Part shown: in pieces, positions 1 through 41,927 of the stretch
How positions within the stretch are numbered: position 1 is the stretch's first letter
How the letters are laid out: every line of letters begins with the position of its first letter
Origin: Acidobacteriota bacterium
GTDB taxonomy: Bacteria > Acidobacteriota > Thermoanaerobaculia > Gp7-AA8
Assembly (NCBI GenBank): GCA_021325515.1
Contig: JAJPHC010000033.1
Span: 1 to 41,927 of the forward strand
Reading direction: 5' to 3'
DNA length: 41,927 nucleotides
Translations under genes and position numbers: made by a program
Notes under the pieces: generated by a model
Databases searched by the model: none
Told to the model about the DNA's origin: nothing
What the model saw: the letters and a program-made list of their open reading frames with translations, nothing else

Positions 1-223
1 AGCGCTCGGATCGCTCATAAGCGTCGTTTCGCCACATCTCGACTTCTTTGATTAACTCATCGACGAACGCGGTGAGTTGTGCGAGATAGATGTAGCCGCC
101 ATCGGGATGGCAACCGATTCGATGTGACGGACTCAGAAACGATGCACGAGCACTTCCGGCCCGCGCCTCGTCGTACTGCTCGAGCGTGAGCGCGGACAAG
201 CCTTCGTCTTCAAGAAAGCTCAT
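1..223 (-). CDS. Hypothetical protein, 3' end beyond window
   Basis: A minus-strand reading frame opens with ATG at 223 and stays open to base 1, giving at least 74 residues (begins MSFLEDEGLSALTLEQYDEA). I do not recognise a family. The visible part is acidic and probably helical, with no signal peptide or membrane segment. Its start lies 14 bases inside the upstream small gene in another frame, so the pair is probably co-translated; a GGAG lies about ten bases before the ATG. It sits on the left side of a tRNA-Ser fragment and so may belong to an integrated island. The C-terminus is cut off by the window edge. Confidence 0.5.
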   Translation of the reverse strand, partial: MSFLEDEGLSALTLEQYDEARAGSARASFLSPSHRIGCHPDGGYIYLAQLTAFVDELIKEVEMWRNDAYERSER

Positions 224-374
224 TCGGATCGAACTCCATGGAATTGCTGGCCAACCATCGTCCGAATGGTGACTCGGGATCGATCGTGAGATCGGCGGGA
301 TGCATGTACTCTCGAATGACGGCTGCGCATGCTAGAACCTCTTCATTCATCGATGGCGGCGTGAGGTCGAACAT
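210..374 (-). CDS. Small hypothetical protein (54 aa)
   Basis: ATG at 374 to TGA at 210-212 encodes 54 residues beginning MFDLTPPSMNEEVLACAAVI and ending NELS. No known family is recognised. It overlaps the next minus-strand gene by 14 bases in a different frame, which is the main support for it being real; codon use is ordinary for the window. The two genes together resemble a two-gene accessory unit of the kind carried on islands, but nothing in either protein shows a toxin, antitoxin or phage function. Very short frames in GC-rich DNA can be chance. Confidence 0.4.
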   Translation of the reverse strand: MFDLTPPSMNEEVLACAAVIREYMHPADLTIDPESPFGRWLASNSMEFDPNELS

Positions 375-549
375 GGCGAAATGATATCAGCCGAACAACA
401 CGCCGGCGATCCCACATTAGCCCCACATTAGCGCCGCAGCCTGTCGTTCTTGGTCGCTCGAAGTCGGGATGAACGGACAGAAAGAGCGGAAAGCCTCAGA
501 TTTGTCGTCTGTTGTCATGGCGAGGCGCTACGAGGCATCCCCGTATTCT
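375..549. other. Non-coding stretch left of tRNA fragment
   Basis: No convincing gene is seen. An 11-base direct repeat (CCCACATTAG with its preceding base) occurs twice in tandem near 410-431. The stretch directly left of base 550 does not fold into the 5' half of a tRNA, although the sequence to its right is a good tRNA 3' half. Confidence 0.4.
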
Positions 550-611
550 CGGTCTTGAAAACCGCCGTACCCGGAAGGGTACCGTGGGTTCGAATCCCAC
601 CTCCTCCGCCA
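550..611 (+). tRNA. tRNA-Ser(UGA) 3' half only: probable attachment-site remnant
   Basis: The sequence from 550 has a serine-type anticodon loop (CTTGAAA, anticodon TGA at 556-558), the 3' side of the anticodon stem, a long class-II variable arm (TACCC-GGAA-GGGTA), a perfect T arm (GTGGG-TTCGAAT-CCCAC), the acceptor 3' strand CTCCTCC and an encoded GCCA ending at 611. The expected 5' acceptor strand GGAGGAG and a D arm are absent from the roughly 35 bases upstream of the anticodon, and the bottom base pair of the anticodon stem is also broken (T opposite C). A 3' half-tRNA starting near the anticodon is the usual scar left by tyrosine-recombinase elements that integrate into tRNA genes. The intact copy would then lie left of the window. 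It is unlikely to be functional. Confidence 0.6.
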
Positions 612-644
612 GCTTCTTTCCGTTGGCGCTCATCCGAGTGAAGC

Positions 645-685
645 CGAGGGATCAACGACGCGCGCTTCGCTGATCCCTCGTTTTT
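645..685 (+). terminator. Intrinsic terminator after tRNA-Ser fragment
   Basis: CGAGGGATCA at 645-654 pairs perfectly with TGATCCCTCG at 671-680, giving a 10-bp stem, and is followed directly by TTTTT at 681-685. This is a canonical rho-independent terminator reading rightward. It probably terminated the original complete tRNA-Ser gene, which supports the idea that sequence to the left of the tRNA fragment was inserted later. It lies 10 bases from the stop of the convergent cytochrome gene. Confidence 0.8.
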
Positions 686-694
686 CCGCGTTCG

Positions 695-2194
695 TTATTT
701 CCCCGTGAACCACGCGTGTTCCGGCCGCGCGAGCAGCTCGTCGATTACGGCACCGACTTTCTCTGCCTGCTCCTTCTTTCCCTCATCGGCGGCCTTCTTC
801 ACGATCTCCCGTGCTTCCGGAATGAAGCTCATGTAGAAGCGATCCGCGACTTCGTACATGCCGTGCCACTGCGTGTAGTCGGGAGCCATCATCGATGCAC
901 CGTGGCGCGCACGGCGTCCTTCGTGATGCCAGATGTAATACCAGTCCCACTCGATCCGCTCGTCGAACTGCTTCTTCGTCAGCAGATTCTGCGCGTACAT
1001 CTCCGACATCAGCCTGCTGCCCGCGCGTGCGAACTTCTCGTTGTAGAGAACGATGAGATCGTCGTACTGGTGATAGAACGAATCGACATACTGGCTGCTG
1101 TGGCATACAGAGCAGACCTGCTTCATCCGGTCGCGCTTCTGCTGCGCCGAATCGACGATGAGCGCGGCGCGCTTCGCCGGATCCGTTTCCGTGATCACCT
1201 TGTGATCGGCGTCGGTGTCCATCGGCTGCGAGATCGTCGGGCGATTCGTCCATGAGATCCGCTCGCCCGGATCATGCGTCACTTTCAGCCCGGTGACCGT
1301 CGCCGACATATGGCAGGTGGCGCAGGTCGGTGCCTGCGAGTAATCCCTGCCGAGGACCCACTGCTTGCCGTCGAGGTTCATCTTCGCCTGAAGATCGCGG
1401 TAGGCGATTCCATGCTTCGACTCCTCGTAAATCTCCTTCTGTGGATGATCGGGGCCGAGATGGCACTTGCCGCAATTCTCCGGCTGCCGCGCGCGGCGCG
1501 GCGAAAAATCGTGACGGCTGTGGCATGCGGTACACGATCCGCGTGAGCCATCGAGATTGAGGCGGCCGATGCCTGTATTCGGCCACGTTCCGGTGACGAA
1601 CAGCGGACGTCCTTCGTCGTCGCGCGCGATGCGTTTCAGAATATCGCCGCCGTTCTTCAACTCCTCATACGTGAGCGAGGATCCGTCCGTCGCTTTGAGC
1701 GCGACGCGCGCACCATGACATTGCTGGCAGCCGGCCTGCGCGGTGGCGAGACCATTCACCGCAGTCTGACTGCTCGTTGCATGCGGATTGAACGGCACCC
1801 GCGATCCCTCGACGGTTTCGGCGAGATAGTTGTCGAGCGACGCGAGGATGTTTCCCGCCTTCGCGTGATGACTCCGCTCGAACTCGGCGTCTTCCTGCGC
1901 ATGGCAGCGCGCGCAGTCCTTCGGCGTGACGATCACCGCGATCGTCGCGCCGTTGTGCTCGAAGGCATCCGCGTCGCCCTTTTCGGCCCGATGGCACTCG
2001 TAGCATCCGACCGCAGCGGCATGATGAGCACTCGCTTTCCACTGCGTGACGATGCCTGGGTTGGTCGCCTCGTGACACTCGACACAGCCTTTCGACTGAG
2101 CGGAGAGTGCCGGCTTCTTTTTCGCAGCCGTCCGCGCATCGACTTGCAGACAGACGAGAAGGGACAGGATCAATGGAGGAATCCAACGGCGCAT
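695..2194 (-). CDS. Octaheme c-type cytochrome, hydroxylamine oxidoreductase family
   Basis: The 499-residue protein has an N-terminal signal peptide (hydrophobic residues 5-18, likely cleavage near VDA) and eight CXXCH haem-binding motifs at residues 37, 64, 94, 156, 221, 241, 291 and 361, so it is a periplasmic or exported octaheme cytochrome. The C-terminal third lacks haem motifs and is predicted helical, with HEGRRARHGASMM and the DYTQWHGMYE stretch typical of the HAO triple-helix bundle. Family members oxidise hydroxylamine or, in HAO-like variants, reduce nitrite. Which reaction applies depends on the tyrosine cross-link to the active haem, which I cannot assign with certainty. It is the last gene of the minus-strand run, 89 bases after the TonB receptor. 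No ammonia monooxygenase or quinol partner is seen in the window. Confidence 0.85.
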   Translation of the reverse strand: MRRWIPPLILSLLVCLQVDARTAAKKKPALSAQSKGCVECHEATNPGIVTQWKASAHHAAAVGCYECHRAEKGDADAFEHNGATIAVIVTPKDCARCHAQEDAEFERSHHAKAGNILASLDNYLAETVEGSRVPFNPHATSSQTAVNGLATAQAGCQQCHGARVALKATDGSSLTYEELKNGGDILKRIARDDEGRPLFVTGTWPNTGIGRLNLDGSRGSCTACHSRHDFSPRRARQPENCGKCHLGPDHPQKEIYEESKHGIAYRDLQAKMNLDGKQWVLGRDYSQAPTCATCHMSATVTGLKVTHDPGERISWTNRPTISQPMDTDADHKVITETDPAKRAALIVDSAQQKRDRMKQVCSVCHSSQYVDSFYHQYDDLIVLYNEKFARAGSRLMSEMYAQNLLTKKQFDERIEWDWYYIWHHEGRRARHGASMMAPDYTQWHGMYEVADRFYMSFIPEAREIVKKAADEGKKEQAEKVGAVIDELLARPEHAWFTGK

Positions 2195-2283
2195 TACAGC
2201 CTCCTTCGCAGATCGCGGAGGAGTGTTCGCCTCGCAGATTCAGCCGTCAATGACGGATGTCATACGACGATGAGTGCCGGCAC

Positions 2284-4152
2284 TCACAGCTTGCGCGACA
2301 CAGCCACCCAGGCCGAGCGCCGTTGTCCGAAGCCCACCTGCAACGTCTGGTTAGGAAACGCGAGGAGATAGGTGATGTCGTCGTCGAGCAGATTGTGTAC
2401 GCCGGCGCGGAATGTCCATTCCGGATTCGCGACGAATGACGCTGTGAAATCGAGCGAATCGTATCCGCTCACCGTACCCGTGAGCGTATGCCTCCGCCCC
2501 ACATGCAGCAGCCGCAGCGAGAGCACGGTGCTGTCGATCGGACGATAGAGCGCAGCGGCGTTGGCCAGCCAGTCGGCGGCCACCGCGCTCTGGCCATCCG
2601 GTGCGCTCGTGCTGCGGCCATCCCACGTATGAACCCACGACGTGTTGGCGAGCCACCGGAAGCGCTCATTCTCCTGCCGCTCCACTTCCGCTTCGATGCC
2701 GTGCATTCTCGCGCTCGTGTTGTTCTCGAAGATCGTCGGTCCCGGCCCTTGCGGCGGCAGGACCAGATAGAGCATGTCGCCGATGTTCGAGCGAAACGCG
2801 GTGAGGCGGACTGCCGCATCGGGCTGGTGATAGACATAGCCCGCTTCGAGCGTGCGCATCGTTTCGAACGTCAGATCCGGATTCGCATAGCCGGGGGCGT
2901 ACAACTCCCAGAACGTCGGCGGCCGGAATCCTTCTGCGTACTGCACTTTGAAAATGTGGTGGTCCGTTGCTCGAAACACGGCGCCGGCGCGCGGCGTCAC
3001 CCGATCGCCGACATCTTCGTAGTGGTCTCCGCGCACGCCGAGCGTCACCGTCAGACGCGGATTCACTTCGATCTGATCCTGCAGCGCGAGCGCCTCGCTG
3101 TCACGCGTGATCCCGTTCACGTTCGTCGACAGCAGCGCCGGAAGCGCCGGATCGGACGGGAGCCGCAGATGCGCGTATTCGATGTGCGAGCGTGTGAACG
3201 ACAGGTCGGCGAGCAGGTCGTGCCGCGGTGAGGGCTTCCACTGCAGCGCCGTCGCCCCTTCCAGCACATCGCCTTTGAACTGCTTCCCGACATCCGTCGA
3301 CGCGAATTCATCCTTCACGACATTGATCCGCGTCTCGCTGCCGAGCGTCGACGAAAGCGTGAAGTGCTGCCGCGCTTCGAGTCCCGTCGAGCGCTCGTAG
3401 CTCCGCTGTCCGATGAAGTCCTCGTCGCGGCGCAGGTGCTGAGCCTTCAGCGAGAATCCTTCGTGCGAAAGTGCGAGGATGTTCGTCGACCCGTGAGCGT
3501 GCGCATCCGTCCCCGCCGGACCTTCGTTCCGATCGCCACGGTAGGGCGCGCTGCTGAGAGACATCTGCCAGTTGCCGATTGGTGCCGCGACATAACCACC
3601 CGCGACACGTCCTCCTTCACGCACTCCTGCGAACACGCGGCGGCCATGACTGCGCGTGACGACGTTGATCACGCCGGCGAACGCGAATGCGCCGTGAAGA
3701 CTCGAGCTGGGACCGCGCACGATCTCGATGCGATCGACCTGCTCGATCGGCGTCAGGAGTGCCGCCGAGTTCAAGCCTGCATCCTCGCGGCTGAGCGCGA
3801 CCGAGTCGATCAACACGCGTGTATTGCCGGCATTGAACGGAAAGGCGATTCCGCGGACGCTGATGTTGGGCGCGCCGGAGATCTCGCGAAACGCCTGCAT
3901 TCCCGGCACGAGCGACAGCGCGTCGAGCACGGTGCGGCAGCCCAACGCCTCGAGTGTGTCGCCGTCGAGCACGGTCATCATGCCCGGAACGTAGTCGCGA
4001 TTCATCCGGGTGCGCGTCGCGAGATCCGTCTCTTCGGAGATGACTTTCAGCAGATCATCGAGCTCGTCTTCGCTCGTCTTCGGAGCGGCATCCGCCGCAA
4101 AGAGAGACACCGAAACGAGGGCCACGACGATCGAGACGGCAAAAGGCCGCAT
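2284..4152 (-). CDS. TonB-dependent outer-membrane receptor
   Basis: The 622-residue product, starting at ATG 4152, has a signal peptide (MRPFAVSIVVALVSVSLFAA). A plug domain at about residues 45-170 carries the landmarks VLDALSLVPGM, ISVRGI, VLIDSV, the IEIVRGPSS box and GVINVVTR. A beta-barrel follows, with the conserved FRPPTFWELYAPG-type segment and a late VHNLLDDD motif. It resembles the cobalamin/siderophore receptor group (BtuB/CirA/FepA-like), but the ligand cannot be read. A longer frame extends upstream to 4323, but the signal peptide fixes the start at 4152. It lies 17 bases downstream of the preceding gene, so it is probably in the same transcript. The protein ends in Leu rather than the usual terminal aromatic residue. 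Confidence 0.88.
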   Translation of the reverse strand: MRPFAVSIVVALVSVSLFAADAAPKTSEDELDDLLKVISEETDLATRTRMNRDYVPGMMTVLDGDTLEALGCRTVLDALSLVPGMQAFREISGAPNISVRGIAFPFNAGNTRVLIDSVALSREDAGLNSAALLTPIEQVDRIEIVRGPSSSLHGAFAFAGVINVVTRSHGRRVFAGVREGGRVAGGYVAAPIGNWQMSLSSAPYRGDRNEGPAGTDAHAHGSTNILALSHEGFSLKAQHLRRDEDFIGQRSYERSTGLEARQHFTLSSTLGSETRINVVKDEFASTDVGKQFKGDVLEGATALQWKPSPRHDLLADLSFTRSHIEYAHLRLPSDPALPALLSTNVNGITRDSEALALQDQIEVNPRLTVTLGVRGDHYEDVGDRVTPRAGAVFRATDHHIFKVQYAEGFRPPTFWELYAPGYANPDLTFETMRTLEAGYVYHQPDAAVRLTAFRSNIGDMLYLVLPPQGPGPTIFENNTSARMHGIEAEVERQENERFRWLANTSWVHTWDGRSTSAPDGQSAVAADWLANAAALYRPIDSTVLSLRLLHVGRRHTLTGTVSGYDSLDFTASFVANPEWTFRAGVHNLLDDDITYLLAFPNQTLQVGFGQRRSAWVAVSRKL

Positions 4153-4169
4153 CACTGCCTCCGTTGCGG

Positions 4170-5807
4170 TTAGCGTAACACCTGGGTCTCTCCCGGTGTC
4201 ACGGGGCCGCCGGCGATCGTCCTTACGTAGAACGCCTGGCGCCCGTGGCGATCGCCGGCGGCGACTCGCAGAAACGTATGGCCGCCGCTGATGTAGGTCG
4301 AGCCATGTCGGCCCTCGTTCCATCCCCAGGTGATGAACGCCGGTCCGGGCGAATCGAGCCAGGTCATCAACTGCCGCGACGGCTGCTCATCGGGATCGAA
4401 GCAGAGGGAGAGCACTCCGGTGCTGCTCCAGGCCGACGGAGGGAAAGCAGCCTGCTGCAGCGAATCGTTAGACGGCGGCTGTCCCTCCAGCTCGTCGAGC
4501 CGCCGGCGCAGCGCCAGTACATCGCATTCCTTCTGCGCGGCCGGCGCCAGCGCGTCGAGCGCCGCACGCACCGCCTCGAATGCGCCCGCCGACAAGCGAT
4601 ACTCGGCAAGGTCGATGAGGAACGGCGTCCACTCGAACGATCCCGCGCTGTCCGATCGTTCGAAGATCGACTGCGCACCTTCGACGTCGCCGCCGAGAAG
4701 ATGCGCGCGCGCGCGAACAGGCTCCGGCACTCCCGTCATCGAGGCAACGACCGTCGCGACGATCGCCCCGCCCGGCGCCGTCTCGATTCCATGGCCGCCT
4801 CCGCCTCGCGGCGACATCCGGCGGTTCAGGAGAAATCGCACCGCAGCGGCTCGCGGGTCGGACATCCAGGTCCCGACGCGATCATTCACCGCGAGCTGCA
4901 GAACGTGCAGCACCTGCTCGCGGCCTGCCGGCGTGTCGAAGTCTGCCGGCGGATGATGCGACAGCCAGGCCTGCGCGACCTGCCGCTGTCTCTCCACATC
5001 ACCGAGCCTTGCGCGCTCGACCAGCTCCTGCAGCTCCGTCGTCCGCGCGCGCCACTCCTCCTGCTCCCATCGCCGGTAAATCGTCGCGGCATGCGAGATC
5101 TCTCCAGCGCGCGCGAACGATTCGAACGCGGAGCGCAGCGTGAGAGGATCGGCGGGCAGCATCGCGACCGCTTCGTCGGCGCCGACGGCACGAATGAGCA
5201 GCGGAAAGCTCCGCGAGGAGAATCCGTCGTCGAGCAGCGCGCGACGGAAGCAGCGGATCGCTTCCGCTCGCGCGGCGTCGGTCAACTCCGGCCACGTTTC
5301 GAGATAAGCAGAGGCAGCGAAGTTCGCACCCTCATCATTTCCCGGAAAAGATTCGATGCCGATGCGAAGCGGCTGCTGCCACAAACGCGCATCGGGACTT
5401 CCCTCACCTCTTCGCTGCAGCGCATACGCGATCTCGCCAAGAGCCGTCCAGTGCCTCGGCCATCCGGGACGCGCCGCGAGAGCATCGAGTGTGATCGCGC
5501 GCGCAGCCTCCAGCTCCGGCGTGAGACGCTCCACCGTGCGCAGCCACTTGTCGCGCACTTCGGGCGTCGCGTTGGCGAGATGGACGGTTCCCAATGCATC
5601 GCTCAAGGCGATCTCCGCCACGATGTTCGCGCCGAGGTCGGCTGCAGGTACGAGAGGCAAGGTCGCCACCTGTTCGGGCCGGCGCGCCTCCACGTCGAAG
5701 TCCTGCATGAACTGTCGCGCCGGACCGCGCGCGTTGTCATCCGCGACAGATCGAGCGATCGACACCAGCGCGAGAATCGCCGACAGCGCTGCCAGCAATC
5801 GTTTCAT
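4170..5807 (-). CDS. Secreted helical-repeat-like protein of the exopolysaccharide operon
   Basis: This 545-residue protein starts MKRLLAALSAILALVSIARS, a clear signal peptide. It is followed by alanine/arginine-rich helical sequence with repeat-like segments of the TPR type (for example around DALAARPGWPRHWTALGEIA, and repeats of FxxAxRA form). No enzyme motif is recognised. Its ATG overlaps the stop of the CpsB-type phosphatase gene by four bases (ATGA), so it is translationally coupled to the kinase-phosphatase pair and probably acts in surface-polysaccharide assembly or export. That role is inferred from position only. The last 70 residues look beta-rich and may form a separate domain. 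Confidence 0.7.
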   Translation of the reverse strand: MKRLLAALSAILALVSIARSVADDNARGPARQFMQDFDVEARRPEQVATLPLVPAADLGANIVAEIALSDALGTVHLANATPEVRDKWLRTVERLTPELEAARAITLDALAARPGWPRHWTALGEIAYALQRRGEGSPDARLWQQPLRIGIESFPGNDEGANFAASAYLETWPELTDAARAEAIRCFRRALLDDGFSSRSFPLLIRAVGADEAVAMLPADPLTLRSAFESFARAGEISHAATIYRRWEQEEWRARTTELQELVERARLGDVERQRQVAQAWLSHHPPADFDTPAGREQVLHVLQLAVNDRVGTWMSDPRAAAVRFLLNRRMSPRGGGGHGIETAPGGAIVATVVASMTGVPEPVRARAHLLGGDVEGAQSIFERSDSAGSFEWTPFLIDLAEYRLSAGAFEAVRAALDALAPAAQKECDVLALRRRLDELEGQPPSNDSLQQAAFPPSAWSSTGVLSLCFDPDEQPSRQLMTWLDSPGPAFITWGWNEGRHGSTYISGGHTFLRVAAGDRHGRQAFYVRTIAGGPVTPGETQVLR

Positions 5808-6529
5808 GGGACCACGATCCCCGCGCGCGTCACCGCTTCCACGTTCGACTCGAACAGCTCGATCGCCTTCGCGCTACCCCAACGCTTCTCGACCCATCGG
5901 CGCGCCGCGGCCATTCTCGGCGGACGGCGTGACAGCGAGTGCGCATCCGACGCGATCGTGTGCACGAGGCCGCGCCGATGAAACTCCTCCGCTGCGGCAA
6001 GCGCCGCGCGGCCGAACTCGCCGAGCAGCGAGCCGGCCGTGATCTGCGTAACAGCTCCCTTCGCGCAGAGGGCTTCGAGGCGTTCCGGATTGTGCGCCAG
6101 CTCGCCGTTGCGCTCCGGATGCGCGATCACCACCTGGACGTTCATCACCGACAGCTCATGAAAGAGAAACTCGGCATTGATCGGCACTGCGTACGACGGA
6201 AATTCGATGAGCAGCGCGCTGCCGCGATTCAAACCGACGAGAGGTCCTTCGCTGCCGCGGTCCCACAAGTCCAGCACTTCGGCCGCGAAGAAGTACTCGC
6301 ATCCGGGCACGATCGCCGGCTTTCCGCCGAGGAGCGCGTTGAGCCGGACGAGAAGGCGATCGCGCTCCGCACGATCTTCATTCAGCCACGGCTCGCGCAA
6401 TACGTGCGGTGTCGCGACGATCGTCGTCGTTCCTTCATCCGCCGCCGCCTTGCAGAGAGCGACGGCGTCATCCCAGTTTCCCGGGCCGTCGTCGATGCCA
6501 GGCAGGCAGTGGAAGTGGATGTCGATCAT
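5804..6529 (-). CDS. CpsB/CapC-type tyrosine-protein phosphatase (PHP fold)
   Basis: The 241-residue protein begins MIDIHFHCLPGIDDGPGNW, the metal-binding HxHxxPxxDDG motif of the PHP-type manganese-dependent tyrosine phosphatases that reverse BY-kinase phosphorylation in capsule and exopolysaccharide synthesis. Further metal-ligand motifs are the ATPHV segment, PGCEYF, IAHPERN and the SDAHS motif near the C-terminus. The ATG at 6529 overlaps the stop of the kinase gene by four bases, as expected for a kinase-phosphatase pair that cycles the kinase tail. An upstream extension of the frame to 7135 is within the kinase gene and is not real. Confidence 0.9.
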   Translation of the reverse strand: MIDIHFHCLPGIDDGPGNWDDAVALCKAAADEGTTTIVATPHVLREPWLNEDRAERDRLLVRLNALLGGKPAIVPGCEYFFAAEVLDLWDRGSEGPLVGLNRGSALLIEFPSYAVPINAEFLFHELSVMNVQVVIAHPERNGELAHNPERLEALCAKGAVTQITAGSLLGEFGRAALAAAEEFHRRGLVHTIASDAHSLSRRPPRMAAARRWVEKRWGSAKAIELFESNVEAVTRAGIVVP

Positions 6530-8790
6530 CCGGTCTGCGTTGTCTTGCTCTCTTCGTTTCCGTAGCCGTAGCCGTAGCCGTAACCGCCGCGGTAATAGCG
6601 GTACGCCTTGCCATACCCGTAGCCGAATGCCTGCTCGTTGAACTTGTTGATGAGCACTCCGAGGATGGTGACGTTGCCGGCGCGGAGGCGATTGCAGATG
6701 CGGCGCACGCGGTCTCGCGGCGTGCTGCCGCCTTCCACGGTGAGCACGACACCGTCGGTCTGCGCGCCGATCAGCATCGCATCGGCGACGGAGTCGAGCG
6801 GCGGGCTGTCGAGGATCACGTAATCGAAGTTCATCTCCGCGAACTGCAGCAGCGTGCGCATCGACTCCGATGAAAGCAGTCCGGAGGGATTCGGTGAGGA
6901 TGGGCCGGAGGTCACGACGGACACGCCGGGAATCTGCGTCGGTTGGATCACGCGCGTCGGCGAGACATTCTCGACGAGAATCGACACGAGTCCTGCGCGA
7001 TTCGTCAGCCGCAGCGCGTCGTGCACGCGCGGCTTGTGAAGATCTCCGTCGATGAGCAGCACGCGCTTGTCGAGCTGCGCGAGCACGATCGCGAGATTGA
7101 GCGCTGTCGATGTCTTTCCCTCTTCCGGAAGGCACGAGGTGACGACAATCGATCGAACGCCGCCCGCCTGAGACAGCAGCAGCGCCGCGCGCGCCGCGCG
7201 ATAGGCCTCGGCGACCGCAGAACGCTGGTGCGTGTGCGGCAGCAGTTCGATCTTCGCGTCGTCGGGCTCGGGGTTCTTCTGCTTCCTGCGCCCCTTCCCG
7301 CCGTAGCCGTACCAGTGCTGCGATGACATGACGCTTCCCACCGCGGGGATGACACCGAGCGCAGGAAGGCCGAGGTGGTTCTCGACATCTTCGACGGTGC
7401 GGAGGCTGCGATCGAGGAAATCGCGGAACACCGCGAGCGCGAGTCCGATGATCAGGCCGTAAAAGAGCCCGGCCCAGAGATTCTTCGGATAGGAAGGGCT
7501 GAACGCTGATCCGGGAACGAGTGCGCGATCGACGACGCGGATGTTGGAGACGCGCTGTCCGCGCAGGCGCGCGGTGACTTCCGTTTCCGCCTGGCGCTTC
7601 TGCAGCGTGTCGAGGAGATTTCGCTTCGTCTCGACTTCATTGCGCAGGTTGTTGAACTCGACGGCGTTGCTGTTGAGCTGCATCGCTTCCTGCTTCTGCT
7701 GCGAGAGCTCCGTCTGCAACGCCTGTTCGCGGCGCTGCGCCGTCAGGAAGTCGCGCCGTGCTTCTTCGCGGACGCGCGCCGCCGCGTCGTGCGTCGCCTT
7801 CGCGAGCACCTTCTGCATCTCCGCAATCTGCACGTTCAGTTGCTGCATCGCCGGCCACTCCGGCTTGTACACCTGGAGTTTCTCGTTGTAGGTCCGCTGC
7901 AGCTTCGACAGCTCTGTGCGCAGGCCGGTCACGGTCGCATCGGTCGTGTCCTGTGCGAGCACATCGTTCGGCGTGGCCTGGGCTTCGTAGTAGTGCGCTT
8001 CTTTCGTGACGCGATCGGACACCGCGGCCGCGTAGTCGCGATTGAGTGCTTCCAGCTTCTGCAGCGTGACGTTCGTCTTGGGATCGACGGAGATGATGTC
8101 CTTCTGCAGTCCGTAGTTGTGAAGCTCCTGCTCCTTCACATCGACATCGGATTTCAACTGTTCGATCTGGCTGGAGAGAAACTTCGATGCCTGGCCGACG
8201 ACCTGATACTTCGATTCGAGGCTCCAGTCGATGTAGGACTCGGCCAGTGCATTCGCGATGTCGGCACTCAGCTTCGCGTTGCGGCCGACGTACGCGAGCT
8301 CCACGAGATTCGTCGACGGGATCGGCGTGGCGGTGACGTTTTCCTGAATGCGATTCGCGGCCTTTGCGAGATCGCCTGTCGTTGTCCCTGCCGCACCGCC
8401 GAAAAGCCGGAAGAAGCCGCTGCGCTGCGGCGACACCTCAGGATTGCCGAGAAGACTCAGCCGCGTGATCACGCGCTCCGCAACTTCGCGGCTGCGCATC
8501 AGGCGCGTCTGCGTCGCGAAGAACTGCGGGTCGTAGAACGTATAGGAGCCGGAGTCGGAACCGACGTCGAAGAAGCGGCCCGTGTCCCGTTCGACATTGA
8601 GCGTTACTGCAGCGCGGTACTGCGGTTCGGCGAAGAGCGAGATGAGCAGCGCGGTGATGACGCCGGCGATGATCGAGAAGATGATCAGCTTGCGGCCCTT
8701 GATGACGATTGCCCAGACATCGGCCGGGCCGATCACACGATCATCGTCTCGAAAAAACGACCCCGCCCCATTCTGAATTCGGTCCGCCAT
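6526..8790 (-). CDS. Polysaccharide co-polymerase with BY-kinase domain (Wzz/Wzc type)
   Basis: The 754-residue inner-membrane protein has a Wzz domain with a first transmembrane segment near residues 33-53 and a long periplasmic coiled-coil region. A second transmembrane segment (LWAGLFYGLIIGLALAVF) follows, and then a cytoplasmic tyrosine autokinase. Kinase motifs are Walker A (CLPEEGKTS, Lys about 559), Walker A' (VLLIDGDLHKPR) and Walker B (FDYVILDSPP). The C-terminus is a tyrosine cluster with alternating Gly-Tyr (GYGYGYGYG) that would be the autophosphorylation tail and the substrate of the downstream phosphatase. It controls chain length and export of surface polysaccharide together with the divergent O-antigen ligase/polymerase-like protein. 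Four bases overlap the phosphatase start. Confidence 0.92.
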   Translation of the reverse strand: MADRIQNGAGSFFRDDDRVIGPADVWAIVIKGRKLIIFSIIAGVITALLISLFAEPQYRAAVTLNVERDTGRFFDVGSDSGSYTFYDPQFFATQTRLMRSREVAERVITRLSLLGNPEVSPQRSGFFRLFGGAAGTTTGDLAKAANRIQENVTATPIPSTNLVELAYVGRNAKLSADIANALAESYIDWSLESKYQVVGQASKFLSSQIEQLKSDVDVKEQELHNYGLQKDIISVDPKTNVTLQKLEALNRDYAAAVSDRVTKEAHYYEAQATPNDVLAQDTTDATVTGLRTELSKLQRTYNEKLQVYKPEWPAMQQLNVQIAEMQKVLAKATHDAAARVREEARRDFLTAQRREQALQTELSQQKQEAMQLNSNAVEFNNLRNEVETKRNLLDTLQKRQAETEVTARLRGQRVSNIRVVDRALVPGSAFSPSYPKNLWAGLFYGLIIGLALAVFRDFLDRSLRTVEDVENHLGLPALGVIPAVGSVMSSQHWYGYGGKGRRKQKNPEPDDAKIELLPHTHQRSAVAEAYRAARAALLLSQAGGVRSIVVTSCLPEEGKTSTALNLAIVLAQLDKRVLLIDGDLHKPRVHDALRLTNRAGLVSILVENVSPTRVIQPTQIPGVSVVTSGPSSPNPSGLLSSESMRTLLQFAEMNFDYVILDSPPLDSVADAMLIGAQTDGVVLTVEGGSTPRDRVRRICNRLRAGNVTILGVLINKFNEQAFGYGYGKAYRYYRGGYGYGYGYGNEESKTTQTG

Positions 8791-8800
8791 AGGCCCTCAG

Positions 8801-9484
8801 TCAGGGACGAGCAGGCGACGGTGGATTCTGATTGTGCCCGCGGTTCTGCTCGATCGCGAATCCGAGTGCACCAGCTCCCACGAAGCCCGCAGCGACTTCA
8901 CCGCCGGTGGTTGCGTACCACGGCTTTCCCGCTCCGCCTTTTGCGAGATTGGCGAGCAGAAGACGGCACTCGTCATTCGGCTTGAGATCGCCTGAGGCAG
9001 TCGTGTAGTGCGTCAGGCCATCGCAACGGAACTTGCACGGTGTCGACTTCTGGGTCGATTGCGTCAGTCCGAGGACGATTCCTTTCGCCGCCTGCAGGTC
9101 ATCGTTGGACAACGTTTGCGCAGGGCACTCTTTCTTCACCGTTGCCGCAACGGGAGGGCCGGCGACTTCGTTTCCACCAGCAGTCTTCGCCTTGATCTGA
9201 TAGAGGACGACATCGGCGTCCTTCGCAGGAATCGGGATGATCGCGCTGTACCGCGTCGGATCCTTCGGATCGCGCCGCATCTCCACGAAATACTCGCCGC
9301 AGGTCTGTCCGACGGCGTGGAAGTAGACGCGGACCGACGCAGGATTCCCTTCGACTTTCGCCGTGATCTTCGTGTAGTTGTCGGGCGAGAGGCAGGCCAG
9401 AGGGGTCTGGCTGATGGTCGGAGCGGCAGAACCAGCCGTCACGGCCGCCACGAATACCAGTGACGACACCACGCCCAATGCCAT
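8801..9484 (-). CDS. Secreted hypothetical protein, first gene of the EPS operon
   Basis: The 227-residue product has an N-terminal hydrophobic signal (MALGVVSSLVFVAAVTAGSA). An immunoglobulin-like beta segment (about residues 40-120, containing VRVYFHAVGQ and VVLYQIKAKTAGG) follows, then a region with several cysteines (about 120-175) and a glycine/alanine hydrophobic helix near residues 195-213. No family is recognised with certainty. It lies 10 bases before the Wzz-kinase gene and so probably works in the same exopolysaccharide process, perhaps as a periplasmic or lipid-anchored accessory factor. The start is close to a putative promoter (9498-9526), leaving almost no leader. Confidence 0.65.
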   Translation of the reverse strand: MALGVVSSLVFVAAVTAGSAAPTISQTPLACLSPDNYTKITAKVEGNPASVRVYFHAVGQTCGEYFVEMRRDPKDPTRYSAIIPIPAKDADVVLYQIKAKTAGGNEVAGPPVAATVKKECPAQTLSNDDLQAAKGIVLGLTQSTQKSTPCKFRCDGLTHYTTASGDLKPNDECRLLLANLAKGGAGKPWYATTGGEVAAGFVGAGALGFAIEQNRGHNQNPPSPARP

Positions 9485-9497
9485 AGGTAAGAGGGAA

Positions 9498-9526
9498 CAT
9501 TAGGCCACCTGCAGTACGATAGTCAA
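9498..9526 (-). promoter_or_regulatory. Putative promoter of the EPS/kinase operon
   Basis: On the minus strand, TTGACT (9526-9521) and TAATGT (9503-9498) are separated by 17 bases, close to the sigma-70 consensus. The predicted transcription start falls about 6-8 bases before the ATG at 9484, so the mRNA would be almost leaderless. It lies in the divergent gap before the O-antigen ligase-like gene. Confidence 0.35.
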
Positions 9527-9577
9527 ATCGACGCCAGTGAGATTCTGCCGAGGCGGCACACCTCGATCATCGACAGG

Positions 9578-11014
9578 GTGCGCGCCGAATCGCCTCTCGC
9601 GCGGATCGCGCTCCTCCTCCTGCTCGTCTACATCGTCATCGCCCCGCTGTCGTATGGCGCCATCACCCGCGGCGGAACGCTGGTTCTCGAGCTGTTTGCC
9701 TTCACGATTTTCGCGCTCGTCTTCGCCGGCACCCCGAACGTCGGGCGTCTCGCCGGAGTGAAGGTGACGATCGCCGCCATCGCGGCGATCCTCGCGCTCG
9801 GGATCCTCCATCTGATTCCGATGCCGAACGCGCTGCTCTCGGTTCTCTCTCCGGTCAGCGCCGCGATCTATCGCGATGCTTCCACGACGCTCGCGGCATT
9901 CGGCCACGCGGAGCCCGCAGCGCGCATCTCGATTGCGCCTACGGAAACGTGGGACACGCTCCTGCTCACTGCGGCGTATCTCGCGCTGTTCGTCTCGTCG
10001 ATCATCCTTCTTCGCTCGCGATCCCTGCGCCGGCTCTTCGTCATCGTGTTCATCACGAGCTCGCTCGTGCACATCCTGGCAGCGGCGGCGATGCGCAGTC
10101 TCTTCAGCACACCGGAGGAGGCGTCGTCGGGCGTGCGTATCCATGGTGCGTTCATCAATGCCAATCACTTCGCCGGCTACCTGGAGATGACGCTCGCGGT
10201 GGCGTTCGGTGTGTTGTGGCGCGAGGTCCTCTACTACCGCGAAGGCGTTCGCAAGGCGGCGGGCCGGGGAAGACGGTTCGAGAAGATCTTCATTCGCATT
10301 TCGCTGCGCGTCGTGTTGTGGGGAACGGTCGCCGCCGGCGTTGGTCTGACTCAATCGCGCGCGGGTATTCTCGCCGCTGTACTGACGACGATCGTGCTCC
10401 TCTCGATCGCACCGTCGCATCCACGGGTCGCCGCGCGCCGCTGGAGCTTCGCGACCGCGGGCAGCGGGGTGGTGGCGGCAGCGATCGGATTTACGATTCT
10501 CACCGCGCGCCAGCAGCCGATCATCCGCTTTCTGGGCTCCGATCCGCGCGATCCGGCGAGCGATCTCCGTCTGACGCTGTGGACCCTCTCGCTGAAAGCG
10601 TGGCGCAACTTTCCGCTGTTCGGTTCCGGCCTCGGCACCTTTCGCGAGGCGTTTCGCCGCGTCCAGCCGCGCGATCTCAATTACTACGTCGAGTTCGCAC
10701 ACAGCGACGCGCTGCAACTCCTCGTGACGGGAGGTCTCGCCGCGCTTCTCCTCGGCGCGATCGCGTTCGTCGCGCTGATGGCCGCCCTCCTCCGGCGATG
10801 GCACGCGGAGCCACGCCGCGAAGAAAGCGCGCTTCTGCTCGCAGGATTCGGCGCGATTCTCTCCCTCACGCTGCATGGTCTCGTCGAGTTCAACCTCTCG
10901 ATTCCCGCCATCCCCGCGACCCTCGCCTGTGTCGCCGGCCTTGGTTGGGCCGCTGCGCACGGGAACGAAGAGGAACAGCAACGGCAGGACATGCGTCTCG
11001 TGACGACTGACTGA
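9578..11014 (+). CDS. O-antigen ligase / polymerase-like membrane protein
   Basis: The 478-residue protein starts at GTG 9578 and has about ten to twelve hydrophobic segments, beginning LARIALLLLLVYIVIAPLSY. The central region holds FINANHFAGYLEM and, further on, TQSRAGILAAV. The large loop carries LWTLSLKAWRNFPLFGSGLG and GTFREAFRR, and a later VEFAHSDALQLLVTGG segment contains the conserved His. This is the layout of the Wzy_C/O-antigen ligase family, which joins or polymerises undecaprenol-linked glycans on the periplasmic side. Its place directly divergent from the Wzz/BY-kinase operon supports a role in the same exopolysaccharide. Whether it is ligase or polymerase cannot be decided from sequence. 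Confidence 0.85.
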   Translation: MRAESPLARIALLLLLVYIVIAPLSYGAITRGGTLVLELFAFTIFALVFAGTPNVGRLAGVKVTIAAIAAILALGILHLIPMPNALLSVLSPVSAAIYRDASTTLAAFGHAEPAARISIAPTETWDTLLLTAAYLALFVSSIILLRSRSLRRLFVIVFITSSLVHILAAAAMRSLFSTPEEASSGVRIHGAFINANHFAGYLEMTLAVAFGVLWREVLYYREGVRKAAGRGRRFEKIFIRISLRVVLWGTVAAGVGLTQSRAGILAAVLTTIVLLSIAPSHPRVAARRWSFATAGSGVVAAAIGFTILTARQQPIIRFLGSDPRDPASDLRLTLWTLSLKAWRNFPLFGSGLGTFREAFRRVQPRDLNYYVEFAHSDALQLLVTGGLAALLLGAIAFVALMAALLRRWHAEPRREESALLLAGFGAILSLTLHGLVEFNLSIPAIPATLACVAGLGWAAAHGNEEEQQRQDMRLVTTD

Positions 11015-11058
11015 ATTCCATTCGTGGTAACTTCGGAAAAGACAACAAGGAGGCACGC

Positions 11059-11646
11059 ATGTCCGCCCGATTCGGAGCCATCGCTCTTCCTCTTCTCCTG
11101 TCTTTCGCCGCGCTGGCCGCGGCCGCGCAACCGGTGACGATCCCGGCCGGCACTCACATTCATTTCAAGCTCGATCGCGGGATCAACACCGCGAATGCGA
11201 AGCCGGGACAGAACGTTCCGGGCCAATTGACCGCGCCCATCGTCGTGAACGGAAAGACGGTGGCGGCGAGCGGATCCGCGGTCAATGTCCACATCACGAC
11301 GGCAGAGGCCTCAGGACGCATTGGCGGATCGGCGAAGCTCGTGTTTCACGTCTCGTCGATCACGCTGGCCAACGGCAGCAAAGTCAGCGTTCGTACCTCG
11401 AGCTACGCCCGTGAAGGAAGAGCGCACGCGAAACACAACGCGAAGTACATCGCCGGCGCCGCCGCGGTGGGCGCTCTCGCGGGACAAGCAATCGGCGGGA
11501 ATCGGGACTCGACGGCGAAAGGTGCAGCCATCGGCGCCGGCGTCGGAATCGGCGCAGCGGCCGCGACTTGGAAGTTCGACTTCGAGGTTCCCGCAGGGGA
11601 GCGCTTCGAGTTGCGGTTGAAGACCTCGGTGACTGCGCCGCTTTGA
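11059..11646 (+). CDS. Secreted glycine-zipper-type protein
   Basis: The 195-residue protein has a signal peptide (ALPLLLSFAALAAAAQP) and a beta-rich middle (residues about 25-110: VTIPAGTHIHFKLDRGINTA and repeated LTAPIVVNGKTV-like strands). A hydrophobic Gly/Ala-rich helix pair (about 130-170: AGAAAVGALAGQAIGG and AIGAGVGIGAAAA) resembles glycine-zipper membrane motifs. It is probably periplasmic or outer-membrane associated. An AAGGAGG ribosome site lies ahead of the ATG. It follows the O-antigen ligase-like gene by 44 bases and could share its transcript. Function is unknown. Confidence 0.7.
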   Translation: MSARFGAIALPLLLSFAALAAAAQPVTIPAGTHIHFKLDRGINTANAKPGQNVPGQLTAPIVVNGKTVAASGSAVNVHITTAEASGRIGGSAKLVFHVSSITLANGSKVSVRTSSYAREGRAHAKHNAKYIAGAAAVGALAGQAIGGNRDSTAKGAAIGAGVGIGAAAATWKFDFEVPAGERFELRLKTSVTAPL

Positions 11647-11703
11647 TCTCGCTCGTCCGGCCTGAAGTTTGCTTGCACTCATCCCAACTTTGTGTGAGCT
11701 CGG

Positions 11704-14166
11704 ATGACCCACATCGTTCAATTCTACGAAGACGAAGGATCGCTCTATTCCTTTGTCGGACATTTCGTCGGCGAAGGACTGAGAGCAGGTGATCGCGTCC
11801 TCATCGTCGCGACGGAAGAGCACCGCACCGGATTACTAGGCAGTCTGAGGGATCAGGGCCTCGAGCTCGACCGGGCCGCCGATCAACTCCTGATGCTCGA
11901 CGCACAGCAGATGCTGTCGACGATCATGCAGGACGGTGCGCCGGACGTTGATCGCTTCGACAAGAACATCGGCGCCGCCGTTCAGGCCGGCCTCCGCGGC
12001 GGAGACCGCCGGCTGCGCGTCTACGGCGAGATGGTCGCGCTGCTCTGCCAGGATCAAAATCGCGACGGGGCTCGCTCGCTCGAGCAACTCTGGAACGAGC
12101 TCGGAAGAAAGTACGAGTTCTCACTCCTCTGTTCGTATCCCTCGCGTCACTTCTTCGGCGAGGAAACGCGCGACGCGTTCGATGCGATCTGCCACGAACA
12201 CGATGAGATCCACCCTTCGCTGCACGCCGACTGGAAACGGCGAAGAGAGCTCGAGACCGCCTACCGCGACGCAGTCGTGGAGCGCGAGCGCCGCGAGCGC
12301 GATCTCAAGGATCTGGAAGAAAACGCGCCGATCGGTATGCACTGGGTCGGGCCCGACGGCACCATCCTCTGGGCCAACGATGCGGAGCTCGAGCTGCTCG
12401 GCTATGCGCGCGAGCAGTACATCGGGCGCAACATCGCCGAGTTTCACGCGGATCAGGCGGTGCTGAGCGACATCCTCGGCCGGCTCGGGCGGAACGAGGA
12501 GATCCACGACTACGAGGCCAGCCTCATCGCGCGCGACGGTTCGATCCGTCATGTCGCCATCGATTCGAATGTGCTGTTCGAGGATGGGCGCTTCGTTCAC
12601 ACGCGCTGCTTCACGCGCGACATCACTCCGCGCAAGCGCCTCGAGGAAGCCAATGCATTCCTGCTCGACGCGTCGGCCGTTCTGAATCGGTCGCTCGACT
12701 ATGCCACGCATCTGCGCGAGATCGTCGCGCTCTGCGTGCCGCGGATCGCGGACGCCTGTTCCATCGACATGCTCGATGCGGATGGTGGCGTGGAGCATGC
12801 CGCAGCGGAGCCGCAGAGCTTCCGCGCGGATACCGCAGTTCAGCAGGTCCTCTCGACGCAAGAGCCACTGCTCACGAAGACGATGATGTGTGTGCCGTTG
12901 CAGAACGGCGGCGGAACATGCGGAGTCCTCACGCTGTCGGTTGCGGATCGCTCGTACGACGCGACCGATTTCCATGTCGCCGAAGAGCTGGGCCGCCGCG
13001 CCGGCATCGCGCTGGAGAATGCGCGGCTGTATCAGCTCGCACAAAGCGCGAATCGTACGAAGGACGAATTTCTCGCGACGCTTTCACACGAGTTGCGCAC
13101 ACCTCTGACCGCGATCCTCGGCTGGTCGCGCATGATGCTCCTCGGCGGGTTCGACGCGGAGACGACCCGCACCGCACTCGAGACGATCGAGCGCAGCGCA
13201 CGGACCCAGGCGGCGATCATCGACGACCTGCTCGATCTGTCGAAGATCGTCACAGGAAAGCTCGCACTGAACACGGAGCTCGTCGATCTCTCGACCGTGA
13301 TCGACAACGCCATCCACACCGTCCGGCTGGCTGCCGACGCGCGCAACATCACACTCGATCGCATCGGCGTCTCGATCCGCACCGTCGTGTTCGGCGATCC
13401 GACACGGCTGCAGCAGATCGTCTGGAACCTGCTCTCCAACGCCATCAAGTTTTCAGAGCCCGGCGGTCATGTCACGCTGCGGCTCGATTGCGATCGCGGC
13501 CGCGCGCGGATCACGGTGAGCGATCGCGGCCGTGGAATCCCGAAATCATTTCTTCCGCATGTGTTCGAAGCGTTCCGCCAGGCCGACGCGGCGAGCACGC
13601 GAGCGCACGGAGGACTGGGACTGGGGCTCGCGATCGTGAAGTATCTCGTCGAGCTGCATGGCGGAACGGTCCATGCGTCGAGCGCCGGCGAAGGACAGGG
13701 TGCGACGTTCACCGTCACGATTCCGCTCGCCTCACGGCGCAGCGACGCGAAACCACTCTCGAAATCCGATGATGTCGTCGATCTCACCGGCATGTCCATC
13801 CTGCTCGTCGATGACGATGCCGACACGCGCGAGGTCGTCACCGCAATTCTTCGCCGCTGCGGTGCACGTGTCGATGCAGCTGCATCCGTGAACGGCGCGT
13901 TCCTGCTCCTGCAGTCGGCAGTGCCTGACGTGCTCGTGACCGACATCGCGATGCCGGGCGAGGATGGCTTCTCACTGCTGCAGCGAGTGCAGTCGAGCAG
14001 CGATCCGGCGCGCGATGTCCGCGTCGTGGCGCTGACTGCGATGGCGCATTCCCACGCCGAACAGCAGCTCCGCAGCGCCGGTTTTCACGCCTGGGTGCAG
14101 AAGCCGGTCGATCCTGTCCGTTTCGCGAGAGTCATCGCCGGACTGCGGCGCGCCGCCGCAATGTAG
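11704..14166 (+). CDS. Hybrid sensor histidine kinase (MEDS-PAS-GAF-HisKA-HATPase-REC)
   Basis: The 820-residue cytoplasmic protein opens with a MEDS domain (residues about 1-180; MTHIVQFYEDEGSLYSFV is the hallmark start), known from DcmR-type and other C1-linked sensors. A PAS domain (about 205-315) and a GAF domain (about 320-440) follow. A HisKA domain has the phospho-acceptor His462 in SHELRTPL, and a HATPase domain has the N box NLLSNAIKF, SDRGRGIP and GGLGLGLAIV. The C-terminal receiver starts at about 698, with Asp747 in TDIAMPG as the phosphate site and Lys in VQKPVDP. All residues needed for an internal phosphorelay are present. There is no membrane segment. No separate output regulator is adjacent, so the target is unknown. 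Confidence 0.93.
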   Translation: MTHIVQFYEDEGSLYSFVGHFVGEGLRAGDRVLIVATEEHRTGLLGSLRDQGLELDRAADQLLMLDAQQMLSTIMQDGAPDVDRFDKNIGAAVQAGLRGGDRRLRVYGEMVALLCQDQNRDGARSLEQLWNELGRKYEFSLLCSYPSRHFFGEETRDAFDAICHEHDEIHPSLHADWKRRRELETAYRDAVVERERRERDLKDLEENAPIGMHWVGPDGTILWANDAELELLGYAREQYIGRNIAEFHADQAVLSDILGRLGRNEEIHDYEASLIARDGSIRHVAIDSNVLFEDGRFVHTRCFTRDITPRKRLEEANAFLLDASAVLNRSLDYATHLREIVALCVPRIADACSIDMLDADGGVEHAAAEPQSFRADTAVQQVLSTQEPLLTKTMMCVPLQNGGGTCGVLTLSVADRSYDATDFHVAEELGRRAGIALENARLYQLAQSANRTKDEFLATLSHELRTPLTAILGWSRMMLLGGFDAETTRTALETIERSARTQAAIIDDLLDLSKIVTGKLALNTELVDLSTVIDNAIHTVRLAADARNITLDRIGVSIRTVVFGDPTRLQQIVWNLLSNAIKFSEPGGHVTLRLDCDRGRARITVSDRGRGIPKSFLPHVFEAFRQADAASTRAHGGLGLGLAIVKYLVELHGGTVHASSAGEGQGATFTVTIPLASRRSDAKPLSKSDDVVDLTGMSILLVDDDADTREVVTAILRRCGARVDAAASVNGAFLLLQSAVPDVLVTDIAMPGEDGFSLLQRVQSSSDPARDVRVVALTAMAHSHAEQQLRSAGFHAWVQKPVDPVRFARVIAGLRRAAAM

Positions 14167-14223
14167 AATGCCGGGGAATTTCGGCACCTCGTCCGAACTT
14201 CTTGAAGCGTTCACGTAAGCCAC

Positions 14224-14317
14224 GGAGAGATGGGTGAGTGGCTGAAACCAGCGGTTTGCTAAACCGCCGTAGGGCCCTAAAGCTCTACCGAGGGTTCGAA
14301 TCCCTCTCTCTCCGCCA
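14224..14317 (+). tRNA. tRNA-Ser(GCU)
   Basis: A full class-II tRNA is present. The acceptor GGAGAGA (14224-14230) pairs with TCTCTCC (14307-14313), the anticodon loop is TTTGCTAAA-type with anticodon GCT, a long variable arm follows, the T loop is GTTCGAATCCC, and GCCA is encoded at 14314-14317. It decodes AGC/AGU serine codons. Its encoded CCA directly abuts the stop codon of the convergent HD-GYP gene. Confidence 0.95.
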
Positions 14318-16012
14318 TTACTCCTCGGCGCCCGCGATCTCCTGACGCCCGGCGATGAACGTCCCAACCAGCGACTCGTCGAATTGCGTCCCCGCTCCCT
14401 CGCGAAGCTGCGCGACCGCATCACCTTCCGACACGCCACGCACGTATTGCCAGGGCGATGTCATGGCGACCCAGGCATCGGCGATCGCGATGATCTTCGC
14501 CGCAATCGGAATCCGATCGCCCGGGATGCGTCCCGGATATCCCTTGCCATCCACCCGTTCGTGATGACGGAGCACTGCGAGCGCGACGTCGGGCCCGAGA
14601 ATCGGCTCGACGAGCGCGGCACCGACGAGCGGATGCTCGGCAATCGCGCGCTTCTGATCTTCGGACAGCTCCTTCGCCGCGGTCAGCGCCTTGTAGTCGA
14701 GCAGGCGAAGCCCGACATCGTGCACGAGCGCCGCAATCCTGACGGTCTCGATGTCGTGAGGCCGGAGACCGAGAACGGCCGCAAAGCGATGAGAGGTCGC
14801 CGAGACGAGCTTGCTGTGATCGGCGAGTCCTTCGTAGCGATTGAAGTCAGGCTCGAGCAGGCATTCGGCCATCGCCAGACGCTCGGCCTGCAGTTCCATC
14901 CGGCCGATGATCGCCTCGACCGAGTCACCGAGGAATTCTGCGAAGCGCTCGATCTGAAGGCGCGCCGGCTCGTCGGGAACCCGCTCGAACGCGATCGTCA
15001 GAACCAGCCGCTCCACCGCGCGCGGCGCGAGCTGCGAACTGGCGATCGTGCGCAGTTGCTCGTGCGTGAGAGGCGCGCACGTGCGCGACGGCATGACCGT
15101 CGGGACGATCGAGATCTCGCTCAACGGCTGCCCGGTCCATTTCGCAATCTGCTGGCGGATCAATTTCAGCGTCTGCAGCGTCGGCTCGCCATGTGCGACG
15201 ATCGCCTGTTTCTCGCCGCCGCTGAGACTCGTGAGCGCCGCCGCAGCCACACCCGGAATCGCAAGTGCCGCAGGCAGAAGAATCCGCACGCGCTCGAATT
15301 CTTCCTCGGTGAGAATGCGCCGGCGGCGGTCGATCGCAAGATCGCGCTGCGTCATGCGGTCGTGCGCGATGCGAATGACTTCGATCGCCTCGGAGGAAAG
15401 CAGCGTGGGCGATGTCTTCTCCTTCTTTTCCTTCGCTGCGGGAACACGCGTGACTTCGGCAGCTCCGGAGCTCGTGCCTTTGCGCCCCGCAGGCATGTCG
15501 ACGAGCGGGACGCGGCCTACGCCGTACAGGTTCTTCGAGGCGAGCACGCGAACGATCTCGTGCATCACGCGCTCCGCCGCGGCGACGTCCGACGGTTCGA
15601 AATTTTTCTTTCCCGCTTTGTCGCGAAGGTCGATGAATCCAACCATGCGCCTGCCGCGGCCAAAGATCGGCACGGCGATCAGGCGGTCGTTGTTGTGGCG
15701 AAAGAGAACCTCCGCCACCAGCTCATCTTCGCCCATCGAATTCACGACGATCGGCGCATGCGTGGTCGAGAGGCGATGCACGAGAGGATCCTTCGCATCG
15801 ATCACTTTGCGAGCGCCGGCATTGAACGCGTACGACGTGATGATCTCGTAGCGCTCGCTCGTGTGGGAAGCCGCGAGATACAGCGCGGCCTTCGTTGCGC
15901 CGGCAAGCTCGTACGCTGCATAGAGCGCGCTCTTGAGCTCGGGCTCGAGTGGTCGAACTTCGTCGAGTACCGCGAACTCCTGCTCACGGACAGACACGTC
16001 GTCTTGCAACAT
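14318..16012 (-). CDS. GAF / HD-GYP cyclic-di-GMP phosphodiesterase
   Basis: The product (564 residues from ATG 16012) has a GAF-like sensor region in the first ~200 residues (including LYLAASHTSERYEIITSYAF and LIAVPIFGRGRRMVGFIDLR). A linker rich in Lys/Glu, a middle region of unclear fold, and a C-terminal HD-GYP domain follow. Catalytic landmarks are LVHDVGL (the HD pair), AEHPLVGAALVEP, the HHERVDGKGYP motif (HHE..DG.GYP) and IAIADAWVAM. Such enzymes hydrolyse c-di-GMP to pGpG or GMP. I chose 16012 because GGAGAG precedes it at good spacing; an ATG at 16114 would add 34 residues of unpersuasive sequence. It is divergent from a PilZ protein. Confidence 0.87.
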   Translation of the reverse strand: MLQDDVSVREQEFAVLDEVRPLEPELKSALYAAYELAGATKAALYLAASHTSERYEIITSYAFNAGARKVIDAKDPLVHRLSTTHAPIVVNSMGEDELVAEVLFRHNNDRLIAVPIFGRGRRMVGFIDLRDKAGKKNFEPSDVAAAERVMHEIVRVLASKNLYGVGRVPLVDMPAGRKGTSSGAAEVTRVPAAKEKKEKTSPTLLSSEAIEVIRIAHDRMTQRDLAIDRRRRILTEEEFERVRILLPAALAIPGVAAAALTSLSGGEKQAIVAHGEPTLQTLKLIRQQIAKWTGQPLSEISIVPTVMPSRTCAPLTHEQLRTIASSQLAPRAVERLVLTIAFERVPDEPARLQIERFAEFLGDSVEAIIGRMELQAERLAMAECLLEPDFNRYEGLADHSKLVSATSHRFAAVLGLRPHDIETVRIAALVHDVGLRLLDYKALTAAKELSEDQKRAIAEHPLVGAALVEPILGPDVALAVLRHHERVDGKGYPGRIPGDRIPIAAKIIAIADAWVAMTSPWQYVRGVSEGDAVAQLREGAGTQFDESLVGTFIAGRQEIAGAEE

Positions 16013-16144
16013 GATCGTTGCTCTCCGCTGTTCTGGACCCACTAACAAGGTAACGCTGACGTCAAAGAACCGCAACTCGAGTTCCAATATTGTTGGTTGC
16101 GCACTTGCGTCCATGCGCCCATATTGTTCGCGGGTCCCTCAAAA

Positions 16145-16801
16145 ATGCGAACGGTAGATGCGGCCGGAGACGATCGTCGTCGCTTAGGAAGAATCACCCC
16201 ACGCGCGCCGATTCACGGCCGTATCGGACATACGCCCGTACGAATCCTCGACATCTCGTTGCGCGGCTCGCGCGTCGCACACGATGAACCTCTGCCAGTC
16301 GGCACGACGTGTCTTCTGCAGTTTCACTGGCTTGAGTGTCCGATCGAAGCGTGGTGCGAGATCGTCCGCTCACGGCTGCACGCATTTGCACGCGCAGGTC
16401 ACGCGGAGTTTCACACCGGACTGCGCATCGTTGAAGCGGTGAATGGTTCCGGACCCAAGCTGCGCGACATGATCTGCTGGCACGTCACACGCGCGCTCGA
16501 TGCACAACTCGCGGATGCGCATGGCGAACCGCCGCCCGCCGATCTCGAGCCTCCCGCAATCGAGCGCGTCTTCATTCGCTGCGAGATGGTTCGCGGCATC
16601 TGGCGGCGCGTGACCACCTCCGATCCTCAGCAACCGCCGGTGGGCTTCACGGTCCGGGCGAGCGAGCCGCCGAAGAACATCGAACGGCTCATCCGCACCT
16701 ACGAGGGGAGCGACAGCGAAACGCGCAAGCTCATCCAGCGCATCGCGGCAGTCAGCCTCGGCAACGATGCCGAGCTCCCCAACAGGTTCTACGAACCTTA
16801 G
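16145..16801 (+). CDS. PilZ-domain protein (c-di-GMP effector)
   Basis: The 218-residue protein, with start at ATG 16145, carries the two c-di-GMP-binding motifs of PilZ: an arginine motif RRRLGR at residues 11-16 (RxxxR) and DISLRG at 36-41 (D/NxSxxG). Beta-rich sequence follows to about residue 110 and a C-terminal extension without clear motifs ends the protein. It is transcribed divergently from an HD-GYP phosphodiesterase 132 bases away, so the pair probably forms a local c-di-GMP turnover and response module. The frame can be extended 16 codons upstream, but the downstream ATG fits better between the divergent genes. Confidence 0.8.
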   Translation: MRTVDAAGDDRRRLGRITPRAPIHGRIGHTPVRILDISLRGSRVAHDEPLPVGTTCLLQFHWLECPIEAWCEIVRSRLHAFARAGHAEFHTGLRIVEAVNGSGPKLRDMICWHVTRALDAQLADAHGEPPPADLEPPAIERVFIRCEMVRGIWRRVTTSDPQQPPVGFTVRASEPPKNIERLIRTYEGSDSETRKLIQRIAAVSLGNDAELPNRFYEP

Positions 16802-16886
16802 GCCTGCACCCGGCAAGTCGCTTGCCATCAACGAATTCCTAGCAGGCAGTGCGATTCCGGCACATTTCGTGCTGGCTCAAGCTACT

Positions 16887-16903
16887 GCCTGAATCGTTCA
16901 GGC
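16887..16903. promoter_or_regulatory. Inverted repeat upstream of KGG stress gene (possible operator)
   Basis: GCCTGAA (16887-16893), a 3-base spacer, then TTCAGGC (16897-16903) form a perfect 7-bp palindrome 47 bases upstream of the stress-protein ATG. It could be a regulator binding site or a small hairpin. There is no independent support. Confidence 0.3.
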
Positions 16904-16950
16904 TTCCAGGCAGTTCACGCAGTACTCGAGACAATCCGAAGGAGAAACCC

Positions 16951-17412
16951 ATGGCGAATACCAGTAAACGCGGCTTTGCGTCGATGGATGCAGCCAAACA
17001 GCGTGAAATTGCGAGCAAAGGCGGGCGCGCCGCGCACGCGAAAGGCACTGCGCACGAGTTCACATCGGAAGAGGCACGCGTCGCAGGCCGCAAAGGCGGC
17101 GAGGCGGTGAGCCGCGACCGGCAGCACATGTCCAATATCGGACGCGAGGGCGGACACAGCCGCGGAGCACGAGCACGTGCAGCCGCCGCGACCGGTGTTT
17201 CCCGCCCGGGCGAGCAGACGTTCGAGCGCCAGGTGAATACCGAGCGCTCCGGCTTCGAGCGCTCATCGAGCGATGTCGATCGCCCGATCGCAAACACCAC
17301 CGAGCGGTCACAGGATCGCGATCGCACATCGTTCGCTGCACAAGATCGCAACGCATCGAGCTCGAATCGAGACGACCACCGCGACGGCAATCCCTCAGGA
17401 CGCAACGTGTAG
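16951..17412 (+). CDS. KGG-repeat general stress protein
   Basis: The 153-residue, very hydrophilic protein contains repeated KGG-type motifs of the con-10/YciG family. The visible repeats are GFASMDAAKQREIASKGG (residues 7-24), the EEARVAGRKGGEAV segment and the MSNIGREGGHSRG segment. A disordered tail rich in Ser, Arg, Asp and Asn follows. Family members are induced by desiccation, starvation or stationary phase; the molecular role is not established. The start is ATG 16951, preceded by AAGGAG; the frame is open further upstream, but that part reads as non-coding. A palindrome at 16887-16903 may regulate it. Confidence 0.85.
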   Translation: MANTSKRGFASMDAAKQREIASKGGRAAHAKGTAHEFTSEEARVAGRKGGEAVSRDRQHMSNIGREGGHSRGARARAAAATGVSRPGEQTFERQVNTERSGFERSSSDVDRPIANTTERSQDRDRTSFAAQDRNASSSNRDDHRDGNPSGRNV

Positions 17413-17425
17413 TTAGGTGGTTAGA

Positions 17426-17462
17426 GTGTCGGGGGCGGGTTTTGCAACCCGCCCATCGACAC
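17426..17462. terminator. Bidirectional hairpin between convergent genes
   Basis: GTGTCG (17426-17431) pairs with CGACAC (17457-17462), and inside it GGCGGGTT pairs with AACCCGCC around a TTGC loop. The resulting long GC-rich hairpin lies between the stops of the KGG gene and the DUF2231 gene. No T-run follows on either strand, so it may end transcription weakly or only protect mRNA 3' ends. Confidence 0.5.
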
Positions 17463-17463
17463 C

Positions 17464-17952
17464 TTACTGCTTCGCCGGACGCCCGCTCAGCGAGCTCGGC
17501 GCATTCGCGTTCGCTCCCTCGTCGACTCCGATCGCGAGACGATCGACGAGCTCGCCGCCGAGCCATCCCGTCACCAGCGCGCCGCACACCGCAATCGCCG
17601 ACAACGCGATGGCCGCCATCGACGGAGCACCTGGATCTCCATGGCGCAGGAACCAGCTCCCGATGAACAGGACGACGACACCGACGTTCCCGAGTCCATG
17701 CGCGGTTCCTACCCGTTTCGCGCGCGTCCCTCCGGGAATCGCGATCCAATCGATCAGGCCGAACACGGCCGCGATGAGCCCGCCGATGACGCCGGCGATG
17801 ATCATCCAGTAAGAGACCATTCCGAGGTTGCTGTTCTTCGTGATCAGCCAGCCGATGTCGAAGAACAACGACGTCGCCAGCAGTCCCAGCGGAAAAACGA
17901 TGAGCATCTGATGAATCGGATGCCCGAACAATTTCGCTCCTTCTTTGAACAT
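17464..17952 (-). CDS. DUF2231-type membrane protein
   Basis: The 162-residue protein begins MFKEGAKLFGHPIHQMLIVF. The GHPIHxMLIxFPLGL segment is characteristic of DUF2231 inner-membrane proteins. Four transmembrane helices are visible, at about residues 15-35, 45-70, 85-105 and 115-140; the third sits after a HGLGN segment. The conserved histidines near the first helix suggest haem or metal binding in some relatives, but function is not established. A GGAGGTGGA ribosome site precedes ATG 17952. The frame continues upstream into non-coding sequence. The C-terminal 25 residues are hydrophilic. Confidence 0.82.
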   Translation of the reverse strand: MFKEGAKLFGHPIHQMLIVFPLGLLATSLFFDIGWLITKNSNLGMVSYWMIIAGVIGGLIAAVFGLIDWIAIPGGTRAKRVGTAHGLGNVGVVVLFIGSWFLRHGDPGAPSMAAIALSAIAVCGALVTGWLGGELVDRLAIGVDEGANANAPSSLSGRPAKQ

Positions 17953-17998
17953 GACTCCACCTCCAAACAGGAGATGAAAGAGCAAGAGAAATACCGGT

Positions 17999-18991
17999 TC
18001 AGCGCTTTTTTCTGAAGAGAAGAAATGCGCCGAGCAGAGCCGCAGCGGCCGCTGCAATCCCGCCGCGCCGTTTGTTCAGCTCGAATTCCGCGCTCGAGGC
18101 AATCGCACGATCATCGAACACTCCATGCGCCCCCGCATCGCCGGGCAGTGGATGCCAGAGGTTGTCCGGTCTGCCGGGCTCCTCCGGTTCGTCGATCATC
18201 TGCGCGTCGTATCCGTAGCGCGCGAGATAGTGGTCGCCGAGGCCCGGAAAGAAGTTGTTTCCGATGATCGCCTTCGATGCAGGCCAGCCGACGTTGACCT
18301 CGCGCCGCCCGCTGTAGGCCGCCCAGACGATCGCCTCGGCGGCGACTTCCGGCTGAAAGATCGGAGGAACAGGCTGTGCCTTGCGCGGCAGACGGCTGCG
18401 CACCCACCGAAACTGCGGAGTGTTCAGCGCAGGCATCTGCACCATCACGACACGCACATGACTGCCATCGTGGATCAGCTCACTGCGCAGCGAATCGTGA
18501 AAGCCCTGCACTGCGTGTTTCGCTGCGCAGTACGCCGACTGCAGCGGAATGCCGCGATACGCGAGCGCCGAGCCGACCTGCACGATCGCTCCGCGATCGC
18601 GCGGCTTCATCCGCCGCAAGGCTGCGAGCGTGCCCCAGACGTAGCCGAGATACGTCACCTCTGTCACGCGCCGGTACTCCTCCGGCTGCATCTCCATGAT
18701 CGGCGAGAAGACGGAGAGCATCGCGTTGTTCACCCAAACGTCGATCGGCCCGAGCTCTTTCTCCACGGTCGCGGCAGCTTGTTCGACCGCGTCGTGATCG
18801 GAAACATCGAGCGGCAGCACCAGCGCTTCACCGCCGAGCGTCTCGACCTCTCGCCGCGCACCTTCGAGACCATCCCGGCCGCGGGCGATCAGAGCGATGC
18901 GCGCGCCGCGCCGCGCCCACGCTCGAGCGGTCGCACGTCCAACTCCCGCGGAGGCTCCGGTGATCACCACGACTTCGCGCTGGCTCGTCAT
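17999..18991 (-). CDS. Short-chain dehydrogenase/reductase with C-terminal membrane anchor
   Basis: The 330-residue SDR has the cofactor motif TGASAGVGRA at residues 11-20, the NNA segment (VWVNNAML), the catalytic Ser (QVGSALAY) and the SAYCAAKHA YxxxK motif. It is longer than the usual 250-residue SDR. The extra part ends in a hydrophobic helix (IAAAAAALLGAFLLF) followed by RKKR, which should tether the enzyme to the membrane. The substrate is unknown. I chose ATG 18991; a TTG seven codons upstream (19012) is possible, but it would collide with the divergent gene starting there. Confidence 0.85.
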   Translation of the reverse strand: MTSQREVVVITGASAGVGRATARAWARRGARIALIARGRDGLEGARREVETLGGEALVLPLDVSDHDAVEQAAATVEKELGPIDVWVNNAMLSVFSPIMEMQPEEYRRVTEVTYLGYVWGTLAALRRMKPRDRGAIVQVGSALAYRGIPLQSAYCAAKHAVQGFHDSLRSELIHDGSHVRVVMVQMPALNTPQFRWVRSRLPRKAQPVPPIFQPEVAAEAIVWAAYSGRREVNVGWPASKAIIGNNFFPGLGDHYLARYGYDAQMIDEPEEPGRPDNLWHPLPGDAGAHGVFDDRAIASSAEFELNKRRGGIAAAAAALLGAFLLFRKKR

Positions 18992-19011
18992 CTGCTTCGC
19001 GAAGATAAGCA

Positions 19012-19488
19012 ATGAATCTGCCGAGCATCCTCCTATGGGGCTTCGCGGCGACGATCGTGCTCACGACGCTCACGGTCGCGGCACAGTCGCTCGGCCTCAC
19101 GCGCATCGACATCCCCTTCATCATCGGCACGATGTTCACGGCCGATCGCGATCGGGCGAAAGTCATCGGCGTGATCCTGCACATCATCAACGGCTGGCTG
19201 TTCGCAATCGTCTACGCGCTGATCTTCGGGCAGTTGCACGCGCCATCGATCTCGATCGGAGCCGCGATCGGGATCGTCCAGGGGATTTTCGTCGTCTCGG
19301 TCCTGCTTCCCATGCTTCCCGGCGTTCACCCTCGCATGGTCTCGGAAGCGCGCGGACCCGAACCGACGCGCCTCCTCGAGCCGCCCGGATTTCTCGCGGC
19401 GAACTATGGACGGCATACGCCGCTCGTGCTGATCGTGGCCCACGGCATCTACGGAGCGATCATCGGCTTCTTCTATGTGTTGCGCTGA
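19012..19488 (+). CDS. Four-helix membrane protein of unknown function
   Basis: The 158-residue protein has four hydrophobic segments: about 5-25 (ILLWGFAATIVLTTLTVAAQ), 55-75 (VILHIINGWLFAIVYALIF), 80-100 and 138-156. The loop IDIPFIIGTMFTADRDRAKV between the first two helices and the His in VILHIINGW are of a type seen in small conserved membrane proteins of unknown role. It starts divergently from the SDR gene and overlaps the 3' end of the convergent GH15 gene by 16 bases. No function can be assigned. Confidence 0.7.
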   Translation: MNLPSILLWGFAATIVLTTLTVAAQSLGLTRIDIPFIIGTMFTADRDRAKVIGVILHIINGWLFAIVYALIFGQLHAPSISIGAAIGIVQGIFVVSVLLPMLPGVHPRMVSEARGPEPTRLLEPPGFLAANYGRHTPLVLIVAHGIYGAIIGFFYVLR

Positions 19489-21299
19489 CTCCGCGCGCGC
19501 ATCGTGGTCTCGATGCAGATCGCGGCGTTCAACAGGGCGATATGAGTGAGCGCCTGCGGCATGTTGCCCAGCAGCGCCCCACTCTCCGGATCAATCTCCT
19601 CGGACAGAAGGCCGGCGTCGTTCGCGCGGGCCAGAGTCTTTTCGAACACTTCGGACGCCTCGTCCCTGCGTCCGCCGAGTGCGAGCGCCTCGGCTAACCA
19701 GAAGCTGCACGGCAGGAACGCGCCCTCGCCGGAGGGCAGGCCGTCGTCCGTCGTCCGCGTGTCGTACCGGAAGATGAGGTCGTCCCTTCCCAGCTCGCGC
19801 CGGATCGCATCGATCGTCGACGTCATCCGCGGATCATTCGGATCGAGCATGCCGACGCGCGCAACGTACAGGAGACTCGCGTCGAGCTCGTCGCCATCGA
19901 GGACTCCGACGAAACTGCCGCGCGCTGCGTTGAATCCGCGCGACAGCACGACGTCGCGAATCTTCTCCTTTTCCTCGCGCCAGCGCGTGGGATCGTCGTT
20001 GATGTGCCCCTTCTTCGCGAGACGTTCCGCGCAATCGAGCGCGGCCCACGCCATCACCTTCGCATGCACATGATGTTCGCGGCCGGACCGTTTCTCCCAG
20101 ATCCCCATGTCGGGTTCGCGCCAGCGCTCCACGACTTTGTTCGCGAGACGCCGCGCCAGTGTGCGCGCATCGCGATTGAGCACCTTGCCGCGATCCGCAT
20201 ACTCTTCGATGGCGCCGAGGACTTCGCCGTAGAGGTCGAGTTGAAACTGGTCGTGAGCGGCATTGCCGATGCGCACAGGGGCGGAGCGCGCATAACCTTC
20301 GAGGTGCGGCAGCTCCTTCTCGTGCACGCGCGATTCACCCATCACGTCATAGAGAACCTGAAGGTGCGGCTGCGTCAGCCGCGTCGAGTACATCAGCCAG
20401 TGGACAAACGCATCCCCCTCGACGCGAAAGCCGCAGTCGTACAACGCGCTGGCGGTGAACGATGCATCGCGCAGCCAGCAATAGCGATAGTCCCAGTTCC
20501 GCACGCCGCCGATCGCCTCGGGGAGTGACGTCGTCGGAGCGGCGACGACGGCACCCGACGGCGCATAGGTCAGCAGCTTGAGCATGAGCACGCTGCGCAT
20601 CACCGCATCGCGATACGCACCGTCATACGCGAGCTGCGACGACCACTCGCGCCAGAACTGCGCCGTGCGCTCGATCCTGATCGTCGCATCGTCGCCGAGC
20701 AATGGGCGCACGGCCGGCGTGTGATCATCGAACGCGAGCGCAAAGTCGCGGCGCTCACCGCGATGCAGCGTGATCGTACAGAAAGCATCGCTGCGATCGA
20801 TCTCGAGCGGTGCATCGCTGTGAAGGTGCAGCACCGCCGCACGATCGATGCAGTAGACCGCGCTGCCGCGTCTCGTCAGAGAAACGGCATCGCGACCGTA
20901 GTTGGGGCGCGGGGCATAGCGCACTTCGATCGGAACTTCTCCCTCGATGACCTCGATCCGTCGAAGCAGCTCGCGGAACGGGGTGAGCGTCGTTCGCTTG
21001 AGCGCTTCGCGGCTGACCGGCATCAAGTCGAGGAGGCGCGCGACGCCGCTCTCCGTCGTGAAGGTCGTTTCGAGAACGTTCGTGTCATCGACGTAGCGGC
21101 GCGTGGCGCGGAACGGAACGGCGGGTTGAATGCAGAATCGTCCACCCTTCCGTGCATCGAGAATCGCCGCAAAGATGGAGGGGCTGTCGAATCTCGGCCA
21201 GCAGAGCCAGTCGAGCGAGCCGTCACGCGCGATCAGCGCGCACGATCGCGTGTCTCCGACGACCGCGTAGTCTTCGATCGCTTTGTATGCTTCCGCCAT
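19473..21299 (-). CDS. Glycoside hydrolase family 15 protein (glucoamylase/trehalase-like)
   Basis: The 608-residue protein starts MAEAYKAIEDYAVVGDTRSC and continues with GSLDWLCWPRFDSPSIF, the N-terminal signature of the bacterial GH15 group. Downstream are RNWDYRYCWLRDASFT, the GIWEKRSGREHHVHAK segment containing the probable general-acid Glu, and the C-terminal LLSEEIDPESGALLGNMPQA segment with the probable catalytic base. The group cleaves alpha-glucosidic bonds (glucoamylase, isomaltase or trehalase activity). There is no signal peptide, so it should act in the cytoplasm, possibly on trehalose or glycogen-derived glucans. Its start lies 67 bases inside the 3' end of the oxidoreductase gene, an unusually long overlap. 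Confidence 0.9.
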   Translation of the reverse strand: MAEAYKAIEDYAVVGDTRSCALIARDGSLDWLCWPRFDSPSIFAAILDARKGGRFCIQPAVPFRATRRYVDDTNVLETTFTTESGVARLLDLMPVSREALKRTTLTPFRELLRRIEVIEGEVPIEVRYAPRPNYGRDAVSLTRRGSAVYCIDRAAVLHLHSDAPLEIDRSDAFCTITLHRGERRDFALAFDDHTPAVRPLLGDDATIRIERTAQFWREWSSQLAYDGAYRDAVMRSVLMLKLLTYAPSGAVVAAPTTSLPEAIGGVRNWDYRYCWLRDASFTASALYDCGFRVEGDAFVHWLMYSTRLTQPHLQVLYDVMGESRVHEKELPHLEGYARSAPVRIGNAAHDQFQLDLYGEVLGAIEEYADRGKVLNRDARTLARRLANKVVERWREPDMGIWEKRSGREHHVHAKVMAWAALDCAERLAKKGHINDDPTRWREEKEKIRDVVLSRGFNAARGSFVGVLDGDELDASLLYVARVGMLDPNDPRMTSTIDAIRRELGRDDLIFRYDTRTTDDGLPSGEGAFLPCSFWLAEALALGGRRDEASEVFEKTLARANDAGLLSEEIDPESGALLGNMPQALTHIALLNAAICIETTMRARSQRNT

Positions 21300-24200
21300 C
21301 GTCTCAGCAGAGCGATGCCTGCACCCACGAGCGCGGCGCCGGCAATGACCACGCCTGCCGTCCACAGCATGCGCGTCGTGTCGGATCCGGCGTCGTGCTC
21401 GATGTAGCCGCGCTCCGGCAGATCACCTTCCGGACCTTGCGGTCCTTCACGCTCAGCCATCTGCAGGACTTGTGCGAGATGCAGCGCTTTGCGGTCCGTG
21501 CTCTGCTCGATCTGTTCGCGGCAACTGAATCCGTCGGCGATGATCAGCGTGTCGGGCGATGCTTCGCGCACCGCCGGCAGCAGCACGCGCTCGCCGATGC
21601 GCATCGAGATGTCGTAGTTGTCCTGATCGAATCCGAAGGCGCCCGCCATGCCGCAGCAGCCGGAGTCGAGAGGCTGGAAGTCGAGTCCCATCTTCTTCAG
21701 CAGTGCCTCTTCCGGCTCGAACTTCATGATCGCTTTGTGATGGCAGTGTCCCTGGATCACGGCCTTGCGATGGAGCTGCGGAAGCTCGACCTTCTCCGCC
21801 TGCAGAAACTCGCTCAATGTGAAGAAGCGCTTCGACAGCGCGGCGTGCTCGGGGAAGAGATTCGGGAGCTCATCGCGGAAGACGGAGATGCAGCTCGGCT
21901 CGAGACCGACGATCGGGTCCTCGCTCCCGCTGAGCGCCTCGATCGATTCCAGCAGCACTTTCTTCGCTTCCTTCAACATGCCCCAGTCGTACAGCGGGCG
22001 GCCGCAACAGACCTGCCGCTCCGGAATCGTCACGGCGTATCCCTTCCCGCGCAGAAACTCCACTGCCGCCAGCGCGGTCTCCGGCGCGAAATGGTTGTTG
22101 AAGGTGTCGGGCCAGAGGATGACGCGCTTGCCCGATGACGCCGGCATTTCGGTGAAGCGCTGCCGGAACGTCGCGCGTGCGAAGCGCGGCATCGTCCGCT
22201 GAGGCGCGATCCTGCCGAGAGTCTTCATGAACGGCAGCGAGAGAACGAAGTTCGCCAGACCCGGTGCGAGCGACGCCAGGCGCGCCCAGATGTGGATCAA
22301 GCCCATCGAGTACGCAGCCATCGGCCGCATCCGCCCCTCGTAGTAGTGCGAGAGGAACTCGGCCTTGTACGTCGCCATGTCGACATTGACCGGGCAGTCG
22401 CCTTTGCATCCCTTGCAGGAGAGGCAGAGATCGAGCGCCTCCTTCACCTCTTCGTTGCGCCACGATGCGCGCAGCTCTTCGCCCTGGAACATCTCGAAGA
22501 GCAGATGAGCGCGGCCGCGCGTCGAGTGTTCTTCCTCGCGCGTCGCCATGAAGCTCGGGCACATCGTGCCTCCGTCCATGCGGCGGCATGCGCCCACGCC
22601 GACGCAGCGCAGCATCGCCGTCGCGATGCTTCCTTCGTCTTCCGGAAACTTGAAGTGCGTCTTCGGCGACCACGGTTCGTACTTCGCCCCGAGCCGCAGA
22701 TTCTCCGTCGGCTCGTAAGGCTCGACGACCTTGCCGGGATTCATTTTCCAGTCGGGATCCCACAAGGCCTTGAACTCGCGGAACGCGCCGACGAGCCGCT
22801 CGCCGAACATCTTCGGCAGCAGCACGGCTCGCGATTGTCCGTCGCCATGCTCGCCGGAGAGCGAGCCGTTGTACTTCACGCAGAGGTCCGCGGCCTCGTC
22901 GATGTACGAGCGATATTTCCTGATGCCCTCTTCGCTCATCAGATCGAAGTTGTTGCGTGTGTGGACGCACGCCTGGCCGAAGTGGCCGTAGAGATCGCCT
23001 ACGTAGCCGTAGCGGTTCAGCAGCTCGCGCAACTCGCGAAGGTAGTTGCCGAGAAACTTCGGATCGACGGCGGAGTCCTCCCATCCTTCCCATGTGCGGG
23101 GCCGGCCCGGAACGAAGGCCGTCGCACCGAGCCCTGACTCGCGGATCTCCCAGATGAGATGCTCCTGCTTCTTGTCGTCGTAGCGTTTGTACGACGGGCC
23201 GTGCAGTGCGTCGATCATCTTCTGCGCGTTCGCATCCGACTCGGCTTTCGACTCGCCACCGAATTCGACGAGCAGCCAGCCCTTGCCTTCCGGCAGGAGC
23301 TTCAGGTTCTCGATGCGCAGGCCTTTCGCCTTCATGTCGTTCACGAGGCGATCGTCGATGCCCTCCAGCCCGATCGGCTGAAACTGGAGCAGGCGCGGAA
23401 CATCGTCCGCGGCCGCGTAGATGTCCTCGTAACCGACGACGACCAGCGTGCGTGACGGCGGCGAATCGACCAGCCGGCATTTCGCGCGAAGGATGATGAC
23501 GCACGTGCATTCACTACCGACGAGCGCCTTCGCGACGTTGAATCCGTCTTCCGGAAGCAGCGAATCGAGGTTGTAGCCCGAGACGCGGCGCGGGATCTTC
23601 GGATACTTCGCGCGGATGTCGTCGGCGTACCAGTCGCGGATGCGCTTCAGCCCGGCGTAGATCTCGCCGCGGCGGCCTCCGCCTCTAACAATCTGCTGCA
23701 GCTCCTCTTCCGACGTGGCGCCGACCCGCATCCGGACGCCGTCGTACGTCAGGATCTCCAGCTCCTCGATGTTGTCGACGGTCTTGCCCGCCATCAGCGC
23801 ATGGACGCCGCAGGAGTTGTTGCCGATCATCCCGCCGATCGTGCAGCGTGTGTGCGTCGCCGGATCCGGGCCGAACGTCAGTTTGTGTTTCTCGGCAGCG
23901 TCGCGCAGATCATCGAGAATGATTCCCGGCTGTACCCACGCGTATTTCTCCTCGGCGTTGAGCTCGAGGATGTTGTGCATGTACTTCGAGAAGTCGAGCA
24001 CGATCGCGACGTTGCAGCACTGTCCCGCCAGCGATGTGCCGCCGCCGCGCGCGAGAATCGGCGCGCCGAACTCGCGCGCCAGCGCGACTGTCGCAATCAC
24101 ATCGTCTTCATCGCGCGGCACGACGACGCCAATCGGCACCTGCCGGTAGTTCGAGGCGTCGGTGGCGTAGAGCGCGCGTGAGCCGTTGTCGAAACGGACC

Positions 24201-24355
24201 TCGCCGCGGACCGCTTTCCGCAGCCGCTCGGCCAGTTCCTCCGCGTCGAGCTCGATCGACTGGATGCGGTCGCGATAGACGAACGGCGCGTGCACCGGAC
24301 GCTCCTCGTGCGGAAACTCGATCGACGGGAAACGCTTTCGCTCGTTCTTCTGCAT
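21233..24355 (-). CDS. FAD- and Fe-S-binding oxidoreductase (D-lactate/2-hydroxyacid dehydrogenase-like)
   Basis: The 1040-residue protein combines an FAD_binding_4/FAD-oxidase C module (residues about 60-540; ILARGGGTSLAGQ and the IGNNSCGVHAL flavin-binding segments) with a ferredoxin-like domain. The latter carries CVGVGACRR...MCPS and CLSCKGCKGDCPVNV clusters at about 590-690. Two CCG-type cysteine motifs follow, one ending in SGCCGMAGAFG. This architecture belongs to the DLD/GlpC-fused family that oxidises D-2-hydroxyacids and passes electrons to quinone. Unusually, the last 40 residues form a transmembrane helix plus basic tail (LWTAGVVIAGAALVGAGIALLRRW), which could anchor it to the membrane. 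The substrate is not determinable. Confidence 0.88.
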   Translation of the reverse strand: MQKNERKRFPSIEFPHEERPVHAPFVYRDRIQSIELDAEELAERLRKAVRGEVRFDNGSRALYATDASNYRQVPIGVVVPRDEDDVIATVALAREFGAPILARGGGTSLAGQCCNVAIVLDFSKYMHNILELNAEEKYAWVQPGIILDDLRDAAEKHKLTFGPDPATHTRCTIGGMIGNNSCGVHALMAGKTVDNIEELEILTYDGVRMRVGATSEEELQQIVRGGGRRGEIYAGLKRIRDWYADDIRAKYPKIPRRVSGYNLDSLLPEDGFNVAKALVGSECTCVIILRAKCRLVDSPPSRTLVVVGYEDIYAAADDVPRLLQFQPIGLEGIDDRLVNDMKAKGLRIENLKLLPEGKGWLLVEFGGESKAESDANAQKMIDALHGPSYKRYDDKKQEHLIWEIRESGLGATAFVPGRPRTWEGWEDSAVDPKFLGNYLRELRELLNRYGYVGDLYGHFGQACVHTRNNFDLMSEEGIRKYRSYIDEAADLCVKYNGSLSGEHGDGQSRAVLLPKMFGERLVGAFREFKALWDPDWKMNPGKVVEPYEPTENLRLGAKYEPWSPKTHFKFPEDEGSIATAMLRCVGVGACRRMDGGTMCPSFMATREEEHSTRGRAHLLFEMFQGEELRASWRNEEVKEALDLCLSCKGCKGDCPVNVDMATYKAEFLSHYYEGRMRPMAAYSMGLIHIWARLASLAPGLANFVLSLPFMKTLGRIAPQRTMPRFARATFRQRFTEMPASSGKRVILWPDTFNNHFAPETALAAVEFLRGKGYAVTIPERQVCCGRPLYDWGMLKEAKKVLLESIEALSGSEDPIVGLEPSCISVFRDELPNLFPEHAALSKRFFTLSEFLQAEKVELPQLHRKAVIQGHCHHKAIMKFEPEEALLKKMGLDFQPLDSGCCGMAGAFGFDQDNYDISMRIGERVLLPAVREASPDTLIIADGFSCREQIEQSTDRKALHLAQVLQMAEREGPQGPEGDLPERGYIEHDAGSDTTRMLWTAGVVIAGAALVGAGIALLRRWRKHTKRSKTTRSSETRDRAR

Positions 24356-24377
24356 CAGCGGTCCGAAAAAGTATCAC

Positions 24378-24407
24378 TTGACATTCATTTCGACGATTGG
24401 CTAAATA
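24378..24407 (+). promoter_or_regulatory. Promoter of the sdpRI-like pair, probably giving a leaderless mRNA
   Basis: A perfect -35 box TTGACA (24378-24383) is followed by 17-18 bases and then CTAAAT/TAAATA (24401-24407). Transcription would begin at about 24414, on or next to the GTG at 24415 that best fits the ArsR-family N-terminus. SdpR-type repressors regulate their own operon, so an operator probably overlaps this promoter, but no clear palindrome is seen. Confidence 0.55.
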
Positions 24408-24414
24408 TCAAAGC

Positions 24415-24729
24415 GTGAGTCTGGTCTTCAAAGCACTGTCGGATCCCACCCGGCGCCGCGTCCTCGAGCTCCTGAAGTCGGGGCCGCAAAGCGCCGGCGA
24501 GCTTGCCGATCACTTCGACGTGTCGAAGCCGACCATGTCCGCGCATTTCGCCGTGCTCCGCGAGGCCGGTCTCATCACCTCGGAAAAACAGGGCAAGTCG
24601 GTCGTCTATGAACTGCAAATGTCGGTCCTCGAAGATGCGCTCCTCGGATTTGCCAGGGCGTTCGGGTGGACGCTGCAGGAAACCAGAGCACCGAAAACGC
24701 GGCGCGCGAAGGAGGCGCTGAGCCGATGA
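24415..24729 (+). CDS. sdpR: SdpR-like ArsR-family autorepressor
   Basis: The 104-residue winged-helix protein starts SLVFKALSDPTRRRVLELL, the classic ArsR/SdpR opening. Its recognition helix region is GELADHFDVSKPTMSAHFAV, followed by the wing LITSEKQGKSVVYEL. It lacks the cysteine metal site of arsenic sensors, which fits the SdpR group. In Bacillus, SdpR represses the sdpRI immunity operon, and here an SdpI-like membrane protein follows with a four-base ATGA overlap. I chose GTG 24415; a TTG at 24397 would place the start inside the -10 box. The symbol is a family-level assignment. Confidence 0.8.
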   Translation: MSLVFKALSDPTRRRVLELLKSGPQSAGELADHFDVSKPTMSAHFAVLREAGLITSEKQGKSVVYELQMSVLEDALLGFARAFGWTLQETRAPKTRRAKEALSR

Positions 24730-25292
24730 GTAACAGGAGACCACTCTTCATCTTCATCCTCTTCGCTGCCGCTGCCATCGCAATCGCAGCAGCCGGGAAG
24801 CTCGGTACGATCGGACCGGATTCGGTGAAACGAGGACTCGGTCTCGCGATCGGCGCGCTCGCGATCGGAATCGGCAACTATCTACCGAAGATGCGGCCGT
24901 TTCGCGCGGATCGCGCCGAGCGAATCGCCGGCGGGATCTTCCTGGCCGTCGGAGTCGCCTATGTCGCACTCTTTCTCTTCGAGCCTGTCGATCTGGCGAG
25001 ACGTGTCGCTTCGATCATCGGCATAGGGTCGCTTCTGGTGGTGACCGTGGTTGCCGTCACCGTTGGCCGCGGCGCGCGATTCCGCGGCTCGCACACCTCG
25101 ATCGCACTGACCATCGCCTTCCTCTATATTTTCGTCGTTGCCTGCATCGTCTATCTCTTTGGAAGGACGCCGTGGGTCGATTGGATGTTCGCCGTCTATT
25201 GGATCGCGTATTCGGTCCTCATCTCGCTCACGAAGTCGAGGAGAAGCGATGCCTGCGCACTTGACGGGCCTCGAGACGATCACACCGCATGA
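24726..25292 (+). CDS. SdpI-like integral membrane protein
   Basis: The 188-residue protein has six hydrophobic segments starting FIFILFAAAAIAIAAAGKLG. It contains the SdpI-family motif GNYLPKMRP (residues about 50-58), matching the GN-LP-P signature. SdpI gives Bacillus immunity to the SDP cannibalism toxin and sequesters the repressor SdpR at the membrane. Here the gene is coupled (ATGA) to an SdpR-like repressor. No sdpABC toxin genes are in the window, so the pair may act as an orphan immunity or envelope-stress device. The C-terminal tail (SRRSDACALDGPRDDHTA) is hydrophilic. Confidence 0.72.
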   Translation: MSNRRPLFIFILFAAAAIAIAAAGKLGTIGPDSVKRGLGLAIGALAIGIGNYLPKMRPFRADRAERIAGGIFLAVGVAYVALFLFEPVDLARRVASIIGIGSLLVVTVVAVTVGRGARFRGSHTSIALTIAFLYIFVVACIVYLFGRTPWVDWMFAVYWIAYSVLISLTKSRRSDACALDGPRDDHTA

Positions 25293-25307
25293 GCTCGCGC
25301 CCGGCAA

Positions 25308-26363
25308 TTAGGGTCCCGCCAGTCGCTCCGCGTCTTTCGTTTTCAACTCCACTCCGAAACCGGGTCGCGTCAGATCGGGCCGTGCTTCGCCATTGCGCGC
25401 TTCCGTGAATCCGTCGAACAGCATCGACTCGATGCGCACGTGATCGAAGAAGTACTCGAGATGCCGCACGGGCAGCAGGGCGCAGCCGAGATGCGCGTGC
25501 AGCGACGGTGCGCAATGCGAGGAGAGCGGAATCGATCGCGACTCGCACAGCACCGAGGCTTTGATGAAGCCGGTGATGCCTGTGCAGCGCGTGGCGTCGG
25601 CCTGCAGCACATCCACCGCGCCGGCCGCGATCATCGTGTCGAAATACTGCAGTTCGTATCCATATTCGCCCGCGGCGATCTCGATCGGCGTCCGCTCCCG
25701 AATGAATCGCAGCCCTTCCAGATCATCCGATGACACCGGCTCTTCGAACCAGGTGACACCTTCCTCCGCGAACGCCTCGGCCTGCCAGAGCGCGAGCTTC
25801 CGCGTGTAGGCGCCGTTGGCGTCGACGAAGAGCTCCGCATCCGGCCCGATCGCCTCGCGCACTGCGCGTACCCGTTCGCGATCGGCGCGCCAGTCGCGGC
25901 CCACTTTCATCTTTACGCGGCCCCAACCCGCGAATGCACTCTGCAGTTCGTCCATCGTCATCGAGGTGAAGCCGCCGCTGTTGTAAACCGGCACGGCCGC
26001 GCGCACCGGGCCGAGAAGACTGACGAGAGGGACGTCGAGCAGTTTGCACTTGAGATCCCAGAGCGCCGCGTCGACCGCGGAGATCGCCATCGCGGCCACG
26101 CCGCGGCGCCCGAGGTTGCGGACCTTCGCGATCATCGCGCTCCAGGCCGATTCCGGCGACATCGGATCGATCGTCAGATCAGCGAAGTGTCGATGAATGA
26201 ACGCGGCCGTCGCGTCGTCGGCATACGTGTAGCCGAATCCCGTTCGCCCGCTGCTCGTGATGTGCACGGCGACGAGCGTGGTCGCATCCCACTCCGCGGT
26301 TCCGTCCGATTCCCTGGCGACCGTTGGAATCGTGTACGCGTCGACACGGAACGAGTCGCTCAC
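25308..26363 (-). CDS. Enolase-superfamily enzyme (mandelate racemase/muconate lactonizing group)
   Basis: The 351-residue protein starts at GTG 26363. It shows the superfamily catalytic set: KMKVG (the KxK base), FVDANGAY (first metal Asp), WFEEPV (second metal ligand), AAGEYGYE (third metal ligand) and SSHCAPSLHAH, whose histidine would be the second base. An N-terminal capping domain (about 1-110) precedes the barrel. The metal-dependent reaction is proton abstraction alpha to a carboxylate (racemase, dehydratase or epimerase); the substrate is unknown. Its GTGA start overlaps the stop of the TPP enzyme by four bases, so both are co-expressed. The frame extends upstream within the TPP gene but is not coding there. 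Confidence 0.85.
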   Translation of the reverse strand: MSDSFRVDAYTIPTVARESDGTAEWDATTLVAVHITSSGRTGFGYTYADDATAAFIHRHFADLTIDPMSPESAWSAMIAKVRNLGRRGVAAMAISAVDAALWDLKCKLLDVPLVSLLGPVRAAVPVYNSGGFTSMTMDELQSAFAGWGRVKMKVGRDWRADRERVRAVREAIGPDAELFVDANGAYTRKLALWQAEAFAEEGVTWFEEPVSSDDLEGLRFIRERTPIEIAAGEYGYELQYFDTMIAAGAVDVLQADATRCTGITGFIKASVLCESRSIPLSSHCAPSLHAHLGCALLPVRHLEYFFDHVRIESMLFDGFTEARNGEARPDLTRPGFGVELKTKDAERLAGP

Positions 26364-28132
26364 TTCGTGATCGCATCCAGCATCTGCTTCATCGACTGTT
26401 TGATCATCGCGCCGCGCGCCGGATCGCGCAGCAGCGACCAGAGAAACGATTTCGCCTGCTCCGCCGTGATGTGCGGCGGCAGCGGCGGCACTTCCGGATC
26501 GGTGATGAACTCGAGCAATGTGGGCCGGCTCTCGTTCAGCGCCTGATTCCAGGCGTCGGCAATGCGCTCCGGGTGATCGACGCGAATGCCGCGCAGCCCG
26601 AGCATCTCCGCATACTTCGCATATCCGAACTCGGGCAACTTCTGCGATGCGTCGAACTTCGGATCGCCGGCCATGACGCGCTGCTCCCACGTCACCATGT
26701 TGAGGTCGTCGTTGTGCAGCACGGCGATGATCAGCCGCGGATCGCTCCACTCACGCCAGTACTTCTTGATCGTGATCAGCTCGTTGATGCCGTTCATCTG
26801 CATCGCGCCGTCGCCGACGCACGCGATGGCGACGCGGTCGGGAAACGCGAACTTCGCCGCGATCACGTAGGGAACGCCCGGTCCCATCGTGGCGAGATTG
26901 CCCGACAGCGATCCGAGCATGCCGCGCCGGAACTTGAGGTCGCGCGCATACCAGCTCGCCACCGATCCCGAATCGGCGGAGAGAATGCAGCGGTCGGGCA
27001 GCTTCGGCGACAACTCCCAGAAAACGCGCTGAGGATTGATCGGCTTCGCTTCGTCCATCGCACGCGCTTCGAGCAGCTTCCACCACTCGCGGATCTCGTT
27101 CTCGAGCTTCTCGCGCCAGGAGCGATCCGTCTTGCGCTGCAGCAGCGGAATCAATGCGCGCAGCGTCTCCCGGCTGTCGCCGATGAGATTCACTTCCATC
27201 GGATAGCGGAGCGACAGCATGCGGCCGTCGATGTCGATCTGGACACCGCGCGCTTTGCCCGCTTTCGGCAGGAACTCCGAATAGGGAAAGTTCGAGCCGA
27301 TCATCAGCAGCGCATCGCATTCGTTCATCATCACGTCGCTCGGCTTCGTGCCGAGCAGGCCGATCGAGCCTGTGACGAACGGCAGGTCGTCCGGCACCGC
27401 CGATTTTCCGAGGAGCGCTTTCGCGATGCAGGTGCCGAGGATGCCGGCGACTTCGATGATCTCGTCCGTGGCGCGCATCGCGCCGGCTCCGACGAGCACA
27501 GCGGGCTTCGCGCACGCGTTCAGCAAATCCGCTGCGCGGCGGAGATCCTCATCGCGCGGAATCACGCGCGGCGATGTCCACCCTGTGCCCGAATGGATCG
27601 TCGAATGCGCGCGCGGCGGCTGCGCCATCTCCTCTTCCTGCAGATCGTGCGGAAAGACGATGCAGGTGACCGTTCGCTCCGCCAGCGCGACACGCACGGC
27701 GCGATCGACGAGGTGCCGCACCTGCGCCGGCGCCATGGCCGTGCTCACGAACTCCGACGCCACATCCTTGAAGAGCGACTGGAGATCGACTTCCTGCTGA
27801 TACGCGCCGCCGATCGCAAGACGCGACGACTGCCCGACGATCGCCACGACCGGCTGATGGTCGAGCTTCGCGTCGTACAGACCATTCAGCAGATGAATGG
27901 CGCCGGGCCCGGACGTCGCGAGACAGACGCCGACCTCGCCGGTGTATTTCGCGTGCGCGCACGCCATGAACGCCGCCATCTCCTCGTGGCGGACCTGAAT
28001 GAACTGAAGTCCTTCGACTCGTTCGAAGGCTCCCATGATCCCGTTGATCCCGTCGCCGGGATAGCCGTAGATGCGGCGAACGCCCCACTCCTTCAGGCGC
28101 TCCAGAAGAAACTCACTCGTGCTCTGCCCCAT
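26360..28132 (-). CDS. Thiamine-pyrophosphate enzyme (pyruvate oxidase/acetolactate synthase-like)
   Basis: The 590-residue protein has the three domains of the POX/ALS family. The N-terminal PYR domain has GVRRIYGYPGDGINGIMGAF and the activating Glu in VRHEEMAAFMA, followed by ATSGPGAIHLLNG. A central domain carries PAVLVGAGA. The C-terminal PP domain has the TPP-binding GDGAMQMNGINELITI and ends in HNDDLNMVTWEQ, in place of the common GDG-NN spacing. It probably decarboxylates pyruvate or a related 2-oxoacid. It sits between a sensory-rhodopsin-transducer-like gene (6 bases upstream) and an enolase-superfamily gene (GTGA overlap), an operon whose shared pathway is not obvious. Confidence 0.88.
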   Translation of the reverse strand: MGQSTSEFLLERLKEWGVRRIYGYPGDGINGIMGAFERVEGLQFIQVRHEEMAAFMACAHAKYTGEVGVCLATSGPGAIHLLNGLYDAKLDHQPVVAIVGQSSRLAIGGAYQQEVDLQSLFKDVASEFVSTAMAPAQVRHLVDRAVRVALAERTVTCIVFPHDLQEEEMAQPPRAHSTIHSGTGWTSPRVIPRDEDLRRAADLLNACAKPAVLVGAGAMRATDEIIEVAGILGTCIAKALLGKSAVPDDLPFVTGSIGLLGTKPSDVMMNECDALLMIGSNFPYSEFLPKAGKARGVQIDIDGRMLSLRYPMEVNLIGDSRETLRALIPLLQRKTDRSWREKLENEIREWWKLLEARAMDEAKPINPQRVFWELSPKLPDRCILSADSGSVASWYARDLKFRRGMLGSLSGNLATMGPGVPYVIAAKFAFPDRVAIACVGDGAMQMNGINELITIKKYWREWSDPRLIIAVLHNDDLNMVTWEQRVMAGDPKFDASQKLPEFGYAKYAEMLGLRGIRVDHPERIADAWNQALNESRPTLLEFITDPEVPPLPPHITAEQAKSFLWSLLRDPARGAMIKQSMKQMLDAITK

Positions 28133-28138
28133 GAATCC

Positions 28139-28534
28139 TCACTCCGGGAAGGCGATGGTCGATAGAAGCGCGTTCTCGGACTGCCGTGAGTCGAGACGCG
28201 TGTGTTGAACGACGACAGGAACGTCCGACGTGATGACGGACGCGTAGTCGGTACCGCGCGGGATCGGTTCCGGATCGCGCAGATCGTTGAAGCGAATGTG
28301 TCTCGTTCTCCGCGCGGGCACTGTGATGCGATATGGCCCCGCCGGCTCGCGATCGCTGAAGTAGACGACGATGTCGACGTGCGCATCGAGATCGCCTGCG
28401 TTGAGGATGCAGGCGGTCTCGTGACTGGTCATCTCCGGCGCCGGGTCGTTGCTCGACTCCGGGATGTACCCCTCGGCGATCGCCCAATGGGTACGGCCGA
28501 TGGTTCGATTCGCCGCTGCTTCCGCTGAAGGCAT
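28139..28534 (-). CDS. Sensory-rhodopsin-transducer-like (ASRT family) protein
   Basis: The 131-residue, all-beta protein carries the ASRT-family signature: GRTHWAIAEGYIPE, then VYFSDREPAGPYRITVPARR, then RFNDLRDPEPIPRGTDYAS and VVVQHTRLDSRQSENALLST. The founding member is the soluble transducer of Anabaena sensory rhodopsin. Many homologues occur without any rhodopsin and look like small carbohydrate-binding domains. No rhodopsin gene is in this window. A GGAGGAGCG ribosome site precedes ATG 28534, which fixes the start. It heads the operon with the TPP enzyme and the enolase-superfamily enzyme, suggesting a metabolic rather than a light-sensing role. Confidence 0.85.
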   Translation of the reverse strand: MPSAEAAANRTIGRTHWAIAEGYIPESSNDPAPEMTSHETACILNAGDLDAHVDIVVYFSDREPAGPYRITVPARRTRHIRFNDLRDPEPIPRGTDYASVITSDVPVVVQHTRLDSRQSENALLSTIAFPE

Positions 28535-28621
28535 TCGCTCCTCCAGCGATGGGGAAAGTGCAACAGGCATTCCGGGAAGGGAATTGAGCGGGACTCGCCC
28601 GCTCCGTCCCATAATCCGCTC

Positions 28622-29983
28622 ATGCAATCCAACTTTCTCGCGCGCTTCGGCATGCGCAGCGCAGATTTCTGCGAGCGTTGGTTTCCTGATGCGTTCGTCT
28701 TCGCGCTCGCGGCGATTCTCTTCGTCTTCATCGGCGGACTCTCGAGCGGAGTCGCGCCGGCGACGCTTGCGATCGAGTTCGGCAATGGCTTCTGGTCGCT
28801 CGTCAACTTCACGATGCAGATGGCGCTCGTCATCGTCGGGGGGTTCGTCGTCGCGTCCTCTCCTCCGGTGGCGCGCCTCACGCGAATGCTGGCGTCGATT
28901 CCGAAGACACCGCGCGGCGCGGTCGCGTTCGTCGCCGCATTCGCGATGCTCTCCTCTCTCATTTCGTGGGGACTCTCGCTGATCTTCACCGGACTGCTCG
29001 TGCGGGAAGTCGTTCGCCGCATCGAGCGCGTCGACTATCGCGCCATCGGCGCCGCCGCCTACCTCGGCCTCGGCAGCGTCTGGGCACTCGGCCTCTCTTC
29101 TTCCGCCGCATTGCTGCAGGCGACGAAGACCTCGATCCCTCCGGCCCTCCTGCCGGTCACCGGTGTGATCCCGCTGACGCAGACACTCTTCACGTGGCAG
29201 AACATCGCGATGGCGCTCGTGCTGGTGACGATCTCCGTCGCGATCGCATGGTTCTCGGCCCCCGATGGCGCGGACGCGCGCACCGCGTCGGAGATGGGCG
29301 TCGTCTTCGAGCCGATGGAGCTCGCGACGGTCGAGCAGGCGCAGACACCCGGCGAGCGCTTCGAACGGAGTCCTGTTCTCAGCGTTCTCGTCGCGGCGCT
29401 GATGATCTGGTATCTCGTCTCGACATTCCGCGCGAAGGGAGGTCTCGCCGCACTCGACCTCAACAACTTCAACTTCGCGTTCATCGCCGCCGGCCTGCTG
29501 CTGCACTGGCGGCCGCGCTCGTTTCTCCGCGCGGTTGCGAAGTCCGTCCCGGCCACCGCGGGCGTGCTGATCCAGTTCCCGTTCTACGGCGGAATCTTCG
29601 GCATGATCTCGAAGACGCCGATTGCCGAGCGCCTCGCCGCTCTCTTCGTCGCGATCACGACGAAGTCCACCTTCCCGCTCGTCGTCGCGGCTTACTCCGC
29701 CATCCTCGGCATGTTCGTTCCCTCAGGAGGCGGCAAGTGGGTCGTCGAGGCGCCCTACGTCATGGCTGCAGCGAAAAGTTGGGGTGAGCATCTCGGCTGG
29801 ACCGTGCAGATCTACAACGCGGCCGAGGCGCTGCCGAATCTGATCAACCCGTTCTGGATGCTGCCGCTCATGGGCATTCTCAACGTGCGGGCGCGCGACC
29901 TCGCCGGTTACTCCGTACTCCAACTGATGTTCCACGCACCCGTCGTCTTCCTGCTCTGCTGGCTATTCGCTCAGACGTTTTAG
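28622..29983 (+). CDS. atoE: Short-chain fatty acid transporter (AtoE family)
   Basis: The 453-residue inner-membrane protein has about ten to twelve hydrophobic segments. AtoE-family marks are ERWFPDAFVFALAAILFVF at the start, FGNGFWSLVNFTMQMALVIV, SWGLSLIFTGLLVREV and, near the end, FVPSGGGKWVVEAPYVM and NPFWMLPLMGIL. Relatives import acetoacetate, butyrate and other short-chain fatty acids. It is divergent from the ASRT-TPP operon with an 87-base gap, and overlaps the convergent HEAT-repeat gene by 21 bases. No ato catabolic genes adjoin it. Confidence 0.88.
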   Translation: MQSNFLARFGMRSADFCERWFPDAFVFALAAILFVFIGGLSSGVAPATLAIEFGNGFWSLVNFTMQMALVIVGGFVVASSPPVARLTRMLASIPKTPRGAVAFVAAFAMLSSLISWGLSLIFTGLLVREVVRRIERVDYRAIGAAAYLGLGSVWALGLSSSAALLQATKTSIPPALLPVTGVIPLTQTLFTWQNIAMALVLVTISVAIAWFSAPDGADARTASEMGVVFEPMELATVEQAQTPGERFERSPVLSVLVAALMIWYLVSTFRAKGGLAALDLNNFNFAFIAAGLLLHWRPRSFLRAVAKSVPATAGVLIQFPFYGGIFGMISKTPIAERLAALFVAITTKSTFPLVVAAYSAILGMFVPSGGGKWVVEAPYVMAAAKSWGEHLGWTVQIYNAAEALPNLINPFWMLPLMGILNVRARDLAGYSVLQLMFHAPVVFLLCWLFAQTF

Positions 29984-31177
29984 ACGCTCGTTGATCTGGG
30001 CCCGCATCGCGGGATCCTTCTCCTTCGCGGCGATCGCCTTCAACTCCGCCGTCGCGCCTGTGACGCAGAGCGCGTCGACGACGGCACGCCGGACCGACGC
30101 ATCGACGCCGGCGTCGTAGAACGATGCGATGGTCGCGGAGCTCGCGCCGGAAAATCCGACGTTGCGGATTGCGGTGGCGCGAAGCTCGGGATTCTTCTCG
30201 CTCTTTGCGATCTCCATCAATTTGTCGATGTTTCCGCCGATGAAGAGACCTTCGATGATCCTCTTGCGGATCTCCGTCGCGGTCTCTTTCGCGTAGAGGC
30301 TCGCCAGCTCCGCACGCGCACCGAGTGCGGCGAGGTTGATGACGGCATCGCCACGAAGCTCGACGTCCGGTTCCGTACGCGCGAGGAGGAGCAACTGCTC
30401 GCGATCGCCCGCGGTCATGAACGCTTTCATCACAGCGTGGCGGACGACGACATCTTTCGTCGACGAGTAGACGTCGGCCAGGGCCTTCTTCGATTCATCG
30501 CCGCCGACGAAGGAGAGATAGCGCACCGCACGGCGCTGCAGCTCTGGGCTCTTCGCATCCCTGGCAGCCTTGGCGACGATGGAGATGGCGCGCGGGTCGC
30601 CCGACTGGCTGAAGACGAAGAGCACTTTGTCCTTCACCTTCGTCCCGTCATTGCTGCGGAGAATCTGATCGCCGATTCTCACGGCCTGCTCGGGATCGAC
30701 TTCCATGAGGCCGCTGAGCGCGATGATCTGCGTGGAGGCATCATTCGATGCCGTGTAGGTGTAGGTGTACGAGTGGCCGGCCGCCTGCCGGATCTCGACT
30801 TCGAGCGCCGCGGCGTCTTCCTTCCATTTGCTCTTCGGATACTTCTGTTTCAGCTCTTCGATGGCTGCGAGCGCGTCGCTGCGCAGGCCGCGGCGGTTGC
30901 AGGAGTAGGCGAGCCAGTAGAGCGCCGCGTCGGCGTGCTCGAGTCCGGCGTCGGCCACGCGGCGGTAAAGCGCTGCTGCCGTCTGCCAGTCGTGTTCATC
31001 GACGGCATCGTTCGCGCGCGAGTACAACGACTCTTCGCGCGCAGCTTTTCGTTCATGCGCGCGCTCGGACGCGATGTCGATCTCAGGATCGGTCCACGAC
31101 AACACGTTGCCGAACAGCGGCAGGGCGATGAGAAGCACGGCGGCACTGCGAAACGGGATCATGATGGGGTTCCTCAT
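29963..31177 (-). CDS. Secreted HEAT-repeat protein
   Basis: The product (404 residues from ATG 31177) has a signal peptide (IPFRSAAVLLIALPLFGNVLS) and a TPR-like N-terminal part (about 45-130). A long series of HEAT-type helical repeats of about 30 residues follows (for example SPELQRRAVRYLSFVGGDES and NPELRATAIRNVGFSGASSA). It should bind partners in the periplasm. The ATG overlaps the anti-sigma stop by ATGA, so it is the third gene of the sigma/anti-sigma operon and may be part of the envelope response that the sigma factor controls. An internal ATG at 31162 is an alternative start. Confidence 0.8.
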   Translation of the reverse strand: MRNPIMIPFRSAAVLLIALPLFGNVLSWTDPEIDIASERAHERKAAREESLYSRANDAVDEHDWQTAAALYRRVADAGLEHADAALYWLAYSCNRRGLRSDALAAIEELKQKYPKSKWKEDAAALEVEIRQAAGHSYTYTYTASNDASTQIIALSGLMEVDPEQAVRIGDQILRSNDGTKVKDKVLFVFSQSGDPRAISIVAKAARDAKSPELQRRAVRYLSFVGGDESKKALADVYSSTKDVVVRHAVMKAFMTAGDREQLLLLARTEPDVELRGDAVINLAALGARAELASLYAKETATEIRKRIIEGLFIGGNIDKLMEIAKSEKNPELRATAIRNVGFSGASSATIASFYDAGVDASVRRAVVDALCVTGATAELKAIAAKEKDPAMRAQINERLKRLSE

Positions 31178-31911
31178 AGAGAATGCATTCGATTCGCGGC
31201 GAGCAGATTGTGATTGGGCCGCTCTGTTCGGGAGTTCAGCACACGGAGCTTGAACAGGAGATTGCGCGACTCGATCCGCTTCTGCAGCTCGGCGAGCTCG
31301 CCGGACGAAAGCTTGCCGGCATGCGAAAGCTCGATGAGCACCGGCTCGATGTCGGAGAGCACGCTTGCGATGCGCGCATCGCCGCGCCGCATCGCGGTCT
31401 GCCGGTAGATGCGGTTCGAGGTCACGAGATCTTCCGCGCGTGACTGTTCGCTGCTGACGTCCAGATCCCGCGCCGGGTCCGCATTCGCGATCTCCGTGAG
31501 CACGCGCTCCGCGTCGTCGAGATGATCGCCGACGGCATTCGCGAGAACGTTCGATCCCTGATCGGGTGCGGTTGCGGTTGCGGCCGCGAGGGGCTGCCGG
31601 GTGCCGGCCGGCGCACGCCGGTTTCTCAGCAGCTCGCCGCCGGCGAGCACCATCGCCAGCGCCGCCGCGATCGCGAGCAGCCACCGCCGCGTTTTCCGCT
31701 CGCGCCGCTCCAGGCGCCAGCGCAGGCGATTCCACATCTGCTCCGGATACTCCGCGCCGCGCACGGGCACTTCCGCCGCGTCGACGAGTGCCAGCACTTG
31801 CCGCAACGTCGTCAGCCGCGCGGCGCATTCGGCGCAGGCGTGCAGATGCTCCGCCGCGTCAGCATCGCCATAGTGATGAGCTACGAGCTCTTCGTCGTTC
31901 AGGTGTTGCAT
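31174..31911 (-). CDS. Anti-sigma factor with N-terminal zinc finger
   Basis: The 245-residue protein opens MQHLNDEELVAHHYGDADAA and has the zinc-binding HxxxCxxC motif HLHACAEC at about residues 22-29, typical of zf-HC2 anti-sigma factors. A single membrane helix (LLAIAAALAMVLAGGELL) lies near residues 79-96, and the remaining part is outside the membrane and largely helical. It overlaps the ECF sigma gene by 13 bases, as expected of a cognate pair, and is followed by a HEAT-repeat protein. The inducing signal is unknown. Confidence 0.85.
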   Translation of the reverse strand: MQHLNDEELVAHHYGDADAAEHLHACAECAARLTTLRQVLALVDAAEVPVRGAEYPEQMWNRLRWRLERRERKTRRWLLAIAAALAMVLAGGELLRNRRAPAGTRQPLAAATATAPDQGSNVLANAVGDHLDDAERVLTEIANADPARDLDVSSEQSRAEDLVTSNRIYRQTAMRRGDARIASVLSDIEPVLIELSHAGKLSSGELAELQKRIESRNLLFKLRVLNSRTERPNHNLLAANRMHSL

Positions 31912-32468
31912 TGAGTGGGCCTCACCAGTGGTTCCAGGGAATCGCGCAGCTTTCGGACTGCGCGGAAAATCGTGTGCTTGGCTGCATTGACCTGGATGCC
32001 GAGCGTTTTTCCGATCTCCTCGACCGGCATTCCTTCGAAATGGCGAAGGACGAACGCCGTCCGCTCGTTGTCGCTCAGAAGCTTCATGGCGGCGGTGACC
32101 TGTTGCTGCAACTCGGCGCTCAGGACGACGCGATCGGGCTCCGGTGCGTCCGACGTCGCGTCGATCGAATCGAGACCGTTCGTGTACTGCCGTTCGTGAC
32201 GCTGCCGCGAGCGGAGCAGATCCAGCGAGCAGTTCACCGCGATGCGGTGCAGCCACGTGGAGAAGTTCGCCCGCTCCTCGAATCCATCGATCTGCCGATA
32301 GGCGCGGAGAAATGTCTCCTGCACCACATCGTCTGCATCGTGCTCATTTCCCGTCATGCGCCATGCGACACGGAAGATGGCCCGGCTGTGACGCTCGACG
32401 AGCAGCCGGAAAGCATCGGCGTCGCCGTCCCGCGCGCGGCTGACGGCTGCGACGTCGGTCATCTCCAT
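31899..32468 (-). CDS. ECF RNA polymerase sigma factor
   Basis: The 189-residue protein contains sigma-70 region 2 (DADDVVQETFLRAYRQI, then FSTWLHRIAVNCSLDLLRSR) and region 4 (LSDNERTAFVLRHFEGMPVE, then IGIQVNAAKHTIFRAVRKLR-like recognition sequence), the whole of an RpoE-type ECF factor. The next gene is a zinc-finger anti-sigma factor overlapping by 13 bases. The intergenic gap of 140 bases to the divergent DUF4097-like gene should hold promoters for both, possibly including an autoregulated one, but I could not pick one out. ATG 32462 is an alternative start. Confidence 0.92.
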   Translation of the reverse strand: MEMTDVAAVSRARDGDADAFRLLVERHSRAIFRVAWRMTGNEHDADDVVQETFLRAYRQIDGFEERANFSTWLHRIAVNCSLDLLRSRQRHERQYTNGLDSIDATSDAPEPDRVVLSAELQQQVTAAMKLLSDNERTAFVLRHFEGMPVEEIGKTLGIQVNAAKHTIFRAVRKLRDSLEPLVRPTQCNT

Positions 32469-32608
32469 GTCGTTACCTTAGACTCTTGCGAGCATCTGCG
32501 GTTAGCCAGGAGCCCGGGCGTCTCGCGGGGCACCCCTCCCTGTCGTACACTGGTACCGCACCGAAACCTAACCTTCGCTGCTTCGTAACGTCATTAGACG
32601 GGACAACT

Positions 32609-33451
32609 ATGAGACGTGGTGCGATCGGAATGCTCTTCGCGATCGCGTCCGTGAGCGCGCATGCGGCGCCTCCGGTCGCGACATCGACGACGAGCGCCTC
32701 CGTCACCACCGGCGCGCCGGCTCCTGCGCCCCCCGCGAGCCGTTCGCTCATCGTCACGTCTCAGGATTTCTCCAGCCTGCTCGCCGACGATTGCGATCAC
32801 TTTCACACGCGCAACACGACCTCGTTTCCCGCGGCGTCGCGCTCGCAGGAGCAGCAGGACATTGCGCTGCAGGGCATCGACGTGCTGAAGATTCACAGCA
32901 GCGAACAGGGTGGAATCCTCGTGCGGGGCTGGGACAAGCCGACGGCGCGCCTCACGGTGTGCAAGGAAGCGGTCGGATTCACGCAGCAGCAGACGCAGCG
33001 CACCCTCGGCGCGATCAACATCTCCTCGCGCAACGGTGAGGTCAGCGCGAGCGGCCCATCGATCGACGAGAGCCAGGCCTGGTGGGTACACATGATTCTG
33101 CGCGTGCCGCGCGGCGCGGGGCTCGAGGTCACGTCGGCGAACGGCGGGATCGCGATCCGCAACATGAACGGCCACATCACGGCGCGTGCGAAGAATGGCG
33201 GCATCTCGATCGAGAAGACTTCGGGCCAGATCGACGCGTCGACCATCAACGGTCCGATCTCGCTCAAGCTGGGACAGGATCAGAGCTCCTCGGTCGAAGC
33301 GCGCATCGCGGATGCAGGCGAGATCTTCTGCCGCATCTGCCGCGCCGAAAACTACAGCGCGAATCACAAGCTCGTCCGCATCGGCAGCGCGACACCTTCG
33401 ATCAGGCTGACCACGACCAGCGCGCCGATCGTCATCGATCAAGTACGATGA
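32609..33451 (+). CDS. Secreted DUF4097-like beta-helix protein
   Basis: The 280-residue product has a signal peptide (GAIGMLFAIASVSAHAAPP), a Pro/Ala/Thr-rich linker, and repeated short strands of the DUF4097 kind (EVTSANGGIAIRNMNGHITA, then RAKNGGISIEKTSGQIDAST and NGPISLKLG) that should form a right-handed beta-helix. Two cysteines lie near IFCRICRAE. DUF4097 proteins are often located next to ECF sigma/anti-sigma genes, as here, where the sigma operon is divergent 140 bases away. The frame is open upstream to 32486, but the signal peptide sets the start at 32609. The DedA-rhodanese gene follows after 10 bases. Confidence 0.78.
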   Translation: MRRGAIGMLFAIASVSAHAAPPVATSTTSASVTTGAPAPAPPASRSLIVTSQDFSSLLADDCDHFHTRNTTSFPAASRSQEQQDIALQGIDVLKIHSSEQGGILVRGWDKPTARLTVCKEAVGFTQQQTQRTLGAINISSRNGEVSASGPSIDESQAWWVHMILRVPRGAGLEVTSANGGIAIRNMNGHITARAKNGGISIEKTSGQIDASTINGPISLKLGQDQSSSVEARIADAGEIFCRICRAENYSANHKLVRIGSATPSIRLTTTSAPIVIDQVR

Positions 33452-33461
33452 TCGCCGACGC

Positions 33462-34403
33462 ATGCACCGGCTGATCGAGCTCATTCTTCACTACGGCATT
33501 CCTCTCGTCTTCGCGAATGTCTTTCTCGAGCAGATCGGCGCGCCGATTCCCGCGGTGCCTACGCTCGTCGTCGCCGGTGCGCTCGCGCGCGACGGACGCT
33601 TGTCGTCGACGCACGTCCTCACCGCCGCGCTCATCGCCTCGCTGACGGCCGACTGGATCTGGTTCCTCCTCGGCCGCCGCTACGGATACCGCATCCTTCG
33701 CACGCTCTGCAAAATCTCGCTGTCGCCCGACACCTGCGTGCGCGAGACCGAGGCGAATTTCGAGAAGTGGGGGATGAAGTCGCTGCTGTTTGCGAAGTTC
33801 GTCCCCGGATTCTCGACCGTCGCGCCGCCGCTCGCCGGAGCGACGAAGGCGAGCACGCTCGAGTTTCTCGTCTACGACTCGATCGGCGCGTTTCTGTGGG
33901 CCGGCTCCGCCGTTGCCGCCGGCCGCGCGTTCCATCATCAGATCGGAAGGCTTCTGCAGCGGTTCGAGGATCTCGGCTGGTGGTCGGTTACGATCGTCGT
34001 ATCAATCGCCGCGCTGATCGTGCTCGTCAAGTGGTATCAGCGCCTCCACTTCTACAGACAACTGCGCGTCGCGCGCATCAGCGTGGCCGAGGTGAAGGAC
34101 ATGTTCGACCGCGGAGAGTCGCCGGTCGTGATGGATGTCCGCACGCGCGCAGCGCGCAAGCATGATCTCCGGAGAATTCCCACCGCGATCGTCGCCGCGA
34201 CACCGGAAGAAGTGGCGCAGCAACTCGCGGCGATTCCTGTCGGCTCGCCGATCATCCTCTACTGCACGTGACCCAACGAGGCCTCAGCCGCCCGTGTGGC
34301 GCGCATGCTGATGGATCGGGGATACATGAAGGTGCGGCCGCTCGCCGGCGGATTCGACGCCTGGGTCGACGCCGGATATCCACTCGAGGAGTTGAGCGAA
34401 TGA
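33462..34403 (+). CDS. DedA-rhodanese fusion, candidate selenoprotein (UGA at codon 270)
   Basis: The N-terminal part (residues 1-200) is a DedA/SNARE-associated membrane protein: VFLEQIGAPIPAVPTLVVAG, FLLGRRYGYRIL, and FAKFVPGFSTVAPPLAGAT. It is followed by a transmembrane helix and a C-terminal rhodanese domain (about 208-313). A UGA at 34269-34271 interrupts the frame within YCT-UGA-PNEASAARVARML. In related DedA-rhodanese proteins, as I recall them, this motif reads YCxCPNEA, so UGA occupies the place of the second cysteine. The frame continues to TGA 34401-34403 with PLAGGFDAWVDAGYP, a good rhodanese end, and this stop overlaps the next ATG (ATGA). With selenocysteine the protein is 313 residues, Sec270 next to Cys268. 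A conventional gene call would end at 34271. Alternatives are a disrupted gene or a base error. Confidence 0.8.
34284..34311 (+). promoter_or_regulatory. Candidate bacterial SECIS hairpin
   Basis: Starting 12 bases after the in-frame UGA, TCAGC (34284-34288) pairs with GCTGA (34307-34311). Stacked on it, CGCC (34289-34292) pairs with GGCG (34298-34301), closing a CGTGT loop (34293-34297); a five-base bulge is on the 3' side. Loop distance from the UGA (about 22 bases) and a G in the first two loop positions agree with bacterial SECIS features. GC-rich sequence makes chance hairpins common, so this is weak on its own. Confidence 0.35.
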
Positions 34404-35218
34404 CCGAATCGACGTACATCCATGGCACCGCGCCCGAAGAACAGCACCGGCTGTCGCTGCTGAACGATGTGCTGCTCAATCCCGCTTCGCTGCGCGAGCT
34501 CGCCTTGCGCGGCGGCGAGCGCATCGTCGATTTCGGTTCCGGCCTCGGGCAGTTCTCGCGTGCCATGGCCAGAGCCGTTCCTCGCGGACACGTCGTCGGC
34601 ATCGAGCGCAGCGAGGAACAGCTCGCGCTCGCACGCAGACTCGCGGCCGATGACGATGAAGCCGATCTCGTCGAGTTTCGCCAGGGCGACGTGCTCAACG
34701 CTGAACTCGAATGGGGGACGTACGACGTCGCCCACGCCCGCTTCGTGCTCGAGCACGTCCCGGATCCGCTGCGCGTCGTGAAGAGCATGGTCCGCGCGGT
34801 TCGCCCCGGCGGCCGCATCGTGCTTGCCGATGATGATCACGATGTGCTGCGCCTCTGGCCCGAGCCGCCCGGCATCGCGGAACTGTGGCGCGCCTACATG
34901 CGCACGTATGACCGGATCGGCAACGATCCCTTCACCGGCCGCAGGCTCGTCCAACTGCTGCACGACGCCGGCGCTCAACCTGTGCGCTGCACCGTGATCT
35001 TCTTCGGCGGCTGCGCAGGCATGGACATCTTTCCAACGCTCGCCGCGAACATGATCGGCGTCGTCCGCAGCGCGCGCGAAACGATTCTCTCGATGGGACT
35101 CTACGAAGAGAAGGCGTTCGATGCGGTTCTGCGCGAGTACGACGGATGGGCGAAGAGGCCCGACGCGGCAATCTGGTTCACGATGCCGTGGGCCGAAGGG
35201 CGCAGAACGAGCTCCTAG
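34400..35218 (+). CDS. Class I SAM-dependent methyltransferase
   Basis: The 272-residue protein begins TESTYIHGTAPEEQHRLSLL and has the SAM-binding motif I RIVDFGSGLGQFSRAMA, the acidic end of strand 2 (HVVGIERS), a motif FRQGDVLNAE and post-I YDVAHARFVLEHVPDPLRVV. The target is unknown. Its ATG at 34400 overlaps the final stop of the DedA-rhodanese frame by four bases; an apparent earlier start inside the rhodanese codons is not convincing. This tight coupling is one argument that ribosomes read through the upstream UGA. Confidence 0.85.
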   Translation: MTESTYIHGTAPEEQHRLSLLNDVLLNPASLRELALRGGERIVDFGSGLGQFSRAMARAVPRGHVVGIERSEEQLALARRLAADDDEADLVEFRQGDVLNAELEWGTYDVAHARFVLEHVPDPLRVVKSMVRAVRPGGRIVLADDDHDVLRLWPEPPGIAELWRAYMRTYDRIGNDPFTGRRLVQLLHDAGAQPVRCTVIFFGGCAGMDIFPTLAANMIGVVRSARETILSMGLYEEKAFDAVLREYDGWAKRPDAAIWFTMPWAEGRRTSS

Positions 35219-35263
35219 CTTGTCCTGGGCGACTGCGCATAAAAGCTGCAGTCTGACTCATCC

Positions 35264-36064
35264 GTGACTGAAGAACTCTCGGAAGCCACCATTCGCTTCT
35301 ATCGCCACGCCTTGAAGATCCTCGCGGATGCGGATGTCCCTGCGCTTGTCGGCGGCGCGTATGCGTTCGCGCGCTACACCGGAATCGAGCGGCACACGAA
35401 GGACTTCGACGTCTTCATTCGCAGCGGCGATTTCGAGAAGGCCGCGGACGCCTTTCGCGCAAGCGGCTACGACGCGGAGCTGACGTTTTCCCACTGGCTG
35501 GGAAAAGCATTTCACGGCGACGATTTCGTCGATCTCATCTTCAGCGCCGGCAACGGCGTCGCGCGAGTCGACGACCTCTGGTTCCAATACGCGGTCGAAG
35601 AGACCGTCTTCGGCGTACCGGTGAAACTGATTCCTCCGGAAGAGATGATCTGGTCGAAGGGACTGATCATGGAGCGCGAGCGCTTCGACGGCGCCGATGT
35701 GCTGCACGTGATGCGCGCGCTCGGTCCGCAGCTCGACTGGCGGCGCCTCATCGATCGCTTCGGCCGTCACTGGCGCGCGCTCTTCGCGCACGTCGTTCTG
35801 TTCGGCTACGTCTATCCATCCGAACGGTCGCGCATACCGGCAGCGGTGCTCGATGAGCTCGGCGCGCGCCTGCGCGCGGAGACGGCGAAGGGCGACGCGG
35901 AAGAGCGCGTCTGTTTCGGCACGATCATTTCACGTCAGCAATATCTGATGGACGTCGATGAATGGGGTTATCTCGACGGCCGGCTGAGCCCGATCGGCAA
36001 CATGTCGGAAGAGGAGATCGCTCACTGGACCGCGGGGATCGCCCAGGACGGAAGCCCGAAATGA
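35264..36064 (+). CDS. Nucleotidyltransferase-fold protein
   Basis: The 266-residue protein, starting at GTG 35264, has the minimal nucleotidyltransferase signature: VGGAYAFARYTGIERHTKDFDVFI, with the GG helix turn and the DxD-type acidic pair, then helical sequence containing VDLIFSAGN with a third acidic residue, and EEMIWSKGL. This resembles the MNT/AbiEii-like or kanamycin-nucleotidyltransferase-type group, often called nucleotidyltransferase family proteins of unknown substrate. It ends in the overlap (ATGA) with a metallophosphoesterase gene, so the two are a coupled pair; a synthesis-removal relation is possible but not shown. Confidence 0.72.
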   Translation: MTEELSEATIRFYRHALKILADADVPALVGGAYAFARYTGIERHTKDFDVFIRSGDFEKAADAFRASGYDAELTFSHWLGKAFHGDDFVDLIFSAGNGVARVDDLWFQYAVEETVFGVPVKLIPPEEMIWSKGLIMERERFDGADVLHVMRALGPQLDWRRLIDRFGRHWRALFAHVVLFGYVYPSERSRIPAAVLDELGARLRAETAKGDAEERVCFGTIISRQQYLMDVDEWGYLDGRLSPIGNMSEEEIAHWTAGIAQDGSPK

Positions 36065-36822
36065 CCAACGAACGAACGACTCTGCGCATCGCCGCCGTTG
36101 CGGACATTCATGTGAAGAAGACCTCGCAGGGGGCGTTTCAGAATCTCTTCGCGAGCGCGACGGAAGCGGCGGATGTGATGCTGCTGTGCGGCGACCTCAC
36201 CGACTACGGCTCGGTCGAGGAAGCGAAGGTGCTCGCGAAGGAGATCACGACCTCGCTGCGGATCCCGGCAATCGGCGTGCTCGGGAATCACGACTACGAA
36301 TCGGACAGCGAAGCGGAGATCGTCCGCATCCTCACGGATGCAGGAGTGACGATGCTCGACGGCGACTCCTACGAGCTGCACGGCGTCGGTTTCGCGGGAG
36401 TGAAGGGATTCGGCGGAGGCTTCGGCCGCCGCGCGCTCGGCGCGTGGGGCGAGAAGATGATCAAGAGCTTCGTGCACGAGGCGATCGAAGAATCGCTCAA
36501 GCTCGAAGCCGCGCTGGCAAGGCTGCGGACGCCGCAAAAGATCGGCGTGCTGCACTACTCGCCGATTCAGGCCACCGTCGAAGGCGAGCCGCTGGAGATC
36601 GTCGCGTTCCTCGGATCCTCGCGTCTCGAAGAGCCGCTGGACCGCTATCGCGTCACCGCGGTGTTTCACGGACATGCGCATCGCGGCTCGCCGGAAGGCC
36701 GGACGAAGGCGAATGCGCCCGTGTACAACGTGGCGATGCCGGTGCTGGCATCCCTGTTCCCCGATCGTCCGCCGTTCCGCGTGATTGAAGTCCCGATCGG
36801 CGAGCCGGCATTCGCGGGATAG
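36061..36822 (+). CDS. Calcineurin-type metallophosphoesterase
   Basis: The 253-residue protein has the full metal-ligand set of the metallophosphoesterase superfamily: ADIHV (DxH), MLLCGDLTDYG (GD), VLGNHDYES (GNHD), LHYSP (H) and FHGHAHRGS (GHxH). It should hydrolyse phosphomono- or diesters in the cytoplasm; no signal peptide is seen. Its ATG overlaps the preceding nucleotidyltransferase gene by four bases, and an EgtB-like gene follows after 9 bases. The glycine-rich KGFGGGFGRRALG stretch near residue 120 may form a substrate loop. Confidence 0.88.
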   Translation: MTNERTTLRIAAVADIHVKKTSQGAFQNLFASATEAADVMLLCGDLTDYGSVEEAKVLAKEITTSLRIPAIGVLGNHDYESDSEAEIVRILTDAGVTMLDGDSYELHGVGFAGVKGFGGGFGRRALGAWGEKMIKSFVHEAIEESLKLEAALARLRTPQKIGVLHYSPIQATVEGEPLEIVAFLGSSRLEEPLDRYRVTAVFHGHAHRGSPEGRTKANAPVYNVAMPVLASLFPDRPPFRVIEVPIGEPAFAG

Positions 36823-36831
36823 AATTCCGGC

Positions 36832-38163
36832 GTGAGACACGCGGCATTTCCGCGCGGCATCACGCGCGAAGACCTCGTCCGCTGGTATCGAGCAGGCCGC
36901 AAGCTTTCGAAGGCGATCTTTTCGATTCCGGTCGAAAGCGCGTATTACGAACGGCCGATCGATCTGCGCAATCCGATCGTTTTTTACGAAGGCCATCTCC
37001 CCGCGTTTGCGGTGAATACCCTCATCAAGCTCGCGATGCAGCAGGGGGGAATCGACGAGCACTACGAAGTGCTCTTCGCGCGCGGCATCGATCCCGACAG
37101 CGCCGACGCCGTGAAGAATCCCACCGATGTCTGGCCGAAACGGAACGACGTCCTCCGCTACGGGATGCAGGCCGATGCGATGATCGAAGACACCCTCGGC
37201 TATGCGGAAATCGAAAACGATTCCGTTCCGCAACTGCGCGGTGCCGAAGCTGCGATCGCGATCCTCGAGCACGAACAGATGCATCAGGAAACGCTGCTGT
37301 ACATGTTTCACAATCTTCCGTACTCGAAGAAGGTGAAGCAGCCGGCGCTCGCCGCCGCGCAGCCGGCACCCGTCACGGCGCGCGAGAGCGGCATGGTTCT
37401 AATTCCTGCCGGGATCGCGACCCTCGGCGGCGAAGACGGCGTGTTCGGCTGGGACAACGAGTTTCCATCTCTCCGCGTCGAGGTTCCCGAGTTTCACGTC
37501 GATCGCCACAACGTAACCAATGGCGAGTTCCTGCAGTTCGTCGACGCGGGAGGCTATCGCGAGCGTTCGTTGTGGAGCGACGCAGGGTGGAACTGGATCA
37601 CCGGCAACGACATCTCGCATCCGAACTTCTGGCTTCGCAATGAGCGCGGCTGGTTCTGGCGCGGCATGTTTGCGCTGGCGCCGCTGCCTGAAGATTGTCC
37701 GGTGTACGTCACGCTCGCCGAGGCGCAGGCTTATGCTCGCTGGCGCAATGCGCGCGTGATGACGGAGGCCGAGTATCACCGCGCGGCGTTCGGGACTCCG
37801 TCGGGCGACGAGCGGCAGTTCCCGTGGGGAGACGAGCCCGCAGATCCGTCGCGCGGCAATTTCGGATTCGCGAACTGGGATCCTGTTCCGGTCGGTTCGT
37901 ATCCTGCAGGCGCCAGTGCGTTTGGTGTTCACGACCTCGCCGGGAACGGCTGGGAATGGACCTCGACGCCGTTCGCCGGCTTTCCGGGATTCCAACCGAT
38001 GGCCTCGTATCCGGTCTACTCGACCGATTTCTTCGATGGCGAGCACTACGTTCTGAAAGGGGCGTCACCTGCGACGTCGCCGGAGTTGATTCGCCGCAGT
38101 TTTCGCAACTGGTTCCGCGGCACCTATCCCTATCTCTACGCCACGTTTCGCTGCGCGCAGTGA
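36832..38163 (+). CDS. EgtB-like DinB/FGE-sulfatase fold protein
   Basis: The 443-residue protein starts at GTG 36832. Its N-terminal DinB-like domain carries the iron-binding HxxxHxE of EgtB/OvoA-type sulfoxide synthases (EHEQMHQETLL; His147, His151, Glu153). The C-terminal formylglycine-generating-type domain (about 185-443) contains MVLIPAGIATLGG, DNEFPSLRVEVPEFHVDRHN, WGDEPADPSRGNFGF, DLAGNGWEWTST and the closing YLYATFRCAQ. EgtB forms the C-S bond in ergothioneine synthesis. No EgtD-type histidine methyltransferase is adjacent in this window (the methyltransferase two genes upstream is not clearly of that type), so the substrate may differ. Confidence 0.82.
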   Translation: MRHAAFPRGITREDLVRWYRAGRKLSKAIFSIPVESAYYERPIDLRNPIVFYEGHLPAFAVNTLIKLAMQQGGIDEHYEVLFARGIDPDSADAVKNPTDVWPKRNDVLRYGMQADAMIEDTLGYAEIENDSVPQLRGAEAAIAILEHEQMHQETLLYMFHNLPYSKKVKQPALAAAQPAPVTARESGMVLIPAGIATLGGEDGVFGWDNEFPSLRVEVPEFHVDRHNVTNGEFLQFVDAGGYRERSLWSDAGWNWITGNDISHPNFWLRNERGWFWRGMFALAPLPEDCPVYVTLAEAQAYARWRNARVMTEAEYHRAAFGTPSGDERQFPWGDEPADPSRGNFGFANWDPVPVGSYPAGASAFGVHDLAGNGWEWTSTPFAGFPGFQPMASYPVYSTDFFDGEHYVLKGASPATSPELIRRSFRNWFRGTYPYLYATFRCAQ

Positions 38164-38215
38164 GACATGTGCCGGCGCTCACTTCGCCGGTGCGCGTCAT
38201 GCATTACGAACGCGC

Positions 38216-38845
38216 ATGGAAATGAAGACCTACAAAGCGAAACAGTTCAATCTCAGCGGGCTCACCGGCATCTCCGACAAGACGCTGGAGATGCACTTCA
38301 AGCTCTATGAAGGCTATGTCACGAACACGAACACGCTGACGGAGCGGATTGCGGCGATCCTCTCCGACGGAAAAGTCGATCAGGAAGAGATGCCTGCGTA
38401 TTCGGAGCTGACGCGCCGTCTGGGCTTCGAGTACAACGGGATGGTTCTGCACGAGTACTACTTCGGCAACCTGCGCAATGGTGGCGGAGGAGATCCGGAT
38501 CGCCGGTCGGAGTTCATGCAGGCGGTTTCGCGGAGCTTCCCTTCCTACGAGATCTGGAAGGCGGATTTCGTCAGTGTGGGAAAGATGCGCGGCGTCGGCT
38601 GGGCGATCTGCTACCTCGATCCCGCCAACGGCCTCGTCTCGAATCACTGGATCACGCTGCATGAGACCGGCAACGTCGCCGGCTTCATCCCGCTGCTGGT
38701 GATGGATGTGTGGGAACACGCGTTCCTCCTCGACTACAAGCCATCGGATCGCCCGAAATACATCGAGGCATTCATGGCCAACGTCGATTGGAACGTGATC
38801 GAGAGCCGGCTGAGCGCGGTTCAGGTGAGTGCAACGGCGCGTTAG
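38216..38845 (+). CDS. Fe/Mn superoxide dismutase family protein
   Basis: The 209-residue cytoplasmic protein matches the Fe/Mn-SOD fold. An N-terminal helix pair contains LEMHFKLYEGYVTNTNTL (first metal His), LHEYYFGNL carries the second His, and the C-terminal domain has the DVWEHAFLLDY metal-ligand motif (Asp and His). WAICYLD corresponds to the usual SOD central strand. It detoxifies superoxide to peroxide and oxygen. The residues deciding Fe or Mn preference could not be fixed. It is the last chromosomal gene before the integron cassette array; the EgtB-like gene ends 52 bases upstream. Confidence 0.88.
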   Translation: MEMKTYKAKQFNLSGLTGISDKTLEMHFKLYEGYVTNTNTLTERIAAILSDGKVDQEEMPAYSELTRRLGFEYNGMVLHEYYFGNLRNGGGGDPDRRSEFMQAVSRSFPSYEIWKADFVSVGKMRGVGWAICYLDPANGLVSNHWITLHETGNVAGFIPLLVMDVWEHAFLLDYKPSDRPKYIEAFMANVDWNVIESRLSAVQVSATAR

Positions 38846-39168
38846 CCACGGATAGGCAACCGGTGCTCCGCACAGAGCGCCACACGCAACACCATTCGAT
38901 CGCCGCCCACCTGCTGGAGGCGGCTACGACGATGGTGTACTGCTATGTGTAGAGCGCGCGTGGAGAATTGATGGGCTCAGGAAGTCAGCCTATCGCAGCC
39001 GAAATAGGCTGCCCAAAAACAGCCTATCGCACACCAGTCCCGAACTAGGCCGACAACGATGCGGGCTGCGCGAAGGAGTAAAATCAACCCCAAGAGCTGG
39101 TTGGCCGGGAAGGACCATGATTCCGCGTTTCCGGTTTGGAGTGGTACGTGTAATCAGCTTAGGACCCA
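38846..39168 (+). other. Non-coding leader of the cassette array (possible attI region)
   Basis: No gene is supported here. It contains an ordered set of repeats: CAGCCTATCGCA at 38986-38997 and again at 39020-39031, with the inverse TAGGCTG at 39005-39011 between them. ATAGGCTG (39004-39011) and CAGCCTAT (39020-39027) form an 8-bp hairpin, and GCAGCC (38995-39000) with GGCTGC (39007-39012) a rival one. The stretch ends in the integron core site. An integrase gene would be expected here in a complete integron but none is present. Confidence 0.5.
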
Positions 39169-39175
39169 GTTAGAC
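39169..39175 (+). other. Integron core site at array start (attI-like)
   Basis: GTTAGAC at 39169-39175 fits GTTRRRY and begins cassette 1. No RYYYAAC partner and no imperfect palindrome of attC type lies upstream within about 150 bases, so it is more like an attI than an attC core. The following CGCC matches the reverse complement of the cassette-1 R'' context. Confidence 0.6.
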
Positions 39176-39180
39176 GCCTA

Positions 39181-39420
39181 ATGTTAAGAATCTGGCTCGC
39201 ATTCATGTTCGTGGCTTTCGCGGTCACGGTCGTCGCCGGCTCCATGGTCCAGATTCGCGAGCATGGATCGGCGAAGGCCTTTCGTGAGCGCCGTCTGCTC
39301 GACGTCTATTGGCACGAGCGAACCGCGCTCGAACGCGCACTGCTCTGGCCGGGCTTCATTGCGTTCTTGGTAACCGTCATCGCCATCGCAATCGCAACTC
39401 TCGTTCGGCGATTCGTCTGA
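39181..39420 (+). CDS. Cassette 1: small membrane protein (79 aa)
   Basis: This short protein starts 6 bases after the core site and has two hydrophobic helices (about 2-22, LRIWLAFMFVAFAVTVVAGS, and 57-77, FIAFLVTVIAIAIATLVRRF) with a charged loop between them (residues 25-52). No family is recognised. No Shine-Dalgarno is seen, as is common for cassette genes. It is preceded only by the attI-like core and so is the first cassette in line for any external promoter. Confidence 0.7.
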   Translation: MLRIWLAFMFVAFAVTVVAGSMVQIREHGSAKAFRERRLLDVYWHERTALERALLWPGFIAFLVTVIAIAIATLVRRFV

Positions 39421-39530
39421 ATCACCGCGGTCGGGAAGCAGTGGTCGACCGCTTGTTGCCAGCGAATCGTGTGGGGCGCGACCGACTCATCGGCAAAACA
39501 CGCCAGGAGATCAACCGGCAAGTGGCCGGC

Positions 39531-39632
39531 GTCTAACTCTCGGCTGCAGCGGACTTCGACCCGCTCGCCGGCCATGCTATCCTGCACGTTCTTCGCGGCG
39601 GGTCGAAGCCGCTGAGCCGAAAAACGTTGGGC
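39531..39632 (+). repeat. attC site of cassette 1
   Basis: R'' GTCTAAC (39531-39537) and R' GTTGGGC (39626-39632). Inner arms: GCAGCGGACTTCGACCCGC against GCGGGTCGAAGCCGCTGA, pairing with one or two unpaired bases of the extrahelical type. R'' with its flank is the exact complement of the cassette's own 5' end GTTAGACGCC. Confidence 0.9.
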
Positions 39633-39676
39633 GGCTAAAGAAACCCTGCGATAACGGCACGAAGGTACAACTGGTC

Positions 39677-40087
39677 ATGACGGTATCGCTTCACGCTGGC
39701 CCAGAATCGTTTGAAGTTGGCGCGGGTTCGTTCTTCAACTCGTTCTTTTCCACCGTTTCCGCTCGCTTGGAGAATGACCGGTGGGGATCTCGTTTCCCTG
39801 CCATCATGAAGGGGCTGTTTCCCGGCCGGCTCCCCGCTGATGCAATTCCCGTTGCGCTCGCGGAGCTTCGATCCATACGCCAGGAGTTCGCGCGCCTTCA
39901 ACCGGATGCGCTGGTTTGGGATTACGAAGACCGAACGAAAGGGCCACCTTGGGGTAAGCAGCGCGCCGGCTACATCACCACTCTTGCAGAGAATTTCGTC
40001 ACTTCCGACGGCAAAGATCTCTTTGAAGTGATCAAGGCAGCACTGGAAACGGCCGCTTCGCGAAACTGCGACGTTGAGATCAAGTAA
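39677..40087 (+). CDS. Cassette 2: Imm70-like immunity protein (136 aa)
   Basis: The protein opens TVSLHAGPESFEVGAGSFFN, followed by SFFSTVSARLENDRWGSRFP. Its middle part PADAIPVALAEL ends in VWDYEDRTKGPPWG, and the C-terminal ITTLAENFVTSDGKDLFEVI closes the domain. These are the segments I associate with the Imm70 immunity family of polymorphic-toxin systems; homologues usually protect against a cognate toxin. No toxin is encoded in the same cassette, so it could be an orphan immunity protein captured by the integron. There is no signal peptide, fitting a cytoplasmic role. Family assignment is from memory. Confidence 0.65.
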   Translation: MTVSLHAGPESFEVGAGSFFNSFFSTVSARLENDRWGSRFPAIMKGLFPGRLPADAIPVALAELRSIRQEFARLQPDALVWDYEDRTKGPPWGKQRAGYITTLAENFVTSDGKDLFEVIKAALETAASRNCDVEIK

Positions 40088-40099
40088 CCAGTGTTCGCC

Positions 40100-40205
40100 G
40101 CCCAACTCGCGCTTGCAGCGGACGTGGCCCGCTGCGTTGCCGCGTCGCAAGTGCGTTACCATTTCGCGTCGCGGGCCACGCCGCTGAAGCGCAGCTCCGT
40201 TAGGC
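40100..40205 (+). repeat. attC site of cassette 2
   Basis: R'' GCCCAAC (40100-40106) and R' GTTAGGC (40199-40205). Inner arms are GCAGCGGACGTGGCCCGC and GCGGGCCACGCCGCTGA. R'' context GCCGCCCAAC is the reverse complement of the start of cassette 2, GTTGGGCGGC. Confidence 0.9.
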
Positions 40206-40211
40206 GCCTGA

Positions 40212-40571
40212 ATGTACGTCGCAGTAATAGGGTTGTTTCTTCTCGAGATCACGTGCCTCATCGTGGCTTGGGCCTCCATCTCATCAGCCACTGACCTAGG
40301 TTTGGCGCGACGGCTCGTGACCAGATTCTCGCTGGTTCTCATCAGTGGGGCCGCGGCGGCGCAGGCATATCACTACGGGTGGGCGGTGTTCGGTTGGCCG
40401 TACGGGTCGCGTCGGTTCTTCGACATCTTTGTGCAGGTACTGATCGTCATCTCGGCCGTCGCCTTCGCCGGCTCATGGTTCGCCAAAGGAAGGCTTCGCG
40501 CATCGGCGCTCATCGCTTCCGCTTTGGTCGGTGCGTTCTGGTATATGGTCGCCGTAATTTCGTGGGTGTGA
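40212..40571 (+). CDS. Cassette 3: four-helix membrane protein (119 aa)
   Basis: ATG 40212 follows the core site by 6 bases. The protein has four hydrophobic segments (about 3-25, 37-55, 68-88 and 97-117) and short loops; the second loop contains WPYGSRRFF. No family is recognised. It is promoterless within its cassette and would rely on read-through from cassette 2 or further upstream. Confidence 0.65.
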   Translation: MYVAVIGLFLLEITCLIVAWASISSATDLGLARRLVTRFSLVLISGAAAAQAYHYGWAVFGWPYGSRRFFDIFVQVLIVISAVAFAGSWFAKGRLRASALIASALVGAFWYMVAVISWV

Positions 40572-40654
40572 CAGTTCGGACTGCTTCGAAGCACCGTACC
40601 AAGATCACTTCAAATGGCTGGGAGTCCCAAGAATTCAATCGGCAAGTGGCGGGC

Positions 40655-40772
40655 GCCTAACTCGGCACTGCAGCGGATGCCGTGCCGTTCGTCGCCGCTT
40701 TCCGTTCGAGCGTCACCTTCAGGTATGCTGTCGTGTGAGGCACGGCACCGCTGAGTGCCAACAACGTTAGGC
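40655..40772 (+). repeat. attC site of cassette 3
   Basis: R'' GCCTAAC (40655-40661) and R' GTTAGGC (40766-40772). Inner arms are GCAGCGGATGCCGTGCC and GGCACGGCACCGCTGA. It is the longest of the five (118 bases) because of a larger apical loop. Own-end match: GGCGCCTAAC is complementary to GTTAGGCGCC at the start of cassette 3. Confidence 0.9.
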
Positions 40773-40781
40773 GTCTCGACC

Positions 40782-41063
40782 ATGAAATACCCCGACCGAC
40801 ATCCAGCACTCCGACTCTATTTGCGCCTTGGATCGGTGATCACCTTCCTCGGCGCTTTTTGGGTGATCGTCGGCGCTGTTGCCAACGCCAAGGCCGGCCC
40901 GCATCCCGGTGAGGCCGCTCCATGGCAGCTTGCCTGGTGGGGAATGTTCGGGTGGGGCTATGGTGTCGCGCTGATCGTTCTTGGCGTGTGCATTCTCATC
41001 GTTCGTGCTGTCAGAAAACGCTCAGTCCTTTTCGGTGATCGCATCCGGAACGAGTACAACTAG
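40782..41063 (+). CDS. Cassette 4: small membrane protein (93 aa)
   Basis: Start at ATG 40782 (MKYPDRHPALRLYLRLG); an upstream ATG at 40755 lies inside attC and is not likely. Two hydrophobic helices (about 18-36, SVITFLGAFWVIVGAVANA, and 55-77, GYGVALIVLGVCILIVRAV) flank a Trp-rich loop (PWQLAWWGMFGWG). No family is recognised. Confidence 0.65.
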   Translation: MKYPDRHPALRLYLRLGSVITFLGAFWVIVGAVANAKAGPHPGEAAPWQLAWWGMFGWGYGVALIVLGVCILIVRAVRKRSVLFGDRIRNEYN

Positions 41064-41170
41064 CGCGGGCCGAAGTCCCTTGAACCGCAAAGATTTTCGT
41101 GTGCGGTACCAAGGTCGCAAGACCTCAGACCCCACAGGGCTACCAAGAAATCAACCGGCAAGTGGCACGC

Positions 41171-41272
41171 GCCTAACTCATGGCTGCAGCGGACTTCGTC
41201 CCGCTCGCCGGCTATACTATCCTGCAAGTCTCTGCCGGCGGAACGAAGCCGCTGAGCCAAGGGACGTTGGGC
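41171..41272 (+). repeat. attC site of cassette 4
   Basis: R'' GCCTAAC (41171-41177) and R' GTTGGGC (41266-41272). Inner arms are GCAGCGGACTTCGTCCCGC and GCGGAACGAAGCCGCTGA. The R'' context CGCCTAAC complements the cassette's own GTTAGGCG start. Confidence 0.9.
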
Positions 41273-41283
41273 GTCTGAAGACT

Positions 41284-41706
41284 ATGGTGGAGCCGGTCGA
41301 GGTCTGGAACCAACTCATCGCAAGAAGTGGCGACCCATCGTCGAAATCCCTTAGCGAAGATGAACGGGCCATTCTGCTCACGAACGTGCTTTTGATCGAA
41401 ACCGAGAACGGCGGCATCTCCGGTCTCCTCTACAACCTCTCCCCCGTAGATCGTGCCTCTTGGTCAGAACTGCGAAGGACCGCGGCTGCAGTTTCTAGGG
41501 TCTGCGTCCATGGCATTGGGGAGTCGCTTTCGGAACTGGCGGACATCCTTGAGAAGGCTCCGCAGTCAAACATCACAGAAACCTGGGGAAGGTTCCTCGC
41601 CCATGTGAGCAACGACCATTTCACCAATCTCACCTCGAGGATCGAGGTACACGTAGGTGATCTCTGGGAAGAGCTTGAAGACTTCACCATCCTGCATTCG
41701 TTCTGA
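41284..41706 (+). CDS. Cassette 5: DMP19-like (DUF4375) protein (140 aa)
   Basis: Start at ATG 41284, 11 bases past the core site. The protein contains the signature-like segment IETENGGISGLLYNLSP, compatible with the E-x-x-NGG-x-x-x-x-x-x-N motif of the DMP19/DUF4375 family, then a helical region AAAVSRVCVHGIGESLSELADILE. DMP19 of Neisseria is a DNA-mimic protein that binds a repressor; many relatives have no known role and occur beside immunity genes. The net charge is acidic, in keeping with the family. The assignment is tentative. Confidence 0.55.
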   Translation: MVEPVEVWNQLIARSGDPSSKSLSEDERAILLTNVLLIETENGGISGLLYNLSPVDRASWSELRRTAAAVSRVCVHGIGESLSELADILEKAPQSNITETWGRFLAHVSNDHFTNLTSRIEVHVGDLWEELEDFTILHSF

Positions 41707-41722
41707 CATCGCCATCAACGAC

Positions 41723-41823
41723 GCCCAACTTTCAGCTGCAGCGGACTTCGACCCGCTCGCTGGTATCCTTGGCTTCACGCTTCCCGTGGCGGGTCGAAGC
41801 CGCTGAGCTGGAGGCCGTTGGGC
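41723..41823 (+). repeat. attC site of cassette 5
   Basis: R'' GCCCAAC (41723-41729) and R' GTTGGGC (41817-41823). Inner arms are GCAGCGGACTTCGACCCGC and GCGGGTCGAAGCCGCTGA, nearly identical to attC of cassette 1. The R'' context GACGCCCAAC complements GTTGGGCGTC at the start of cassette 5. Confidence 0.9.
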
Positions 41824-41855
41824 GGACGACGCGAGCTTTGAAGGGTAGATCATAG

Positions 41856-41927
41856 ATGCCTGTCGCCTCGATCCCACGAAGTGTTTGGCTCGCGTGCGGA
41901 GGGCTCGCGCTCATCTCGTTCGTCGCG
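41856..41927 (+). CDS. Cassette 6: partial ORF, hydrophobic N-terminus
   Basis: ATG 41856 opens a frame to the window end: MPVASIPRSVWLACGGLALI and a few more residues. The hydrophobic segment from about residue 10 looks like a membrane helix or a signal peptide. Only 24 residues are visible, so no family can be named. It lies 33 bases after the attC of cassette 5. Confidence 0.4.
   Translation, partial: MPVASIPRSVWLACGGLALISFVA

Follow-up and report, generated by a model that had tools for sequence, protein, structure and literature searches.

A cassette array behind a superoxide dismutase gene in an Acidobacteriota genome, with a decayed integrase gene end and a putative attI

A run of integron cassettes was found behind a superoxide dismutase gene of an Acidobacteriota bacterium (GenBank assembly GCA_021325515.1), with no intact integrase gene next to it, which raises the question of where the array came from and whether an integrase might still act on it. 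The window, that is, the whole stretch of DNA analysed, is the entire contig C3 (JAJPHC010000033.1, 41,927 b) of a genome totalling 5,377,942 bases across 63 contigs, for which contamination is listed as 0. The host gene upstream of the array (38216-38845, + strand) was predicted to encode an Fe/Mn superoxide dismutase (SOD), matching Pfam Sod_Fe_C with 74.3 bits and Sod_Fe_N with 26 bits, slightly below the cut-off of 27. An Rfam search of the window returned one tRNA. The features of the locus described below are likewise on the + strand.

Five attC sites had been reported in a preliminary description of the window, and a strict scan of both strands (at most two box mismatches, arm duplex below -18, thresholds chosen after the array had been seen) returned those five and nothing else. 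The sites attC1 (39531-39632), attC2 (40100-40205), attC3 (40655-40772), attC4 (41171-41272) and attC5 (41723-41823) were located by box and duplex scans and by a covariance model. A looser box scan of the window also gave unrelated box pairs at 10888-10950 and 34271-34397. Four of the five sites have at most one box mismatch and attC1 has two. The sites attC1, attC4 and attC5 had been described as closest alike, and indeed, in a 45-nt block, identity to attC1 is 87% for attC4 and attC5, while attC2 has 64% and attC3 69%. From this likeness recent activity of the array had been proposed. Sites that are alike within one array are usual for chromosomal integrons, and the argument is therefore weak.

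The covariance model (R1) was trained on the five window sites, which therefore match it by construction. Outside the array it gave a single weak match in the window (5877-5968, - strand, 21.6 bits, E 0.0097), and in the genome, where 150 of the 4977 candidates from a first look were scored, it found at least 31 sites at E <= 1. Covariation was analysed in 27 sites with E <= 1e-6 from 10 stretches, a set that includes the five window sites and whose alignment was fitted to the model. In this alignment 90.1% of cells were paired, and cells changed on both sides numbered 104, whereas shuffles gave 35.1 and sliding of the partner no more than 17. The attC sites thus display RYYYAAC...GTTRRRY boxes together with co-varying pairing arms, and the five of the window are confirmed as such.

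Of the six cassettes previously counted, five are complete, while the sixth (41818-41927) is cut, as the array extends to the end of C3 at 41,927. A Pfam search at E <= 0.01 covered the proteins of cassettes 1-5. Cassette 2 (39627-40199, ORF 39677-40087) gave an Imm70 match of 138 bits (cut-off 26.7) and cassette 5 (41267-41817, ORF 41284-41706) a weak DMP19 match of 27 bits (cut-off 25). At the same threshold no Pfam match was found for cassette 1 (39170-39626 from box positions, ORF 39181-39420), cassette 3 (40200-40766, ORF 40212-40571) or cassette 4 (40767-41266, ORF 40782-41063), and PADLOC gave no match at E <= 0.01 for the five cassette proteins. The cassette genes were not refound in the other arrays compared, matches being confined to attC regions; attC1 with its approach, for instance, shares 91% identity over 130 b with C53:6978-7107.

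The interval between SOD and the first cassette (38846-39168) had been described as free of intI. No intI reading frame is present there, but the interval does hold the decayed 3'-end of an intI gene and a putative attI. The remnant (38875-38971) was recognised by DNA alignment and tblastn, its final codons being placed by alignment with the intI gene of contig C31. Positions 38875-38930 are identical to the end of that gene in 47 of 58 columns, with two one-base gaps. The DNA score of 66 was matched by none of 5000 shuffles and by none of 1386 other pieces of the window (maximum 51 in both cases), and ten IntI sequences of the family all align at the remnant. At the protein level the match is weaker: the frame is traceable to 38949 with a 16-residue gap, the tblastn E value was 2e-4 when the 325 b interval was searched and 0.26 for the whole window, and one of 3000 shuffles reached the score. 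The frame breaks, the gap and a stop show that this intI is dead.

Behind the remnant, positions 38961-39171 share 88% identity over 212 b with C31:18351-18562, which lies behind the C31 intI gene, so that the two copies are 12% apart; the likeness ends at GTT, the cassette joining point. From this correspondence the stretch behind the C31 intI and its C3 copy were taken as attI, the latter being placed at 38972-39175 with the crossover between 39169 and 39170. A pattern search located the core ATCAGCTTAGGACCCAGTTAGAC at 39153-39175, and in the genome the core ATCAGCTTAGGACCNAGTTRR gave exact matches at C3, C31 and C53 and one match with three mismatches at C14, while the backwards control of the pattern gave 0 matches. 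Judged by sequence, the attI and attC sites of C3 look intact. A search for sigma-70-like promoters at 38800-39300 found none. The same stretch has one terminator-like site, on the - strand. With regard to the parts of a complete integron, the locus has an attI, as judged from the 88% identity over 212 b, between intI and the first cassette, and of intI itself only the decayed 3'-end.

A search for intI elsewhere in the genome, also suggested earlier, disclosed one match above the cut-off, at C31:17414-18361 (470.7 bits, TIGR02249 cut-off 265). The encoded IntI spans positions 1-315 of 315 of the model with no internal stop and is a full-length member. Of 12 intI loci in relatives, 8 are followed by attC sites in the direction of intI, and none were found at the other four; SOD, intI end, attI and cassettes thus stand in the order expected for the family. 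As the integrase remnant and the attI are in the right order and direction, the locus is best described as a relic integron, in agreement with the earlier suggestion of a lost integrase. A scan of genome contigs with IntI gave 168 loci, the best 80 of which come from mixed phyla and have identities of up to 64%. In a tree of 43 sequences, ten from the family and 33 chosen from those best 80, the family sequences and eight Acidobacteriota IntI share a fork (support 84/85), with two changes rather than one needed for the family, a hint from the tree of kinship with Acidobacteriota IntI.

The SOD gene is present in 18 of 18 genomes of the family. At the 18 SOD loci of the 17 relatives the attC model found no site (best E 0.46), and among the 18 family genomes, in which this genome alone represents its genus, only this one bears an array at SOD. 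A search for intI beside SOD in the relatives at E 0.1 found none; as the same search misses the relic of the C3 locus too, it excludes an intact intI there and not relics. Of the 17 relatives, 10 have, no more than 1.5 kb behind SOD, a gene that in this genome belongs to the first 6 kb of contig C2; in seven it is the gene located there at about 0.9-2.4 kb and in three that at about 4.5-5.5 kb. No C2 neighbour was seen in the other seven, two of which have under 600 b visible, and the comparison was made only with 13 stretches of the own genome. At its start C2 has the end of a mobile element, followed by an attC at 90-205 (27.5 bits), a cassette and, as judged by eye, a degenerate last attC in front of the gene at about 0.9-2.4 kb. 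From the neighbours in the relatives it seems that C2 is probably the far side of the array, which would then lie between SOD and the C2 gene, by synteny across an unassembled gap. An intI to the right of the array had been named as an observation that would speak against an array without integrase; no intI-like match occurs in the first 6 kb of C2, though an intI might still lie in the unassembled gap between C3 and C2. As for the mobile element that splits attC sites, we take IS1111-attC elements to be a candidate. Some IS1111 members are described as targeting attC (PMC11187229).

The core found at C53 proved to be part of a different type of site, which bears palindromes, and further copies occur at C24, C14 and C26. 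When up to three mismatches were allowed, 3 of the class's 147 genomes, the own one included, proved to carry the palindrome pattern: four sites in this genome and one each in G009 and G011, which belong to two other genera. The backwards control gave none. All six sites are followed by GTTRRRC, with the first palindrome beginning 82 or 83 b ahead of its GTT, and in five the longest reading frame on the same strand ends within 30 b of the palindrome (150 b in the sixth). Downstream of the palindromic site, attC sites are present at C53, at C24, at G011 and, as a single one before the contig ends, at G009; at C14 and C26 only a segment, here designated X, was seen. No intI was found on the contigs with palindromic sites, nor any intI-like match in seven stretches around these sites and C2. 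In G011 a single contig carries the palindromic site, three attC sites and about 11 kb beyond them, and no intI-like match occurs within the 16 kb examined.

Segment X, assembled for at most 178 b, follows GTT and is identical over 105 b between C31 and C26 and 98% identical for C14. A cassette and a mobile element are the candidates for its nature; in the former case both types of attI would have received it, an argument for one integrase serving both. The palindromic sites might derive from further integrons that have been lost, but the intI contigs of the family are all devoid of the palindrome pattern, which argues against this. In a synteny comparison like that made at SOD, which yielded no far side here, the gene upstream of the C24 site was found at E <= 1e-60 in 8 of 18 genomes (the own one and seven relatives with 43-55% identity). 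Its neighbours matched no array-end contig and gave one unrelated match to C14, and at the loci of this gene the attC model reached a best E of 0.012 (L229), the others being 0.12 or worse. The best reading of the palindromic sites, from their sequence and surroundings, is that they are probably attI platforms free of an integrase, and the C31 IntI would probably serve them in trans. Extended to the whole genome, this gives a tentative picture, which we hold to be possible but somewhat short of likely, of a distributed integron in which one integrase faces about six attI platforms scattered over the chromosome; next to the attI linked to intI and the orphaned copy of it at SOD, the palindromic class would be integrase-free, positioned behind gene ends, spread in at least three genera and dependent on action in trans only.

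For the array behind SOD, the explanation that we consider likely is that it is what remains of a second integron whose own integrase is dead and which is served in trans by the IntI encoded on C31. The layout would run from SOD through the intI 3' relic, attI and cassettes, across the assembly gap, to the mobile element end, the last attC with its cassette, and the flanking C2 gene. Its integrase may have decayed at SOD or arrived already truncated, and the C31 IntI, with its near-identical attI, would most likely still recognise the C3 sites and move cassettes in trans. The relic, the attI and their place are evident from sequence, the join to C2 is supported by synteny, and the action in trans, which we infer, is plausible. 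The same decayed integron might instead be a fossil that no integrase serves, its attI and attC sites merely not eroded yet. The frame breaks in the relic, the distance of 12% between the C3 and C31 attI copies, the lack of any C3 cassette gene in the other arrays compared and the lack of a promoter-like site at the start of the array would all suit a fossil. We nevertheless consider it unlikely, given an attI core that is the same as in C31 and C53, attC boxes with so few mismatches, and a genome that does encode an intact IntI with a near-identical attI.

Two further explanations dispense with a second integron. The array could be a part broken off the C31 integron by the assembly, or the product of a strain mixture, and it is true that at least eight contigs terminate in an array or at a repeated segment and that drafts are said, in a warning given in PMC9024848, to inflate the number of clusters of attC sites lacking integrases (CALINs). 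C3 and C31 have, however, separate attI copies that differ by 12% and differing flanks on both sides, contamination is given as 0, and synteny puts C2 on the far side, so that we hold such an artefact to be very improbable. Off-target insertion, by which IntI would have placed cassettes at a chance attG behind SOD, is among the origins of CALINs proposed in PMC8618304. It appears extremely improbable here, since a chance site would have neither the 212 b of attI nor the intI remnant that precede cassette 1.

Three routes to arrays without integrase have been proposed (PMC8618304), and the SOD locus, read as the remains of a second integron, would represent one of them half-way, with the integrase lost, the docking site and cassettes retained and an intact integrase elsewhere. 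Further docking sites might be served from a distance by that one intact integrase. The existence of the palindromic sites points to a multiplication of docking sites independent of an integrase, in which case one enzyme would write into several places of the chromosome. No arrays on an integrase-free attI were recognised in the open-licence PMC literature by titles and starts of abstracts, which is no proof of their absence; what is newer in the present findings is how many attI-type sites one genome contains, and of which kinds.

The label CALIN, used for the array in the preliminary description, agrees with the working definition, as the cluster has five attC sites where at least two are asked for and no intact intI beside it, the sole intI above the cut-off being on C31 (the gap between C3 and C2 is unsequenced). 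Like a CALIN, the locus has several attC sites, no adjoining intact intI and an intI elsewhere in the genome; unlike one, it has kept its attI complete, together with a fragment of intI, and the kept attI is something the label does not convey. According to PMC9024848, detection of attI by IntegronFinder is limited to class 1, so that CALINs with an attI of another kind would go undistinguished. Pseudogenes of intI beside an intact copy are known, some being intragenomic duplicates (PMC2426708). In the present genome, too, a decayed copy of the integrase gene, the C3 remnant, occurs along with an intact one, but no more than the final part of that copy is kept, and the palindromic sites have no intI-like match nearby. 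Integrons of the Treponema type are described with an intI that reads towards attI, along the cassette direction, and with one attI per integron (PMC3607928). The orientation of intI to attI and cassettes is the same here, whereas the IntI comes from another lineage and several attI-type sites occur in one genome. Finally, attG insertions (PMC12444791) and delta-attI cassettes (PMC12901181) are reported as products of IntI away from the main attI. The extra sites of this genome also lie away from the main attI, but they differ in that they fall into sequence families: one includes the intI-linked attI, and the other is palindromic, with a constant spacing from the crossover.

Within the window, one cassette ORF (39677-40087) encodes an Imm70 immunity-type protein and another (41284-41706) a weakly DMP19-like protein. 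Elsewhere in this genome, three tyrosine recombinase domains were found in a short contig (C63:1-7118). Small attC clusters were located inside two contigs, at C52:85563-86388 and C24:2162-2236, and no attI-like site was noticed by eye upstream of either.

The starts of contigs C16 and C2 and the ends of C6 and C54 have an identical sequence of 83-107 b in common, and a second identical sequence, of 93 b, is common to the ends of C53 and C24. At each of these contig ends the shared sequence falls inside an attC site, in its 5' arm. A single mobile element, with these two sequences as its termini, probably interrupts the attC sites and causes the assembly to break there.

Segment X, a possible cassette or mobile element, lies directly 3' of three attI-type sites (C31:18561-18665, C14:1-178 and C26:1-105); a gene start with a ribosome site was seen by eye about 165 b into it.

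Directly before the palindromic attI-like site of C26 is the gene of a 111-aa protein (192-527 of stretch L204), and its counterpart occupies the same place in G009, a relative of another genus (838-1170 of L202). The two proteins are 60% identical, and no Pfam match was found for them. Homologues are encoded on the opposite strand just upstream of intI in L091, L130 and L146, three of the 80 named IntI loci considered (the best 80 of 168).
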